Shown: in pieces, positions 1-64,000 of the stretch | How the letters are laid out: every line of letters begins with the position of its first letter | Numbering within the stretch: position 1 is the first letter of the stretch | The notes under the pieces: model-generated | Told to the model about the DNA's origin: nothing | The model's input: only the letters and a program-made list of their open reading frames with translations | Database searches by the model: none | Origin: Psychroserpens ponticola | Lineage (GTDB): Bacteria; Bacteroidota; Bacteroidia; Flavobacteriales; Flavobacteriaceae | Direction: 5' to 3' | Assembly: GCF_023556315.2 (NCBI RefSeq) | Contig: NZ_CP116221.1 | Coordinates: forward strand, 434,001-498,000 | Length of the DNA: 64,000 nucleotides | Made by a program: the position numbers and the translations under genes

Positions 1-651
1 TGGCTTGTTTTTGGAGGTTGTGGTAGTGCTATTTTTGCAGCTGCATTTCCAGAATTAGGTATCGGTTTTGCTGGTGTTGCACTAGCTTTTGGTCTTACCG
101 TTTTAACAATGGCTTTTGCTGTTGGTCATATTTCTGGAGGGCATTTTAATCCAGCAGTTTCACTGGGTTTATGGGCAGGAGGAAAGTTTCCTGCTAAAGA
201 TATTTTAGGTTACATCATTGCGCAACTTGTTGGAGCCATTGCTGCTGCAGGTGTTTTGTATGTTATTGTTTCTGGAAAATCTGATTTTGTTGATATAGGA
301 GGATTTGCTTCCAATGGTTATGGTGATTTATCTCCAGGTGGTTTTAGTATGATGTCTGTATTAATTGCTGAATTTGTACTAACATTATTTTTCTTGCTTA
401 TCATTTTAGGAAGTACTAATGTAAGAGCACCTAAAGGATTTGCTCCTATTGCTATTGGACTTGGATTAACTTTAATACATTTAATTAGTATTCCAATTTC
501 TAATACGTCTGTTAATCCAGCACGTTCTACAAGTCAAGCTTTATTTGCTGGAGGCGATTTTACTGCTCAATTATGGCTGTTTTGGTTAGCTCCAATAGCA
601 GGTGCAATTGTTGCAGGATTTATTCATAAAGCACTATTTGATAAGGAATAG
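1..651 (+). CDS. aqpZ: Aquaporin Z (5' end outside the window)
   Basis: Inner-membrane water channel of the MIP family. The frame is open from base 1, so the start lies upstream; 216 residues are visible against about 230 for AqpZ, so only the first transmembrane segment is missing. Both half-helix signatures are present (HFNPAV and SVNPARS). The stretch before the second NPA ([17 protein letters not shown]) carries the His, Thr and Arg that form the narrow water-selective filter in AqpZ, which argues against a glycerol channel. A strong bidirectional hairpin follows the stop codon. The identification is based on motifs and near-family-wide identity; water specificity is inferred. Confidence 0.95.
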
Positions 652-677
652 GTAAAACTTGTTTCTATCTAAATAAA

Positions 678-712
678 GAAAGCCACTTTTGACGTGTTCA
701 AAAGTGGCTTTC
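678..712. terminator. Bidirectional intrinsic terminator
   Basis: A perfect 13-bp stem (678-690 with 700-712) with a 9-nt loop lies between the convergent aqpZ and anti-sigma genes. A-rich and T-rich flanks allow termination in both directions. Confidence 0.8.
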
Positions 713-731
713 ATTATTAAAAAAATTGCTA

Positions 732-1535
732 TTAATTATGTTTTTTATTGTTTAGGTCTATTTCTGCTACTGCACTATCAGTGGCAATGGTGTTTAATCG
801 ATCAGATGGCTCTATAGTGATGCTTAAAGCTAATGCATCTTTTACATAAGGAACAGATTGTAGATTCTTCTGAGAAGCATCTAAAATTCCTAGATTTACC
901 ATTCTGTCCTGCATTTCTGCCCAGAGTTGATATGTTTGATCTTCAGGTAATTGAGGCAAAGATACAACATCTATCATAGATGTTTCATCTACAGGGTTAA
1001 TGTAAGCTACAGTCTTTAAGTCTTTAGCACGATCATTTCCTCTAAATACGTATTTCTCAGTTTCTGGATTATTGAGTTTCAAAAACTCATGCATTAAATT
1101 ATCGAGTCTTTTGTTATTTTCATCAATGTCACTTCTTAAATCAAAAATTTCTTCAACAACAACTTGATTTTCTTTTAATAAATCTAGGTTTTGTTGTGTC
1201 TTCATATAATATCCACCAGCAAAAAGTAAAGCAATAATACTTGCTGCGATGCTATACCAAGGAGTTCGGCGTTGCATTTTTTCTAACTTAATAACGGGAA
1301 TAGAGTCTTCTTCAATTTCATTTAAGATGTTTTCTAAAACAAATTTTGGAACTTCTACAGCATTAGCTTTGGCGATGATTTCGAGGTTGTCTTGTAACCT
1401 TTTATATTCGCTTTCCGCTTCAGGATAGGTGTCAATATAATGTTCTACTTTCAGACTTTCTGAAGCAGAGGTTTCATCTAGTATGTACTTGTCAAGTAAA
1501 CCAGATTGAAAAAAAGTATGTAGTTTTTTTTCCAT
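732..1535 (-). CDS. Anti-sigma factor, RskA-like C-terminal domain
   Basis: Membrane-anchored anti-sigma factor, 267 residues, expected to hold the adjacent ECF sigma factor inactive. Three parts are visible: an N-terminal cytoplasmic region with the short acidic helices typical of anti-sigma domains (about 1-85), one transmembrane helix (about 92-110, SIAASIIALLFAGGYY), and a periplasmic region with a short coiled-coil-like segment followed by an RskA-type domain (PEDQTYQLWAEM and the later ALSITIEP region). It starts 11 bp after the sigma gene stops, so the two are cotranscribed and probably translated in matched amounts. The signal it senses cannot be read from the sequence. Partner assignment rests on adjacency and family knowledge. 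Confidence 0.85.
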   Translation of the reverse strand: MEKKLHTFFQSGLLDKYILDETSASESLKVEHYIDTYPEAESEYKRLQDNLEIIAKANAVEVPKFVLENILNEIEEDSIPVIKLEKMQRRTPWYSIAASIIALLFAGGYYMKTQQNLDLLKENQVVVEEIFDLRSDIDENNKRLDNLMHEFLKLNNPETEKYVFRGNDRAKDLKTVAYINPVDETSMIDVVSLPQLPEDQTYQLWAEMQDRMVNLGILDASQKNLQSVPYVKDALALSITIEPSDRLNTIATDSAVAEIDLNNKKHN

Positions 1536-1546
1536 ATATAACTTAT

Positions 1547-2077
1547 TTAAGGATTGTAAACTTTTTTGAGTTCTCGTAATCCTATTTTTAATCTAGACTT
1601 AATTGTACCTAATGGAATCTCTAATTCATCACTTGCTTCTTGCTGTGTCATGCCTTCAAAAAACAAAGCTTTTAAAACAATTTGGTATTTCTCGTCTAAT
1701 CTTGCCACATGCTCTTTTAAATCTAAGACATCTTGATTTAAATTCGCTGTTGGTAAGATATATACGTTTGATTTATCAATTTGGACTTCCTTTTCAAATC
1801 TCTTATTAAAACTTCTTAATTTATCGATAGCAGTATTTTTGGCTATTCGATAGAGCCATGTAAAAAGTTTTGCTTTTTTGGAGTCGTACTTTTTGGCGTT
1901 TTTCCAGACCTTTACAAAGGTTTCTTGTAATGCATCTTGGGCAATTTCTTCATTTATTGTAACCTTGAGAATGATACCATACAAACTATCTGAATAATTT
2001 TCATAGAGAAGACTAATGGCTTTTTTATCACCTTTTGCAAGTAAGTGTACGATTTGTTGTTCTAAAGGTGTGCTCAA
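1547..2077 (-). CDS. ECF RNA polymerase sigma factor (sigma-70 family)
   Basis: A 176-residue extracytoplasmic-function sigma factor with only regions 2 and 4. Region 2 (about 12-80) includes the QETFVKVWKNAKKYD and LFTWLYRIAKNTAIDKLR segments that contact the -10 element. Region 4 (about 120-175) holds the helix-turn-helix GMTQQEASDELEIPLGTIKSRL. It is the first gene of a two-gene operon with an RskA-like anti-sigma factor immediately downstream, the usual arrangement for a sigma factor released by an envelope signal. A likely promoter octamer lies about 75 bp upstream. The regulon is unknown. Confidence 0.92.
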   Translation of the reverse strand: MSTPLEQQIVHLLAKGDKKAISLLYENYSDSLYGIILKVTINEEIAQDALQETFVKVWKNAKKYDSKKAKLFTWLYRIAKNTAIDKLRSFNKRFEKEVQIDKSNVYILPTANLNQDVLDLKEHVARLDEKYQIVLKALFFEGMTQQEASDELEIPLGTIKSRLKIGLRELKKVYNP

Positions 2078-2150
2078 AAAGAATTTAATTTGAAATGATC
2101 TAAATACCTATTTTGGTTCGTATATATAAATGGTTGGTAAAGTTAATGTA

Positions 2151-2158
2151 CAAAATTA
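2151..2158 (-). promoter_or_regulatory. Candidate -7 box of the sigma/anti-sigma operon
   Basis: TAATTTTG on the minus strand matches the Bacteroidota -7 consensus TAnnTTTG and lies about 74 bp upstream of the sigma start. No clear -33 TTG is seen at the expected distance, so confidence is modest. Confidence 0.35.
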
Positions 2159-2235
2159 AAATTTATATCTGTAGAAATTAATTTTCTTTCTTAAGAAATT
2201 GATTAATAGCTTTTTCAAATTTCTACAATAATTCT

Positions 2236-2259
2236 AAAGCCTCAATTCGTTGAGGCTTT
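2236..2259 (-). terminator. Intrinsic terminator after murB
   Basis: A perfect 10-bp stem (2236-2245 with 2250-2259) with a 4-nt loop lies directly after the murB stop. The U-tract on the minus strand is weak, while a T-run follows on the plus strand. Confidence 0.65.
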
Positions 2260-2262
2260 TTG

Positions 2263-3276
2263 TTATATAATATTCACTTCAGCTTCAATACTAATATCAA
2301 AGAGACGTAAAACGGTGTCTTGTATTAGCTTTGAAAATTTCAAAATGTCACTACCAGAAGCACCACCATAATTGACAAGCACTAAAGCTTGTTTTTTGTG
2401 AACACCATATTTACCTAATGTTTTGCCCTTAAATCCTGCAGTTTCAATTAACCAACCAGCAGGAACTTTTACGTCTTGCTCAGACACCTCATAATGTGGT
2501 GCATTTGGGAAGTTGCTTTTTAATCTTGAAAATTTGGCTTTAGAGATAATTGGATTTTTGAAAAAACTTCCACTATTTCCAATCTCTTTGGGATCTGGTA
2601 ATTTACTTTGTCTTATAGAAATTACTGCTTTTGAAACGTCTTGAATACTCGGTTTTAAAATGTGTCTTTGTTCTAATTCTGATTTAATCGCTCCATAATT
2701 GGTGTGTAACACATGATTTGTTGATGATAATTTAAAAACAACACTCAAAATGATATATTTTCCTTTGGCTTCTTGTTTAAAGATTGAATTGCGATAGCCA
2801 AAATTACAGTTTGAATTTGTAAATGTTTCTATGTCTAAAGTTTCAAGGTTTAATGCATCACAGGAATGAAACGAGTCTTTTAATTCGACACCATAAGCAC
2901 CAATATTTTGGATTGGACTTGTACCTACGTTGCCAGGAATTAGAGATAGGTTTTCTAAACCTCCAAGGTTGTTTTCTAGAGTCCATAGAACAAACTCATG
3001 CCAGTTTTCTCCAGCATTAGCTTTAACTAAAGCGTTTTCATCTGTTTGAGAAATAATTTGCTTGCCTTTTAAGTTGATATGCATCACTAGTGCATCAATA
3101 TCTTTTGTGAGTAGCATATTGCTTCCACCTCCTAAAATAAATTTTGACGAATTGTTTTCAGAACTATAAATCGTTTTTAATTCTTCTACAGAAGTAATAG
3201 AAATAAATTGCTTAGCTTTTACATCGATGCCAAACGTATTATAGGATTTTAGAGATATGTTGTTTTGAATTTTCAC
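2263..3276 (-). CDS. murB: UDP-N-acetylenolpyruvoylglucosamine reductase MurB
   Basis: FAD- and NADPH-dependent reductase that turns UDP-GlcNAc-enolpyruvate into UDP-MurNAc in the cytoplasmic phase of peptidoglycan synthesis. The 337-residue length fits the long (E. coli-like, type I) form. Visible motifs: FAD-binding GGGSNML, the PIQNIGAYGVELKD segment, FGYRNSIFK with the substrate Tyr, GNSGSFFKNP with the catalytic Ser, AGWLIETAGFKG, and the C-terminal Glu in IEAEVNII. The start is GTG (3274-3276), which overlaps the aminotransferase stop as TAGTG; this indicates translational coupling. No in-frame ATG nearby would keep the N-terminus. Confidence 0.95.
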   Translation of the reverse strand: MKIQNNISLKSYNTFGIDVKAKQFISITSVEELKTIYSSENNSSKFILGGGSNMLLTKDIDALVMHINLKGKQIISQTDENALVKANAGENWHEFVLWTLENNLGGLENLSLIPGNVGTSPIQNIGAYGVELKDSFHSCDALNLETLDIETFTNSNCNFGYRNSIFKQEAKGKYIILSVVFKLSSTNHVLHTNYGAIKSELEQRHILKPSIQDVSKAVISIRQSKLPDPKEIGNSGSFFKNPIISKAKFSRLKSNFPNAPHYEVSEQDVKVPAGWLIETAGFKGKTLGKYGVHKKQALVLVNYGGASGSDILKFSKLIQDTVLRLFDISIEAEVNII

Positions 3277-4466
3277 TAGTCTTTATAAACTTTTAATGCT
3301 TCTTTTAAGATGTGAACAGCTTTTATCAAGCTTTCTTTATTTAATACATAAGCAATTCTAATTTGATTTAATCCAACACCTGGAGTACTATAAAAACCAC
3401 CAGCTGGAGCAACCATAATTGTTTCTCCGTTGACATCAAAAGATTCTAATAGCCATTGGGCAAATGCATCCGAATTTTTTATTGGTAACTGTGCAATGCA
3501 ATAAAATGCACCTTTTGGATTAGCAACTTGTACACCTTCTATTTTATTTAACTCTTCAATAAGTACATTTCTACGTTCGACATATTCATTAATGACATCA
3601 TCAAAATAGCTTTGAGGTGTGTCTAAAGCTGCCTCACTTGCAATTTGAGCTAACGTTGGTGGACTTAAACGAGCTTGTGCAAATTTTAATACCGTTTTAA
3701 TAACCTCTTTATTTTTCGAAACTAGACACCCAATTCGAGCACCACACATACTATAACGTTTTGATACAGAGTCAATAATTATAGCATGGTTTTCTAGTCC
3801 TTCTTCTTGTAAAATAGAATAATGACTTATACCATCATAGGTGAATTCTCTGTATACTTCATCTGCAATTAAAAACAGGTCGTGTTTTTTTACAATTTCA
3901 GCTAATTTTTTTATTTCTTCTTTTGAATACAAATATCCAGTTGGATTTCCAGGATTGCAAATAAGAATTGCTTTTGTTTTTGGTGTAATTAATTTTTCAA
4001 ACTCTTCAATAGGTGGTAAAGCAAAATTATCTTCAATTTTAGAAATAACAGGAACTACTTTTACACCAGAAGCTGTTGAAAATCCGTTATAATTTGCATA
4101 AAATGGTTCTGGAATAATAACTTCATCACCAACATCTGTGATGCTACCAAAGGCAAATAATAATGCCTCACTTCCTCCTGTCGTTACAATAATATCTTCA
4201 TGTGTAACATGAATATCATTTTTAGCGTAATAGTTAGCAATTTTTTGACGGTAACCTTCTGAACCTTCAGAACGCGTATATGCTAGTATATCTAAAGAGT
4301 GAATCTTTACGGCATCCAATGCTATTTGAGGCGTCTTAATATCAGGTTGGCCAATGTTTAAATGAAAAACTGTTTTACCTTGTTTATAAGCGTTTTCAGC
4401 AAAAGGAACTAATTTTCGTATTGGTGATTCAGGCATTTGTAGCCCTTTATTAGATATTCTTGGCAT
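3276..4466 (-). CDS. PLP-dependent class I/II aminotransferase
   Basis: Fold-type I aminotransferase of the aspartate/aromatic group, 396 residues. The pyridoxal-phosphate site is visible: TTGGSEALLFA (phosphate loop), CNPGNPTGYLYS, IADEVYREF (Asp-Tyr), and SVSKRYSMCGARIG with the Schiff-base Lys in SxSK. The C-terminal NQIRIAYV motif carries the carboxylate-binding Arg. Substrate cannot be told from sequence; aspartate or a broad amino-acid donor is most likely. It shares an operon with murB (1-nt overlap), an arrangement that may supply D-amino-acid or cell-wall precursors, but that link is only inferred. Confidence 0.9.
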   Translation of the reverse strand: MPRISNKGLQMPESPIRKLVPFAENAYKQGKTVFHLNIGQPDIKTPQIALDAVKIHSLDILAYTRSEGSEGYRQKIANYYAKNDIHVTHEDIIVTTGGSEALLFAFGSITDVGDEVIIPEPFYANYNGFSTASGVKVVPVISKIEDNFALPPIEEFEKLITPKTKAILICNPGNPTGYLYSKEEIKKLAEIVKKHDLFLIADEVYREFTYDGISHYSILQEEGLENHAIIIDSVSKRYSMCGARIGCLVSKNKEVIKTVLKFAQARLSPPTLAQIASEAALDTPQSYFDDVINEYVERRNVLIEELNKIEGVQVANPKGAFYCIAQLPIKNSDAFAQWLLESFDVNGETIMVAPAGGFYSTPGVGLNQIRIAYVLNKESLIKAVHILKEALKVYKD

Positions 4467-4583
4467 AATGAATTATTTATGACGTAAAGTTCTGAAAATT
4501 ATCTTAAAGTTTATTTAAAAAATACATCTAAAAAATGTGTTTAATTTTAAGATTTGTAAATTGAGATAATTACAATCCAACTC

Positions 4584-5924
4584 ATGTTAAAAAAGAATAC
4601 TCTAATACTGTTATTTTTATCTGCTATTGCGTCTTCTTTTTCGCAAAATGAGTTTAGTTTGCCGAGTTTAGAAAAAGATAAAATAAGATTTGATCTTGTA
4701 GGTAATTTAATAATTATTCCAGTTGAGCTTAACGGCGTAGAATTGTCTTTTGTATTAGACTCTGGAGTTAGTAAGCCTATTTTGTTTAATCTTGCTCATG
4801 TTGATTCATTACAGATCAATAAAGTAGAAACTATTTTAATAAGAGGACTTGGAGGAGGAGAGCCAATTGAAGCTATTAGGTCAAAACAGAACTTTTTAAG
4901 AGTAGGTGATGCTATTAATATCAATCAAGACATTTATATGGTTTTTGATAATTCAATAAATTTTACACCTAGACTAGGAAGACCAGTTCATGGTATTATT
5001 GGATATGATTTATTCAAAAATTTTATTGTTGAAATAAATTATGCTTCTAAATATATTGTACTTCACAGACCTGATACTTATAAATATAAATCATGTAAAC
5101 GATGTGAAACCTTCAATTTGTCATTTTATAAGAATAAGCCATATGTTACTGGTGAAATTGAAGTCGATTCTACTTTTATACCACTGAATTTGCTAATTGA
5201 TACAGGAAGTAGTGATGCCCTATGGATTTTTGAAAATGAAGATAAAGGTCTTGTGCCAACTGAAAATATGTATTTCGAAGATTTTCTAGGTAAAGGTTTG
5301 AGTGGGAACATCTATGGTAAACGCTCAAAAATTGAAAAATTTAAATTAAAAAGTTTCGTGCTTAACAATGTGAATACAGCGTTTCCAGATTCTACCTCTA
5401 TAAGTTTTGCTCGAAAAAATATCAAACGGAGTGGAAGTGTTTCTGGAGAAGTGCTAAAACGTTTTAATATCATCGTTGATTATAAGAACAGAAAGCTAAC
5501 TCTCAAAAAGAATAAAAATTTCAAATCGGCTTTTTCTTATAATAAAAGTGGAATTATTATTGAGCAAAATGGCGTCATGATTGTAAAAGAAAGAAAGAAC
5601 CGTTCAGGCCTAGGTTTTAATGATAAAAGTGATTCCAATATTCATGTCGAAACAGTTACACATTATAAGCTTTCCGTAAAACCTGCCTATACCATAGTTG
5701 AAATACGTGAAGATTCTCCTGCAGAAAAAGCTGGCTTATTAAAAGGTGATATTATAGTAACAATAAATAATAAAGAAACTCACTTATTAAAGCTTCAAAA
5801 TGTAATCGGATATTTTAAATCTAAAACAGGAAAACTGATCAACCTTAAAATTAATCGAAATGGAGAGATGATGCTGTTCACTTTTAGATTAGAAGATGTG
5901 TTTAAACAAAAAGAACTCCCTTGA
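4584..5924 (+). CDS. Secreted retropepsin-like aspartyl protease with C-terminal PDZ domain
   Basis: A 446-residue exported protein. A signal peptide (about 1-20, ending at SSFSQ) is followed by two aspartyl-protease-like lobes. The first has the catalytic-type motif FVLDSGVSKP (Asp-Ser-Gly) and the second LLIDTGSSDALW (Asp-Thr-Gly). A PDZ domain closes the chain (about 365-440; VEIREDSPAEKAGLLKGDII). Both lobes lie in one chain, so it may act as an intramolecular pseudo-dimer, with PDZ recognising substrate C-termini. The gene stands alone, between divergent aminotransferase and convergent DUF1573 genes. Protease activity is inferred from motifs; the substrate is unknown. Confidence 0.85.
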   Translation: MLKKNTLILLFLSAIASSFSQNEFSLPSLEKDKIRFDLVGNLIIIPVELNGVELSFVLDSGVSKPILFNLAHVDSLQINKVETILIRGLGGGEPIEAIRSKQNFLRVGDAININQDIYMVFDNSINFTPRLGRPVHGIIGYDLFKNFIVEINYASKYIVLHRPDTYKYKSCKRCETFNLSFYKNKPYVTGEIEVDSTFIPLNLLIDTGSSDALWIFENEDKGLVPTENMYFEDFLGKGLSGNIYGKRSKIEKFKLKSFVLNNVNTAFPDSTSISFARKNIKRSGSVSGEVLKRFNIIVDYKNRKLTLKKNKNFKSAFSYNKSGIIIEQNGVMIVKERKNRSGLGFNDKSDSNIHVETVTHYKLSVKPAYTIVEIREDSPAEKAGLLKGDIIVTINNKETHLLKLQNVIGYFKSKTGKLINLKINRNGEMMLFTFRLEDVFKQKELP

Positions 5925-5936
5925 AAGAGAGTTCTT
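5911..5936 (+). terminator. Possible terminator overlapping the protease stop codon
   Basis: An 8-bp stem (5911-5918 with 5929-5936) places the TGA stop in the loop. The T-rich tail is weak, so this is a tentative call; it may serve both convergent genes. Confidence 0.4.
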
Positions 5937-5957
5937 AACTGTTATTTAAAGGAGTTA

Positions 5958-6386
5958 CTATTGTTCCATAACACTTTTTTCCTTTTTCTCAAGAGGATTT
6001 TGCTTGTTAGGATCTATAATTAGGCCTTTAATTTTTAAAGCCACACTTGGAGTGTCTGCATTTGATGTTACGGTTATTGTCTTCCTTATAGGATTCACTC
6101 TGTTCGTGTCATATTTGACAGAAATCTCTCCAGTTTCACCAGGCATGATCGGTCCATCTGGTTTTTTTGGCACAGTACAACCACAAGTAGATTTTACTTT
6201 AGAAATAATTAAAGGTGCATTTCCTGTATTTGTAAATTCAAATATTCTTACACCATCAGAACCTTTTTCAATGGTTCCATAATCAATCACATCGGTTTTA
6301 AATTCTATTTTTGCGACCTTTTCTTGAGCATTAACACCCAAGCTTATTAAGCCTACGAATAAAATTAATAATACATTTTTCATCAT
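5958..6386 (-). CDS. DUF1573 domain protein, exported
   Basis: A 142-residue exported protein with a signal peptide (about 1-20, ending GVNAQ) and one DUF1573 immunoglobulin-like domain. The domain hallmark KSTCGCTVPKKP is present, as is the FEFTNTGNAPLII strand pattern. DUF1573 proteins are widespread in Bacteroidota and predicted to be periplasmic or surface-exposed; their function is unknown. The tail after residue 130 is Lys/Glu rich. A good two-part promoter lies just upstream, so it appears to be a single-gene unit. Confidence 0.85.
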   Translation of the reverse strand: MMKNVLLILFVGLISLGVNAQEKVAKIEFKTDVIDYGTIEKGSDGVRIFEFTNTGNAPLIISKVKSTCGCTVPKKPDGPIMPGETGEISVKYDTNRVNPIRKTITVTSNADTPSVALKIKGLIIDPNKQNPLEKKEKSVMEQ

Positions 6387-6408
6387 TTATGTTTTAAATT
6401 GATACTAT

Positions 6409-6438
6409 CAAAGCTACTTACTTTTTGGCATTCTGCAA
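6409..6438 (-). promoter_or_regulatory. Bacteroidota-type promoter for the DUF1573 gene
   Basis: On the minus strand TTG (6436-6438) is followed after 19 bp by TAGCTTTG (6409-6416), a full match to the TTG/TAnnTTTG promoter pattern. The expected leader is about 15-20 nt. Confidence 0.55.
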
Positions 6439-6533
6439 AATTAATTAGATGTAATGCAACAATTATTAACATCTTCAAGGATAATTCTAGCAATAATATA
6501 TTGTCATTAATTTCGCGAAAAAAGAAATATAAG

Positions 6534-6541
6534 TACTTTTG
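6534..6541 (+). promoter_or_regulatory. Candidate -7 box for valS
   Basis: TACTTTTG matches TAnnTTTG and lies 30 bp before the chosen valS ATG. It overlaps an upstream in-frame TTG, which argues against that TTG being the start. No good -33 TTG is seen at 17-23 bp. Confidence 0.45.
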
Positions 6542-6571
6542 TTAGTTATAAAGCAAAAACAATACCAAAGC

Positions 6572-9220
6572 ATGAGCATACCAACAAAATATTCAGCTTC
6601 TAATGTAGAAAGTAAGTGGTATAACTATTGGATGGAACATAATTATTTTCATTCTGTTCCAGATGAAAGAGAACCTTATACCATAGTTATTCCTCCACCA
6701 AATGTTACTGGAGTTTTGCATATGGGACATATGTTGAATAATACCATTCAAGATGTTCTTATTCGTAGAGCAAGATTACAAGGTAAAAATGCATGTTGGG
6801 TACCAGGTACTGATCATGCTTCTATTGCAACTGAAGCTAAAGTAGCGGCTAAGCTTAAAGCACAAGGAATTGATAAAAATGATTTAACTCGAGAAGAATT
6901 TTTAGAGCATGCTTGGGAATGGACTCATGAATATGGAGGTGTTATTCTTGAGCAACTAAAAAAATTAGGCTGTTCATGTGATTGGGATCGTACCAAATTC
7001 ACAATGGATGATGACATGAGTGAAGCTGTAATTAAAGTTTTTGTTGATTTATACAACAAAGGTTTGATTTATAGAGGTTATCGAATGGTTAATTGGGATC
7101 CTGAGGCTAAAACAACATTGTCTGATGAAGAAGTAATTCATATTGAGCAACAAGGATTACTTTACTATTTAGAATACAAAATTGAAGGCAGTGATGAGAA
7201 ACTTACCATAGCAACGACACGTCCTGAAACTATTTTTGGTGATACTGCAATTTGTATCAATCCTAAAGATGAACGCTTTACTCATTTAAAAGGAAAAAAA
7301 GCCATCGTTCCTATCTGCGGAAGAGTTATTCCTATTATTGAAGACGAGTATGTAGATATTGAATTTGGTACAGGATGTTTAAAAGTGACACCTGCTCATG
7401 ATGAAAATGATAAAGTTATAGGAGATAAGCATAAGCTTGATGTTGTAGATATTTTTAATGAAGATGCATCATTGAATAGCTTCGGTATGCATTATGAAGG
7501 TCAAGATCGTTTTGTGGTTAGAAAAGCAGTAGCAAAAGAATTGGAAGCGGCTGGTATTATAGTGAAAAGTGAAAATCACATTAATAAAGTTGGAACATCA
7601 GAGCGTACAAAAGCTGTTATCGAACCTCGTCTAAGTGATCAATGGTTCTTGAAAATGGAAGATTTGGCTAAACCAGCTTTAGATGCTGTTTTAACTAATG
7701 GTGACGTTAAATTGTTTCCTAAGAAATTTGAGAATACATACAGACACTGGATGGAGAATATTCGTGATTGGAATATTTCTCGTCAGTTAAGATGGGGACA
7801 GCAAATCCCTGCATTCTTTTATGGTGACGGAAAAGAAGATTTCGTAGTTGCAGAGACTAAAGAAGAAGCTTTAAAATTAGCTCAAGAAAAAATTAATGTT
7901 TCCTCGAGCGCAGTCGAGAGGTCTTTAACTTTAGAAGACTTAACTCAGGATTCAGATGCTCTAGACACCTGGTTTAGTTCATGGTTGTGGCCAATGAGTG
8001 TGTTTGATGGAATTAGAAACCCTGAAAACGAAGAAATTAAATATTACTATCCTACAAATGATTTAGTTACTGGTCCAGATATTTTATTCTTTTGGGTAGC
8101 ACGTATGATTGTAGCTGGTTATGAATATAAAAACGAAAAGCCATTTGAAAATGTCTACCTAACAGGATTGGTAAGAGATAAGCAGCGTCGTAAGATGTCT
8201 AAATCTCTTGGTAATTCGCCAGATGCTTTAAAGTTAATTGAAGATTATGGTGCTGATGGCGTTCGTGTTGGGTTACTGTTGAGTTCTGCAGCTGGAAATG
8301 ATTTAATGTTTGATGAAGCGTTGTGTCAGCAAGGTAGAGGTTTAGCTAATAAAATTTGGAGTGCTTTTTATTTAACAACGCTTTGGGATGTTTCAGACAT
8401 TGAACAACCAAATTCAAGTAAAATCGCCTTAGAATGGTATGAGTCTAAATTTCAAGCTGCACTTATCGAAATTGAAGATCATTTTAGTAAATACAGATTA
8501 AGTGATGCTTTAATGGCTATTTATAAATTAATCTATGATGATTTCTGTGGTTGGATGTTAGAAATGATTAAGCCAGCTTATCAGAAGCCAATTGATGCTA
8601 TTACATATAAAAAAGTGATGTCTATTTTTGAAGAGAATCTAAAGATCGTACATCCATTTATGCCTTTTATTACTGAAGATATTTGGCAAAGAATTGAAGA
8701 ACGTACTCCAGAAAATGCTTTAATTATTTCAAAATGGCCAGAAGCTAAACCAATCAAATCAGCTTTGATTTCTGAATTTGATTTTGCTTCTGAAGTGATT
8801 TCTGGTATTAGAAATATAAGAAAACAAAAAAATATAGCTTTTAAGGATGCTATTAATTTTTCAGTTGTGAATAATGAAAATGTAGCCAATACTTTTGACG
8901 AAGTGATTTCAAAATTAGGTAACATAGAACGTTTTGATACTATAAATGAACCTATTGAAGGTGCTTTAACCTTTCGTGTTAAATCTAACGAATACTTTAT
9001 TCCAATGGAAGGTAGTATAGATGTTGATGCCGAAATTATAAAGCTTTCAGAAGAACTTAAATATACCGAAGGCTTTTTGAAATCGGTTCAAGGTAAGTTG
9101 AAAAATGAACGTTTTGTTAATAATGCACCTGAGCAAGTTGTTGCATCAGAAAAGAAAAAAGAAGCTGATGCCTTGGCTAAAATTGAAACGATTAAAGCAA
9201 GTTTAGCAAGTCTGAAATAG
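6572..9220 (+). CDS. valS: Valine--tRNA ligase
   Basis: Class I aminoacyl-tRNA synthetase that charges tRNA-Val and edits misactivated threonine. Residues 50-53 are HMGH (the HIGH motif, in [13 protein letters not shown]) and 541-545 are KMSKS. The editing domain ([12 protein letters not shown]) and the C-terminal coiled coil are both present. At 882 residues it is full length. The ATG at 6572 ([16 protein letters not shown]) is preferred over a TTG 33 bp upstream because that TTG falls inside the likely promoter box. Residues 444-451 (SSSAVERS) are encoded by a palindromic sequence that looks like a genomic repeat, listed separately. A strong terminator follows. Confidence 0.97.
7902..7921. 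repeat. Palindromic repeat read in frame within valS
   Basis: CCTCGAGCGCAGTCGAGAGG is an imperfect palindrome (CTCGA, 6-nt loop, TCGAG). It is more GC-rich than its surroundings and encodes Ser-Ser-Ala-Val-Glu-Arg. I recognise this kind of sequence (reverse strand CTCGACTGCGCTCGAG) as a dispersed intergenic repeat in flavobacterial genomes; that is recall, not a search result. No second copy was seen in this window. Confidence 0.55.
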
Positions 9221-9246
9221 ATTCGATTAAACTGTACTATTAAAAT

Positions 9247-9280
9247 AAAAAAAGAAGCTTATCATTAAGCTTCTTTTTTT
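9247..9280. terminator. Bidirectional intrinsic terminator between valS and rodA
   Basis: A perfect 15-bp stem (9247-9261 with 9266-9280) with a 4-nt loop, A-run on the left and T-run on the right, serves both convergent genes. Confidence 0.9.
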
Positions 9281-9282
9281 AT

Positions 9283-10563
9283 TTACCATTCATTAATCTT
9301 ATTGCTATCCAACTTTACAAAAATAAATAGCAAAATAGTAAAACCCCAAAGTCCAGAACCTCCATAGCTAAAGAACGGAAGCGGTATTCCAACGGTTGGA
9401 ATTAATCCCATGACCATTCCGATATTTATTGTAAAATGAATGAATAGTATGGATGCAACTGCATAACCATAAACACGACTAAATTGTGATTTCTGAGCTT
9501 CTGCTAAAAATAAAATCCTAATGATAAGTGCAACAAAAAGAATGACAACAAAGGAGGTTCCTAAAAATCCCCATTCTTCACCAACAGTACTAAAAATATA
9601 ATCGGTGTGTTGTTCTGGAACAAATTTTCCTGTGGTGCGAGTTCCTTCCATGAAACCTTTACCAGTAAAACCACCAGAGCTTATCGCTTTTTCAGATTGA
9701 ATAAGATTATAAGCTTCAGCCTTTTTCATACTTTCAAGCTTTACAGGGTCTTTTTCAAGTCTTAGCCAAAGGCTAATTCGGTTTTGTTGATGTGGTTTTA
9801 GTACATGTTCATAAAATAGTTTTATACCAGAAGAAAATGAAATGCAAATCAAAAGAATAACAACAGATTGTATAATGGACACGCGCTTTTTCTTTTGAAA
9901 AAAATAGAATCCGAAAATAACTAATGTTGCTATTATTGCAGTAATTATGATCCCAAATTTTAGAGCTAAAACGGCAAGTATAATTGTTGAAAGTGCAATG
10001 GCTAAATATATTTGTTGTAAACCTTCTCTATAAAACACAAAAAAGAAAGAAGCATATACCAAAGTACTTCCTGCATCATTTTGTAATAAAATTAATAGTG
10101 CTGGGAATATAATGATTGCAACCGCTCGTAATTGATGCTTCAAGGTATTCATGTCTGTTTGTAGATCACTCATGTATTTAGCAACTGCAAGAGCTGTAGC
10201 GAATTTAGCAAACTCACTAGGTTGTAACGTCATACTTCCTATTCCGTACCAAGATCTTGCACCATTTACATCTTTTCCGAAGATAAATAATCCAATTAGC
10301 GCTAGCATGGCGACAATGTAAATAATACTTGCAAAGCGTTCATAGAATTTCGCTTCGAAGGAGAGTATAAAAACAATTATAACAAATGTTAGTCCAATAA
10401 AAACAGTATGTTTTCCATAGGGTTGACTCATGTCAAAATAGCTCTCAATGTCACCAACATGAGACGCAGACATAATATTTAGCCAACCAAATGCAACGAG
10501 TAGTAAAAATAATGCGATAATTACCCAATCAAATTTAAAACCTCTATGGCTTTCTCTATTCAT
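9283..10563 (-). CDS. rodA: Rod-shape SEDS glycosyltransferase RodA
   Basis: SEDS-family peptidoglycan polymerase that works with the class B PBP2 in the elongasome. The 426-residue protein is hydrophobic throughout with about ten membrane spans. Visible family motifs are LQPSEFAK (after span 3), the large periplasmic loop with HQQNRISLWL, and the C-terminal MGLIPTVGIPLPFFSYGGS. Its start is 2 bp after the stop of mrdA, its enzymatic partner, at the distal end of the mre operon. FtsW is the alternative family member, but the mreBCD-PBP2 context settles RodA. Confidence 0.95.
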   Translation of the reverse strand: MNRESHRGFKFDWVIIALFLLLVAFGWLNIMSASHVGDIESYFDMSQPYGKHTVFIGLTFVIIVFILSFEAKFYERFASIIYIVAMLALIGLFIFGKDVNGARSWYGIGSMTLQPSEFAKFATALAVAKYMSDLQTDMNTLKHQLRAVAIIIFPALLILLQNDAGSTLVYASFFFVFYREGLQQIYLAIALSTIILAVLALKFGIIITAIIATLVIFGFYFFQKKKRVSIIQSVVILLICISFSSGIKLFYEHVLKPHQQNRISLWLRLEKDPVKLESMKKAEAYNLIQSEKAISSGGFTGKGFMEGTRTTGKFVPEQHTDYIFSTVGEEWGFLGTSFVVILFVALIIRILFLAEAQKSQFSRVYGYAVASILFIHFTINIGMVMGLIPTVGIPLPFFSYGGSGLWGFTILLFIFVKLDSNKINEW

Positions 10564-10565
10564 AA

Positions 10566-12518
10566 CTACAGATTTGGTTTATTTGAGTTTGTTGAAATGG
10601 AATAGTTATAATCAATATTTTTTGGAGCTTGAACTTTTTCTACGATTTGTAATGTGGTTTCTCCATTAATTTTAAAAGGTTCTCCAGAATATGGTTTCGC
10701 ATATTCGTTTTCAAGACTATGGGTTAATATCCAATGCTCCATATCTGTTCTTGTTATGTCGCCTTTAAGATATTTTTCAATCATTAAACTAGCCATTCGA
10801 CCAGCAAATCTACTTCCCCAATATCCATTTTCAACAAAAACAGCAATAGCAATTTTTGGATTGTCCTTAGGAGCAAAAGCAACAAATATCGAATGGTCTG
10901 TTAGTTGGGTTTTCACTCCATCAATTTTCATGAAGTTTTCGGCAGTTCCCGTTTTTCCACAGATGTCAATTCCTGGAATTCTCAGTGTTGAAGCTGTGCC
11001 ATCATTATAAACATCAAACATGCCTTCAACCACAGGTTCAAAATGACGCTTATCTATAGTTGTGTATTTAGGAGTTGTATATTTACTTGGAATTGTATCT
11101 CCTTCAATTGCTTTTATAATATGTGGTGTGTAAAAATAACCTCGATTTCCTATGGCAGCAGCCATATTAGCTAGCTGAATAGGTGTCGCTTCAACTTCAC
11201 CTTGACCAATTGCATTAGAAACATTGTAGGTTGAACCCCATCGATTATCACCATAGGCTCTATCGTAATAATCTCCATCAGGAATTCGGCCAGGTCGACC
11301 AACTTGTAAATCGTAACCTAAAAAATCACCAAGTCCAAAACTTTTAGCATGATTTGCCCATGTATTCATAGCATCTCCAGCATCATCAGAGTTATCAATA
11401 ATTCTTCGATACACATTTACGAAATAAGCATTACACGATTGAGCAATACCTTTGTTCATGTCAACTGGACTTTTATGATGATGACAACCTGTAAGCTTTC
11501 TGCTTCCGTAGTAATAACCCATTCTGCAGGTGAACTTATCTGTAGTTTCAACAACACCTTCTTGAAGTGCTATTAAAGCATTAATTACCTTAAATGGCGA
11601 TCCAGGAGGATATTGTGCTTGCAATCCTCTATCAAACAAGGGTTTAGCAATGCTGTCTCTGAATAATTTTGTGAAATTTTTTGAACGACCTCTACCAACC
11701 AATATATTTGGATTATAACTTGGAGCTGAAACAAGTGCTAGAATTTCTCCATTACTTGGATCTATGGCTACTATGCCTCCTCTTTTATTGGTCATTAATA
11801 ATTCACCATATTGCTGTAGCTCAGAATCAATGGTAATTGTAATGTCTTTTCCTGGTTGAGGTAAGGTGTCAAATTTACCTTCTTTATATGGTCCAATATT
11901 TTTATTAAACCTGTCTTTTTGAATGAAATTAATACCTTTTACACCACGTAATATTTTTTCATAAGATATCTCGACACCTTGTTTTCCTATTAAATCTCCC
12001 ATTTTATAATAAGGATCATTGCTAATAATACGCCGATTTACTTCACCAATATCTCCTAATACATTTGCTCCAATAGTAGTTTGATAATCTCTAAGTGATC
12101 GCTTTTGAATATAGAAGCCATCAAATTTTCGCATCTTTTCTTGAAGGACTGCATAATCTTTTTTCGATAATTGTGGAACAAAAACGGATGGTAATCTTGG
12201 TGAATAGTTATTGGCTTTATTATAAGTTTTAATGAAATCTTCTTTAGTGATTTTAAGAAGGTTACAAAACTCTAAAGTATCTAAAGGCTCTACCTCTCTA
12301 GGAATTACCATGACATCATATGATGGCTGATTCGCTACTAGTAAAGTCCCATTTCGGTCATAAACATAACCTCGCTTTGGATAATTATACACTGGACGAA
12401 TAGCATTGTCGTCATAAAGGCTATAGACTTCTTTATTATATACTTGTAGATAAAACAAACGTGTAATAAACAAAAGCCCAACAATGATTACAGTTAATAA
12501 GAGTAGCAGTTTTCTCAT
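10566..12518 (-). CDS. mrdA: Penicillin-binding protein 2 (elongation transpeptidase)
   Basis: Class B PBP that cross-links peptidoglycan during side-wall growth. The 650-residue chain has an N-terminal membrane anchor (about 4-22), a pedestal domain (RGYVYDRNG, about 49-57) and a C-terminal transpeptidase. Its active-site motifs are S307-P-F-K310, S361-C-N363 and K522-T-G524. Cys331 and the Cys345-His-His-His cluster resemble a metal-binding insertion seen in some PBP2 proteins, which is inference. The ATG overlaps the mreD stop by 4 bp (12515-12518), consistent with coupled translation. Confidence 0.96.
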   Translation of the reverse strand: MRKLLLLLTVIIVGLLFITRLFYLQVYNKEVYSLYDDNAIRPVYNYPKRGYVYDRNGTLLVANQPSYDVMVIPREVEPLDTLEFCNLLKITKEDFIKTYNKANNYSPRLPSVFVPQLSKKDYAVLQEKMRKFDGFYIQKRSLRDYQTTIGANVLGDIGEVNRRIISNDPYYKMGDLIGKQGVEISYEKILRGVKGINFIQKDRFNKNIGPYKEGKFDTLPQPGKDITITIDSELQQYGELLMTNKRGGIVAIDPSNGEILALVSAPSYNPNILVGRGRSKNFTKLFRDSIAKPLFDRGLQAQYPPGSPFKVINALIALQEGVVETTDKFTCRMGYYYGSRKLTGCHHHKSPVDMNKGIAQSCNAYFVNVYRRIIDNSDDAGDAMNTWANHAKSFGLGDFLGYDLQVGRPGRIPDGDYYDRAYGDNRWGSTYNVSNAIGQGEVEATPIQLANMAAAIGNRGYFYTPHIIKAIEGDTIPSKYTTPKYTTIDKRHFEPVVEGMFDVYNDGTASTLRIPGIDICGKTGTAENFMKIDGVKTQLTDHSIFVAFAPKDNPKIAIAVFVENGYWGSRFAGRMASLMIEKYLKGDITRTDMEHWILTHSLENEYAKPYSGEPFKINGETTLQIVEKVQAPKNIDYNYSISTNSNKPNL

Positions 12519-13021
12519 TGTTGTTTGTTACTAAAAAGTATCGAAATTAATATACAAAGTATAAGTGTAAAGACACTTGAAAATAACGTCTTTTTAAGTA
12601 CTAAAAGTATATTTGAGATGTTAAATACCTCTAAAGTGAATAGGATAAGATGATGAAGAATTATTAATATTAAAAAGTAAATAACTCTATTCCCAAACTC
12701 GGTGTTGTTAAATTTTATATTTTGATGTTCGTAAATCATTCCGAAAGCAAACTTTAAAACTGGTGGTCTTGCAAACGCAATTGTGACACATGCTGCTGCA
12801 TGAACACCTCCAGAATCTGAAAAGATATCTACAAATAATCCCAACATGAAACTTAAAAAAATAAAGAGTGTACGATTGTTGTTTACTGGGAATAGGAGTA
12901 TAAACAGAATGTAAGGATACGGATTTACAGAATCTAAAAAATTAATGTGATTGAACAGCAATGCTTGCGTCAATATTAACACAACAAAACGTATGATGCT
13001 ATTAATATTTAAACTATTCAT
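12515..13021 (-). CDS. mreD: Rod shape-determining protein MreD
   Basis: Small integral membrane protein of the elongasome, 168 residues with about five membrane spans. Sequence conservation in MreD is low, and the call rests on size, hydrophobicity, the NPYPYILFILLFP and GLFVDIFSDSGGVHA segments typical of the family, and its place between mreC and mrdA. It overlaps mreC by 8 bp and mrdA by 4 bp. It is thought to bridge MreC with PBP2/RodA in the inner membrane. Confidence 0.9.
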   Translation of the reverse strand: MNSLNINSIIRFVVLILTQALLFNHINFLDSVNPYPYILFILLFPVNNNRTLFIFLSFMLGLFVDIFSDSGGVHAAACVTIAFARPPVLKFAFGMIYEHQNIKFNNTEFGNRVIYFLILIILHHLILFTLEVFNISNILLVLKKTLFSSVFTLILCILISILFSNKQQ

Positions 13022-13841
13022 TGCCTGGGTTTTCTAGTTGTTTTATTTCTTCTGCATCTAAATTTTCAATGATATAAACATGTGATAAATTTGTCATGTC
13101 ATTAAATAATTTAACATCGATAGTATAGGTGTCTCCACTAATATCTAAAACGAAATTATCCACAATCCCAATTGGAATCCCTTGAGGGAAAATTGAAGAT
13201 TCACCTCCTGTAACAATAGTATCACCTTGTTTTACAGGCGCAAATTTTGAAATATCAGTAAGTTGACCTTTTGCTGATGATTTTGCATTCCAAACCAATG
13301 AGCCTATATGATTAGAAGATTTTAACTGTGCATTAATTCGACTTTTTGTATTTAAAATTGAAAGTACTCTCGAATACCCATTAGACGTATTATCAATAAT
13401 ACCAACAATTCCTTTTGAAGTGATTACAGCTAAATCTTCTTTAAATCCGTGTTTTTCACCTTTATTTAGTGTTAAGTAATTTTTTGAAGCTGAATAATTA
13501 TTGTTTATGATTTTTGCAGTTTGAATTTTATAACGACCGTTATATGTAGTTGTATCCATAATTGATGTAGAAACTATTGTAGAATCCTCACGGTTTAGAA
13601 TCTGCGAACGTAATTTATTATTCTCTTCAACTAGAATTTCATTTTGAGTCTTTAAATCGAAGTAATTTGAAACATTATTTGCACTTTCATAAATGCCACC
13701 AGTAAAAAAGTTAGCAGAATTAATGAATTTACTTTTATGATAAGAATGCGATTGAATCGTTAAAGCAATAGAAACAAAAAACAACAGCAGAAACAAAAGA
13801 GAAGTTTTGTTTCTAATGACAAAGTTTATAATCTGTTGCAT
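13014..13841 (-). CDS. mreC: Rod shape-determining protein MreC
   Basis: Bitopic periplasmic scaffold of the elongasome, 275 residues. An N-terminal membrane helix (about 12-28) is followed by a coiled-coil segment (about 62-85, KTQNEILVEENNKLRSQIL) that mediates dimerisation. A beta-barrel pair then contains the motifs KGEKHGFKEDLAVITSKGIVG and GDTIVTGGESSIFPQGIPIG. It lies 19 bp after mreB and overlaps mreD. MreC is known to activate the PBP2/RodA synthase. Confidence 0.95.
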   Translation of the reverse strand: MQQIINFVIRNKTSLLFLLLFFVSIALTIQSHSYHKSKFINSANFFTGGIYESANNVSNYFDLKTQNEILVEENNKLRSQILNREDSTIVSTSIMDTTTYNGRYKIQTAKIINNNYSASKNYLTLNKGEKHGFKEDLAVITSKGIVGIIDNTSNGYSRVLSILNTKSRINAQLKSSNHIGSLVWNAKSSAKGQLTDISKFAPVKQGDTIVTGGESSIFPQGIPIGIVDNFVLDISGDTYTIDVKLFNDMTNLSHVYIIENLDAEEIKQLENPGNE

Positions 13842-13860
13842 GTTAAGTAGGTATTCTCAG

Positions 13861-14889
13861 TTATTTAATCAATACACTTTTAAATTTAGGTAAGTTTTTA
13901 AGTGTAATTCCTGTACCACGAACAACTGCTCTTAAGGGATCTTCAGCTATATAAACTGGTAAATCTGTTTTTTGAGATAAACGTTTGTCTAATCCACGTA
14001 ACATAGAACCACCACCTGCTAAATAAATACCAGTATTGTAAATATCTGCAGCTAATTCTGGAGGTGTTTGAGATAAGGTTTCCATAACAGAATCTTCAAT
14101 TCTCAAAATTGATTTATCAAGTGCTTTTGCAATTTCGCGATATGAGATTTGAACTTGCTTAGGTTTTCCAGTCAATAAATCACGACCTTGAACACTCATT
14201 TCTTCTGGTGGAAGATCTAAATCTTCAGTAGCTGCACCAATTTGAATTTTTATTTTTTCAGCAGTACGATCACCTACATAAAGGTTATGTTGTGTTCGCA
14301 TGTAATAAATAATATCGTTGGTAAATACATCTCCTGCAACTTTTACCGATTTGTCACAAACAATTCCACCAAGTGCAATAACAGCAATTTCAGTGGTTCC
14401 ACCTCCAATATCAACAATCATATTTCCTTTTGGTTGCATGATATCAATACCAATACCTATTGCTGCTGCCATTGGTTCATGAATAAGATACACTTCTTTA
14501 CCATTAACACGCTCACAAGATTCTTTTACAGCTCGCATTTCTACTTCAGTAATTCCAGATGGAATACATACAACCATGCGAAGTGCTGGTGTAAATAATT
14601 TCTTTTTAAGTGCAGGAATGTTTTTAATAAACATACTAATCATTTGCTCAGATGCATCAAAATCGGCAATTACACCATCTTTCAAAGGTCTAATCGTTTT
14701 AATGTTTTCATGCGTTTTTCCTTGCATCATGTTGGCTTCTTTTCCAACAGCGATAATTTTACCTGAAATTCTATCTCTTGCAACTATTGAAGGACTATCA
14801 ACAACTACTTTGTCGTTGTGGATAATAAGCGTATTCGCAGTTCCTAAATCTATGGCTATTTCTTCGGTTAAGAAATCAAAAAATCCCAT
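13861..14889 (-). CDS. mreB: Rod shape-determining protein MreB (actin homologue)
   Basis: Cytoplasmic actin-like ATPase that forms membrane filaments guiding side-wall synthesis. 342 residues, full length. The nucleotide pocket is visible: IDLGTANTLI (phosphate 1), VDIGGGTTEIAVI (phosphate 2) and IYLAGGGSMLRGL (adenosine motif). The N-terminal MGFFDFLTEE is a plausible amphipathic membrane-binding helix. It heads the mreBCD-mrdA-rodA series, with purH 216 bp upstream; that gap holds no gene and no clear -7 box, so cotranscription from purH is possible. Confidence 0.97.
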   Translation of the reverse strand: MGFFDFLTEEIAIDLGTANTLIIHNDKVVVDSPSIVARDRISGKIIAVGKEANMMQGKTHENIKTIRPLKDGVIADFDASEQMISMFIKNIPALKKKLFTPALRMVVCIPSGITEVEMRAVKESCERVNGKEVYLIHEPMAAAIGIGIDIMQPKGNMIVDIGGGTTEIAVIALGGIVCDKSVKVAGDVFTNDIIYYMRTQHNLYVGDRTAEKIKIQIGAATEDLDLPPEEMSVQGRDLLTGKPKQVQISYREIAKALDKSILRIEDSVMETLSQTPPELAADIYNTGIYLAGGGSMLRGLDKRLSQKTDLPVYIAEDPLRAVVRGTGITLKNLPKFKSVLIK

Positions 14890-15105
14890 ATGCTATTCTA
14901 ATATTATGAGGGCGTTATTGTATTCAGTTCTTGGTCTTTTGTAAATGTAGTAAAACTTACTAAATATTTACAGTTTATTTGTATTTCAATTTACATGAAA
15001 GCTAAGTGTTTAACTTTTTATAGTTAAACGTATGCTTTTTACATTTGGATGTTTGAAATTAGGTAAAAACATTCCATGTTAGAGATTCCTTTTTTTTAAG
15101 GAATT

Positions 15106-16638
15106 TTAATGCTTAAAATGACGTGTTCCAGTCATAACCATTGCTAAATTATTATCATTACAATAATCAATAGTTAATTGATCTTTAATTGAGCCTCCAG
15201 GTTGTATCACAGCAGTAATTCCTGCATTATCTGCAATTTCTACGCAATCTGGAAATGGAAAAAATGCATCACTAGCCATAACAGCACCTTTTAAGTCGAA
15301 TTTAAATGATTGTGCTTTGTGAATCGCTTGATTAAGTGCATCTACACGACTTGTTTGCCCTGTTCCACTTGCACACAGTTGTTTGTCCTTTACTAAAACA
15401 ATAGTATTTGATTTGGTATGCTTACATATTTTTGAGGCAAATATTAAATCATCTAACTCATTTAGAGTTGGTTTATTGTTAGTCGCATTAGATAAATCAT
15501 TAATGCTATCCGTTTTATTGTTTCTGTCTTGGACTAAAACACCATTGAGACAAGTTCTTACATTGGTTTGAGGAAAATCTACATCATGTAAAATGAGTAG
15601 AATTCTGTTCTTTTTTCCTTTTAAAATGGCTAAAGCATCATCAGAAAAGGAAGGTGCAATTACAACTTCACAGAAAAGTGTATGAATGTCTTCGGCTGTG
15701 GCTTTATCAATTTCGGTATTGGCAATTAAAACACCACCAAATGCAGAAACAGGATCGCCTGCTAATGCATCTTTGTAGGCTTGTTGAATCGTTTCCCGTT
15801 GCGCAAAACCGCAAGCATTATTATGTTTTAAGATAGCAAATGTTGGCGTTTCACCTTTAAATTCGTTCATTAGATTTACAGCTGCATCAACATCTAAAAG
15901 ATTGTTGTAGCTTAATTCTTTTCCGTGGAGTTTTGTGAATATGTCATCAAAGTTTCCGAAGAAAAAACCACGTTGGTGAGGGTTTTCACCATAGCGTAAA
16001 ACTTTTCCGTTAGTTTCGCTAATTTTAAGAGAAGCAATGCTATGGTCAGCATTAAAGTAATTGAAAATAGCAGCATCATAATGTGATGATACATTAAACG
16101 CTTTTGCAGCAAAATGTTTTCTATCTGATTCTGAAGTGTCGCCGTTTTTAGATTTTAGCAATTCTAAAAATTCAGAATAATCATCTACGGAAGATACACA
16201 AACCACATCTGAATAGTTTTTGGCAGCAGCTCGAATTAAAGATATGCCTCCAATATCAATTTTTTCAATGATATCTTGATTAGAAGCTCCAGTAGCTACT
16301 GTTTTTTCAAAAGGATATAAATCTACAATAACCAAATCAATCTGAGGAATATCAAAATCGACCAATTCAGCAACATCACTTTCGTTGTTTTGGCGATTTA
16401 AAATTCCTCCGAAAACTTTTGGATGTAATGTTTTTACACGACCACCTAGAATTGATGGATATGATGTAACATCTTCTACTGGTACGACATCAATACCTAA
16501 GTCTTTGATGAATTTTTCGGTGCCTCCTGTAGAATAAATGGTGACATTTTGTTCGTTAAGTTGTTTTACGATAGGTTCTAAACCATCTTTGCTGAAAACA
16601 GAAATTAATGCAGATTTTATTGCTTTGTTGTTACTCAT
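15106..16638 (-). CDS. purH: Bifunctional AICAR transformylase/IMP cyclohydrolase PurH
   Basis: Catalyses the last two steps of purine synthesis: formylation of AICAR with 10-formyl-THF, then ring closure to IMP. At 510 residues both domains are complete. The N-terminal cyclohydrolase is marked by ALISVFSKDGLEP, STGGTEKFI and ILGGRVKTLHPK. The C-terminal transformylase is marked by LRYGENPHQ and by KHNNACGFA, which contains the catalytic Lys-His pair. The chain ends with the typical GTRHFKH. It sits upstream of mreB in the same direction, a common flavobacterial order. A TACTTTTG box lies about 60 bp upstream. Confidence 0.97.
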   Translation of the reverse strand: MSNNKAIKSALISVFSKDGLEPIVKQLNEQNVTIYSTGGTEKFIKDLGIDVVPVEDVTSYPSILGGRVKTLHPKVFGGILNRQNNESDVAELVDFDIPQIDLVIVDLYPFEKTVATGASNQDIIEKIDIGGISLIRAAAKNYSDVVCVSSVDDYSEFLELLKSKNGDTSESDRKHFAAKAFNVSSHYDAAIFNYFNADHSIASLKISETNGKVLRYGENPHQRGFFFGNFDDIFTKLHGKELSYNNLLDVDAAVNLMNEFKGETPTFAILKHNNACGFAQRETIQQAYKDALAGDPVSAFGGVLIANTEIDKATAEDIHTLFCEVVIAPSFSDDALAILKGKKNRILLILHDVDFPQTNVRTCLNGVLVQDRNNKTDSINDLSNATNNKPTLNELDDLIFASKICKHTKSNTIVLVKDKQLCASGTGQTSRVDALNQAIHKAQSFKFDLKGAVMASDAFFPFPDCVEIADNAGITAVIQPGGSIKDQLTIDYCNDNNLAMVMTGTRHFKH

Positions 16639-16696
16639 TGTTGTGTTGTTGTCGTTGCGTTTCTATAGTTGAAACAGTGTTGTGAAATTTTAAGTC

Positions 16697-16704
16697 CAAA
16701 AGTA
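16697..16704 (-). promoter_or_regulatory. Candidate -7 box for purH
   Basis: TACTTTTG on the minus strand matches TAnnTTTG, 58 bp before the purH ATG. No -33 TTG is visible at the usual spacing. Confidence 0.4.
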
Positions 16705-16816
16705 CGTAATATCCATAGTTTTTATAAGTGAGAAATGGAGTTTATTTAAGTTTTTTGTAACAATAAATTGTTGAAAACATCTTATCTTTAATTTTTCCGA
16801 AAACCAAACCAATTCT

Positions 16817-18070
16817 ATGCTCGTTTATCTCAGATTATTTAAAGAAAGTTTTTCTTTTGCAATCAATGCGTTGCGTAATAATAAACTTCGAACATTTCTA
16901 TCTCTTTTAGGAATTACGATTGGTATTTTTTCAATAATTGCAGTTTTGTCTGCTGTTGATTCTTTAGATAAAAGTATCAAAGAACAACTAAGTGGTTTGG
17001 ATAGCAATACGATGTATGTTGCAAAATTTTCATTCGGACCTACAGATGTGCCAAGATGGAAACGCTTACAATTTCCAGAAGTATCATACAATGAATATAA
17101 ACATTTAAAATCGTCGTTAAATGATGCTGAGCATGTGGCTTACCAATTGTTTGTTCAGCGTGAGAATATTCGATATGGTAAAGAAATGATGACTAGTGTT
17201 AATACTGTGGTGGTTAGCAATGAATTTGAAGATATACAAGCATTAAAATTTTCGAAGGGGAGATTTTATAACGAATCTGAATCAAATTCTGGAAAGCCAG
17301 TCGTTGTCATAGGAGATGAAGTTGCCAAAGCACTTTTTGGAGAGTTTGAGCCTATAGGAAAAAAAGTAAGGCTATATGGTCAGAAATTCGCAGTTATTGG
17401 TGTCGTTAAAAAGGAAGGTTCTGGACTTTTCGGAGACAGTAATGATGTTTCAATTTTTCTGCCAGCTAATTATGTTAGAAATCGTTTTGGTGATAATAAT
17501 ACTAATATGAATCATATTGTGATTATTAAGCCAGATTCTGGAGCTGATGTTGCTGAATTAAAAGCTGATATAGTCCAGAAAATGCGTGCGAGACGCGGTA
17601 TAAAACCAAATGAAATTAATCCGTTTTTTGTCAATATTATTTCAGGTTTGCAAGATGCTATTGATGGTATAATTTCAACGCTAAATATTATTGGTTGGGT
17701 GATTAGTGCGTTTTCCCTTTTAGTTGGTGGTTTTGGGATTGCTAATATTATGTTTGTTAGTGTTAAGGAAAGAACGAACCTAATTGGAATACAAAAATCT
17801 TTAGGCGCAAAGAATCGTTTTATACTGTTTCAATTTTTATTTGAAGCGATTATATTATCAGTACTTGGAGGATTAATAGGGATTGTTTTGGTCTGGATTC
17901 TTTCACTTATTGCTTCGGGAATGGTTGAAGATTTTGAATTTATTTTATCCTTTTATAACATCTTTTTAGGGTTTGCTTTATCGACTTTAATAGGGTTGAT
18001 TTCAGGTGTGATTCCTGCAATTTCTGCTTCAAAATTAGATCCTGTTGAGGCTATTAGATCTGGAATGTAA
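16817..18070 (+). CDS. MacB/FtsX-type ABC transporter permease (copy 1)
   Basis: A 417-residue permease of the MacB type. One membrane span near the N-terminus (about 22-44) is followed by a large periplasmic MacB_PCD domain (about 45-245) and three C-terminal spans with the FtsX fold, with the signature VKERTNLIGIQKSLGAK in the cytoplasmic loop and KLDPVEAIRSGM at the end. Such proteins are usually mechanotransmitters for lipoprotein or small-molecule export and need an ATPase, which is not encoded nearby. The next gene is a paralogue with the same ends and a divergent centre. Confidence 0.88.
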   Translation: MLVYLRLFKESFSFAINALRNNKLRTFLSLLGITIGIFSIIAVLSAVDSLDKSIKEQLSGLDSNTMYVAKFSFGPTDVPRWKRLQFPEVSYNEYKHLKSSLNDAEHVAYQLFVQRENIRYGKEMMTSVNTVVVSNEFEDIQALKFSKGRFYNESESNSGKPVVVIGDEVAKALFGEFEPIGKKVRLYGQKFAVIGVVKKEGSGLFGDSNDVSIFLPANYVRNRFGDNNTNMNHIVIIKPDSGADVAELKADIVQKMRARRGIKPNEINPFFVNIISGLQDAIDGIISTLNIIGWVISAFSLLVGGFGIANIMFVSVKERTNLIGIQKSLGAKNRFILFQFLFEAIILSVLGGLIGIVLVWILSLIASGMVEDFEFILSFYNIFLGFALSTLIGLISGVIPAISASKLDPVEAIRSGM

Positions 18071-18180
18071 TCGATATTATATTTCTGGTTCTTTTTAATT
18101 TATCAATTAACTAGAATTATTTGTAACATTGACTTAGTTGTTGCGTCTTATTTATAACTTACAAGTAGCTATTTTTATTT

Positions 18181-19431
18181 ATGCTCGTTTATTTAAGATT
18201 ATTTAAAGAAAGTTTTTCGTTTGCTCTTAATGCTTTGCGTAATAATAAGCTACGCACATTTTTATCTTTATTAGGTATCACAATTGGTATATTTTCAATT
18301 ATTGCAGTTCTTGCTGCTGTAGATTCTTTAGACAGAAGTATAAAAGAAGACTTGTCTGGTTTAGACAAAAACACCATGTACTTAACTAAGTACTCCTTTG
18401 GGCCTACAGACATACCAAGATGGCAACGTGATAATTTTCCTCAAACTGAGAATGATGATTTTGAATTTATTGAGCGAAATGTTCCAAATATAGAGGCGAT
18501 AGCTTATGTGATATTTGGCGCTACAGAATCTATAAAATATCAAGGAGAATCTGTTACAGGTGTTGAATTAACTCCAGTGTCTAATGGTATTTATGATATT
18601 GAAGATTTTAAAATTGTAAACGGACGCTTTTATACAGAATCTGAATCATATTCTGGAGCACCAGTAATTGTATTAGGGCATTCTGTAGCCGAAAATTTAT
18701 TCAAAAATTTGAATCCTATAGGCAAACAAGTTCGCGTTTTTGGAAGAAAACTTACAGTCATTGGTGTGCTAAAGAAATTTGGGTCAGGAATCTTTGATTC
18801 GCCAGATGATAAAGCTTACGTTCCTGCTAATTTTGTACGACGTTTTAAAAATGGAGGAGCAGATGGAATTGCAGGAGCCATTATTATTAAACCTAAAAAG
18901 GGTGTTGATATTGGAGCGTTTGAAGAGGTTTTAAAACAAAAATATCGCGTTTATAGAGGGCTAAAAGCTGGTGAGCCTGATAATTTTTTTGTCAATAAAA
19001 TGTCTGGATTTACAGATGCTATTGATGGAATTATTAGTTTTTTAAATGGAGCAGGTTGGGTGATTAGTGCCTTTTCATTATTAGTTGGTGGATTTGGTAT
19101 TGCTAACATAATGTTTGTTAGTGTAAAAGAACGAACCAATCTTATTGGAATTCAAAAATCGTTAGGTGCTAAAAACAGATTTATATTATTTCAGTTTTTG
19201 TTTGAAGCAGTTATACTTTCGCTTTTAGGAGGTGTAATTGGTGTTTTTCTTGTTTGGCTTATTTCTTTAGGAGCAAATTATATGATTGATGACTTTGAGT
19301 TTATCTTATCTTTTGGGAATATATTATTAGGGTTTGGATTATCTACCTTGATAGGATTGATCTCTGGAGTTATTCCTGCAATTTCTGCTTCCAAATTAGA
19401 TCCTGTGGAAGCCATTAGAACTGGAATGTAA
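18181..19431 (+). CDS. MacB/FtsX-type ABC transporter permease (copy 2)
   Basis: A 416-residue tandem paralogue of the preceding gene, 110 bp downstream. The first 85 or so residues (MLVYLRLFKESFSFA to FGPTD-PRW) and the last 130 (GWVISAFSLLVGGFG to DPVEAIRTGM) are nearly identical between the two. The periplasmic middle, from about 95 to 260, is clearly diverged. This fits two subunits that form a heterodimer or bind different periplasmic partners while sharing one ATPase; that is inference. No ATPase gene is linked. Confidence 0.88.
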   Translation: MLVYLRLFKESFSFALNALRNNKLRTFLSLLGITIGIFSIIAVLAAVDSLDRSIKEDLSGLDKNTMYLTKYSFGPTDIPRWQRDNFPQTENDDFEFIERNVPNIEAIAYVIFGATESIKYQGESVTGVELTPVSNGIYDIEDFKIVNGRFYTESESYSGAPVIVLGHSVAENLFKNLNPIGKQVRVFGRKLTVIGVLKKFGSGIFDSPDDKAYVPANFVRRFKNGGADGIAGAIIIKPKKGVDIGAFEEVLKQKYRVYRGLKAGEPDNFFVNKMSGFTDAIDGIISFLNGAGWVISAFSLLVGGFGIANIMFVSVKERTNLIGIQKSLGAKNRFILFQFLFEAVILSLLGGVIGVFLVWLISLGANYMIDDFEFILSFGNILLGFGLSTLIGLISGVIPAISASKLDPVEAIRTGM

Positions 19432-19437
19432 TTTGTT

Positions 19438-19896
19438 TTAGCTTATCATTCTAGAAACCTTCTCGCAAACAAACTCTAAAAAACGTTCATCATCTTCTGT
19501 AAAAGGATCTGGCGTATTTGAGTCGATGTCAATTTGACCAATATTTTTACCATTCTTAAAAATCGGAATCACAATTTCAGCTTTTACAGTAATGCTACAA
19601 GCTATATAATTGTCTTGAGCTGCAACATCTGGTACTACAAAGTTTTCATTAGAAACCGCTACTTGTCCACAAATGCCTTTTCCAAAAGGAATAATAGTAT
19701 GGTCAGTTGGTTCACCTACATAAGGGCCAAGTTTTAACTCGTTTTTATTTCCATTTTTAAAATAAAAACCGACCCAATTATAATGAGAAATGTGTTCTTC
19801 AAGAAGTTTGCAAATATTCATAAGGCGTTCATCTACAGATGCAGAGCTGAGTTTTATGATGTCTTCTACTTTTGGTTTTAGCGTTTCTAATGTCAT
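19438..19896 (-). CDS. GAF-domain protein, free methionine-R-sulfoxide reductase-like
   Basis: A 152-residue single-GAF protein closely resembling the free methionine-(R)-sulfoxide reductase family (MsrC). Family motifs are visible: HYNWVGFYF, GKGICGQVA and the downstream VPDVAAQDNYIAC then EIVIPIFKNGKNIGQIDIDS. Two of the three family Cys are retained (C76 and C100, the latter at the catalytic position). The first is replaced by His66. The enzyme may therefore use only one resolving Cys, or the protein may be a binding domain only. It is convergent with the permease pair. Confidence 0.8.
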   Translation of the reverse strand: MTLETLKPKVEDIIKLSSASVDERLMNICKLLEEHISHYNWVGFYFKNGNKNELKLGPYVGEPTDHTIIPFGKGICGQVAVSNENFVVPDVAAQDNYIACSITVKAEIVIPIFKNGKNIGQIDIDSNTPDPFTEDDERFLEFVCEKVSRMIS

Positions 19897-19984
19897 GTGT
19901 TAAAAAATATTGGTAAAAGTATTTAAAAAGTGTTAGTTCTAGATTTATTTTTATATAATTTTAACTGAATAAAATAGATAGCTA

Positions 19985-20536
19985 TTGAAAGCACTTTTTC
20001 TTAAATATAAATCTGTCGTAACGTTTATTTTAACCTTTCTAACGGTTTATTTTATACTAACATTAGTATATAAATTTTATCTGGATTATTCTGAAGGTTC
20101 TATTTACTATCCAGACTATTTTACCAATTTAGTGTCTAAACAGTGCAATGTATTATTACATGCTGTTGGTTATGATGCGAGTGTTATACCACACCCAGAT
20201 GAACCATCTATGAAACTTATTATAAACGATAAATTTGTTGCTAGAGTCGTCGAAGGTTGTAATTCTATAAGTGTTATTATTTTATTTATCTCTTTTATTA
20301 TTGCTTTTGCAGGTAAATTCAAGGCCACATTTTTATATCTATTATCAGGAAGTGTTTTGATTTATACAGTTAATTTATTGCGTATTGTCATTTTATCTAT
20401 AGGATTGTATAATTACCCTTGGCGACGAGAAATTTTGCATACTGTAATTTTTCCATTAATTATTTACGGAATGGTCTTTCTCCTTTGGATGTTTTGGGTC
20501 AATCGATTTTCTAAAATAGAAAAAGCCAATGCGTAA
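19985..20536 (+). CDS. xrtF: Exosortase family protein XrtF
   Basis: Polytopic transpeptidase-like enzyme of the exosortase/archaeosortase superfamily, 183 residues with about five spans. The catalytic triad is visible as Cys92 (VVEGCNSIS), Arg133 (NLLRI) and His152 (LHTVIFP). Exosortases cut C-terminal sorting tails of exported proteins; XrtF is the flavobacterial type and its targets are poorly known. The start is TTG at 19985, as no ATG precedes the first membrane span. It overlaps by 8 bp the small membrane protein that always accompanies this type. Confidence 0.92.
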   Translation: MKALFLKYKSVVTFILTFLTVYFILTLVYKFYLDYSEGSIYYPDYFTNLVSKQCNVLLHAVGYDASVIPHPDEPSMKLIINDKFVARVVEGCNSISVIILFISFIIAFAGKFKATFLYLLSGSVLIYTVNLLRIVILSIGLYNYPWRREILHTVIFPLIIYGMVFLLWMFWVNRFSKIEKANA

Positions 20537-20957
20537 TCCTATTACTTACATATTGCTTTTTGTTTTGTTCGGAATGTTAGTGCTTATTCGCGTTTTTGAA
20601 AATGAATTATTTTACGATCCATACCTCTCGTTTTTTAAAAATGATTATTTGCACATTGATTCTCCAAGACGTGAGGTTTTTAAGTTAACGATGTACACAA
20701 CCTTACGATATATCCTTAATTCTGGTATGTCACTCGGAATTATTTATCTGTTTTTTAAAGATAAGTCTATTGTTAAATTTTCTTTAACTGTATTTGGATT
20801 AGCTTATGTTATTTTGATTGCCTTATTTTTGTATTTTGTAATACATCCACGACAAGAAGACTACTATTTGTTTTTTAATTTCAGACGTTTTTTAATTCAG
20901 CCAATATTATTATTACTCTTATTGCCAGCGTTTTACTATTATAGGTTAAAACAATAA
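20529..20957 (+). CDS. Exosortase F system-associated membrane protein
   Basis: A 142-residue membrane protein with about four spans, beginning inside the last codons of xrtF (8-bp overlap). Segments such as RVFENELFYDPYLSFFKND, followed by a run of membrane helices with Arg-rich loops (HPRQEDYYLFFNFRRFLIQP), match the small protein found next to flavobacterial exosortases. Its role is unknown; an accessory or substrate-presenting subunit is the obvious guess. Confidence 0.85.
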   Translation: MRNPITYILLFVLFGMLVLIRVFENELFYDPYLSFFKNDYLHIDSPRREVFKLTMYTTLRYILNSGMSLGIIYLFFKDKSIVKFSLTVFGLAYVILIALFLYFVIHPRQEDYYLFFNFRRFLIQPILLLLLLPAFYYYRLKQ

Positions 20958-21002
20958 AACGTTAATCCTAACTTAAAAAAAGTGCTGTATTTATCTTTTT
21001 TG

Positions 21003-21010
21003 TAACTTTG
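21003..21010 (+). promoter_or_regulatory. Candidate -7 box for the HYC_CC_PP gene
   Basis: TAACTTTG matches TAnnTTTG and ends 16 bp before the ATG, predicting a leader of about 10 nt. No clear -33 TTG. It suggests that the metal-related genes start a transcript separate from xrtF. Confidence 0.4.
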
Positions 21011-21026
21011 TCATTCAATTTGTTCA

Positions 21027-21440
21027 ATGTTTAAACTAATAATACATAAATTATTTTCGGCTTTCATGGCTATTTTAGTGCTGTTTTCAACAGTATCATT
21101 TACTGTGGAGAAGCATTTTTGTGGTGATGTTTTAATTGATTCTGCTGTGTTTTCTGAGGCACAGAAATGCAAAATGGAAGCTTTTGAAATAGAACAAACT
21201 AAAATTACGAAAGTACATTGTTGTAAAGATGAATTAGAAGTTGTTAAAGGACAAGACAAACTTAAGCGTTCACAATTTGAAGATATTACATTTGAGCAAC
21301 AGATTTTTGTTGTTTCTTATCTATACACCTATATTAATAGTATTGAGGAATTATCTAAACTTGTTATTCCTCATTTACATTATTCTCCACCTGATCTCAT
21401 TGATGATATTCAAGTTCTCGATGCGGTTTTCTTAATTTGA
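21027..21440 (+). CDS. HYC_CC_PP family protein
   Basis: A 137-residue protein with an N-terminal hydrophobic segment (about 8-25), probably a signal peptide or anchor. It carries the three landmarks that name this Bacteroidota family: His30-Phe-Cys32-Gly, Cys65-Cys66 (HCCKDE) and Pro121-Pro122 (YSPPDL). Function is not established; the paired Cys/His positions suggest metal or disulfide chemistry. It leads a same-strand series with two HMA-domain proteins and a TonB-dependent receptor, which supports a metal-related role by context only. Confidence 0.8.
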   Translation: MFKLIIHKLFSAFMAILVLFSTVSFTVEKHFCGDVLIDSAVFSEAQKCKMEAFEIEQTKITKVHCCKDELEVVKGQDKLKRSQFEDITFEQQIFVVSYLYTYINSIEELSKLVIPHLHYSPPDLIDDIQVLDAVFLI

Positions 21441-21515
21441 TTTACTAGTATAAATTCTTTTAAGTATAGGTTTTGATTAGCCTATACAAATTTTATATAC
21501 TAATAAATCAAAATC

Positions 21516-22247
21516 ATGACACGTACATACAGCATAACAGGTATGACTTGTAATAATTGCAAAGCTTCTGTTGAGAAAGCATTAAAATCTATTGATTCTG
21601 TCGAAAATATATCTATTGACTTGGAAAAATCTAAGGCTATAATTGAGATGTCTAACCCAGTTTCTGTTGAAACATTACAAAACGGATTACCATCAAAATA
21701 TACAATTTTAGACGATTCAGAAGTTAATATTTTTAATAGTTCGACTTCAGAGAAAGATACTCCTAAAAGTGAATTCAGACAATTATTCCCTTTGTTTATA
21801 ATCTTTGGATATATCATAGGAGCTTCAATATTGTTAAATAATAACCCTTGGAGCACTACCAGTTTTATGCTCGATTTTATGGGCTTATTTTACATTGTGT
21901 TTAGTTTCTTTAAGCTACTCGATTTAAAAGGTTTTCCAGATTCATTCAGAATGTATGATCCATTAGCAAAGCGAATTCCTGTATATGGATGGCTATATCC
22001 TTTTATTGAATTAGGCTTAGGCTTATTGTTCTTAATGCGAATGGAAATCACTTTAGCACTTGTAATAACCTTGGTGATTCTTGGTGTTACAACTTTTGGA
22101 GTTATTAGAACTTTATGGAGTAAAAAATCCATTCAATGTGCTTGCTTAGGAACTGCTTTGAAATTGCCTATGACGAAAGCGACGTTCATTGAAAACAGCA
22201 TTATGATTACTATGGCTGTTGTCATGTTATTAAAATCCTACAATTAA
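21516..22247 (+). CDS. HMA-domain plus MauE/DoxX-like membrane protein
   Basis: A 243-residue fusion. The N-terminal heavy-metal-associated domain (about 1-68) has GMTCNNC, the CxxC metal site. The remainder has about four membrane spans of the MauE/DoxX redox-associated type with a cytoplasmic or periplasmic CACLG motif near residue 209. Coupling of an HMA domain to such a membrane module suggests metal or thiol-redox handling; copper is the usual HMA ligand, but specificity is not shown here. Its TAA is followed directly by the ATG of the TonB receptor, so the two are tightly coupled. Confidence 0.85.
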   Translation: MTRTYSITGMTCNNCKASVEKALKSIDSVENISIDLEKSKAIIEMSNPVSVETLQNGLPSKYTILDDSEVNIFNSSTSEKDTPKSEFRQLFPLFIIFGYIIGASILLNNNPWSTTSFMLDFMGLFYIVFSFFKLLDLKGFPDSFRMYDPLAKRIPVYGWLYPFIELGLGLLFLMRMEITLALVITLVILGVTTFGVIRTLWSKKSIQCACLGTALKLPMTKATFIENSIMITMAVVMLLKSYN

Positions 22248-24488
22248 ATGAAAAACATAATATATATCGTATTTATGCTTCCTTTGTTGCTGTTTTCCCA
22301 AGATCAATTATCTGGTGAAATTTTGGAAGCTAATACCGAAAATAAAACAATTCCAGTAGTTGGAGCTAATGTGTTTTGGCTCAATACGACTGTTGGTGCA
22401 GTAACAGATTTAGATGGGAAATTTACAATTCCATATGAAACGAGTTATAAGCAATTGGTTATAAGTTACGTTGGTTATCAGACAGATACTTTAACTATTG
22501 ATGCGCCAAAATTTATCAAACACAACCTTAAGCCTTCAAGTGAGTTAGATGAAGTAATAGTAACTTCACGTAAACAATCTACTGTGAAATCTTATATGAG
22601 AGCAGCCAATATAATTACTGTAAGTAGTGATGAATTACTTAAAGCAGCCTGTTGTAATTTGTCTGAAAGCTTTGAAACCAATCCGTCAATTGATGTGAAT
22701 TTTTCTGATGCTCTTACTGGTACGCGACAAATTAAAATGCTGGGTTTAACCAGTAAATATATTTTAATAACCACAGAAAATGTGCCATCAATTCGTGGTG
22801 CATCTCAAGCTTTTGGTTTGAGTTTTATTCCAGGTACTTGGGTAGAGAGTATTCAAATTACTAAAGGTGCTGGAAGTGTTACTAATGGATTTGAAAGTAT
22901 TGCAGGACAAATTAATGCAGAACTTCAAAAACCTTCAACAGACAACCGATTTTTTGTAAACTTATATGGTGCAAGTAGTGAGCGTATGGAATTAAATACT
23001 CATTTTAATACTAAGGTGAGTGATAAATGGAGTACAGGTTTTTATATTCATGGTAATACGCATCAGGCCAAACATGATGTTAATGATGACGGATTTCTAG
23101 ATATGCCTTTGTATAATCAAATTAATGTGATGAATCGTTGGCAGTATGTAAATCCTGAAAAGGGATTAGTGAGTTTTATTAATGTTAGGTATTTAAATGA
23201 TTCCAAACAGGCTGGGCAATTAGATTTTGATCCCAGTCGAGATAAGCTAACTACTAATTTTTGGGGAAGTGAAATTGATACCGAACGTTTTGAAATCACT
23301 ACTAAATTTGGATATGTAAATCCAGAAGTTCCATGGCAAAGTTTAGGTGTGCAATTTGCTTTTAGCTCACATAAGCAAGATTCATATTATGGCTTGAACA
23401 CCTATGATATTAATCATAATAGCGTGTACTCAAATGTGATTTACAATTCTATTATAAATGATTCTAGACATAAGATTAAAACAGGATTAAGTTTTACTTA
23501 TGATCATTATGATGAGTTGGCAATAAACACTAATTTTGAACGTAGTGAACGTTCATTTGGTGGCTTTTTTGAATACGCTTATGATAATTTAGATAAGCTA
23601 ACTTTAACGGCTGGACTTCGGTTTGATACGCATAATTTGTTAGGAGAATTTATCACACCACGATTGCATATGAGATATACGCCTTGGGAAAAATCAGCAT
23701 TACGTTTTTCTATTGGTAAAGGTAAACGAAGTGCAAATATTTTTGCAGAAAATCAAAGTATGTTTGCCACTTCAAGAAGCATAAATATTTTAAATACAAA
23801 TGGAAGCATTTATGGATTAGATCCTGAAATTGCATGGAATTATGGTGTGTCTTATTTGCAAGGATTTAATCTCTTCGGAAGAAAAGCAGATGTTACTTTT
23901 GACTTCTATAGAACCGATTTTCAAAATCAAGTAGTTGTAGATTGGGAAAATCCTCAAGAAGTGAATTTCTATAACCTGAAAGGGGATAGTTTTGCTAATA
24001 GTTTTCAAGTGGAATTAAATTATAATATGTTTGATCATTTTGATTTTAGAACAGCTTATAAATATTATGATGTTCAAACAGAGTATCTAACAGGGAAACA
24101 ATCAAAACCACTAACACCTAAGCATCGTTTTTTTGCAAATGCATCTTATGTAACAAATGCTGAAGAAGGCGCAACGTCTAGATGGAAATTTGATTTGACT
24201 TATAATTGGCTAAGTGAGCAGCGTTTTGCTTCAACAAGTTCTAGTTCACAAGGATATAGATTGCCTGAAGAATCACCAACAGTCGGAACTTTAAATGCTC
24301 AAGTGACTAAAGTCTTTTCTCCTAAATTTGAAGTATATTTAGGAGGTGAAAATGTAACTAATGTAAGACAAAATAATCCAATTTTAGGCGCAAATGATCC
24401 GTTTGGTTCAAATTTTGATACTACATTTGTATATGGTCCAATTTATGGAAGTATGTATTACGCAGGATTACGATTTAAAATAAAATAA
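22248..24488 (+). CDS. TonB-dependent outer-membrane receptor
   Basis: A 746-residue outer-membrane transporter. A signal peptide (about 1-18) is followed by a carboxypeptidase-regulatory-like domain (about 22-105, GANVFWLNTTVGAVTDLDGKF), a plug domain (about 115-230) and a 22-strand barrel ending in an aromatic-rich strand (YYAGLRFKIK). The plug contains an unusual AACCNLSESFETN segment with a Cys pair. It is translationally linked to the HMA-MauE gene and followed 20 bp later by a secreted HMA protein, so metal (most likely copper) uptake is a reasonable inference. Substrate is not proven. Confidence 0.9.
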   Translation: MKNIIYIVFMLPLLLFSQDQLSGEILEANTENKTIPVVGANVFWLNTTVGAVTDLDGKFTIPYETSYKQLVISYVGYQTDTLTIDAPKFIKHNLKPSSELDEVIVTSRKQSTVKSYMRAANIITVSSDELLKAACCNLSESFETNPSIDVNFSDALTGTRQIKMLGLTSKYILITTENVPSIRGASQAFGLSFIPGTWVESIQITKGAGSVTNGFESIAGQINAELQKPSTDNRFFVNLYGASSERMELNTHFNTKVSDKWSTGFYIHGNTHQAKHDVNDDGFLDMPLYNQINVMNRWQYVNPEKGLVSFINVRYLNDSKQAGQLDFDPSRDKLTTNFWGSEIDTERFEITTKFGYVNPEVPWQSLGVQFAFSSHKQDSYYGLNTYDINHNSVYSNVIYNSIINDSRHKIKTGLSFTYDHYDELAINTNFERSERSFGGFFEYAYDNLDKLTLTAGLRFDTHNLLGEFITPRLHMRYTPWEKSALRFSIGKGKRSANIFAENQSMFATSRSINILNTNGSIYGLDPEIAWNYGVSYLQGFNLFGRKADVTFDFYRTDFQNQVVVDWENPQEVNFYNLKGDSFANSFQVELNYNMFDHFDFRTAYKYYDVQTEYLTGKQSKPLTPKHRFFANASYVTNAEEGATSRWKFDLTYNWLSEQRFASTSSSSQGYRLPEESPTVGTLNAQVTKVFSPKFEVYLGGENVTNVRQNNPILGANDPFGSNFDTTFVYGPIYGSMYYAGLRFKIK

Positions 24489-24508
24489 ATAAATTTAAAA
24501 TTACAGAT

Positions 24509-24865
24509 ATGAAAAAAGTACTAGTTATAATGATTGTGATGTTAGTTTCAATAGCATCATTTGCTCAAAACAAAAATGCAAAAGCTTCTTTAGAAGTTGA
24601 TGGAGTATGCTTAATGTGTAAAGAGCGTATTGAAAAAGCAGCAATTAGAACAAAAGGTGTTAAATCTGCTATTTGGAGTGTAGAGACTCATGAGTTGAAA
24701 CTTATTTACGACGAGCGCAAAACGAGTTTAGATGCGATTACAAAAAGTATCGTTGCTGTTGGTCATGATACTAAAGAAGTTAAAGCTACAGATGAAGCTT
24801 ATAATTCGGTTCATCCATGTTGTAAGTATCGCGATGAAGAAGTGCAAGATGATCATAAAAATTAA
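24509..24865 (+). CDS. Secreted heavy-metal-associated (HMA) domain protein
   Basis: A 118-residue exported protein: signal peptide (about 1-19, ASFAQ), then one HMA fold with a CxxC site at Cys34 and Cys37 (GVCLMCKERIEKAA). A second potential metal site lies near the C-terminus, His102-Pro-Cys104-Cys105, followed by an acidic/His tail (DEEVQDDHKN). It is probably a periplasmic metal chaperone working with the TonB receptor and the HMA-MauE protein in the same run. A strong terminator ends the operon. Confidence 0.87.
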   Translation: MKKVLVIMIVMLVSIASFAQNKNAKASLEVDGVCLMCKERIEKAAIRTKGVKSAIWSVETHELKLIYDERKTSLDAITKSIVAVGHDTKEVKATDEAYNSVHPCCKYRDEEVQDDHKN

Positions 24866-24882
24866 TAACAATAACTTATAAG

Positions 24883-24911
24883 AAAAATGCCACATATTAT
24901 GTGGCATTTTT
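24883..24911. terminator. Intrinsic terminator after the HMA/TonB operon
   Basis: A perfect stem of 13 bp (24883-24895 with 24899-24911) with an A-run on the left and a T-run on the right. It lies between convergent operons and can serve both strands. Confidence 0.88.
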
Positions 24912-24943
24912 TGTTTAAAGAGGTTTTTTTTTGTCTAAAATTA

Positions 24944-27367
24944 CTACTGATTTTTATCTACTTTTACAGTTTTTATTTCTGAGATTAATTCACCAGTACT
25001 TGTGAAACCTTGAATGACTAAAACAAGATCGTTTAGTCCTGAATCTTTCATTTTATAAGTATACATTCCTAAATCATTTGTTGTGATATTAGAAGCCCAA
25101 TCTAAGCAAGCAAATTCACTTAACACATCGTCTGATTTAAAATAGTAAGCTGGTGTATAAAACTTTTTTTCAATAGAAAAACCATTTTTTATTACAACAT
25201 CTCCATATTCTCTTAGTTTAATTTTTTCTAAAGATTGACTCCCATCTTTTCTGTAGATTCTAATAACTCCAGCTGCTGCTGCAGCGCCATAACCTAAACC
25301 ATTTGTGTTTATGTATATTTCATCAATATCTTCAAAGGTTAGGTTAAATAACATGTCATAGTTATTACCTAGATTAACGTTGTCAATAATAAGAATAGGT
25401 TCATTGCTTCCTAAGTATGTTACTGGATTTCTATTTTTAATTCTTGTAAAACCAGTACCTGCTAGATCTTCAACAACAAAACCATTGGCATTTATTAGAT
25501 CTGAAATATTAAAATAAGTTCGTTCAATCATGGAATCTATTTTTATACCATTACTGTATTTATTTGCGATATATGATTTTTCGTGCTTTAAAGGTTTCTC
25601 TACTACTTTTTTCTTTTTATATGAAAGATTTACTGTGTCTAGCTTTTCTATATTATAAGCTTTAAAAGCCGTTCTTAAATCTGATTGAGTCGATTTTTTA
25701 CGAATAACTTTTGTTTTAGATTTAAAAGCATGCATTAATTCTCTTTTGCCATTTATAGTTTGTATTACAGGGTTTACCTTAGGTACAGCTTTATCATTTT
25801 CATATAATGAGAAATTAATGACAGCTCCATCTTTTAAAAAATAGTTGTCAAAAACAAATGTATTTGTGTTTTGGTCTATAGTTGTATTTTCATTAACGCC
25901 ATTTGTCATTGAAAACATTTGAGTTTTATTTGAACGATGTTTTTTTGCATATCTATTAAAAGTGCCTTCAATTTTAAGACCAACTTCAAAACCATAGGTT
26001 ACTGGAAGCTGCCCTTTTTTAATGTTTTTCCATTCGTATTTACTCCAGCCTTGTGTGAGTAATAATAAATCTAAATCGTATTTTTTTAATCGATCTACAT
26101 TTTTAAAATAATGACTTGCATTTTGAACCTGACCTTTAATATAGGGATGAATTAAAAATGAAGACATGATATCTGCATTTGAAGCATTGGTGATATTAAT
26201 GTTTGGTAAAGTACTTACGCTTAATTGGGATAATTGATTTTGGTTGTTTTGTGTATTAACCTTTAAATTAACTGTGATTGAATCTTTAACTTTTTTTATA
26301 TTGGTGTTAACAGATGCTACGTTTATATTTTGATAATTGAAAATTAAGCGTTCTAAAATTGGATTTGAATTATCATCAAATAATGCAATAGTATTCACTC
26401 CTGGAACTAAGTTTGCTGATTCTACTGGAATGGTGTTCTGTGTTTTAAGATTGTTTAAATCAAGATTAACAACTGAAATTTTTGAATTCTGATTTATAAC
26501 AAGATAATACGTTTTACCTTTGTTGAGTTCTAATGTATTCGCATTTGTTTTAAGATTTATGTACGTGTATTTTTCGTTGCTGTAATTGTCAATTGTTATA
26601 TTGAACCCAGTTGGTTTGGGTTTAGGTAAGAATGTTTTTTCTTCTTTATTGTTAATAGTGTAAACGGCATAGTATGTTTTGTCCTTTTCATATATTAAAT
26701 TGAATTTACCATGACCAAACGAATTAGTTTCAAAGGTTAATACTTCAGTAGTATTATTGTCAAAAATGGAGCCTTTTATTTTTGATTCATTTTGATTTAA
26801 ATTTGAAACTTTAACACCAATTGTATTGTTCGAGTTTTCTATGGCATAACCACCTTCTGGTAAAAATTGAACATCATGAGGAGTTGCTGTTTCTTCATCT
26901 TGAAACGCTTCTAATTCTTCTTTATAAGGATTGACAACATGAATAGGTAAAGATGTAAAAGATTCATCTTCAGGAAAATTATTCATCCAATTGGTATAGG
27001 CTCTTAAATAATAATTACCAGGTGTTACAGCTGAGCTTAATTCCATTGTACCACTAACGACACCATTTTGTGCAAAAAACAATTTTTTATCAATTTCTTT
27101 GCCTTTTTCATCATATAAACTCACAAAAATATTTGTAGAATTTATAGCTGGTTTATTAGTGTCCTTATTGTAAATGTAGGCTTTAAACCAAACAGGTTCT
27201 TCAAGAATAAATACATTTTTGTTAAGGTGTAAATGTATCGTCTCTCTTTCAATACTATAATAGGAAGCGTATGTGTCTTCTAATTGGTTTTTTCTCTCAA
27301 CTTGAGCATTAGTAAGGTTTACTAAAAAGCTAAGTAAAACGAATAATACTAAGTGTTGTTTTTTCAT
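24944..27367 (-). CDS. Exported MG2-like protein ending in a TonB plug domain (copy 1)
   Basis: A 807-residue exported protein. The start at 27367 is chosen because it opens a clean signal peptide (MKKQHLVLFVLLSFLVNLTNAQ); an ATG 27 bp upstream adds polar residues. The N-terminal half has macroglobulin/Ig-like strands (FKAYIYNKDTNKPAINS, GNYYLRAYTNWM). Near residue 655 begins a plug-type domain (LIIDNVNLGNNYD, DIDEIYIN, GAAAAAGVIRIYRKDG) as in SusC-like receptors, but no barrel follows; the chain ends with another beta domain. It has a tandem paralogue upstream. Role unknown; a surface or periplasmic receptor-associated protein is likely. Confidence 0.8.
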   Translation of the reverse strand: MKKQHLVLFVLLSFLVNLTNAQVERKNQLEDTYASYYSIERETIHLHLNKNVFILEEPVWFKAYIYNKDTNKPAINSTNIFVSLYDEKGKEIDKKLFFAQNGVVSGTMELSSAVTPGNYYLRAYTNWMNNFPEDESFTSLPIHVVNPYKEELEAFQDEETATPHDVQFLPEGGYAIENSNNTIGVKVSNLNQNESKIKGSIFDNNTTEVLTFETNSFGHGKFNLIYEKDKTYYAVYTINNKEEKTFLPKPKPTGFNITIDNYSNEKYTYINLKTNANTLELNKGKTYYLVINQNSKISVVNLDLNNLKTQNTIPVESANLVPGVNTIALFDDNSNPILERLIFNYQNINVASVNTNIKKVKDSITVNLKVNTQNNQNQLSQLSVSTLPNINITNASNADIMSSFLIHPYIKGQVQNASHYFKNVDRLKKYDLDLLLLTQGWSKYEWKNIKKGQLPVTYGFEVGLKIEGTFNRYAKKHRSNKTQMFSMTNGVNENTTIDQNTNTFVFDNYFLKDGAVINFSLYENDKAVPKVNPVIQTINGKRELMHAFKSKTKVIRKKSTQSDLRTAFKAYNIEKLDTVNLSYKKKKVVEKPLKHEKSYIANKYSNGIKIDSMIERTYFNISDLINANGFVVEDLAGTGFTRIKNRNPVTYLGSNEPILIIDNVNLGNNYDMLFNLTFEDIDEIYINTNGLGYGAAAAAGVIRIYRKDGSQSLEKIKLREYGDVVIKNGFSIEKKFYTPAYYFKSDDVLSEFACLDWASNITTNDLGMYTYKMKDSGLNDLVLVIQGFTSTGELISEIKTVKVDKNQ

Positions 27368-27420
27368 ATTTGAATTGAGGTTAATAGTGTTCAATTTATT
27401 GATTATAATTGATCTTTGGG

Positions 27421-29889
27421 TTAATTGTTCGTGTTTTTGCTAATTGAAAATTCTTTGATTTCAGAAATCAATTTACCATTTACAGTAAAGCCTTCAATAA
27501 TAAATAATAACCTATCAGCATCAGGTTTTTTTATTTTAAATTGGATGTTGCCGTTCTTATCAGAGATCAGTTTAGGTTGCCAGTCAACGGCACCATAAGT
27601 ATTAAATAAATGGTTTGATTTATTATAAAATAAAGGTGAATAAAATTCTTTTTGATCTGCGAATCCACCACTAACTAATAGTGAATTTGCGTATCGTGCT
27701 AAACTATTATCAGATAGAAGTCCTAAGTCTTTTTTTAAATAAATTCTAATCACACCAGCTCCACCTCTTGATCCATAGCCTAGACCAGATTTATTAAAAT
27801 ATATTTCATCAATTTCATTGGTTCGCATGCTTGTTAAAACTTGATAATCTCTTCCAAAGTTTACATCATCAACGATGAGTAGTGGAGAGTTGCTTCCAAG
27901 GAAAGAAACAGGTTGCCTATTAAAAATAGTAATTCGTCCAACATCATTTCTAGCAGTGAATCCATTAGCATTGATAATGTCTATAATAAATGGAAAAGCC
28001 CGCTCTTGATCAGATCCAACTTTAATGCCTTTACTGTAAGCATTCCCTATATATTTTAATACATTCTCTTGTTTTTTTTGTTTCACAGTGTTTTTTGAAT
28101 ATAGGTTTATCGTATCAAGTACTTCTCCTTTAAAATCAATGTCAGCATATTTTGTAAGCTCGATTACTTGGTTAGATTCAATGATACTACAAGTATTAGG
28201 TGATTTAAAAATTTGGTTCAACGAACTCCTGTCTTTGTTAAGAACCTTCGCGTAAAGTTTTGGCTGTGCTATTTTTTCTCCATCTTTAAAAACACTAAAA
28301 TGAACTTTAGTTGAATCTTGTATATAGTAGTTGTCAAAGTTGAATGCCTTGTCTTCTCCAATAGGTCTCGTTTCGTTAATATTATTTACGAGTGAAAACA
28401 GTTGAATCTGATATTTAGATTTAGGATCTAAAGTCTCATTTATGGTGCCATTTATTGTTACCCCTTTGTCAAATGGTATGATAAGATTTTGAGTCCCTTT
28501 TTTAATATTATCCCATTTGTACTTACTCCATCCTTGAGTGAGTAAGGCAAGATCAAGATGAAAGGATTTAATCCTATTAACATCTTCAAAATAAAAATTC
28601 GCATTTTCTAATTCACCATTTATATAGGGATCAATATAAATACTACTAATTATGTTTCTGCTTGTGCTTAGCGATTCGGTTTCTGCAGGAAGAACTGAAA
28701 CACTAATATTAGATGAGAATGCAACATTAGAATTGTCTTTTAAATTAATATGTATTGGAATAGAATCATTGCTAATCGGTTTTGCAGTTAGATTGGTTTT
28801 AATATAATCACCTTCTCTATAATTAAATATTAAACGCTCTAGCAATGGCTGAAGTTGATCGTTGAAAACGGTTATCGTATTCACACCAATAGGAAGTTTT
28901 TTGTTATCAATTGGAATGACATGGTTTAGGTTTAATTTGTCAATCTCAAGATTAATGACAGAGCTTTTGTTATTTTGATGAATTACGACATAGTAGGTTT
29001 TTCCAGCCTCTTTTAGAAGTGTATTCTTATTTGTTTTAAGTGTTAAATAAGTGATGAGTTTAGTGGTGTAATTGTTTAAAGATATTGAAAACCCTATAGG
29101 TCTACTTATAGGTAATTTGGTTTCAAAATTCTTATTATTAATTGTGTATTTTGCAGTATAACTTTCACCAGTTACCATGTGAAGATCAAATTTACCTATT
29201 CCAAATAGATTGCTTTTAAAAGTATTTATGATTTCATTTTTCGAGTTTACAATTTGTCCATTTATCATTAAGCCTTTGCCTTCACAATTTATAATTTTAT
29301 AGCCAATACTATTGGTGACATCAGATATGCAATGACCTCCTTCTGGTAAAAATTGTAAATCGAATGTAGAGGTGTTATTTTCTATTACCTCATTAGTTTC
29401 AGAATTTGGGTTTATAATTTGAAGCGTTTCGGAAGTAAAAGACTCATCCTCCTGAAAATTTTTCATCCAATTGGTGTGTGCTTTAATAAAGTAATGACCA
29501 GAAGCTAGATTTTTAGTGACTTTAAACTGACCAGAAAATGTTCCGTTTTCTGCATAATATAGGTTGGTTTTTAGTGTGTTTCCATCTTTATCATAAAGAC
29601 TAACATAAATATTTGAAGATGTTATAAAAGGAATGTCTCCTTTTTTATCGTAAATATAGCCTTTAAACCAAATAGATTCATTTAGTAGGAATTTATGTTT
29701 ATTGAAATGTAAATAAATAGTTTCACGTTCTGCATTAAAGTATGACGTGTAACTGTCTTCTAAAATATTTTCTTTGTTTTGGGAATAGGTGATGCTTGGA
29801 GTCAACAAAAAGAGGAATGAAAAAGCAAAAACTAATTTAGGTAAATGATGAATACTTACGGAAGATAAAACTGAGTAGAGATTTTTCAT
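27421..29889 (-). CDS. Exported MG2-like protein ending in a TonB plug domain (copy 2)
   Basis: An 822-residue tandem paralogue of the next gene downstream, with the same order: hydrophobic N-terminal export signal (residues about 15-36, after a charged stretch), macroglobulin-like strands (FKGYIYDKKGDIPFITSS, HYFIKAHTNWM), a central region with LLTQGWSKYKWDNIKKG, and a plug-like domain (LLIVDDVNFGRDYQ, GSRGGAGVIRIYLKKD) near residue 680. No barrel is encoded. The two genes are 53 bp apart and probably form an operon. Identity is highest in the plug and in the TQGWSKY block. Confidence 0.8.
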   Translation of the reverse strand: MKNLYSVLSSVSIHHLPKLVFAFSFLFLLTPSITYSQNKENILEDSYTSYFNAERETIYLHFNKHKFLLNESIWFKGYIYDKKGDIPFITSSNIYVSLYDKDGNTLKTNLYYAENGTFSGQFKVTKNLASGHYFIKAHTNWMKNFQEDESFTSETLQIINPNSETNEVIENNTSTFDLQFLPEGGHCISDVTNSIGYKIINCEGKGLMINGQIVNSKNEIINTFKSNLFGIGKFDLHMVTGESYTAKYTINNKNFETKLPISRPIGFSISLNNYTTKLITYLTLKTNKNTLLKEAGKTYYVVIHQNNKSSVINLEIDKLNLNHVIPIDNKKLPIGVNTITVFNDQLQPLLERLIFNYREGDYIKTNLTAKPISNDSIPIHINLKDNSNVAFSSNISVSVLPAETESLSTSRNIISSIYIDPYINGELENANFYFEDVNRIKSFHLDLALLTQGWSKYKWDNIKKGTQNLIIPFDKGVTINGTINETLDPKSKYQIQLFSLVNNINETRPIGEDKAFNFDNYYIQDSTKVHFSVFKDGEKIAQPKLYAKVLNKDRSSLNQIFKSPNTCSIIESNQVIELTKYADIDFKGEVLDTINLYSKNTVKQKKQENVLKYIGNAYSKGIKVGSDQERAFPFIIDIINANGFTARNDVGRITIFNRQPVSFLGSNSPLLIVDDVNFGRDYQVLTSMRTNEIDEIYFNKSGLGYGSRGGAGVIRIYLKKDLGLLSDNSLARYANSLLVSGGFADQKEFYSPLFYNKSNHLFNTYGAVDWQPKLISDKNGNIQFKIKKPDADRLLFIIEGFTVNGKLISEIKEFSISKNTNN

Positions 29890-29950
29890 GATATGAATTT
29901 ATTGATTAAGATAAAGATAAAATCACAAATTTTGTGCCTTATAATAAAAA

Positions 29951-29980
29951 AAAGAGCTTCCAAATATTTGAAAGCTCTTT
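29951..29980 (-). terminator. Intrinsic terminator after groL
   Basis: A 9-bp stem (29951-29959 with 29972-29980) extends through one mismatch into an inner palindrome, and is followed on the minus strand by a long U-tract. It lies 30 bp after the groL stop. Confidence 0.8.
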
Positions 29981-30010
29981 TATAATTTAAAAAATTTTAT
30001 CAAAATGATT

Positions 30011-31735
<1,725 letters not shown>

Positions 31736-31742
31736 GAATTGT

Positions 31743-32018
31743 TTAAACAATTGCTAATATGTCACTTTCACGCATGATGAGGTAATCTTTACCTTCTAGC
31801 TTTAGTTCAGTTCCTGCATATTTTCCGTATAGAACAGTATTACCCGTTTTAACAGTCATAGGTTCATCTTTAGTGCCTTTACCAACAGCGACAACTTTTC
31901 CTTTTTGTGGTTTTTCTTTAGCATTGTCTGGAATAATAATTCCTGAAGCTGTTTTAGTTTCAGCTTGAACAGGTTCAATAAGAACTCGATCTGCTAATGG
32001 TTTAATATTTAAGCTCAT
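31743..32018 (-). CDS. groS: Co-chaperonin GroES
   Basis: The 10-kDa lid of the chaperonin, 91 residues. It has the N-terminal [12 protein letters not shown], the mobile loop [19 protein letters not shown] and the [23 protein letters not shown] end. It is the first gene of groES-groL. A 38-bp perfect palindrome separates it from the secG operon upstream, so it is expected to have its own promoter, which was not recognised. Confidence 0.97.
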
Positions 32019-32110
32019 TGTTATATAAGATTTTAATTAAATGATTAATGTTAATGCTTATGCATTATGCTAAAAATGTGCCAATGGGATAATACTGACA
32101 AAGTTTCAGA

Positions 32111-32148
32111 TATAAAAAATGCCAACAGTACTGTTGGCATTTTTTATA
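32111..32148. terminator. Perfect 38-bp palindromic terminator after secG
   Basis: The whole 38-bp stretch is a perfect palindrome with a T-run (or A-run) at each end. As a hairpin it has at least 16 bp of stem. It lies 18 bp after the secG stop and ends the miaB-to-secG operon. Confidence 0.85.
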
Positions 32149-32166
32149 TGGTATGTTTTGTATTTG

Positions 32167-32520
32167 TTATTCTGTAGCTCCATCAGGAGTTGCAGTGTCT
32201 TCAGCTGAAGTATTTGGAGTTGTTACAGGAACTGATATTTCTGTGTCGTCTCCATTAATTACTTTAGAATCTTGAGCACCACCAGCTCCAGGAATAGCAA
32301 AGTTAGATGCTAAAATTAGCGCTAACAATAAAGTAGCTAAAGCCCAAGTACTTTTATCTAAGAAATCTGTTGTCTTTTTAACACCACCCATTTGTTGTGT
32401 GCCACCACCTCCAAAAGAAGATGATAATCCGCCACCTTTTGGGTTTTGTACCATTACTACTACGACTAGTAAAAATGCAACTAGTACGATAAGGATTAAA
32501 AATATAGTAAACGTATTCAT
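32167..32520 (-). CDS. secG: Preprotein translocase subunit SecG
   Basis: Small membrane subunit of the Sec translocon, 117 residues. Two membrane spans (about 4-24 and 54-72) flank the family motif QNPKGGGLSSSFGGGG. After span 2 is an acidic Ser/Thr-rich tail (about 80-117) that is common in Bacteroidota SecG. It lies 5 bp after the TPR-like gene and is the last gene of its operon. Confidence 0.95.
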   Translation of the reverse strand: MNTFTIFLILIVLVAFLLVVVVMVQNPKGGGLSSSFGGGGTQQMGGVKKTTDFLDKSTWALATLLLALILASNFAIPGAGGAQDSKVINGDDTEISVPVTTPNTSAEDTATPDGATE

Positions 32521-32525
32521 TAGTT

Positions 32526-33476
32526 CTATGTATTATTTTCTTGTAATTGTTTGACTGCTTTAATTTGGTCTGCAAAGAAACCACTTTTTTCTGGATATTT
32601 CAAACTTAAAATTTTATAAGATTGAATTGCCTTTTCATAATTATTCTGTTCTAGGTAGATTCTTGCTAATGTCTCTGTCATTAAGCCATCATGCTTAGCT
32701 GTGTCCTCTGATTTTAGCTCTATTTTTGGACTCTCTTTTGAAGGCACTATTTTTGGATTGCTTTCTAAAAACTTGTCAATAAGCTCAAATTTTTTGTGAA
32801 TTGAAGGGTTCGTTTTTTCAGAATTATTGTCTGATTTGTCTTTTGAAACCGTAGTTGATTCCTCGCGATTGATAGGTTTGAAACTTGTTATTTTTAGCCA
32901 TTCTGTGAATGAGTGTGTTTCAGATTTATTAAAATCTAAGGGTTTTCCAATCTGTAAAGCTTCTTCTGGAGCTTCTTCTATTGATTTGGCGTCAATATCA
33001 AGAATTACTTGTTCTGGTGTAGAATTCCGAAGAGCTAAAAAATTTGCAACATCTTCTTTTTTTAACTTTTCTTCAAATAGGTGTGGGTCAAGAACACCTT
33101 CAGTATTTTTTACATGCTCTTTTAGTGCATCGTCAATGGTAACACTTCTGTCAATCGAAATATCATCTGCTTCATTGACAATAATGCCTTTGAGGTGTTC
33201 TGAGTTTTGCTTAATAATTTGAGATATTTCATTTTGATTAAAAGCTTCAGAAGTGACATAATCAAACAAAATACTACGATCTGTAGTGTAGGCTGCAGTC
33301 GTTTTTAACTCTTGGTTGTATTTAAAGCTTTCTTTGTTTTTAAGTCCTTTAAGGTATAATGCTCTTGCAGATTGTGCATACGGGAACTCTGTGATTAACT
33401 CTTGTAATTGTTGGGTTTGCTCAGGTGTAATATTCTGAGGGTTTTGGAGTATGTGTGTGAAATCTGTTGTATTCAA
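32526..33476 (-). CDS. Tetratricopeptide-like protein of the lptE-secG operon
   Basis: A 316-residue soluble protein of unknown role. The N-terminus (ITPEQTQQLQELITEFPYAQSARALYLKGLKN) and the C-terminus (ARIYLEQNNYEKAIQSYKILSLKYPEKSGFFADQIKAV) are TPR-like helices. The middle, about 130-240, is acidic, polar and probably disordered. No signal peptide is seen. It is 7 bp after lptE and 5 bp before secG, an order I recall as conserved in flavobacteria, so a role in envelope biogenesis is plausible but unproven. Confidence 0.75.
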   Translation of the reverse strand: MNTTDFTHILQNPQNITPEQTQQLQELITEFPYAQSARALYLKGLKNKESFKYNQELKTTAAYTTDRSILFDYVTSEAFNQNEISQIIKQNSEHLKGIIVNEADDISIDRSVTIDDALKEHVKNTEGVLDPHLFEEKLKKEDVANFLALRNSTPEQVILDIDAKSIEEAPEEALQIGKPLDFNKSETHSFTEWLKITSFKPINREESTTVSKDKSDNNSEKTNPSIHKKFELIDKFLESNPKIVPSKESPKIELKSEDTAKHDGLMTETLARIYLEQNNYEKAIQSYKILSLKYPEKSGFFADQIKAVKQLQENNT

Positions 33477-33483
33477 AATAGTA

Positions 33484-33990
33484 TTACCATTTAGCTAAGG
33501 TAGCATTAAATATGTCTTGTGTGATACGCTCAAAAATTTCTTCTATTGCTGTATCTTTTTGTGAGCCTATTAATTGTTCGCCACCATCATAATCAAAAAA
33601 GAAAGAGAAGCGTTTTTCAAATTCTTCTTCAGGTTCATTTTTATCATAAAAGCGAACATTAACACCAATCGTTAGTCTGTTTTGTGCAGCTGTACTATTT
33701 GCTTGAGCAGTTGTTGGTGAAATTCGGTATTCAGTAATTTCACCTTCATAAATTAAATCACCACCAGAATTCACAATGCTTAAATTGGTTTGATTTAAAA
33801 TCAAATCTTGAAGCGCTAACGTGAAGTCACGATCTAAACCAGGTTCTACTAAATCTGATGCGTTTTGAAAATAATTAACTTGAAAGGTTTCAATATTGTC
33901 AGCAATTGAAGTTCCTGTGAAAGAATACTTCCAGCATCCAAAAAATAGCACAGGTACACAAAGGAGAATTATTTTTTTTAATACGTTCAT
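33484..33990 (-). CDS. lptE: LPS-assembly lipoprotein, LptE family
   Basis: A 168-residue lipoprotein. The lipobox LFFGC puts the lipidated Cys at residue 19. The downstream fold has the family signature: GTSIADNIETFQVNYFQNAS, TLALQDLILNQTNLSIVNSGGDLIYEGEITEY, then an amphipathic helix at the end. LptE forms the plug of the LptD barrel that places LPS at the cell surface. It starts with an ATG directly after the stop of the 63-residue gene (zero spacing). Assignment rests on family pattern and operon context. Confidence 0.85.
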   Translation of the reverse strand: MNVLKKIILLCVPVLFFGCWKYSFTGTSIADNIETFQVNYFQNASDLVEPGLDRDFTLALQDLILNQTNLSIVNSGGDLIYEGEITEYRISPTTAQANSTAAQNRLTIGVNVRFYDKNEPEEEFEKRFSFFFDYDGGEQLIGSQKDTAIEEIFERITQDIFNATLAKW

Positions 33991-34182
33991 TTAATACGTG
34001 TTTGGACGTTTCATTGTTATGAAAGCATAAATTTTACCACCTTCAATTGTAAAAGATGTGGTTATTAATCGATAGCCTTTGTAGTGTTTTTCGTTGATTA
34101 AATCTTCAGCCTCTTTTCTAATAGCTTCCGAACTGTTTGGTCCAAACGATCGTCTTAATCTAAATATTTCAACTGCTTTCAT
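33991..34182 (-). CDS. Small hypothetical protein (63 aa)
   Basis: A 63-residue basic protein with no signal peptide or membrane span. The C-terminal half (GYRLITTSFTIEGGKIYAFITMKR) looks like a small beta sheet, distantly like the DUF4177 fold, but this is a weak resemblance. It ends exactly one base before the lptE ATG. Coding potential is supported by the tight spacing to lptE and by the absence of any competing frame. I do not recognise its function. Confidence 0.55.
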   Translation of the reverse strand: MKAVEIFRLRRSFGPNSSEAIRKEAEDLINEKHYKGYRLITTSFTIEGGKIYAFITMKRPNTY

Positions 34183-34259
34183 GTATTGTTTAGATGATTT
34201 TATAAGTTCAAAAATAACTTTTTTAAAAATCTGATTGTCATAAAATTTTCAAAAATTAT

Positions 34260-35606
34260 TTAATCTGTAATAACATCACCTTGGTAGTAATATCTAGAAT
34301 ATGGATTAATATCATAAGCCCCAAGTTCATCCATATATTGTTTGCTACCTGTAATGGGTAAATTGTTTTCATTAAACTCATAATCATAGAGTATATAACT
34401 TGGATCTGAATAATTTATAAGCGTTAGGTTATTTGCGTTTATTAAAATGTTTAATTTTGATGGCTGAATTCCAAAGGTTAAGTTCCTAATAAAACCATAA
34501 ACATCAATAAGATTTGTGTCACCAAAAAGTGGATTTGGATTTGTGTCATATCCATAATCAACACAGTCTGTATCTCCACAACTATTAGTGACGTTATTTG
34601 AATATCCATTAGATTCAAATTCAGAACAGTCACCATAAACTTGTAGCTCGTTAGTTGTTAAATTAGTTATCTCGCCACCTGAATAAAGACAGCGTTTTAC
34701 TATAGGATTTCCTGTAAATACTTCATATTTATCATACCATAATTCATATTCTTCATAAGTGACACCATTGTCTTCATAGGTTAATGGCCCATCACTATAA
34801 TAACTTTCAGAATCTATATAATAATTCTCAGTTTCAAAGAATTCAAAATTTCGGTTTCCAATGCTTAAGATTCGGTTTCCAGTGCCATAAACTATATCTT
34901 GAGATTCAATAGGAACATTATTAATATCTGTTATGGTAATGTTGATTAGTTGTTGTGAATTGTCAAACTCAAAATAAAATTTAGTATCTGTAGTGTGCAA
35001 TTCTTTAATACGACCATCAGCATTAAAAAAATACTTGTTAGATGGGTTTCCTTCTGAATTTAATAAATGATATTCAGCAATAATTAATGGGTCAAATTCA
35101 ATATTGATTTCTGTGTCATCATTTTCTGAATTACCATCAGAATCGTCACCATTATCGCTAAGGTCAGAAACACTTTCATTTTGAGGTGTCATCGCATTTA
35201 CTGTTACCGAATAACTCAATCCGTCTGCGTCGACTTCACTTTGTGTAATTGTAAAACGTGCAGTGTAAGTAGCAATTTCGCTAGCTTGAATAGAACCCAT
35301 TGTGCTTCCTAAAGAAGCATTTATAAAATTGGGAGCTGTATCAAGTTCTAATGAATTATTTAAAAAATCTTTTAATGAACTTACAAGAGATAAGCTTGAT
35401 AAAGAGACATCTCCAGTATTTTGTATTGAAATGGTGTATTCTATAATGTCATCAACACCATTAATACCATTACCTTCGTCAATTACTGAAGCTGTAACTG
35501 TAACTTCTATAGCAGAGTTGTCAACCTCTTGCGAATCAGGATCTTCAGAAGAACTACAAGAGGTTAATAGAAGTATGGTAATTAGAAACGTAAAAAGGAA
35601 TCTCAT
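34260..35606 (-). CDS. Lipoprotein with a DUF11-like repeat domain
   Basis: A 448-residue lipoprotein (start at 35606 gives MRFLFTFLITILLLTSC, lipobox LLTSC; an ATG 9 bp upstream is possible). An N-terminal DUF11-like beta-sandwich (about 30-150, ITVTASVIDEGNG and DIIEYTISIQNTGDVSLSSLSL patterns) is followed by an acidic Asp/Ser linker (SDLSDNGDDSDGNSEND) and a region with short repeated beta motifs (KYFFNADGRIKELHTTD, FEFDNSQQLINITI) resembling YD-type repeats. It sits between the sigma-54 activator and the small gene and looks like an insertion into an otherwise housekeeping operon. Function unknown. Confidence 0.75.
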   Translation of the reverse strand: MRFLFTFLITILLLTSCSSSEDPDSQEVDNSAIEVTVTASVIDEGNGINGVDDIIEYTISIQNTGDVSLSSLSLVSSLKDFLNNSLELDTAPNFINASLGSTMGSIQASEIATYTARFTITQSEVDADGLSYSVTVNAMTPQNESVSDLSDNGDDSDGNSENDDTEINIEFDPLIIAEYHLLNSEGNPSNKYFFNADGRIKELHTTDTKFYFEFDNSQQLINITITDINNVPIESQDIVYGTGNRILSIGNRNFEFFETENYYIDSESYYSDGPLTYEDNGVTYEEYELWYDKYEVFTGNPIVKRCLYSGGEITNLTTNELQVYGDCSEFESNGYSNNVTNSCGDTDCVDYGYDTNPNPLFGDTNLIDVYGFIRNLTFGIQPSKLNILINANNLTLINYSDPSYILYDYEFNENNLPITGSKQYMDELGAYDINPYSRYYYQGDVITD

Positions 35607-35645
35607 TTTATGCAATTTATGATTTCCTTAAAGTTACTAAAAAAT

Positions 35646-36917
35646 CTATAAATCGAATTGCTTTATTTTTCTATATAAAGTGCGTTCACTGATGCCTAAT
35701 TCTGCAGCTGCAAGTTTACGCTTTCCACTGTGACGTTCTAGTGATTTTTTTATAAGCTCTAACTCTTTATCATGTAAAGATAAGGTTTCTTCCTCTTGAA
35801 TCTCTTCAGCAAAATGATATTTATCTTGAGAAGCGTCATCAACAGTTTCAGTAAACGTATCATTTTTATCAGCAATAGGTAATACTTCTAAATCTTGAAA
35901 TTCATCTTCAAAAGATGCTTTTTCTTTATTGCCACCATATATTTTCTGAATTAAATGCTCGTTGTCTTTTTGAACCTCATTTCCATTGCCACTTTTCATC
36001 AATTCCATCGTAAGCTTTTTGAGATCTGTAAGATCACTTTTCATGTCAAAAAGTACTTTGTAAAGAATTTCACGTTCATTGCTGAAATCGCTTTCAGATT
36101 TAGAATTATTTATAACAGCTGGTAAATTTGTGGATGTATTAGGTAAGTAAGCTCTAAGCGACGTTGCATTTATAATACGATTTTGCTCTAGCACCGAAAT
36201 TTGTTCAGCAACATTACGCAGTTGTCTAATGTTACCATTCCAACGAAACTTTAATAGCATGTCTACGGCATCATCATTTAGCTTAATGGTTGGCATTTTA
36301 TATTTTAATGCAAAGTCACTAGCGAATTTTCTAAATAATAAATGAATGTCTTCCTGACGCTCTCTCAAAGGAGGTATATTGATTTCTACAGTACTTAACC
36401 TGTAGTAAAGGTCTTCACGAAATTTTTCTTTTTTTATAGCTTCAAACATATTTACGTTTGTGGCAGCTACAATTCGAACATCAGTTTTTTGTACTTTACT
36501 TGAACCTACTTTTATGAATTCTCCATTTTCTAAAACACGTAATAAACGTACTTGGGTTGTTAGAGGTAATTCACCAACTTCATCTAAAAAGATGGTTCCT
36601 CCATCTGCAACTTCAAAATAGCCAGATCGTGTTGAAGTCGCTCCTGTAAAGGCTCCTTTTTCATGGCCAAATAGTTCACTGTCAATAGTTCCTTCTGGAA
36701 TTGCACCACAGTTTACAGCAATATATTTGCCATGTTTGCGATGTGATAATTGGTGTATGATTTTTGGAATACTTTCTTTACCAACACCACTTTCACCTGT
36801 CACTAATACCGAAATATCAGTAGGAGAGACTTGAATCGATTTTTCAATTGCGCGATTAAGTTTAGCGTTGTTGCCAATGATTCCGAAACGTTGTTTTATG
36901 GCTTGTATTGATTCCAT
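35646..36917 (-). CDS. Sigma-54-dependent activator without receiver domain
   Basis: A 423-residue bacterial enhancer-binding protein. The AAA+ domain starts near residue 14 with no N-terminal regulatory or receiver domain. Visible motifs: Walker A GESGVGKE, the sigma-54 contact loop GAFTGA, Walker B GGTIFLDEVGEL and the sensor region FREDLYYRLSTVEI. A long acidic linker (about 265-375) leads to a Fis-type helix-turn-helix (KLAAAELGISERTLYRKIKQ). It is 21 bp after miaB. Activity must be set by level or by another protein, as no sensory domain exists. Its targets are unknown; the envelope context suggests outer-membrane genes. Confidence 0.9.
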   Translation of the reverse strand: MESIQAIKQRFGIIGNNAKLNRAIEKSIQVSPTDISVLVTGESGVGKESIPKIIHQLSHRKHGKYIAVNCGAIPEGTIDSELFGHEKGAFTGATSTRSGYFEVADGGTIFLDEVGELPLTTQVRLLRVLENGEFIKVGSSKVQKTDVRIVAATNVNMFEAIKKEKFREDLYYRLSTVEINIPPLRERQEDIHLLFRKFASDFALKYKMPTIKLNDDAVDMLLKFRWNGNIRQLRNVAEQISVLEQNRIINATSLRAYLPNTSTNLPAVINNSKSESDFSNEREILYKVLFDMKSDLTDLKKLTMELMKSGNGNEVQKDNEHLIQKIYGGNKEKASFEDEFQDLEVLPIADKNDTFTETVDDASQDKYHFAEEIQEEETLSLHDKELELIKKSLERHSGKRKLAAAELGISERTLYRKIKQFDL

Positions 36918-36938
36918 TTGTTTTTCTTAATTTTCTTT

Positions 36939-38372
36939 TTAATATCCAACAGCCTCACCAATTAAAGTGGCACTTGTGCAATCTAAAACTTTAACTTTAA
37001 CTAATTCTCCAACCTTGAAATTTTCCTTAGGAAATACAGCTACAATGTTTTGGGATGTTTTTCCAGACCATTGGTCGTTTGATTTTTTTGATTCTCGCTC
37101 AATAAGGACTTCAACTTCTGTGTTGAGATATTTTTTAATTTGAATGGCACCATGCTCACGTTGTAATTGTACAATTTCAGCAAGGCGTCGTTTCTTTGTG
37201 TCTTCAGTTACATCGTCTTCCAATTTGCGTTCTGCCATAGTTCCTGGACGTTCAGAATACATATACATAAAACCAAAGTTGTATTTCACATACTCCATTA
37301 AACTTAAAGTATCTTGATGATCTTGTTCTGTTTCAGTCGGAAAACCTGCAATTAAGTCCTGACTAATAGAACATTCTGGAAGGATACGTCTTATGTTGTC
37401 AATGAGATTAAAATAGTCTTCTCTTGTGTGTAAGCGGTTCATTTCTTTTAAAATACGATTACTTCCGCTTTGAACGGGTAAGTGAATGTGTTTACATATA
37501 TTATCAAATTTCGTCATGGTTTTTATCACATCCAATGTCAAATCTTGCGGATTACTGGTAGAAAAACGAATACGCATTTTTGGTTGAGCTTTAGCACATA
37601 ATTCTAATAGCTGTGAAAAATTTATAGCTGTTGCTTTTTGTAAATCACTCGCTTTTGAAAAATCTTTTTTGAGTCCGCCACCATACCATAAATAGCTGTC
37701 TACATTTTGACCTAAAAGTGTAATTTCTTTAAAGCCTTTATTCCATAAATCATTAACTTCTTCAATAATGCTGTGAGGATCACGACTACGTTCGCGACCT
37801 CTGGTAAAAGGTACTACGCAAAATGTACACATGTTATCACAGCCACGAGTTATAGAAACTAAAGCTGAAACACCGTTGCTGTTTAATCGAACTGGCGAAA
37901 TGTCGCCATAGGTTTCTTCTTTTGAAAGCACAACATTTATAGCATCTCGACCATCATCAACTTCGGCTAAAAGGTTAGGTAAATCTTTATAGGCATCTGG
38001 ACCAACGACTAAATCAACAATTTTTTCTTCTTCTAAAAATTTAGTTTTTAAACGTTCAGCCATACAACCTAAAACACCAACTTTCATTTTTGGGTTTATA
38101 CGTTTTACTGCATTGTATTTTTCTAATCGTTTTCTTACTGTTTGTTCAGCCTTGTCACGTATAGAGCAGGTGTTTACAAGTACCAAATCAGCGTCTTCTA
38201 GGTTTTGTGTGGTGTTAAATCCCTGTTCAGACAATATTGAAGCTACTATTTCACTATCGCTAAAATTCATGGCACAGCCATAACTTTCAATAAAAAGTTT
38301 ACGACTATTTTCTTGTTTAGCTTCGAGAAAAAGGGATTCTCCTTGCTTGTTTTCGTCAATTGTTTTTTTCAT
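36939..38372 (-). CDS. miaB: tRNA methylthiotransferase MiaB
   Basis: Radical-SAM enzyme that adds a methylthio group to i6A37 of tRNAs reading UNN codons. The start at 38372 (MKKTIDENKQGES) is preferred over one 21 bp upstream by comparison with the usual flavobacterial N-terminus. Length 477 residues. The auxiliary cluster Cys are C33, C69 and C103; the radical-SAM cluster is C178-x3-C182-x2-C185 (RGCDNMCTFC). A C-terminal TRAM domain is present (EVLIERESKK to TLIGEAVGY). It leads the operon that continues to secG; a two-part promoter lies upstream. Confidence 0.97.
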   Translation of the reverse strand: MKKTIDENKQGESLFLEAKQENSRKLFIESYGCAMNFSDSEIVASILSEQGFNTTQNLEDADLVLVNTCSIRDKAEQTVRKRLEKYNAVKRINPKMKVGVLGCMAERLKTKFLEEEKIVDLVVGPDAYKDLPNLLAEVDDGRDAINVVLSKEETYGDISPVRLNSNGVSALVSITRGCDNMCTFCVVPFTRGRERSRDPHSIIEEVNDLWNKGFKEITLLGQNVDSYLWYGGGLKKDFSKASDLQKATAINFSQLLELCAKAQPKMRIRFSTSNPQDLTLDVIKTMTKFDNICKHIHLPVQSGSNRILKEMNRLHTREDYFNLIDNIRRILPECSISQDLIAGFPTETEQDHQDTLSLMEYVKYNFGFMYMYSERPGTMAERKLEDDVTEDTKKRRLAEIVQLQREHGAIQIKKYLNTEVEVLIERESKKSNDQWSGKTSQNIVAVFPKENFKVGELVKVKVLDCTSATLIGEAVGY

Positions 38373-38432
38373 AGGTGATTTTAGCTCCAGCAAACTTCCA
38401 ATTATAATAATGATGCTGATTCAATAAGCATG

Positions 38433-38465
38433 CAAAGATACGATATTTTTGAAAAATATGACAAA
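38433..38465 (-). promoter_or_regulatory. Bacteroidota-type promoter for the miaB-to-secG operon
   Basis: On the minus strand TTTG (38462-38465) is followed after 21 bp by TATCTTTG (38433-38440), a match to the TTG/TAnnTTTG pattern. The predicted leader to the miaB ATG is about 55 nt. Confidence 0.55.
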
Positions 38466-38499
38466 GTGGCAGTGCTATAATTTTCTAAATAAGAATAAT

Positions 38500-38507
38500 T
38501 ACATTTG
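38500..38507 (+). promoter_or_regulatory. Candidate -7 box for the membrane protein at 38531
   Basis: TACATTTG matches TAnnTTTG, 23 bp before the ATG. No -33 TTG is seen at the usual spacing. It is divergent from the miaB promoter. Confidence 0.4.
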
Positions 38508-38530
38508 AGGAACGAATCAATCTATTACAA

Positions 38531-39280
38531 ATGGCATTTCAAAATATTCAAAATAAAATTAAAAGTTCTCAAAAATTAGATTTTGGGAATATACTTGACC
38601 TTTCTATTAAACTATTTAAAGAGGTTTGGTTAAAAGGAGTTTTAATGATTTTAATTACGATGGTTTTTGGAGGTGTTATCGCTATTTTATTTGTGTCTAT
38701 TGGTCTAATTCCAAACCCTTATGATGTTGCAGGAAGTGAAGCGTTAAATTTAACAACCTATTATGCTAAAAGTGCATTTAATAATTTACCTCAAACAATT
38801 GTCGTTAGTCCTGTGGTTTTTGGAATGTTAGCTGGTTTTTATAGAATTTGTAAGCAAGTTGATTTAAAGGAGTCTCAAGACGATGATATATTTTATTTTT
38901 TTAAAGGTGATAATGTTAGAAAGGTATTAATGCTTGGTCTCATATACTCAATAATTGCTACTGTTGCACAAGCGTTATTTTTATTACCTTATATATATGT
39001 CTTCATTCCTTTATCATTTTTTGCGGTTGTTTTTGCTCATAATCCAGAATTGAGTGAAACAGAAATTGTTAAACTAAGCTTTAGTTTAGGGAATAAGAAA
39101 TGGTTTTTAACCTTCGGATTAATGTTTATTACTGGGATTTTAGGCATGCTTGGTATTATCGCTTGTGGAATAGGCGTTATATTCACTATTTCAATAGTTT
39201 ACCTACCAGTCTATTTTATATATCGTGAAGTTGTAGGTTTTGAAGATCATGATGAAATCAAATACATTGGCAGTGAATAA
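38531..39280 (+). CDS. Multi-pass membrane protein of unknown function
   Basis: A 249-residue integral membrane protein with about five or six spans, preceded by a short polar N-terminus (IQNKIKSSQKLDFGNILDLSIKLF). Proteins of this type in flavobacteria are sometimes labelled beta-carotene monooxygenase; nothing in this sequence (no four-His iron site) supports that name. Charged loops hold FKGDNVRKVL and NPELSETEIVKLSFSLGNKKW. It stands alone, divergent from miaB and 53 bp before a small lipoprotein gene. Confidence 0.75.
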   Translation: MAFQNIQNKIKSSQKLDFGNILDLSIKLFKEVWLKGVLMILITMVFGGVIAILFVSIGLIPNPYDVAGSEALNLTTYYAKSAFNNLPQTIVVSPVVFGMLAGFYRICKQVDLKESQDDDIFYFFKGDNVRKVLMLGLIYSIIATVAQALFLLPYIYVFIPLSFFAVVFAHNPELSETEIVKLSFSLGNKKWFLTFGLMFITGILGMLGIIACGIGVIFTISIVYLPVYFIYREVVGFEDHDEIKYIGSE

Positions 39281-39333
39281 GGAATTTAACGCAACCATTT
39301 GTTTGTTTGTACATCTAAATAAAAATTGATGTT

Positions 39334-39777
39334 ATGAAATTATCTAAAATTAGTATGGCTTTAATCTGTTTCCCGTTATTATTGATGAATACGCAATGTG
39401 ATGAAGATGATGACTTTCAAGTTCGTAATTGTGGTCAAACAGTCATTATTGATAATGCGTTTTATGAATCTGCAATTTCAGGAGATTATGCATTAGTTGG
39501 TTTTGAAATTATTGAAGATTGCTTAACCATTGAAGTTTCAGCAAGTGGATGTGATGGCGAGTCATGGAGTATGGTTTTAGTTGACTCAGGAGCTGTTGCT
39601 GAATCATCACCAGAACAGCGTTATTTAAAGTTTGTATTTACAAATGAGGAAGCATGTTTGGCAGTGTTTAGTCAGAGTCGTGTATTTGATCTTTCAGGAT
39701 TAAGAGTTGATGGCTCAAATGAAATAGTTTTGAATATTGAAGGTGTTCCAGATCCTATTAATTATTTATATCCATAA
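39334..39777 (+). CDS. Small Cys-containing lipoprotein of unknown function
   Basis: A 147-residue predicted lipoprotein. The signal peptide has the lipobox MNTQC with Cys23, then an acidic stretch EDDDDF. Four further Cys (in NCGQ, EDCLT, SGCDG and EACLA) suggest two disulfides in the exported domain. The rest is predicted beta-rich with no recognised family. It is followed by topA with an independent promoter. Confidence 0.7.
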   Translation: MKLSKISMALICFPLLLMNTQCDEDDDFQVRNCGQTVIIDNAFYESAISGDYALVGFEIIEDCLTIEVSASGCDGESWSMVLVDSGAVAESSPEQRYLKFVFTNEEACLAVFSQSRVFDLSGLRVDGSNEIVLNIEGVPDPINYLYP

Positions 39778-39916
39778 ATTAAAATGAGGTCATACATTAT
39801 ATATGTATTAAATTTTACACTTTTTTTAAGTGAATTTTCATAGATAAACACACACTTTTTTAAGATTAAATACCATCGAAATTTTTAAAAATTAGGATGA
39901 TAAATTTTTTTTGACA

Positions 39917-39924
39917 TACATTTG
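39917..39924 (+). promoter_or_regulatory. Candidate -7 box for topA
   Basis: TACATTTG matches TAnnTTTG, 20 bp before the chosen topA ATG. An in-frame TTG overlapping this box was therefore rejected as start. Confidence 0.45.
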
Positions 39925-39943
39925 TAGCCTGAAAAAATCAAAT

Positions 39944-42463
39944 ATGCCGAAGAATTTAGTCATTGTAGAGTCACCAGCAAAAGCCAAAACCATAGAAAAA
40001 TTTCTTGGAAAAGATTTTAAAGTAGAATCTAGTTTTGGACATATTGCAGACTTACCTTCAAAAGAATTAGGAGTAGATGTAGATGGAGATTTTGATCCTA
40101 AATATCAAGTTTCAAAAGACAAGAAAGATGTCGTTAAAAAATTAAAGGAGCTCGCTAAAAAAGCTGAAATGGTTTGGTTAGCAAGTGATGAGGATCGTGA
40201 AGGAGAGGCTATTGCGTGGCACTTAGCTGAAACTTTAAAATTAGATAAATCAAAGACGAAACGTATTGTTTTTCATGAGATTACAAAATCTGCCATTCAA
40301 AATGCAATCGAAAACCCAAGAGGTATAGATTATGATTTGGTAGATGCGCAACAAGCAAGACGTGTTTTAGATCGTATAGTTGGTTACGAATTATCTCCAG
40401 TATTATGGAGAAAAGTAAAAGGCGGATTATCTGCAGGACGTGTGCAATCGGTTTCAGTACGTTTAATTGTAGAACGTGAACGTGAAATTATTGATTTTAC
40501 TGCTGAAGCGTCTTATCGTATTGATGCTGAGTTTTCAAATGAAGATGGACAAACATTTAAAGCAAAACTTCCAAAGAATTTTTCTTCAAAAAAAGAAGCC
40601 TATGCCTTTTTAGAATCTAATGCAAATGCAGATTTTAAAGTAGCAGATTTACAAAAAAAACCAGCAAAGAAATCACCAGCAGCACCATTTACAACGTCTA
40701 CCTTACAACAAGAAGCATCCAGAAAGTTAGGATTTTCAGTTAGTAGAACAATGCAAAATGCACAACGTTTATATGAAGCTGGTTTGATTACTTATATGAG
40801 AACTGATAGTGTTAATTTATCTAATGAAGCTCAAAAAGGAGCAAAAGCAGAAATTGAAGATGCTTATGGTTCTAAGTTTAGTAAATCAAGACAATATAAA
40901 GGAAAATCAAAAGGAGCTCAAGAAGCTCACGAAGCGATTAGACCAACAGATTTTAAAAAACATTCCGTAGATATTGAGCGTGATCAAGCACGATTATATG
41001 ATTTAATTTGGAAACGTGCTATTGCCTCTCAAATGAGTGATGCAGAGTTAGAACGTACCAATGTGAAAATTAATGCGTCAACTCATAAAGAAACATTTAC
41101 TGCTAATGGTGAGGTGATTACTTTTGAAGGGTTTTTAAAAGTATATCTTGAAGGTACAGATGATGAAGATACTGAGCAAGAAGGAATGTTGCCTGCAATG
41201 AAAGTCAATGAAACACTATTAAATAGTTATATCACTGCAACTGAGCGTTTTTCTCGTCCACCATATCGTTACACTGAAGCATCTCTAGTTAAAAAATTAG
41301 AAGAATTAGGTATTGGTCGTCCGTCAACATATGCACCAACAATTTCTACGATACAGAATAGAAATTATGTAGAAAAAGGATCTAATGAAGGTGTAGAAAG
41401 AGATTATACACAACTCCTACTTCAAAGCGGAAGTGTAAAAGATAATTCACTTACAGAAAAAGTAAATAGTGATAAAGGAAAATTGGTGCCAACAGATATT
41501 GGAATGATAGTTACCGATTTTCTTGTCAATCATTTTGGAGGTATCTTAGATTATAATTTTACAGCAAAAGTAGAGGCGGATTTTGATGAAATTGCTGAAG
41601 GAAAAGAAGATTGGAAAAAAATGATGAAAGATTTCTATAAAGACTTTCATCCAAAAGTAGAAGATGTTGCTGCAAATGCAGATCGCGAATCTGGTGAACG
41701 TGTTCTTGGAAAAGATCCTAAAACAGGTAAGCAAGTTAGTGTGCGTTTAGGTAAATTCGGGCCAATGGTTCAAATAGGTACAGTTGATGATGAAGAGAAA
41801 CCTCAATTTGCAAGCTTATCTCCAGATCAACAATTAACTACGATTACTTATGAAGAAGCAATGGAGCTATTTAAGTTGCCAAAGCAATTAGGAACTTATG
41901 AAGATGAACCTGTTGAGGTTAATAATGGTCGTTTTGGTCCTTATGTGAAATTTGGAAAGCAATTCGTTTCACTTCCAAAAGGTACAAATCCAATGGATGT
42001 AGAGATGGATATGGCTATTGAATTGATTAAAGAAAAGCAAAAAGCTGATGCTCCTATATATATGTATCAAGATTTACCTGTTCAAAAAGGAAAAGGACGT
42101 TTTGGGCCATTTATAAAATGGAACAGTATGTTTATCAATGTCAACAAAAAATACGATTGGGATAATTTATCTGATACTGATATTGTAACTTTGATTGAAG
42201 AAAAAATTCAGAAAGAAATTGATAAAGTCATTCACAATTGGGAAGAAGAAGGGATTCGAGTTGAAAAGGCACGATGGGGAAGACATAATATTATTAAAGG
42301 AAAAATAAAAGTAGAGCTTCCAAAAACAGTTGATGTTTCAGAAATGACTTTAGAGCAAGCTAAAGCTGAAATAGAAAAGAAGGCTCCTAAGAAAAAAGCG
42401 CCTAAGAAAAAAACTGCAACAAAAAAGAAGACTACTAAAAAGAAAACAGCTACTAAAAAGTAA
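39944..42463 (+). CDS. topA: DNA topoisomerase I
   Basis: Type IA topoisomerase that relaxes negative supercoils, 839 residues from the ATG at 39944 (MPKNLVIVESPAKAKTIEKF). The TOPRIM domain carries ASDEDREGEAIAWHL and the active-site Tyr is residue 284 (GLITYMRTDS). The C-terminal part has topoisomerase C-repeats (RFGPYVKFG, RFGPFIKWN) instead of zinc fingers, then a tail of nearly pure Lys, Thr, Ala and Pro (about 808-839) that likely binds DNA backbone. An arginase-like gene follows after 5 bp and the gld cluster after that, a typical flavobacterial order. Confidence 0.97.
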   Translation: MPKNLVIVESPAKAKTIEKFLGKDFKVESSFGHIADLPSKELGVDVDGDFDPKYQVSKDKKDVVKKLKELAKKAEMVWLASDEDREGEAIAWHLAETLKLDKSKTKRIVFHEITKSAIQNAIENPRGIDYDLVDAQQARRVLDRIVGYELSPVLWRKVKGGLSAGRVQSVSVRLIVEREREIIDFTAEASYRIDAEFSNEDGQTFKAKLPKNFSSKKEAYAFLESNANADFKVADLQKKPAKKSPAAPFTTSTLQQEASRKLGFSVSRTMQNAQRLYEAGLITYMRTDSVNLSNEAQKGAKAEIEDAYGSKFSKSRQYKGKSKGAQEAHEAIRPTDFKKHSVDIERDQARLYDLIWKRAIASQMSDAELERTNVKINASTHKETFTANGEVITFEGFLKVYLEGTDDEDTEQEGMLPAMKVNETLLNSYITATERFSRPPYRYTEASLVKKLEELGIGRPSTYAPTISTIQNRNYVEKGSNEGVERDYTQLLLQSGSVKDNSLTEKVNSDKGKLVPTDIGMIVTDFLVNHFGGILDYNFTAKVEADFDEIAEGKEDWKKMMKDFYKDFHPKVEDVAANADRESGERVLGKDPKTGKQVSVRLGKFGPMVQIGTVDDEEKPQFASLSPDQQLTTITYEEAMELFKLPKQLGTYEDEPVEVNNGRFGPYVKFGKQFVSLPKGTNPMDVEMDMAIELIKEKQKADAPIYMYQDLPVQKGKGRFGPFIKWNSMFINVNKKYDWDNLSDTDIVTLIEEKIQKEIDKVIHNWEEEGIRVEKARWGRHNIIKGKIKVELPKTVDVSEMTLEQAKAEIEKKAPKKKAPKKKTATKKKTTKKKTATKK

Positions 42464-42468
42464 TATAA

Positions 42469-43635
42469 ATGAATTTTAATTTTTTGTCTCCTGTAACAGA
42501 TTCAGTATTAGCTCATAATGAACTTTTATCTGAGCAAGCGCTAGGTAAAAAAATTAAAATACATTCTACCCAAAACGGAATCCCGAATCTAGAAGGAGTT
42601 CGGTTAGTAATCATTGGTGTAAAAGAAAACCGTAACGATGTTAATTATATGGGAGAAGAGCTAAACTTTGATACCATTCGTACATCGTTATATTCTCTAT
42701 TTCCTGGAAACTGGCATACAAATATTGCCGATTTAGGTGATATTCCTGCAGGATCAACGATTGAAGATACTTACTATGCTGTACGTACAATTATTTCTGT
42801 TTTAATTGAAAAAAAGATCATTCCAATAATAATAGGCGGAAGTCAAGATTTAACTTATGCTAATTATCGTGCATATGATACTATGGCTCCTATGGTTAAT
42901 ATTGTGAATGTAGATAGTAATTTTGATTTAGGAGATGCCTCTGTCGAAATGAAGAACAATAGTTTCTTTGGTAAAATCATTTTAGAACAACCTTATAATT
43001 TATTCAATTACTCAGTTGTAGGTTATCAAACCTATTTCAATTCTCAGGAAGAGATAGATTTAATGGATAAACTCTATTTTGAAGCTTACAGATTAGGAGA
43101 AGTAACTCATAATATTAATGTGGTAGAACCTGTAATGCGTGATGCTCATATTGTAACAATGGATTTGAAATCTGTTCGTGCTGCAGAAGTAGGAGCAAAA
43201 CAAAAGTATTCACCGAATGGTTTTAATGGAAAAGAGATTTGTGCTATTTCACGTTATGCTGGTATTAGTAATAAGGTGTCCTCTTTTGGTATTTATGAAT
43301 TCAAATCTACTACAGAACTAGATGCGACTCCAATGCTAATATCTCAAATGATATGGTATTTCATCGAAGGTGTTAACTGTAGAATAAATGATGATGGTTT
43401 TGAGGATGAAAATAACTATCAAAAATACAATGTACTTATTGAAGATGAAGAGCTTATATTCTATAAAAGTATAAAAACTGGACGATGGTGGATAGAAATA
43501 CCTTTTTTGCCAAATGTTAATAATAAATTAAAAAAGCATACGTTATTACCTTGCACGCACGAAGATTATCTAGAAGCGAGTCAAGGTAAAATACCAGAAA
43601 GATGGTATAAAGCGTATAAAAAGAACAGTTTTTAG
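42469..43635 (+). CDS. Arginase-fold protein (formimidoylglutamase-like) with altered metal site
   Basis: A 388-residue ureohydrolase-fold protein that is usually annotated as formimidoylglutamase. The active-site motifs are degenerate. The canonical GGDHS reads GGSQD (123-127), DAHxD reads D149-S-N-F-D153, and the final DxD motif reads D232-L-K. Three Asp remain, but both His ligands and one Asp are lost, so binuclear Mn catalysis is doubtful. There are no other hut genes in view. It is translated 5 bp after topA and precedes gldK, an order I recall as common in this family, so a role tied to gliding or secretion is possible but speculative. Confidence 0.75.
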   Translation: MNFNFLSPVTDSVLAHNELLSEQALGKKIKIHSTQNGIPNLEGVRLVIIGVKENRNDVNYMGEELNFDTIRTSLYSLFPGNWHTNIADLGDIPAGSTIEDTYYAVRTIISVLIEKKIIPIIIGGSQDLTYANYRAYDTMAPMVNIVNVDSNFDLGDASVEMKNNSFFGKIILEQPYNLFNYSVVGYQTYFNSQEEIDLMDKLYFEAYRLGEVTHNINVVEPVMRDAHIVTMDLKSVRAAEVGAKQKYSPNGFNGKEICAISRYAGISNKVSSFGIYEFKSTTELDATPMLISQMIWYFIEGVNCRINDDGFEDENNYQKYNVLIEDEELIFYKSIKTGRWWIEIPFLPNVNNKLKKHTLLPCTHEDYLEASQGKIPERWYKAYKKNSF

Positions 43636-43682
43636 TATATTTAGCTTTTAAAATTTCAACGCTTTTTTAATCGATGAAATGT

Positions 43683-43690
43683 TAATTTTG
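43683..43690 (+). promoter_or_regulatory. Candidate -7 box upstream of gldK
   Basis: TAATTTTG matches TAnnTTTG, 133 bp before the gldK ATG. The long leader includes a 9-bp inverted repeat (43712-43720 with 43726-43734). Both are tentative; no -33 element was found. Confidence 0.3.
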
Positions 43691-43823
43691 TAGGATGAAA
43701 TGCAAAAAAACTGTAAAAAAAATTGTTTTTTACAAAATATATAAATATGTTTACTGCCTTAAAAAAAATAAACACATTTTTAAGACATATAATTACAACT
43801 AAATAATTTAACCTCGAGTTTCT

Positions 43824-45194
43824 ATGAATATTAAGAAGTTTGTTTTATTGACTGCTGTTTTAGCTTTATTAGTCAGTTGTGGCTCTGGTGACAGAGGAGA
43901 ACTGATAGGAGTTAAAGGAAAGAAATGGCATCCTGAAAAACCTTATGGTATGGCACTTGTTCCTGGTGGAGCATTTATTATGGGAAAATCAGATGATGAC
44001 CTTGCTGGTGTTCAAGATGCACCAACACGAACTGTTACAGTTAGAGCGTTCTATATGGACGAAACTGAAATTACTAACAGCGAATATCGTGAATTTGTAT
44101 ATTGGGTTAGAGATTCAATATTAAAGACTAAACTAGCAATTTTAGCTGATGAAATTGGCGAAACTCCAGGTACTGGAGGAATTGGAGAGTTTGCATTTAA
44201 TGATGCCGATCCAGAAAACATGTCTGTGTACGAGAAATACATGTATGATAACTATAGTGGATTAGGACCAACTGGTTATGAAGGCCGTAAACTTAATCGC
44301 GATGCTGAATTGATTTTCGATACCAACGACTATCCAGATGAGTATTATGCTGAAGTTATGGATACGATGTATATACCTATTGAGGAATCATATAATGGGC
44401 AACGTACTTGGGATGTGAAGAAATTTAAGTTCCAGTATAAATATATGGATATCCAAAAAGCTGCCAAAGATCGTAACTTATCACGTAAAGATGTTATAAT
44501 TACTGAAGAAGTTGAAGTGTATCCAGACACAACTGCTTGGATTCGAGATTTTTCATATTCTTATAATGAGCCAATGCATAATGATTATTTCTGGCATGAC
44601 GCTTATGGTGATTATCCTGTAGTAGGAGTGTCTTGGAAACAAGCTACAGCTTTCTGTCAATGGAGAACATTAAAGAAAAATACATATCAAAAAAGTAAAG
44701 GGAAGCCATTTGTAAATACGTTTAGATTACCTTCAGAAGCAGAGTGGGAATACGCTGCGAGAGGTGGTCTTCAAGGAGCGACTTATCCTTGGGGTGGACC
44801 TTATGCTAAAAATGATAGAGGTTGCTTTATGGCGAACTTTAAACCATTAAGAGGTGATTATGCAGCAGATCAAGCACTTTATACTGTTGAAGCTGATGCG
44901 TATGAGCCAAATGACTTCGACCTTTATAATATGGCAGGAAATGTTTCAGAATGGGTTCAAGGATCTTATGATCCTGCTTCATACGAGTATTCTGCATCAT
45001 TTAATCCAAATGTAAATGATCCAGATAACGAACGTAAAGTTGTTCGTGGAGGATCTTGGAAAGATGTTGCATACTTCTTACAAGTAAGTTCTAGAGATTA
45101 CGAATATGCAGATTCTGCAAGAAGCTACATTGGATTTAGAACAGTTCAGGATTATATGGGAACTGAAGTAACATTAAATGCAGCAACTAACTAA
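43824..45194 (+). CDS. gldK: Gliding motility / T9SS lipoprotein GldK
   Basis: Outer-membrane lipoprotein (456 residues) that with GldN forms the periplasmic ring of the type IX secretion system. The lipobox LLVSC gives Cys19. The body is an FGE/SUMF1-like domain: MALVPGGAFIMG, TRTVTVRAFYMDETEITNSEYREF, SEAEWEYAARGG, YPWGG, FDLYNMAGNVSEWVQ and VVRGGSWKD. The formylglycine-generating Cys are absent, as in the family, so the fold is structural. It is the first gene of gldKLMN. Confidence 0.97.
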   Translation: MNIKKFVLLTAVLALLVSCGSGDRGELIGVKGKKWHPEKPYGMALVPGGAFIMGKSDDDLAGVQDAPTRTVTVRAFYMDETEITNSEYREFVYWVRDSILKTKLAILADEIGETPGTGGIGEFAFNDADPENMSVYEKYMYDNYSGLGPTGYEGRKLNRDAELIFDTNDYPDEYYAEVMDTMYIPIEESYNGQRTWDVKKFKFQYKYMDIQKAAKDRNLSRKDVIITEEVEVYPDTTAWIRDFSYSYNEPMHNDYFWHDAYGDYPVVGVSWKQATAFCQWRTLKKNTYQKSKGKPFVNTFRLPSEAEWEYAARGGLQGATYPWGGPYAKNDRGCFMANFKPLRGDYAADQALYTVEADAYEPNDFDLYNMAGNVSEWVQGSYDPASYEYSASFNPNVNDPDNERKVVRGGSWKDVAYFLQVSSRDYEYADSARSYIGFRTVQDYMGTEVTLNAATN

Positions 45195-45263
45195 TAATTA
45201 ACTAAACTAAATATATTAATCTACCTTAAGTAATTAACTTAGGCTTAAAACTAAAAACAAATT

Positions 45264-45896
45264 ATGGCACAAAAGAAATTATCAACAATGAATATGGTCT
45301 ACGGACTTGGAGCAGCAATTGTAATTGTAGGAGCTTTATTCAAAATACAACACTGGCCTTATGGATCTTTAATCTTAACTATAGGTATGATTGTTGAAGC
45401 ATTAGTATTTACTTTATCTGCTTTCGAAAAGCAAGGTGGTGAATTAGATTGGTCTTTAGTGTATCCAGAATTAGCTGGTGGTCAATCATTAGGTGGTAAA
45501 AAGAAAAAAGAAGAGCCTAAAGATGCTGAAGGATTACTGTCTAAAAAATTAGATAACCTTTTAAAAGAAGCTAAAATTGATGGTGAATTAATGGCAAGCT
45601 TAGGGTCAAGTATCAAAAATTTCGAAGGCGCTGCAAAAGGAATCAGTCCAACTGTTGATTCTATGAATGCTCAAAAGAAATATAGCGAAGAAATGTCTTT
45701 AGCTGCTGCTCAAATGGAATCATTAAATAGCCTTTATAAAGTACAAATGGAAAGCGCTAATCGTCAAGCTACTATTAATGAAGAAGCTGTTGAAAACGCA
45801 ACTAAATTAAAAGAACAAATGCAATCATTAGCATCTAACTTGTCATCTTTAAATGGTGTTTATGGTGGAATGCTTACTGCAATGAATAAAAGCTAA
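45264..45896 (+). CDS. gldL: Gliding motility / T9SS motor protein GldL
   Basis: Inner-membrane proton-channel subunit, 210 residues. Two spans near the N-terminus (about 10-30 and 33-55) hold Lys27 (ALFKIQH) and Glu45 (IVEALVF), at the positions of the ion-path Lys and Glu in F. johnsoniae GldL. The C-terminal cytoplasmic region is helical with long coiled-coil character. GldL5-GldM2 complexes convert the proton gradient into rotation that powers secretion and gliding. It lies 69 bp after gldK and 57 bp before gldM. Confidence 0.97.
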   Translation: MAQKKLSTMNMVYGLGAAIVIVGALFKIQHWPYGSLILTIGMIVEALVFTLSAFEKQGGELDWSLVYPELAGGQSLGGKKKKEEPKDAEGLLSKKLDNLLKEAKIDGELMASLGSSIKNFEGAAKGISPTVDSMNAQKKYSEEMSLAAAQMESLNSLYKVQMESANRQATINEEAVENATKLKEQMQSLASNLSSLNGVYGGMLTAMNKS

Positions 45897-45953
45897 TTAG
45901 TTTTTAAACTAGAATTAATAATAACTATTAACAAACTAAAAAACTAATTTAAA

Positions 45954-47516
45954 ATGGCAGGAGGAAAATTATCTGCAAGGCAGAAAATGATTAACTTAAT
46001 GTACTTAGTATTTATTGCTATGATGGCGATGAATATGTCTAAAGAAGTACTATCCGCTTTCGGATTAATGGAAGCAAAATTTGCTGATGCTAACGAAGCG
46101 ACTTCAAATAGAAATGAAGCATTATTGACAGATTTAAAAGAAAAGGGTGTTGAAAAACCAGAAGAGTTTAAAATACCGGCTGCACGTGCTGAACAAGTAC
46201 AAATAGCATCTGATAAATTTTATAATTATCTTGAATCTTTAAAAGTAGATTTACTTAGGAAAGGAGAGTATAAAATCGATCCTGAAACTGGTAAGTTGCC
46301 TTTTGAAGCAATGGATAAAACTGATATTCTTGATGAAGCATGGTTTACAGGAGATCGCCTAACTAAAAAAGGTGATGAAGTAATGGCTGAACTTAATGGG
46401 TATAAAGACGCTATTAAAACAGTTTTAGCAACTGATGAAGCTTACAGAGGTTCTAGTGAATCTTTTGAAAAGACTTTTAGTACAGCTCAAGAGGTGAACA
46501 AAGATGGAAAGAAAATTGATTTTTTAAATTATAATTTCCAAGGTTTTCCTGCTATTGCATCTTATACGAAGTTAACAGCAATGCAAAATGATGTTAAAGT
46601 TGCAGAAGCAAGTATGTATAATTTGTTTTTAGGAAAAACGTTAACAGAAGCAACTACCTTAAATAACTATAAAGCAATCGTATTAGCTGATAAATCTGCA
46701 TTTTTTGCTGGTGAGAAGTTTCAAGGACGTGTTGTAATAGGTAAATATGCTAATGTACCACCAACTAAATTAGTTGTCGAAGGTCAAGAAGTTGATCTAT
46801 CAAAAGCTATTGATTCTTCAGGTGCTGCTCGATTAGATTTTAATGTTGGAGCTGTAGGTGAACACACAATTAATGGTGAATTTACATTTATCGAAAACGG
46901 TAAAGAGTTACCTATTAAAATTGAATCTAATTATGTTGTTGTACCAAGACCAAATTCTGCTACAATTTCTGCAGATAAGATGAACGTTGTGTATCGTGGT
47001 GTTGTAAATCCAATGACAATTTCTTTTGCTGGTGTTCCAGATAATAAAGTATCTGCTTCAGGTGCTGGATTGAAAAAAGGATCTGGTACAGGTAAATACT
47101 CAATGGTTCCTAGTTCTGGTAGAGAAGTGACAATTAATGTTACTGCAACATTAGATGATGGTTCTAAAGTAAGTGATAAAGCTGTATTTAGAATTAAAGA
47201 TATTCCTAAACCTACCGGAAAAATTAACGGTCAGAGTGAAGGTAAATTACCTAGAAATAACGTAGAGATTGGTAAAGTTGAATCTGTATTAGAAGATTTC
47301 GATTTTGATTTACCATTAACTGTAACAAGCTTTAAAATTAAAGTACCTGGTCAACCATCTGTAACATGTTCTGGAAACAGATTAAATGGAACAGCAAAAG
47401 GGGCTTTACGTAAAGCCAAAAGAGGTGCAGCAGTTCAAATTTTTGATATCAAGTCTAGAAGTACTGGGCCAGTTATCAAGCCTGCAACACCAGTTGTTAT
47501 AGAGTTATCTAACTAA
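45954..47516 (+). CDS. gldM: Gliding motility / T9SS motor protein GldM
   Basis: Inner-membrane and periplasmic partner of GldL, 520 residues. After MAGGKLSARQKMINLMY comes a single membrane span (about 16-35), then a helical D1 region and beta domains D2-D4 reaching the periplasm (GRVVIGKYANVPPTKLVVEGQ; KIPKPTGKINGQSEGKLPR). It transmits torque to the GldKN ring. The length and all domains match the family. Confidence 0.97.
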   Translation: MAGGKLSARQKMINLMYLVFIAMMAMNMSKEVLSAFGLMEAKFADANEATSNRNEALLTDLKEKGVEKPEEFKIPAARAEQVQIASDKFYNYLESLKVDLLRKGEYKIDPETGKLPFEAMDKTDILDEAWFTGDRLTKKGDEVMAELNGYKDAIKTVLATDEAYRGSSESFEKTFSTAQEVNKDGKKIDFLNYNFQGFPAIASYTKLTAMQNDVKVAEASMYNLFLGKTLTEATTLNNYKAIVLADKSAFFAGEKFQGRVVIGKYANVPPTKLVVEGQEVDLSKAIDSSGAARLDFNVGAVGEHTINGEFTFIENGKELPIKIESNYVVVPRPNSATISADKMNVVYRGVVNPMTISFAGVPDNKVSASGAGLKKGSGTGKYSMVPSSGREVTINVTATLDDGSKVSDKAVFRIKDIPKPTGKINGQSEGKLPRNNVEIGKVESVLEDFDFDLPLTVTSFKIKVPGQPSVTCSGNRLNGTAKGALRKAKRGAAVQIFDIKSRSTGPVIKPATPVVIELSN

Positions 47517-47555
47517 TCAACGTTATAGAATAACCCAAATTTAAAATTAAAAGAG

Positions 47556-48455
47556 ATGAATTATAAATTCGTATTATCAATTTTTGTTACTGTAGGAATC
47601 ACCTCTAGTGTATTTTCTCAGGCAAATATTTTAAATGCTAAAACACCTCAAGAAGTTGGTGTTAAAACTGAAGCTCAGTTAGCACTAGATAATGACAAAC
47701 CATTAGAATACGGTTATCTTGATGATAGAGATATATTGTTCTCTAAAATGACTTGGGAAAAAGTGGTTTTAGATGAACGTGTAAACTTTCCTATGTACTT
47801 TCCAACAGATACAAATAATATTGGTAAAGACAGACGTTCTTTATATCATACATTGATAAAAGCTGTTAAAGATGGAGAGATTGAAAATGTTTATAATGAT
47901 TCTTATTTTACTGAAAAAAGATCGGTTAAGGAACTTAAAGACATCACCACTAAAGTAGATACTTTAGATATTGGTTACGACCAATTAAACGCTGATGGTT
48001 ATGTAGATCCTGAATATATCACAACAAGAAATATTGAAGCTTTTGATATTAGCGCTTATTTAATTAAAGGGCTTTGGTATTTTGATAAGCGTCATGGAGA
48101 ATTAAAGTATAGAATTTTAGGTATTGCGCCAGCAGCACCAGATATTAACTTTATTGATTCTAATGACGAAACGAATAGAGTTCCAAATGCATTGTTTTGG
48201 GTGTTTTTCCCTGAAGCTAGAGAAGTTTTACACAATTCTAAAGCTTTTAATAACAAGAATAGTGCAATGCCAATATCTTTTGATCATTTGTTAAATTCTA
48301 GACGCTTTAACGCTTACATGTACAAAGAAGAAAATGTATATGGAGATCGTGAAGTAAAAGAATATGTTGCAGATAATGCTTTAATGCAAATGTTAGAATC
48401 TGATCGTATTAAAAATAAGATTCGTAATTTCGAGCAAGACATGTGGTCCTATTAA
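47556..48455 (+). CDS. gldN: Gliding motility / T9SS ring protein GldN
   Basis: Periplasmic partner of GldK, 299 residues, with a signal peptide (about 1-22, SSVFSQ). The family pattern is visible in ILFSKMTWEKVVLDERVNFPMYFPT, SAYLIKGLWYFDKRHGELKYRILGIAP, ALFWVFFPEAREVLHNSKAFN and the C-terminal FEQDMWSY. It is the last gene of gldKLMN and is followed by a strong terminator. Confidence 0.97.
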   Translation: MNYKFVLSIFVTVGITSSVFSQANILNAKTPQEVGVKTEAQLALDNDKPLEYGYLDDRDILFSKMTWEKVVLDERVNFPMYFPTDTNNIGKDRRSLYHTLIKAVKDGEIENVYNDSYFTEKRSVKELKDITTKVDTLDIGYDQLNADGYVDPEYITTRNIEAFDISAYLIKGLWYFDKRHGELKYRILGIAPAAPDINFIDSNDETNRVPNALFWVFFPEAREVLHNSKAFNNKNSAMPISFDHLLNSRRFNAYMYKEENVYGDREVKEYVADNALMQMLESDRIKNKIRNFEQDMWSY

Positions 48456-48473
48456 GTATCACATAGTATATAT

Positions 48474-48504
48474 AAAAACGCTCACTATTTTAGTGAGCGT
48501 TTTT
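48474..48504 (+). terminator. Intrinsic terminator after gldN
   Basis: A perfect 14-bp stem (48474-48487 with 48491-48504), 3-nt loop and T-run, 18 bp after the gldN stop. Confidence 0.92.
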
Positions 48505-48540
48505 TATTTTAAGAATATGTATTACAATACTCTTTTATAT

Positions 48541-48548
48541 TACTTTTG
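48541..48548 (+). promoter_or_regulatory. Candidate -7 box directly before the FAD oxidoreductase
   Basis: TACTTTTG matches TAnnTTTG and ends 5 bp before the ATG at 48554. If functional, the transcript would start at or next to the start codon, giving a leaderless message. Confidence 0.35.
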
Positions 48549-48553
48549 TTATA

Positions 48554-49606
48554 ATGAAGCAGGTAGATTATATAATAGTTGGTAATGGATTAGCAGGTAT
48601 TGCTTTTTGTGAGCAACTTAGAAAACATAATAAAGACTTTGTTGTATTTGACAACCAATCTCAACAATCTTCAATGGTTGCAGCAGGTTTATACAATCCT
48701 GTAATTCTAAAACGGTTTACAAAAGTTTGGAACGCTAAACTTCAACTAGAATTAGCAATTCCAAAGTATAAGGAGCTTGAAGAGTTACTTCACCTTAAAC
48801 TTGATTATACAATGCCTGTATACAGAAAGTTTACCTCAGTTGAAGAACAAAACGATTGGTTTACAGCTTCAGATCAACCTGTTTTATCAGATTTCTTGTC
48901 TACAGCACTAATCAAAAATGTAAACCCATCTATACATGCTGAATTTGGTTTTGGTGAAGTCTTGCATTCTGGTAGAATTAAGACATCACAATTAATTCCA
49001 TCCTATCGAAATTATCTTGATAATGAAAACAAGTTGTTTCAAGAAGAGTTTTATTATAATCAATTAGAGATTAAAGCATATGGAGTGCAGTATAAAAATA
49101 TTGTTTCAAAATATATTGTATTTGCTGAAGGCTTCGGATTATATAAAAACCCGTTTTTTAAGACACTTCCATTAAATGGAACAAAAGGCGAAATGCTTAC
49201 AATTAAATCTCCTGATTTGAAGATGAATTTTATTTTAAAATCTTCAGTTTTTATAGTACCTCTTGGAGATGATTTATATTGGATTGGTGCAACTTATGAA
49301 AGAGAAGATAAATCACATTCAATAACAACTAAAGCTAAAGATGAATTAATTGAAAAGTTAAAAAAAATTATTAATTGTGATTTTGAAATCATTCACCAAG
49401 TCGCAGGTATTAGACCAACTACAAAAGATCGTAGGCCTTTAGTTGGTGTTCATCCAGAGCATAAAAATCTGTTTGTACTTAATGGTCTTGGAACAAGAGG
49501 TGTCATGATATCTCCATTTGTAGCAGAACAGTTATTCAATCATATTGAACATGAAATTGAATTAGATAAAGAAATAAACATAAAAAGATTCAAAGTAGGT
49601 CGTTAA
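48554..49606 (+). CDS. FAD-dependent oxidoreductase (DAO family)
   Basis: A 350-residue flavoprotein of the D-amino-acid-oxidase/glycine-oxidase superfamily. The N-terminal dinucleotide fold is YIIVGNGLAGIAFCEQL, and the C-terminal FAD contact is VAGIRPTTKDRRPLVGVHP followed by NGLGTRGVMISP. The substrate-domain region (LNGTKGEMLTIKSPD, DLYWIGATYERED) suits a small amino or imino substrate. Exact reaction cannot be read. A promoter box lies nearly against its ATG, and the gene is not part of gldKLMN because of the terminator. Confidence 0.85.
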   Translation: MKQVDYIIVGNGLAGIAFCEQLRKHNKDFVVFDNQSQQSSMVAAGLYNPVILKRFTKVWNAKLQLELAIPKYKELEELLHLKLDYTMPVYRKFTSVEEQNDWFTASDQPVLSDFLSTALIKNVNPSIHAEFGFGEVLHSGRIKTSQLIPSYRNYLDNENKLFQEEFYYNQLEIKAYGVQYKNIVSKYIVFAEGFGLYKNPFFKTLPLNGTKGEMLTIKSPDLKMNFILKSSVFIVPLGDDLYWIGATYEREDKSHSITTKAKDELIEKLKKIINCDFEIIHQVAGIRPTTKDRRPLVGVHPEHKNLFVLNGLGTRGVMISPFVAEQLFNHIEHEIELDKEINIKRFKVGR

Positions 49607-49623
49607 TACTTAAATGATAATAA

Positions 49624-50004
49624 TTATTTTTTCACCAAATTTTTGTCATAACTCATAAATAGATTAATCCATATATTTCTTGAAAGTCGCATTATAATAG
49701 GTCCAAATGCTATAGTCGTTACAATAATTGCAATGAAAGCTGTAAAAAGCGTAGAATTAAAAAATAAGTAGCTAATAATAAAAGCTGCAACAGCAAATGC
49801 AATTCCAACGCCATAACTTACATACATTGAACCATAAAAAAATGAAGGTTCAATACGATAACGTGTATTACATTTGGAACACTTTTCATTAATTTTTAAA
49901 ACATCACTTAATACATAAGGGTTCTTAGTTTCGTACATAGATTCCTGATGACATTTAGGACAAACTCCAGTGAAAATACTGTATACTTTCGTGCCTTTTA
50001 ACAT
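49624..50004 (-). CDS. DUF983 zinc-ribbon membrane protein
   Basis: A 126-residue protein: an N-terminal zinc ribbon (Cys15, Cys18, Cys42, Cys45 in CPKCHQES and KCSKCNTRY) followed by two membrane spans (about 63-82 and 85-103) and a short basic tail. DUF983 proteins are common in Bacteroidota; function unknown. It is divergent from the ABC-F gene and convergent with the oxidoreductase. Confidence 0.85.
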   Translation of the reverse strand: MLKGTKVYSIFTGVCPKCHQESMYETKNPYVLSDVLKINEKCSKCNTRYRIEPSFFYGSMYVSYGVGIAFAVAAFIISYLFFNSTLFTAFIAIIVTTIAFGPIIMRLSRNIWINLFMSYDKNLVKK

Positions 50005-50018
50005 GATTTAAATTTGTT

Positions 50019-50026
50019 TACTTTTG
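50019..50026 (+). promoter_or_regulatory. Candidate -7 box for the ABC-F gene
   Basis: TACTTTTG (TAnnTTTG) about 63 bp before the ABC-F ATG. It overlaps the intergenic region shared with the divergent DUF983 gene. Confidence 0.38.
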
Positions 50027-50076
50027 CGTTTTGTATTTCAATACAAATTTACGTTTTATTAATAATTTAATTGTAA

Positions 50077-50084
50077 CAAAAGTA
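50077..50084 (-). promoter_or_regulatory. Candidate -7 box for the DUF983 gene
   Basis: TACTTTTG on the minus strand (CAAAAGTA on plus), about 73 bp upstream of the DUF983 ATG, so the two -7 boxes of this divergent pair face one another with overlapping leaders. Confidence 0.35.
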
Positions 50085-50088
50085 ACAA

Positions 50089-51996
50089 ATGCTCAATATC
50101 CATAATCTTTCTATTTCATTTCAAGGCGAATTTCTCTTTGAGGATATTACATTTAAACTCAGTCCTGGAGATCGCATTGGTTTAATCGGAAAAAATGGCG
50201 CTGGAAAATCGACAATGCTCAAAATTTTGTCAAAAGAATTAGAACCAGATTCAGGTCAAATTGCAGCTGATAAAAATTTAAGCATCGGTTTTTTAAAACA
50301 GGATATAGATTTTGTTTTGGGAAGAACAGTTCTAGAAGAATCTTATGAAGCTTTCAAAGAGATAAAAGAACTTGAAGCTAAAATGGAAGACGTTAATACG
50401 CAATTAGTAGAACGAACAGATTATGAAAGCGAAAGTTATAATCAATTAATGATTGATCTTAATGAAGTTCAACATTCATATGAAATTATAGGCGGTTATA
50501 ATTATCAAGGAGAAACTGAAAAAATACTGCAAGGACTCGGATTTAAACGTGAAGATTTCAATAAGCTCACAGATACGTTTTCAGGAGGTTGGAGAATGCG
50601 TATTGAATTAGCAAAATTACTGTTACAAAATAATGATGTGTTGCTGCTAGATGAGCCAACAAATCACTTAGATATCGAGTCTATTATTTGGTTAGAGAGT
50701 TTTTTGAAAAACTATTCTGGAGCTGTAGTAATTGTATCTCACGATAAAATGTTTTTAGATAATGTCACTAATCGTACGATTGAGATTTCATTAGGTAGAA
50801 TTTACGACTATCCGAAACCTTACTCTAAGTTTTTGGTGCTTCGCCATGAAATTAAAACACAGCAGTTGGCATCACAGAAAAATCAACAAAAACAAATTGA
50901 ACAAACTGAAAAACTCATTGAAAAATTTAGAGCGAAAGCGAGTAAAGCGACAATGGCTCAATCACTTATTAAGAAGTTAGATAAAATTGATCGTATTGAA
51001 GTTGATGAAGATGATAATAGTGTAATGACCTTAAATTTTCCAGTATCCGTTATTCCTGGTAAAGTTGTTGTCGAAGCAGAGCACATATCTAAACGTTATG
51101 ATGATAATCAGGTATTAACTGATGTTAATTTAATGATTGAGCGAAATAGTAAAACAGCTTTTGTTGGACAAAATGGTCAAGGTAAATCAACATTAGCAAA
51201 GATTATTGTTGGTGAGATTAAATATGATGGACACCTAAAACTAGGTCATAATGTTCAAATAGGATATTTTGCTCAAAATCAAGCTGAATATTTAGATGGT
51301 AGTAAAACCGTTTTAGACACAATGATTGATGCCGCAAATGAAACGAATCGAAGTAAAGTACGTGATATTTTAGGCTCTTTTTTGTTTAGAGGCGAAGAAG
51401 CCGAGAAATATGTTAGAGTGCTTTCTGGTGGTGAAAGAAATCGATTGGCTTTAGCTAAACTTATGCTACAACCCATTAATGTTTTGATCATGGATGAACC
51501 AACAAATCACCTTGATATCAAATCTAAAAATGTATTAAAAGAAGCATTAAAAAAGTATGAAGGAACTTTAGTTTTGGTTTCTCATGATAGGGATTTTCTT
51601 CAAGGACTTACTAATAAAGTGTATGAATTTAAAGATCAAAAAATTAAAGAATACTTAGGTGATATCGACTTTTATCTTGAACAACGTAATGTTGAAAATT
51701 TACGTGAAGTTGAAAAACGTACCATTGTAAAAGAAACCCCAAAAACAACGAATAAGCAATCTTATGAAGATCAAAAGAAACTTAAATCTCTTAACAATAA
51801 ACTCAGTAATATTGAATCTAAAATAAATCAGTTAGAAAAGGATATTAAAACTGATGATGTTGAGCTGGCAACAAACTACGATGCCACAGTATCAGATGAA
51901 ACTTTTTTTGACCGTTACCAAGCAAAGAAAACAAAGCTTCAACAATTAATGTCTGATTGGGAAACCATAACTTTAGAATTAGATGAATTGAGTTAA
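50089..51996 (+). CDS. ABC-F family ATPase
   Basis: A 635-residue soluble protein with two ABC ATPase domains and no membrane segment. Domain 1 has Walker A GLIGKNGAGKST and signature FSGGW; domain 2 has Walker A AFVGQNGQGKST and signature LSGGE, and both have LLDEPTNHLD or IMDEPTNHLD. An inter-domain linker rich in Gln/Lys (about 258-310) fits the P-site tRNA interaction motif, and a coiled-coil tail (about 560-635) matches the Uup/YfmR type. ABC-F proteins act on the ribosome; whether this one resolves stalling or gives antibiotic protection cannot be told. Confidence 0.93.
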   Translation: MLNIHNLSISFQGEFLFEDITFKLSPGDRIGLIGKNGAGKSTMLKILSKELEPDSGQIAADKNLSIGFLKQDIDFVLGRTVLEESYEAFKEIKELEAKMEDVNTQLVERTDYESESYNQLMIDLNEVQHSYEIIGGYNYQGETEKILQGLGFKREDFNKLTDTFSGGWRMRIELAKLLLQNNDVLLLDEPTNHLDIESIIWLESFLKNYSGAVVIVSHDKMFLDNVTNRTIEISLGRIYDYPKPYSKFLVLRHEIKTQQLASQKNQQKQIEQTEKLIEKFRAKASKATMAQSLIKKLDKIDRIEVDEDDNSVMTLNFPVSVIPGKVVVEAEHISKRYDDNQVLTDVNLMIERNSKTAFVGQNGQGKSTLAKIIVGEIKYDGHLKLGHNVQIGYFAQNQAEYLDGSKTVLDTMIDAANETNRSKVRDILGSFLFRGEEAEKYVRVLSGGERNRLALAKLMLQPINVLIMDEPTNHLDIKSKNVLKEALKKYEGTLVLVSHDRDFLQGLTNKVYEFKDQKIKEYLGDIDFYLEQRNVENLREVEKRTIVKETPKTTNKQSYEDQKKLKSLNNKLSNIESKINQLEKDIKTDDVELATNYDATVSDETFFDRYQAKKTKLQQLMSDWETITLELDELS

Positions 51997-52052
51997 AAGA
52001 GTTCAGTTCATTTTTTATGGAATAATTAACAATTACAGACTAAACTAACTGA

Positions 52053-52060
52053 TACTTTTG
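52053..52060 (+). promoter_or_regulatory. Candidate -7 box for the RND efflux operon
   Basis: TACTTTTG (TAnnTTTG) 26 bp before the adaptor ATG; predicted leader about 20 nt. No -33 TTG recognised. Confidence 0.4.
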
Positions 52061-52085
52061 TGGTCATATTAAAATAACCAGACCA

Positions 52086-53219
52086 ATGCGAAATATTATA
52101 CTTTCAATTTTAGGAATCTTACTTATTGTTGGTTCTTATTTTTTTGCCAAACATCTTATTAATACTAAAACAAAACCGAAACCAGTTCCAGCTAAGGTTG
52201 TAAAAACGGTTTTTATAGATACGGTTTTAAATAAAACGATTCCAATTGTAATTCCAGCTAATGGGAGTTTAATCGCAAAACGCAGAGTAGAATTATACTC
52301 AGAAGTGCAAGGTGTTTTTAAATCTGGAAGCCCATTATTTAAACCAGGCCAGGAATATCGTAAAGGTGAAGCGCTTATTCGTATTGATGCTTCAGAATAT
52401 TATGCAAGTGTGCAATCTTCAAAAAGTAATCTCTATAATTCAATTGCGGCTATTATGCCAGATTTAAAGTTAGATTTTCCTGAGGTTTTTCAAAAATGGC
52501 AATCCTATCTTAATGGATTTGATTTAAGTAATACGACACCTAAACTTCCTGAAATGACTTCTGAAAAAGAAAATTATTTCATTACTGGACGCGGAATTGT
52601 TTCTAGTTATTATTCGGTTAAAAATTTAGAACAACGATTAGCAAAGTACAATATTAGAGCACCTTTTTCAGGAATACTTACACAAGCTTTAGCTACTGAA
52701 GGCTCTTTAATTCGTAGCGGACAAAAATTAGGTGAGTTTATTGATCCTTCAATTTATGAAATGGAAGTGGCTTTGAGTAAAACTTACGCTAGCCTTTTAA
52801 AAGTTGGAGAAACTGTAGTGCTAAATAATTTAGAGAATACAGAAAGCTATACGGGAATTGTGTCACGTGTTAATGGAAGTATTGATGCAACAACGCAAAC
52901 CATTACTGCTTTTATTGAAGTAAAAAATGATAACCTTAAAGAAGGTATGTATCTAGAGGCTAATTTAAATGCTAAAGAAGAGTCTGAAGCCATTGAAATA
53001 GATAGAAATCTTTTATTAGAAAGTCAACAAATTTATGTGGTTAAAGATAGTTTGTTAGATGTTATAGATGTAAAACCTGTATATTTTTCAGAAACAAAAG
53101 TGGTTTTGAAAAATATACCAAATGGAACAATTATACTTAAAAAAGCGGTTCCAGGCGCTTACGCAGGAATGTTAGTAAAACCTTTTCAGGATAATCAGGA
53201 TCGTAAAGACAAGCAATAA
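52086..53219 (+). CDS. RND efflux periplasmic adaptor (membrane-fusion protein)
   Basis: A 377-residue MFP anchored by an N-terminal span (about 3-22). The split barrel-sandwich (lipoyl) halves are at AKRRVELYSEVQGVF and YNIRAPFSGILTQALATEGSLIRSGQKLG, the coiled-coil hairpin between them is short, and a beta-barrel domain follows (VALSKTYASLLKVGETVVLNN). It bridges the inner-membrane RND pump and the outer-membrane channel encoded by the next two genes, 2 bp and overlapping respectively. Confidence 0.93.
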   Translation: MRNIILSILGILLIVGSYFFAKHLINTKTKPKPVPAKVVKTVFIDTVLNKTIPIVIPANGSLIAKRRVELYSEVQGVFKSGSPLFKPGQEYRKGEALIRIDASEYYASVQSSKSNLYNSIAAIMPDLKLDFPEVFQKWQSYLNGFDLSNTTPKLPEMTSEKENYFITGRGIVSSYYSVKNLEQRLAKYNIRAPFSGILTQALATEGSLIRSGQKLGEFIDPSIYEMEVALSKTYASLLKVGETVVLNNLENTESYTGIVSRVNGSIDATTQTITAFIEVKNDNLKEGMYLEANLNAKEESEAIEIDRNLLLESQQIYVVKDSLLDVIDVKPVYFSETKVVLKNIPNGTIILKKAVPGAYAGMLVKPFQDNQDRKDKQ

Positions 53220-53221
53220 GC

Positions 53222-56200
53222 ATGAGAAAACTCATTGAATATTTTATTAGATACCACGTAGCAGTTAATATTTTCATTTTTGCTTTTGTTGTTTTCGGTA
53301 TAATAGGTGCTTTATCCTTAAAATCGTCTTTCTTTCCTTTAACAGATTCTAAAATTATAACGGTAAGTGTTACGTATCCTGGTGCTTCACCTCAGGAGAT
53401 TGAAGAAGGTATTGTGCTTCAAATTGAAGATAATCTAAAAGGTTTAAAAGGGATAGATAGAGTTACGTCTGTGTCTAGAGAAAACAGTGGAAGTATTACT
53501 GTTGAAATAGAAAAAGATGAGAACATAGACTTCATGTTATTAGAAGTTAAAAATGCCGTAGATCGCGTGCCTTCTTTTCCATCAGGAATGGAACCTTTAA
53601 TTGTTGCAAAGCAAGAAGCTGTAAGGGAAACGATTTCTTTTGCTTTAAGTGGTGAACATATTCCATTAGCAACTTTAAAACAAATTGGAAGACAGGTAGA
53701 AAATGATTTAAGAGCTATTGATGGTATTTCGCAAATAGCCATTTCTGGATATCCAGATGAAGAAATTGAAATCGCTGTAAACGAAACAAGTTTATTGGCT
53801 TATGACTTAACCTTTGCAGAGGTGTCACAAGCCGTTAGCAGGTCAAATATTTTAACAACTGGAGGTACAATTAAAACAGATGCTGAAGAATATCTTATTC
53901 GTGCAAACAATCGTTCCTATTATGGTGATGAGCTTTCAAATGTTGTAGTTAGTGCCTCTAATGATGGTAAAGTAGTACGATTAAAAGACGTCGCTATTAT
54001 TCGAGATCGTTTTTCTGAGACACCAAATGCCACTTATTTTAACCAAAAGTTATCTATAAATATTTCCATAACAAGTACCAATACTGAAGATTTAATAACT
54101 TCTGCCGATAATGTAAAAAACTACATAGAAACCTACAATCAAAAACACAATAACGTTCAATTAGATGTGGTTAGAGATTTGTCTAAAACACTAAACCAAC
54201 GAACCGATTTATTAACAGAAAATGCCATCATTGGGATGTTGTTAGTATTACTGTTTTTATCTATTTTCTTAAATACAAGATTAGCATTTTGGGTGGCTTT
54301 TGGATTGCCAATTTCATTTTTAGGCATGTTTATTTTTGCAGGACAGTTTGATGTAACCATAAATGTGTTATCTCTCTTCGGAATGATTATCGTCATCGGA
54401 ATCTTAGTTGATGATGGAATTGTTATTGCCGAAAACATCTATCAACATTATGAAAAGGGAAAATCGCCAATTGAAGCAGCCGTAGATGGTATTATGGAAG
54501 TAATTCCTCCAGTGGTTTCTGCAATTATTACGACACTTTTAGCATTTTCATTATTCCTGTTTTTAGATAGTAGAATAGGTGAGTTTTTTAGTGAGGTTGC
54601 TGTAATTGTAATACTTACACTGACAGTTTCATTAGTAGAAGCGCTAATAATTCTTCCTGCTCATTTGGCACATTCTAAAGCACTAAGAAAGCAAGTTGTC
54701 GAAGAAAACCCTTCGAAAATGAAGCAATTCTTCTCTATAATGCGAGTCATAAATAAAGCGGGAGATAATTTTATGAACTTCTTAAGAGATAAATTATACA
54801 CACCAGCAATCACTTTTATTTTAAATTTTAAATTACTATCCTTAGGTGTTTTTGTGGCACTATTAATTCTAACCTTTGGTTCAATTGGAGGCGGAATTAT
54901 AGGTGTGACTATGTTTCCATCTATCGCAAGTGACCGTGTTTCTATAGAATTAGATATGCCTAATGGGACGAATGAAAAAATAACCGATTCTATTATTTCA
55001 ATGATAGAAGAAAAATCGTTTATAGTAAATCAAGAGTTAACCGAAAAATATTTAAAAGGAACCAATAAGCAACTTTTTGAAAATACAATTTTAACAATTA
55101 GCAGTAGTTCTAGCGCAAGTTTACAAATTAATTTACTGCCAGGAGAAGAACGACCAGATGCTATAAAATCTGATGTAGTTGCAAATAGATTACGTGAGTT
55201 GGTAGGTCCTGTAATTGGTACAGAACGATTGATTTTTGGTTCAGGTGGAAACTTTGGTGGTAGTCCAGTTTCAGTGTCTTTATTAGGCAATAATATCGCA
55301 GAACTTAAAGCTGCTAAAATAGAATTAAAGCAAGTATTAGCATCTAATCCTTTATTAAAGGATATAGAAGATAATGATCCTGCAGGAATTAAAGAAATTC
55401 GTATAGAACTTAAAGAAAGTGCTTATTTATTAGGTTTAAATTTAAGTACAGTGATGAGTCAAGTGCGCTCTGGTTTCTTCGGGACACAAGCGCAACGTTT
55501 TCAAAGAGGTCAAGATGAAATTCGCGTTTGGGTTCGTTATGATAGAAATAATAGAGCATCTATTAATGATCTTGATGAGATGAGAATTGTTACTCCAACG
55601 GAAGAGCGAGTAACACTTAAAGATATAGCTTTTTACACCATAGAAAGAGGTGATGTTGCAATTAATCATTTAGAAGGTCAAAGAGAAATACAGGTATCTG
55701 CAGACTTAAAAGACCCAAGTACTAGTACAACTGATATTATTGATGATTTAAAAAATATAACTATAGTAGATTTAAAATCTAAATATCCAACTATATCTGC
55801 ATCTTTTGAAGGACAAAACAGAGAGAAAGATAAATTAATGAGTTCTTTAGGTAAAGCAGGAATCCCAATTTTATTACTAATTTATATTGTGATAGCTTTT
55901 ACGTTTAGAAGTTACAGTCAGCCAATTTTATTAATTCTATTAGTGCCTTTTAGTTTAACTGCTGTAGCTTGGGGACATTGGCTTTTAGGGTTTTCGGTAA
56001 ATATATTATCACTTTTAGGAATCATTGCTTTAATAGGTATTATGGTAAATGATGGCTTAGTGCTTATCGGTAAATTTAATTCTAATTTACGGGAAGGGTT
56101 AAAATTTGATGAAGCACTTTTAAATGCTGGAAAATCTCGTTTTAGAGCTATTTTCTTAACGTCTTTAACAACCATTGCAGGTTTAGCGCCTTTGCTTTTA

Positions 56201-56419
56201 GAAAAAAGTAGACAAGCCCAATTTTTAAAACCTATGGCGATTTCTATTTCCTTCGGAATTGCTTATGCAACTATATTAACTTTATTAGTATTGCCGTTAT
56301 TTTTATCATTTAGTAATAGTATTAAGCAAAATGTAAAATGGTTGTGGACGAATAAAAGTGTTACAAAAGAAGAAGTAGAACGTGCTATAAAAGAACAAAA
56401 TGAGGCAGATGAACACTAG
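53222..56419 (+). CDS. RND efflux transporter permease
   Basis: A 1065-residue inner-membrane pump of the HAE1/AcrB group. It has the twelve-span duplicated architecture with two large periplasmic loops. The first half contains YPGASPQEIEEGI, and the proton-relay span reads GILVDDGIVIAEN with the paired Asp, the second half GIMVNDGLVLIGKFN. The drug or lipid substrate is unknown. It is 2 bp after the adaptor, and its last codons overlap the start of the TolC gene. Confidence 0.95.
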   Translation: MRKLIEYFIRYHVAVNIFIFAFVVFGIIGALSLKSSFFPLTDSKIITVSVTYPGASPQEIEEGIVLQIEDNLKGLKGIDRVTSVSRENSGSITVEIEKDENIDFMLLEVKNAVDRVPSFPSGMEPLIVAKQEAVRETISFALSGEHIPLATLKQIGRQVENDLRAIDGISQIAISGYPDEEIEIAVNETSLLAYDLTFAEVSQAVSRSNILTTGGTIKTDAEEYLIRANNRSYYGDELSNVVVSASNDGKVVRLKDVAIIRDRFSETPNATYFNQKLSINISITSTNTEDLITSADNVKNYIETYNQKHNNVQLDVVRDLSKTLNQRTDLLTENAIIGMLLVLLFLSIFLNTRLAFWVAFGLPISFLGMFIFAGQFDVTINVLSLFGMIIVIGILVDDGIVIAENIYQHYEKGKSPIEAAVDGIMEVIPPVVSAIITTLLAFSLFLFLDSRIGEFFSEVAVIVILTLTVSLVEALIILPAHLAHSKALRKQVVEENPSKMKQFFSIMRVINKAGDNFMNFLRDKLYTPAITFILNFKLLSLGVFVALLILTFGSIGGGIIGVTMFPSIASDRVSIELDMPNGTNEKITDSIISMIEEKSFIVNQELTEKYLKGTNKQLFENTILTISSSSSASLQINLLPGEERPDAIKSDVVANRLRELVGPVIGTERLIFGSGGNFGGSPVSVSLLGNNIAELKAAKIELKQVLASNPLLKDIEDNDPAGIKEIRIELKESAYLLGLNLSTVMSQVRSGFFGTQAQRFQRGQDEIRVWVRYDRNNRASINDLDEMRIVTPTEERVTLKDIAFYTIERGDVAINHLEGQREIQVSADLKDPSTSTTDIIDDLKNITIVDLKSKYPTISASFEGQNREKDKLMSSLGKAGIPILLLIYIVIAFTFRSYSQPILLILLVPFSLTAVAWGHWLLGFSVNILSLLGIIALIGIMVNDGLVLIGKFNSNLREGLKFDEALLNAGKSRFRAIFLTSLTTIAGLAPLLLEKSRQAQFLKPMAISISFGIAYATILTLLVLPLFLSFSNSIKQNVKWLWTNKSVTKEEVERAIKEQNEADEH

Positions 56420-57731
56420 AATTTATATGACATGTATTGTGTTTTTTATAGGATTAAATCTTAACGCACAACAAATGTTAGGTCCTAAAGAAGCTGTAGA
56501 ATTAGCTTTAGACTATAACTACGGAATAAAAATAGCGAACAATAATACAGACGTTGCAGAGAATAACACTAGTATTTTAAATTCGGGATATTTGCCTACG
56601 CTTACAGGTAGTGCAGGAGCAACACATAGTTTAGATAATAATGAATCTGAATTTTCAGATAGTAGTATTCCTGATACTGTTTTGAAAGGTGCTGAAAGTT
56701 CTCGTTATAATGCTTCTGTAAATTTAAATTACACACTGTTTGATGGATTAGGTCGCTTATATAACTATAAACGCTTAAAAGAAGAACATCAACTTTCTGA
56801 ATTAGAAGCAAGAGAAACTATTGAAACCACAGTACTTCAGATATTCTCAATTTATTATACTATAGCTCAATTTTCTGAAAACACGAATGCTCTAGAACAA
56901 ACGATAACTGTTTCTAAGGATAGATTAGTACGTGCTCAATATCAGTTTGATTATGGTCAGAGCACAAAACTTGGTGTTTTAAATGCTCAAGTTGATATTA
57001 ATAATGATAGTATTAGCTTGATAAATATTAAGCAACAATTAAAAAACACTAAGCGAGATTTAAACGTGGTTTTAGGTAATAAGCTTTCTAAAGAATTTAA
57101 GGTTGATACAAATATTGATTTTATGCTTCAGCTTAATAAAGCAGACTTGCTAGAAAAAACAAAATCTAATAACGTGTCTTTACTTCAAGCAGAAAAAAAT
57201 ATCAGCATAAGTGAGTTTGATATAAAAACAAACAAGGCACAATTTTTACCAACAGTAGATTTAGTAGGTACTTATGGATGGAATAAAAGTAATAATAATG
57301 CAGCTTCTTTTGTTTCAGTATCAACAAACACTGGATTGTCTGGTGGCTTAAATTTGTCTTGGAATTTATTTGATGGAGGAAGCACAATTACACGTGTTAA
57401 AAATGCTCAAATCAATTTAGAGAGCCAGCAGTTTTTAAAAGATCAATTAATCATTGAAATTGAACGTAATTTTAATAACGCATGGGATGATTTTCAAAAT
57501 AAGTTATTGATTTATAGAATACAAGAAGACAATATAATTACCTCTCAAAATAATTTTGATCGTACACAAGAAAAATTTAAAATCGGACAAGCGACATCAA
57601 TTGAGTTTAGACAAGCTCAGCTTAATTTACTTAATTCTGAATTAAGTAGAAATCAAGCAAAGTACGATGCAAAATTGGCAGAGTTGACCGTTCTTCAGTT
57701 AGGTGGAGAATTATTAAATGTAGAATTCTAA
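56409..57731 (+). CDS. TolC-family outer-membrane channel
   Basis: A 440-residue outer-membrane efflux protein. The ATG at 56409 gives a good signal peptide (MNTRIYMTCIVFFIGLNLNAQ); an ATG 9 bp upstream adds three residues. Two OEP repeats of helical hairpins are visible, with typical blocks YNASVNLNYTLFDGLGR and LSGGLNLSWNLFDGGS, and the closing helix QATSIEFRQAQLNLLNSE. It starts inside the permease gene (11-bp overlap) and completes the tripartite pump. Confidence 0.93.
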   Translation: MNTRIYMTCIVFFIGLNLNAQQMLGPKEAVELALDYNYGIKIANNNTDVAENNTSILNSGYLPTLTGSAGATHSLDNNESEFSDSSIPDTVLKGAESSRYNASVNLNYTLFDGLGRLYNYKRLKEEHQLSELEARETIETTVLQIFSIYYTIAQFSENTNALEQTITVSKDRLVRAQYQFDYGQSTKLGVLNAQVDINNDSISLINIKQQLKNTKRDLNVVLGNKLSKEFKVDTNIDFMLQLNKADLLEKTKSNNVSLLQAEKNISISEFDIKTNKAQFLPTVDLVGTYGWNKSNNNAASFVSVSTNTGLSGGLNLSWNLFDGGSTITRVKNAQINLESQQFLKDQLIIEIERNFNNAWDDFQNKLLIYRIQEDNIITSQNNFDRTQEKFKIGQATSIEFRQAQLNLLNSELSRNQAKYDAKLAELTVLQLGGELLNVEF

Positions 57732-57747
57732 ATTCTAATATAAATCT

Positions 57748-57930
57748 ATGAAAGAGCATTTTTTTCAATGTCCATATTGTTGGGAAAATATATCAATGCT
57801 CATTGATTTTTCACAAGTAAAACAGACTTATATTGAAGATTGTGAAGTGTGTTGTAATCCTATTCAATTGAATATCAGTACTGAAAATAATGCTATTTTA
57901 AGTTTTGAAGCTAAAAATATTGAACAATAG
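57748..57930 (+). CDS. CPXCG-motif small zinc-binding protein
   Basis: A 60-residue protein with two paired Cys sites, CPYC (Cys8/Cys11) and CEVCC (Cys32/Cys35/36), in the pattern of the CPXCG Cys-rich family, a small zinc ribbon. Function unknown. It starts 16 bp after the TolC gene on the same strand and may be cotranscribed with it. Confidence 0.78.
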   Translation: MKEHFFQCPYCWENISMLIDFSQVKQTYIEDCEVCCNPIQLNISTENNAILSFEAKNIEQ

Positions 57931-57970
57931 CTGTTTTTTAAACTATTGATAATCAATTGTTTGAAATTTA

Positions 57971-57999
57971 TTCGATGATTGACCATGCATTTCATCGAA
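57971..57999. promoter_or_regulatory. Inverted repeat upstream of the LRR gene (possible operator)
   Basis: A perfect 8-bp inverted repeat, TTCGATGA (57971-57978) and TCATCGAA (57992-57999), with 13 bp between. The half-sites are about two helical turns apart. A further TCGAT lies at 58016-58020. The gene begins at 58073. A dimeric activator or repressor site is plausible; the protein is unknown. Confidence 0.4.
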
Positions 58000-58072
58000 A
58001 AAAATTGGTAGATAGTCGATATTCTCTTATTTTCGTTATAGTAAATGTGCTCCCTCACAAAAATCTACTATT

Positions 58073-58987
58073 ATGAAAACCGCTAAAATTACAATGCTAT
58101 TATGTTTGGTAACGATATTTTCGTTTGCTAATATAACTACAAAAGAAAAGGAAGCACTTGTTGCTTTACATAATTCAACAAATGGAACATCATGGAATAA
58201 TCCTTGGGATTTAAATAGTCCAGTTTCGGATTGGTATGGAGTAACTCTTGAAGAAGATAAAGTTATAGCCCTTAATTTAGAATTTAATAACCTTGAAGGT
58301 CAACTTCCCGAAGCAATTGGAGATTTGGTTTTCCTTAGAGAGTTAAATTTATTTAGAAATAATATAACAGGAGCGATTCCAAATTCAATTGGAAATCTAA
58401 AAGCTCTGAAAATAATCAATGTTGCAATCAACCAGCTAGATGGAGAATTGCCAAGTACAATTGGAGACTTATCGTCTTTAGAGGCATTACAATTATTTAT
58501 GAACAATATAAAGGGATCAATTCCTGAGTCTATTGGTCAACTAACTCAACTACAAACTTTAGAATTGTATAGTAACAATCTTTCTGGAGTTTTACCAAAT
58601 TCTTTAGGTAATTTGTCTAAGCTTAAAGGATTATTAGTAAGTAGTAATAGCCTAACAGGTAAATTGCCTCATAGTCTAGGTAACTTGTCAAATTTAAAAA
58701 TACTAAGTGTTTTCGATAATAGTTTTATTGGTACTGTTCCTAATGTTATTTCAAGTCTAGTGCATTTAGAAGAATTAGTTTTAGCAAATAATGCTTTTTA
58801 TGGCAACCTTCCTAGAGACTTAGCAAACTTATCAAACTTAAAAGTGTTGATGATTGGTAACAATGATTTCAAAGGAGAATTTGCACAGTTAGAAACACAG
58901 TTTCCAAATATTCAGCAGTTTGATGCTGTAAACAGTGGTGATTCTGGAGTGTTAGCAACTTTAGATATAGAAGACGACGACGATTAA
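58073..58987 (+). CDS. Exported leucine-rich-repeat protein (plant type)
   Basis: A 304-residue exported protein. A signal peptide (about 1-18, FSFANI) is followed by an LRRNT-like cap (KEALVALHNSTNGTSWNNPWDLNSPVSDWYGVTL) and about eight repeats of the plant-specific LRR consensus (LxxLxLxxNNLxGxIPxxIGNLxxL), e.g. LRELNLFRNNITGAIPNSIG and LKGLLVSSNSLTGKLPHSLG. The C-terminus is short and very acidic (DIEDDDD). There is no T9SS C-terminal sorting domain, so secretion by the gld system is unlikely; it is probably periplasmic or lipoprotein-free secreted. Its ligand is unknown. Confidence 0.88.
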   Translation: MKTAKITMLLCLVTIFSFANITTKEKEALVALHNSTNGTSWNNPWDLNSPVSDWYGVTLEEDKVIALNLEFNNLEGQLPEAIGDLVFLRELNLFRNNITGAIPNSIGNLKALKIINVAINQLDGELPSTIGDLSSLEALQLFMNNIKGSIPESIGQLTQLQTLELYSNNLSGVLPNSLGNLSKLKGLLVSSNSLTGKLPHSLGNLSNLKILSVFDNSFIGTVPNVISSLVHLEELVLANNAFYGNLPRDLANLSNLKVLMIGNNDFKGEFAQLETQFPNIQQFDAVNSGDSGVLATLDIEDDDD

Positions 58988-59012
58988 TATATAATTTATT
59001 GTTTTAATTTTT

Positions 59013-59053
59013 AAATAACTCTCACTGTGTTTTACATTGAGAGTTATTTTTTT
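59013..59053 (+). terminator. Intrinsic terminator after the LRR gene
   Basis: A perfect 12-bp stem (59013-59024 with 59038-59049), a 13-nt loop and a T-run to 59053. Confidence 0.88.
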
Positions 59054-59063
59054 GCGTTTATTA

Positions 59064-59093
59064 TTGTAATAAACAAAAAGCGTTGTATATTTG
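59064..59093 (+). promoter_or_regulatory. Bacteroidota-type promoter for the initiator tRNA
   Basis: TTG (59064-59066), 19 bp, then TATATTTG (59086-59093) is a perfect match to the TTG-N19-TAnnTTTG pattern, 73 bp before the mature tRNA end. Confidence 0.7.
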
Positions 59094-59165
59094 CATTCCT
59101 AAAATGATTGAGTCGGCATTATGAACCGAAAGTTGAAAGCTAAGAAAATCATTTTAAGTTTAAAT

Positions 59166-59238
<73 letters not shown>

Positions 59239-59261
59239 CTAAATGTTATCTGTTTAAAATC

Positions 59262-59293
59262 AATGGTTTTGTTTACGCAAAACCATTTTTTTT
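59262..59293 (+). terminator. Intrinsic terminator between tRNA-fMet and integrase
   Basis: A 10-bp stem (59262-59271 with 59278-59287), a 6-nt loop, then a T-run that runs up to the integrase ATG at 59294. It ends the tRNA transcript and would block read-through into the integrase. Confidence 0.8.
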
Positions 59294-60601
59294 ATGTTTA
59301 ATTTAAATTCTTATCTTACGAATGAACACGGAAACGAACACATTTTAGAACACAGTTTGTCAAACAAGAAGAAATTTACTGTCCCCAAAATTTATTCCTC
59401 TAACGGAAATTTGAACAAGCGTTGGTACGTCTATTACTCCTATCGAAATCCTGAATCTGGTATACTCCAACGTATGAAAAATGTCTACGGTGGTGCAAAT
59501 AGATATAATACAAAAGAAGATCGACTTACTATTTTAAGTATTTATAGAGTTAAGCTTTTAAGTTTATTAAATGAGGGTTTTAATCCCTTTGAAGATAATA
59601 CTGCACGTTATTTAAATCGTGAGGATAAGACACTAAATCCAATGAAGAACACTAATAAAGTGCCTGAAGTTGAATTAATGATTAAGCCAAAAGTTTCCGT
59701 TTTATCTTATAAAGTAGCCTTTACAAAAGGGTTGAAGTACAAGGAAAAGCTAATAAGTGATACTACAAGACGTAGTTATGAAAATCGCTTAAAAAACTTT
59801 CTTCTTTGGGTTGAAAAGCATCATCCAGAACTAAAGGCGATTACCGATATTGACAAGAAAGTGGTCATGGATTTTTTAAATCATATTTTAGACCTAACTA
59901 GTCCTAGAAACCGTAATAATTATCGAACTGATTTAAGTAGTATTATGCAGGCGTTAGAGGATAATGATATTATCTCGTCCAACTTTATTAAAAAGATACC
60001 TGTTTTAAAATCTACACCACAACGAAATAAAACTTACTCAAAGGAGCAACAGAAGGATATATTTGAACATTTGGAGAAAACAGATAAAACCTTATTGCTC
60101 TTTATAAAATTTATTTCTTATAATTTTTTGAGACCTATAGAAGTCTGTAGATTACGAGTTGGTGATTTAGATATACATCATAAGCGCATTCAATTTAGAG
60201 CCAAGAATAGTCCTTTAAAGACTAAAATCATACCTGATTTATTGCTGAATGATTTGCCTGATCTCTCGAAACTAAATAAAGAACATAATTTGTTTACTCC
60301 TGATGGTATAGGAGGTGTTTGGGAGTCCGAGTTAAGTAACAAGCGGGATTACTTTTCAAAACGGTTCAAGCGTATTATCAAGGACCCATTTAATTTGGGG
60401 GCAGATTATGGGTTGTATAGCTTTAGACATACATATATTACAAAATTATATCGCGAGTTAGTCAAGGGGTCGTCACCATTCGAAGCTAAAAGTAAATTGA
60501 TGCAGATTACAGGACACTCTTCAATGACAGCACTTGAAAAATATTTACGTGATATTGATGCCGAGTTTCCTGATGATTATTCTGAATTAATAAAATCTTA
60601 A
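59294..60601 (+). CDS. Tyrosine recombinase (site-specific integrase)
   Basis: A 435-residue phage-type integrase. N-terminal region about 1-130 (arm-type), a SAM-like core-binding domain (about 135-230; SDTTRRSYENRLKNFLLWVEKHHP), and the catalytic domain from about 245. The active-site residues are Arg280 (NFLRPIEVCRL), Arg378 (YSFRHT, with Tyr375 in place of the usual His of HxxR), His408 (GHSS) and Tyr417 (EKYLR). It lies 55 bp after an initiator tRNA, a classic place for integration. It is followed at 10 bp and then 16 bp by two further genes in the same direction. The 5' end abuts a terminator T-run, so its expression is likely low or uses an internal signal. Confidence 0.9.
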   Translation: MFNLNSYLTNEHGNEHILEHSLSNKKKFTVPKIYSSNGNLNKRWYVYYSYRNPESGILQRMKNVYGGANRYNTKEDRLTILSIYRVKLLSLLNEGFNPFEDNTARYLNREDKTLNPMKNTNKVPEVELMIKPKVSVLSYKVAFTKGLKYKEKLISDTTRRSYENRLKNFLLWVEKHHPELKAITDIDKKVVMDFLNHILDLTSPRNRNNYRTDLSSIMQALEDNDIISSNFIKKIPVLKSTPQRNKTYSKEQQKDIFEHLEKTDKTLLLFIKFISYNFLRPIEVCRLRVGDLDIHHKRIQFRAKNSPLKTKIIPDLLLNDLPDLSKLNKEHNLFTPDGIGGVWESELSNKRDYFSKRFKRIIKDPFNLGADYGLYSFRHTYITKLYRELVKGSSPFEAKSKLMQITGHSSMTALEKYLRDIDAEFPDDYSELIKS

Positions 60602-60610
60602 GTTTGTATT

Positions 60611-61288
60611 TTGGAAAAGCCTTTAAAAGATAAACACAGTGAATTAATACATAGATTGTATAAACCACTCATATTTTACTTTCCTCGAAAGATCTGGGCT
60701 GATCTGGATGGCATGTGGATGGATAAAAAGTTCGATACCGTGTTCAATACTGTTATTCTAATGCGTGAGAATGGAGATAATTATATCCTTGATAATGATG
60801 CCTCCAGTTTGTATTTATTGAGTAAAGCTTCCGCGTTGGCTGACAATATTTATGAACTTTTAGATTTGAAAGCCAAGTTAAGCCCTGAAGCTTTCAGTTT
60901 TTTATGTGAAAGATATTCTTTAAGCGTAGCATTTTATAAACATGTATCAAATTGGATGGTAGAGCATGTTAAACACGATATTCCTGACTGTAGTGAAGAA
61001 ACTATAAATTCATTTGGGATTCAGAAAGTAGCATTTACTGAACATTGGGACTATATTGAAAAACATTTTTTGATTCCAAAACATATAGAAAACTATTTTG
61101 ATAGTGCTCAATTGAATACTCAAGATATAGTAAAAATACCTGATTTCATAACTGGTGATCAGTCACAGACAGAACGTATATTTGAGAAGTTGGCTAAACC
61201 TATAAAAAACAAAAAGAAAGTGCTTATTACAGAAGATGAGGCAGAAAAACTCCTTTTAAAAACTATATTTAACGTACGATTAGAGTAA
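60611..61288 (+). CDS. Hypothetical protein of the integrase operon (225 aa)
   Basis: A 225-residue mostly helical protein with no signal peptide, span or family I can name. The start is TTG at 60611, 10 bp after the integrase stop; the next ATG would remove 35 residues. Segments such as FYFPRKIWADLDGMWMDKKFDTVFNTVILMREN and a basic C-terminal stretch (KPIKNKKKVLITEDEAEKLLLKT) could bind nucleic acid or protein, but this is only a guess. Position in a three-gene operon with a recombinase and an RHH-like protein suggests an accessory recombination role. Confidence 0.7.
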   Translation: MEKPLKDKHSELIHRLYKPLIFYFPRKIWADLDGMWMDKKFDTVFNTVILMRENGDNYILDNDASSLYLLSKASALADNIYELLDLKAKLSPEAFSFLCERYSLSVAFYKHVSNWMVEHVKHDIPDCSEETINSFGIQKVAFTEHWDYIEKHFLIPKHIENYFDSAQLNTQDIVKIPDFITGDQSQTERIFEKLAKPIKNKKKVLITEDEAEKLLLKTIFNVRLE

Positions 61289-61303
61289 TCTAAACTGAAA
61301 TAT

Positions 61304-61846
61304 ATGACTAATAAAAAATCAATTACGGATGAAGATGCAACGCTAAATTTTAGAGTGCCGAAATCATTAAAAGCGACAATTGTTGCTAAGGCCGAAATAG
61401 AAAAAATAACTAGTTCTAAATATCTGCGTAATTTATTAGAGTCAGTACATAATGGAAGTTATTGTCACCTGGATAAGTTGAAATCTGAACGTGAAGACTT
61501 TTTGTTTTCAAAAGAGTTTTTACAACTGATAGTTTGGATTTATAGAAAACGTGAAAATAATAGTCGTGAAGTTGATAAAAATGATTTAGATAGTTATGTT
61601 AAGACATTAAAAAGAACTGAGAATTTTCTTCCTAAAAATTTAGTATTTGAGCTTGATAAGGTGCTAAATAATTTGCTTGTAGTTAGAGTTAGTAAAGGAT
61701 ATGATGGAGATCGTTTTGATTTTCCTAAGAACTACAGTGATGACAAAAAATTCAATTACGAAAAAGTAGAAAAGTTTCTATTGGATGAAAACATATTGGA
61801 AGCCTTTATTGAAAGAGGAGAGGTTAATATAACTAATATTTTTTAA
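61304..61846 (+). CDS. Ribbon-helix-helix-like protein of the integrase operon
   Basis: A 180-residue protein. The N-terminal part (about 9-45; LNFRVPKSLKATIVAKAEIEK then SSKYLRNLLES) has the beta-strand plus two-helix pattern of ribbon-helix-helix DNA-binding proteins, as in mobilisation accessory proteins. The C-terminal 130 residues are helical, charged and unrecognised. It starts 16 bp after the 225-aa gene. A cluster of TGTGATA motifs begins 41 bp after its stop and could be its binding sites; RHH proteins commonly bind such tandem repeats. Recombination or mobilisation accessory factor is an inference. Confidence 0.65.
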   Translation: MTNKKSITDEDATLNFRVPKSLKATIVAKAEIEKITSSKYLRNLLESVHNGSYCHLDKLKSEREDFLFSKEFLQLIVWIYRKRENNSREVDKNDLDSYVKTLKRTENFLPKNLVFELDKVLNNLLVVRVSKGYDGDRFDFPKNYSDDKKFNYEKVEKFLLDENILEAFIERGEVNITNIF

Positions 61847-61880
61847 TAAGAAGGCATCATATTTTAAAAATTAATCCAAA

Positions 61881-62044
61881 ATATTTTGTGATAAATAGTG
61901 TGATATTTTTGTGATACAATAATATCACAAAATATAACAACTGTTTTTAACTGTTGATTATGAGTACGATAGTTATCAATAACGCCTATTTTAGTGCTTT
62001 TTCTCTCAATTGACTTATTGCAATACTTTAGTTTGAGTGTGATA
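61881..62044. repeat. TGTGATA motif cluster and 13-bp inverted repeat
   Basis: Direct copies of TGTGATA start at 61887, 61899, 61910 and 62038, and its reverse complement TATCACA lies at 61923-61929. The first three are 12 and 11 bp apart, close to one helical turn. A perfect 13-bp inverted repeat (ATATTTTGTGATA at 61881-61893 and TATCACAAAATAT at 61923-61935) encloses them. No gene covers 61847-62247; the rest of that 401-bp gap is AT-rich with no other structure I could support. Confidence 0.65.
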
Positions 62045-62247
62045 CAAAATATTATTAAAACACCTTTAATTTACAAACTCATTTATGATTATGGTTAAAT
62101 TGTTAAGTAAATGAGTTTTTATATTACTCCGAAGAACGAAGTTATATCTATCTACCTATCTGATCATTTTTTCTAATCCTTAAACAATACCCTTTATCAA
62201 ATCTAATGTGGAGTTTAACACTCACAATTACATTTGAGTTTATTCCT

Positions 62248-62472
62248 TTAATGAGCAATACAAACATTTTTTTTCAGAATAGTATTTTGCTGTACTAAGG
62301 TACTGTATTTTCTTAACCAATAGGAGATAGTTGTTCTGGGAACGTCATATTTTTTAGAAGCTTGGTTATTGGATAATTGTCCGCTAAGGATTTGGTCAAC
62401 GACTAAAAGTTTAGTCTCTAAAGTTGCTTTTTGATAGCTTTTTTTTCGCCAGTGTTCATTATGTGTTTTCAT
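62248..62472 (-). pseudogene. Transposase helix-turn-helix remnant
   Basis: A 74-codon frame whose first 58 codons match the N-terminus of IS-type transposase OrfA proteins (EHWRKKSYQKATLETKLLVVDQIL and the HTH NNQASKKYDVPRTTISYWLRKYST). After LKKN the family pattern (an acidic coiled coil) is replaced by CIAH and a stop, and no catalytic DDE part was found downstream. It is therefore probably a truncated remnant; a short stand-alone HTH regulator is the less likely alternative. Confidence 0.55.
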
Positions 62473-62544
62473 AAGTGACTGTAATTAATTGCTTAATTTT
62501 TAGTCAACCTATTTCAGGAAAATTCATTTGCCGATTGACTGGTG

Positions 62545-62672
62545 AACGTGTTCGTGTATGGTTTGTTGCGATTGGCACTAAGATAACAAAAAGGAACAGC
62601 GTTTAGGAAATTCGCCAGAATTTCCCAAGAAGTCTTTAAACACCATCAAGCAATTAATTATACACGGTGTTG
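62545..62672. repeat. Imperfect-palindrome repeat, copy A
   Basis: The left end has AACGTGTT (62545-62552) then GTGTATGGTTTGTTGCG (62554-62570). The right end has the shared 21-bp block at 62652-62672, ending AATTATACACGGTGTTG. The right end read backwards pairs with the left arm (GTGTAT..TT..TTGC), giving a large hairpin, with a smaller 7-bp hairpin inside (62606-62612 with 62619-62625). Both ends recur in copy B at 63686-63763. Confidence 0.75.
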
Positions 62673-62986
62673 GCAACTGGTTTTTGTTTTTTTAATTCGG
62701 AAAACGAAAGTTTTAAAATATAAAAGCATTAAAAATACAAGCTAAACATCCTTGTTTTTTATCAAATTTAGTCACCTTTATTAGACTTAATCTTTTTGTT
62801 AAAGTAGATCTATACAAATGGCTCGATAATCCTTTTTCAAAGGAACACCACCACCAAATAAAAATACACAAGGGATTCTTTTTTAAAATTCGAAAATCTA
62901 ACCACGTCTTAATGTAAACTATATGATCCTATTTTTTCCGATGACGCACACTATGTATAGTGAAGTAAGTTGCGCTGAAAGTAAGC
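62673..62986. other. Non-coding gap between repeat A and GNAT pseudogene
   Basis: No gene could be supported. On the minus strand a frame open for about 68 codons ends at 62713-62715 but has no ATG or GTG start. Other frames are broken by many stops. The stretch may be decayed cassette DNA. Confidence 0.5.
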
Positions 62987-63147
62987 GATGAGTTCTTGGT
63001 TATCATCATTGTTTATATTATTAAATGCACTATGGTATTCTTTAGTTAAGGGGATTTGAAAATATTCTCTTGTTTACCCTAGCTTATCATCAGTAATCAT
63101 TTCTACAATTGCAGGAGCATCGGTTTTTTTGTTTTTCTAAATTCCAT
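62987..63147 (-). pseudogene. Decayed GNAT acetyltransferase (N-terminal part)
   Basis: Starting at the ATG 63147 the frame reads MEFRKTKK, then shifts at a run of seven A (T7 at 63124-63130 on plus). In the next frame it continues TDAPAIVEMITDDKLG, a TAA (63074-63076) at a position where homologues have Lys, then TREYFQIPLTKEYHSAF and NNDDNQELI. This is the standard GNAT N-terminus (family recalled as ..DAPAIVEMIADDKLGK.). Past 62987 the similarity stops and the acetyl-CoA motif is absent. A frameshift, a nonsense mutation and a 3' truncation make it non-functional. Confidence 0.65.
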
Positions 63148-63173
63148 ATATCATGTTTCTAGATTAAACTCTG

Positions 63174-63665
63174 CTAATTATGGTGCCTTCTTAAATGTTT
63201 TATTAATCCATTTTGGTCGTACTCAATTGACATTATTTGACTTGCAGTATTTTCAATAACTTTATCCATGTGAAACGGTTTAACCTTGGCTTTAATGGTG
63301 ATTTTTATAAAAGCTACATTTTTTCCTAGCATAATGTCATCAATAGATACTATATGATAATATACCTTATTTTGAAGTTTGTCGATCATTCCCTTTCTAA
63401 ATATTTCTTTATCGGTTATGATTACATTATACTTAATATGCTCATCAATAAAATCATCTGCAAAAAAGGATAAGAAGTAATCTATATCTTTTAAGTCACT
63501 ATGTGGTTGTTGCTTTGCACTATAAGCTTTAATGAAAGACTCGGTTTTTTTATGTAAATGAGGGTCTGTGCCATCTTGTGAGGATATACTATTAAGTTCT
63601 TTTTTTTGTCCAATTGCATTAAGGCTTATAATTAATGCAGAAACGAGTATTAATGTGTTTTTCAT
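63174..63665 (-). CDS. Exported NTF2/SnoaL-like domain protein
   Basis: A 163-residue protein with a signal peptide (about 1-19, LNAIGQ) and one cone-shaped NTF2/SnoaL-like domain: SFIKAYSAKQQPHSDLKDIDYFLSFFADDFIDEH, then KYNVIITDKEIFRKGMIDK and SIDDIMLGKNVAFIKITIKA. Such domains act as small-molecule binding or enzyme scaffolds; no active-site residues can be named. It lies between the GNAT pseudogene and repeat copy B, in the same direction as both GNAT frames. Confidence 0.75.
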   Translation of the reverse strand: MKNTLILVSALIISLNAIGQKKELNSISSQDGTDPHLHKKTESFIKAYSAKQQPHSDLKDIDYFLSFFADDFIDEHIKYNVIITDKEIFRKGMIDKLQNKVYYHIVSIDDIMLGKNVAFIKITIKAKVKPFHMDKVIENTASQIMSIEYDQNGLIKHLRRHHN

Positions 63666-63680
63666 TTAGTTTTTTTATGT

Positions 63681-63767
63681 CTTACAACGTGTTGTGTATG
63701 CTTAGTTGCGTGGTTAAGCGACTAAATTGCCTAAAACCAAGGAATTAATTATACACGGTGTTGTAAG
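63681..63767. repeat. Imperfect-palindrome repeat, copy B
   Basis: Outer ends CTTACAAC (63681-63688) and GTTGTAAG (63760-63767) are a perfect inverted repeat. Inside it are AACGTGTT (63686-63693), GTGTATGCTTAGTTGCG (63694-63710) and the 21-bp block shared with copy A (63743-63763). The two left arms differ at only 2 of 17 positions. The whole folds as a long hairpin. The GNAT gene that follows on the minus strand ends inside it. Confidence 0.8.
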
Positions 63768-64000
63768 GCGTAATTTTTTATCGTGAATTGTTCTTCAAAC
63801 CCCAATTTTAAATATAATCCTTTTCCCATATCAGATGATTGTAAAGTTATAAAATCACTATCTATTTTAATTGACTGATTAATTAAAAGCTTCATTATTT
63901 GCTCTGCATAACCTTTTTGCCTTTGTTGAGGTATAATACCAACAGAGTGAATGCCAGACACATTACCTGTCGTGTGTAAAATACCTGTTCCAACAGCTAT
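63749..64000 (-). CDS. GNAT N-acetyltransferase (5' end beyond the window)
   Basis: An open frame from the window edge to the stop at 63749, 83 codons visible. It contains the GNAT acetyl-CoA motif (SGIHSVGIIPQQRQKGYAEQIMKLLINQ) and the family's C-terminal LQSSDMGKGLYLKLGFEEQFTIKNY. The last six codons (ALQHRV) and the TAA lie within repeat copy B. The upstream 5' part, with the substrate-binding region, is outside the window. Substrate unknown. Confidence 0.85.
   Translation of the reverse strand: MAVGTGILHTTGNVSGIHSVGIIPQQRQKGYAEQIMKLLINQSIKIDSDFITLQSSDMGKGLYLKLGFEEQFTIKNYALQHRV

Follow-up and report, generated by a model that had tools for sequence, protein, structure and literature searches.

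The described systems closest to the locus reported here are the sedentary chromosomal integrons of the Vibrio type (superintegrons), in which hundreds of co-oriented cassettes, each with one ORF and one site, lie beside an integrase and an attI site at one end, and which have a GTT junction and complementary cassette ends. Canonical R boxes are about 7 bp long. Integron enzymes also gain or lose whole units at secondary (attG) sites, which have the consensus GWT, without target duplication, and sites without a nearby integrase are termed CALIN. Xer enzymes act on double-stranded dif sites, where they resolve dimers, and are not known to handle cassettes.

Integron integrases are defined by the I2 insertion. 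According to the accessible part of one report, I2 is necessary for IntI1 activity, no protein outside this group has it and intermediate forms are lacking, and direct proof of its causal role is lacking, since deleting I2 abolishes function (PMC7790495). In one survey, IntI proteins were selected with a profile built on the additional domain (PMC8352920). In Spirochaetota, intI is reversed, and the accessible text counts these enzymes as IntIs and calls the additional domain defining (PMC9668308). Integrons are listed for Bacteroidota (PMC8618304; PMC2426708), and IntegronFinder 2.0, Chlorobi and Ignavibacteriae apart, names Salinibacter as the Bacteroidetes case with a complete integron (PMC9024848). 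The searchable literature, which covers neither most subscription papers nor bioRxiv preprints, yielded no account of an integron integrase lacking I2 and none of large arrays in Flavobacteriaceae.

The repeats described below are very probably attC-like sites of an integron-like cassette system native to Flavobacteriaceae, with an integrase that lacks I2. Like the Vibrio-type superintegrons, the system combines hundreds of co-oriented one-ORF, one-site cassettes with an integrase and an attI-like site at one end, and it shares with them the GTT junction and the complementary cassette ends. It differs from them in its integrase, which is without I2, carries an extra N-terminal domain and is encoded in the orientation of the cassettes, and in its sites, whose R boxes vary between cassettes and whose outer stem spans 14 positions. 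The system is not filed here as an integron because a defining feature, I2, was tested and is absent.

Sites A and B in the window

The whole stretch of DNA that was analysed, 64,000 nucleotides long (the window), contains two copies of the repeat, A and B. They have in common the left end AACGTGTT plus GTGTATGNTTNGTTGCG and, with no base changed and oriented alike, a block of 21 bp, AATTAATTATACACGGTGTTG, as the first-pass annotation had stated and as a repeat search of the window also finds (family D2; 26 nt, 96%). The genes between and beside the copies are on the minus strand, and the sites are therefore read in that direction, with the layout ...NNNAAC-AAC-GTGTAT...ATACAC-AAACAC-GTTNNN... 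The features, by window position, are:

62534..62684, minus strand: copy A, an attC-like site that closes the outlying cluster when read with the genes (alignment to 38 array sites)
62534..62547, minus strand: R' side of copy A, GTTCACCAGTCAAT in gene direction (sequence)
between 62547 and 62546, minus strand: expected crossover G|TT of copy A (inferred from cassette-end matching and the lone cassette)
62547..63687, minus strand: segment between the expected crossovers, laid out as one cassette (sequence)
62554..62559, minus strand: L' box of copy A, ATACAC in gene direction (sequence and consensus fold)
62660..62665, minus strand: L'' box of copy A, GTGTAT in gene direction (sequence and consensus fold)
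62669..62682, minus strand: R'' side of copy A, AAC end in gene direction (sequence and alignment)
63174..63665, minus strand: ORF of 163 aa without a Pfam family, starting 22 bp inside the segment (ORF list, Pfam)
63669..63774, minus strand: copy B, short attC-like site with core 63686-63762 (alignment with array sites, plus-strand hairpin fold)
63675..63688, minus strand: R' side of copy B, GTTGTAAGACATAA in gene direction (sequence)
63694..63699, minus strand: L' box of copy B (sequence and consensus fold)
63749..64000, minus strand: GNAT acetyltransferase ORF of the next cassette, open at the window end, last codons in site B (ORF list, Pfam)
63751..63756, minus strand: L'' box of copy B (sequence and consensus fold)
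63760..63773, minus strand: R'' side of copy B, GCCTTACAAC in gene direction (sequence)

The 15-mer TTATACACGGTGTTG, taken from the right end and allowed up to two mismatches, has 6 forward and 281 reverse matches in the genome, compared with 3 and 4 for the pattern read backwards. Of the matches listed, nearly all fall in a single stretch. Its three matches in the window alone (up to three mismatches) are little proof, because 23 of 100 shuffles reach that number. The view that each copy is a long imperfect hairpin stands for copy B on the plus strand (-16.3 kcal/mol, z -3.86 against shuffles) and falls for the minus strand of B (z -0.58) and for both strands of A, which fold near shuffles (z -1.04 and -0.61). 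Rfam has no family in three site-bearing loci.

The GNAT gene that had been read as stopping inside B does end there, at 63749, and matches Pfam Acetyltransf_10 with 25.3 bits (cut-off 23.6). Two other assignments from the same reading found no counterpart. Where a decayed GNAT had been proposed between the copies, the translation of 62601-63170 matched nothing better than E 0.19 among 187 cassette proteins of the same genome and two GNATs, and the supposed NTF2-like ORF (63174-63665) has no Pfam match at E 0.001. The two ends of the segment 62547..63687 are GTTGTAAGAC and, reverse-complemented, GTTGGCAACT; because these two ends are not complementary, the B-to-A segment is probably a rearranged remnant.

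The cluster extends past the window end, with same-direction sites at C1:501,438 and 500,840 (C1 being the contig), the latter with a damaged R' core. A and B are real sites, belonging to a small and partly degenerate cassette cluster, and the window copies form the end of this outlying group. Like a CALIN, the cluster has no integrase of this family close by; it differs from CALIN, and from attG insertions, in belonging to a genome whose only candidate enzyme is I2-less.

The main array and its cassettes

The genome comprises 4,029,301 bases (4.03 Mb) in one contig. Its main array, 1.34 Mb from the window cluster, has 255 paired sites over ~262 kb (pair starts C1:1,838,279 to 2,100,527). Pairing covered 400 kb on the array strand only and drew on 286 left and 267 right motifs (up to two and one substitutions, respectively), 31 unpaired left motifs being left out of the count. 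The attC-like sites have one orientation, the right-end motif occurring 289 times on one strand vs 9 on the other in a 320-kb stretch. Their median spacing is 791 bases, and 252 of the 255 are 123-128 nt long; the other three measure 187-198 nt. At least two inner forms coexist, a TTGCTTGG-type and a ACTGCGGAATTT-type. The search pattern itself contained GTT and AAC, and beyond them the R core does not keep the consensus (GTTRRRY in 20/255, RYYYAAC in 19/255); the absence of a strict attC core had already been remarked for A and B.

In integrons each site takes its 3' core from the cassette that follows, and complementarity is therefore expected between the two ends of the inter-site interval, not within a site. 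In the array, R' of one site and R'' of the next match at 0.81-0.95 in positions 3-8, at 0.52 in position 9, at 0 in position 10 and at 0.74-0.90 in positions 11-13. The complementarity of the interval's ends spans 14 positions, and the ends within one site match near the shuffled level. For R positions 3-8 and 11-13, own ends pair in 187-242 of 254 cassettes, compared with 83-175 when ends are shuffled. Position R'+10, which is outside the search pattern, is A in all 255 sites and faces C in 222 of 254, giving a mismatch on the gene strand and a T.G wobble on the other; among the 92 matched ends from other species, 84 show the same A/C.

Cassettes mostly carry an ORF in the direction of the site. 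Among the 248 cassettes no longer than 3 kb (the total being 254, with 6 excluded; minimum ORF 40 aa), the longest ORF is on the site strand in 201 and on the other strand in 28, and 19 have none. The start lies a median 30 nt inside the crossover and the stop a median 12 nt before AAC. Of 251 sites rebuilt with their own cassette ends, 243 fold better as the strand that does not carry the genes; since shuffles do so in 200 of 251, this bias is only partly structure. A consensus fold of 40 sites, with 10 pairs, two of them with changes on both sides, tells little, since it is in the circle, and not at the array junction, that the outer stem forms.

The genes between sites are varied. The array encodes 187 cassette proteins of at least 60 aa, and the 87 that were scanned match 90 Pfam families, 73 of them in one protein only; TPR, MORN and ParE toxin occur in two or three proteins, AbiGi, WapI and pentapeptide repeats, among others, in one, and three families of a defence library were matched. 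Two ParE-type toxins, AbiGi, a PD-T7-4-like defence protein, a WapI immunity protein and an alpha-L-fucosidase are among the products.

Cassettes also occur singly. At C1:3,023,525 one site closes a 957-bp unit that starts with G|TTGTGCTTC, the eight bases after G matching the reverse complement of its own R'', and ends with ...ACACAAAACAG|ATGTTTGG. Among 57 genomes searched, a number that counts the own one, three congeners (G546, G553 and G554) hold the joined flanks of the unit as one continuous stretch, at 85-87% identity, and the empty site reads CTAAG|ATGTTT in each of them; in most other congeners only the left flank finds a match, which is uninformative. The gene-plus-site unit is present or absent cleanly at a base-exact G|AT point, like attG insertions; the accessible part of PMC11023631 cites a title on non-classical attG insertion. 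A second lone site, at C1:3,914,413, ends with ...ACACG|ATC, and a search for its left end did not find it. This site lies at the end of a GNAT gene whose product ends in ...SLQQRV, closely resembling the ...ALQHRV end of the window GNAT; the site seems to encode C-terminal protein tails.

Complementary interval ends, one co-oriented ORF per unit and a cleanly absent lone cassette together argue that the sites work like integron attC sites, and at the level of the system the case for integron-like working is strong. GC skew samples are negative from about 1.4 Mb (C1, about 1.4-2.2 Mb), and by these noisy data the direction of the array may be opposed to that of replication, in contrast to the rule for large chromosomal integrons given in the accessible text of PMC11023631.

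The adjacent recombinase and its relatives

A tyrosine recombinase of 391 aa is encoded at the start of the array, beside an attI-like site (C1:1,837,533) that has a 10-nt sequence match to R'' of the first site. Its gene is on the same strand as the cassettes and does not point away from them, an arrangement shared with the reverse-orientation integrons of Spirochaetota, which differ in having the additional domain. The I2 insertion is absent: the aligned R260-H319 gap comprises 57-60 residues in 111 of 112 I2-less proteins (42 in the remaining one) vs 100 in 20 of 20 canonical IntI. The enzyme scores 198 bits against TIGR02249 (cut-off 265) and 209.8 bits against the NCBIfam XerA model NF040815 (cut-off 220), below both cut-offs. 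The best sequence and fold matches are archaeal XerA/Xer, and the catalytic core resembles that of Xer recombinases in general (XerA, XerC/D, XerH). In a tree with 41 I2-less rows (the own protein and 40 random draws from those of at least 330 aa), canonical IntI form one clade (100/100); the placement of I2-less and Xer proteins is unsure, with long branches and 19 open forks, and the tree therefore does not show two origins. At least 6641 of 8000 scored candidates pass E 1e-30 in a homologue search, and among the matches listed NCBI names some 'site-specific tyrosine recombinase/integron integrase'. Position, the attI match and the failure to find a canonical IntI in 149 family genomes suggest that this recombinase is apparently the one that moves the cassettes.

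Array-bearing relatives of the integrase are found in other Flavobacteriaceae, among them Flavobacterium and Robiginitalea. A scan of genome contigs gave at least 590 relatives, of which 80 were kept, all Bacteroidota by title except one Ignavibacteria MAG. Of these 80, 17 have an own-type half-motif pair downstream of the integrase and on its strand, and none has one downstream on the other strand; in 3 the pair lies upstream on one strand. By hand count, a contig end lies within 3 kb downstream in 53 of the 80 and upstream in 3, as expected from repeats that break assemblies. When the genes upstream of the integrase were compared in 53 loci, many with little sequence, one locus, from Psychroserpens jangbogonensis, proved syntenic (87-94%). 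There the preceding gene is, as in the own genome, what we take to be a gamma-glutamyltransferase-like gene, so that the two genomes are probably closely related.

The rule of matching cassette ends extends to these relatives. The 26 loci examined were selected because they had motifs or an extended stretch of DNA downstream. Of their 150 candidate sites, 92 have a partner end within 260 nt at five or more of six variable bases (200 permutations: mean 7.0, maximum 16), and 80 have one at 6/6 (mean 1.6, maximum 5). By type, partner ends match at 57/78 own-type, 11/13 Robiginitalea and 24/59 Flavobacterium sites. Robiginitalea (L111) and Flavobacterium (L125, L130, L132, L134) are distant relatives with other site sequences that follow the same rule. 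The first site agrees with the attI after the integrase at 6/6 variable bases in 15 of 24 other loci with candidate sites. The first-pass annotation had proposed cassette-boundary sites, attC-like and yet of a different, little-described Bacteroidota family, and had asked whether the copies might be confined to this genome or to one IS family. Their occurrence in other genera, between varied genes, bears the proposal out.

An integrase alignment at E 1e-50 or better, in some cases of the catalytic part only, was obtained in 102 of 149 family genomes. Only 7 of the 149 (G000, G436, G407, G432, G459, G528 and G535, judged by eye) have at least 40 hits of the own-type left motif and twice the control, and most thus carry other site types, short arrays or none. 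A Chitinophaga MAG (L145) has a 39% identical integrase followed by two candidate sites, both with a 6/6 partner end; arrays may reach beyond Flavobacteriaceae. A motif scan of the Polaribacter phage P12002L gives own-motif sites, exact near 39,122 and others near 38,035 and 38,879, and a distant DNA search of phage records with one site gave no match. In this lytic phage, several sites (about 38035-39670) lie beside DNA methyltransferase and Mom-like genes, and phages may pick up cassettes from such arrays.

Proposed mechanism and alternative readings

A cassette would leave the array as a circle. The site would fold from the strand opposite to the genes, which has the T.G wobble at R+10, and the adjacent 391-aa recombinase would join one strand at G|TT to attI or to another site, and now and then to a G|AT site elsewhere. 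As a hypothesis, recognition of the folded site could be taken over from I2 by the extra N-terminal domain, perhaps with the help of the longer, 14-position outer stem. The model of this domain weakly resembles the DNA-recognition domains of XPB and SMARCAL1 HARP. In a Foldseek search with the domain alone, these two fill 8 of the first 9 rows, though none at E 0.001; a second look with the whole protein did not cover the domain.

A wider reading, which we hold tentatively as possible though short of probable, is that Bacteroidota invented cassette capture anew, with an I2-less Xer-lineage recombinase, a HARP/XPB-like N-terminal domain recognizing junctions in folded single-stranded sites, and arrays of superintegron size. 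Such arrays would have been overlooked because surveys define integron integrases by I2. With hundreds of cassettes beside an I2-less enzyme, the question of whether I2 is required becomes directly testable, and a gene reservoir in a major marine group would open up.

There is close to an even chance that the system is the same and that I2 is replaced instead by the catalytic core, a host factor or double-strand recombination, the N-terminal domain serving ordinary arm-type binding. Phage integrases commonly have N-terminal arm-binding domains, the best matches of the integrase are Xer-type cores, and the HARP/XPB resemblance stays below the level that would exclude a common arrangement. Against this reading stand the Foldseek rows for the domain alone, and the end complementarity together with the wobble, which points to a folded strand as substrate.

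That the array is moved by a canonical, I2-bearing IntI acting in trans or since lost, the adjacent recombinase being unrelated, appears quite unlikely. In its favour, the accessible text of PMC9892861 reports that IntI1 recombined attC2 of P12002L as bottom strand, with no recombinants from the top strand and failure of attC1; these two may be among the own-motif sites of the phage. Against this reading, the canonical IntI model matched in 0 of 149 family genomes, in a search in which no control gave a signal. Across the phylum the model exceeded its cut-off in 105 genomes out of 395, and those with a match include none listed as own family. The I2-less gene adjoins an attI-like site, on the array strand, in other genera too.

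Dispersed hairpins of the REP/MITE or terminator kind, multiplied without cassette recombination, are a very improbable source of the repeats. They would account for solitary copies and for site A folding little better than shuffles; a dispersed repeat would, however, match its own ends in place, and here the match is between the ends of the inter-site interval and a whole gene-plus-site unit is cleanly present or absent, so that REP/MITE elements were dropped. Ownership of A and B by the window tyrosine recombinase at 59294-60601, 2 kb from the copies, is the least credible explanation and was dropped, since that protein barely passes for Phage_integrase (27.4 vs cut-off 27.1 bits) and the main array adjoins another recombinase, 1.34 Mb away.

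Apart from the integron-like system, the window has its own minor features. At 59294-61846 this second tyrosine recombinase (435 aa) is followed by ORFs of 225 and 180 aa, neither with a Pfam or NCBIfam match, and the stretch is possibly another integrative element beside the cassette cluster. At the cluster end, a 74-aa helix-turn-helix (HTH_psq) ORF on the minus strand (62248-62472) is perhaps a transposase remnant.
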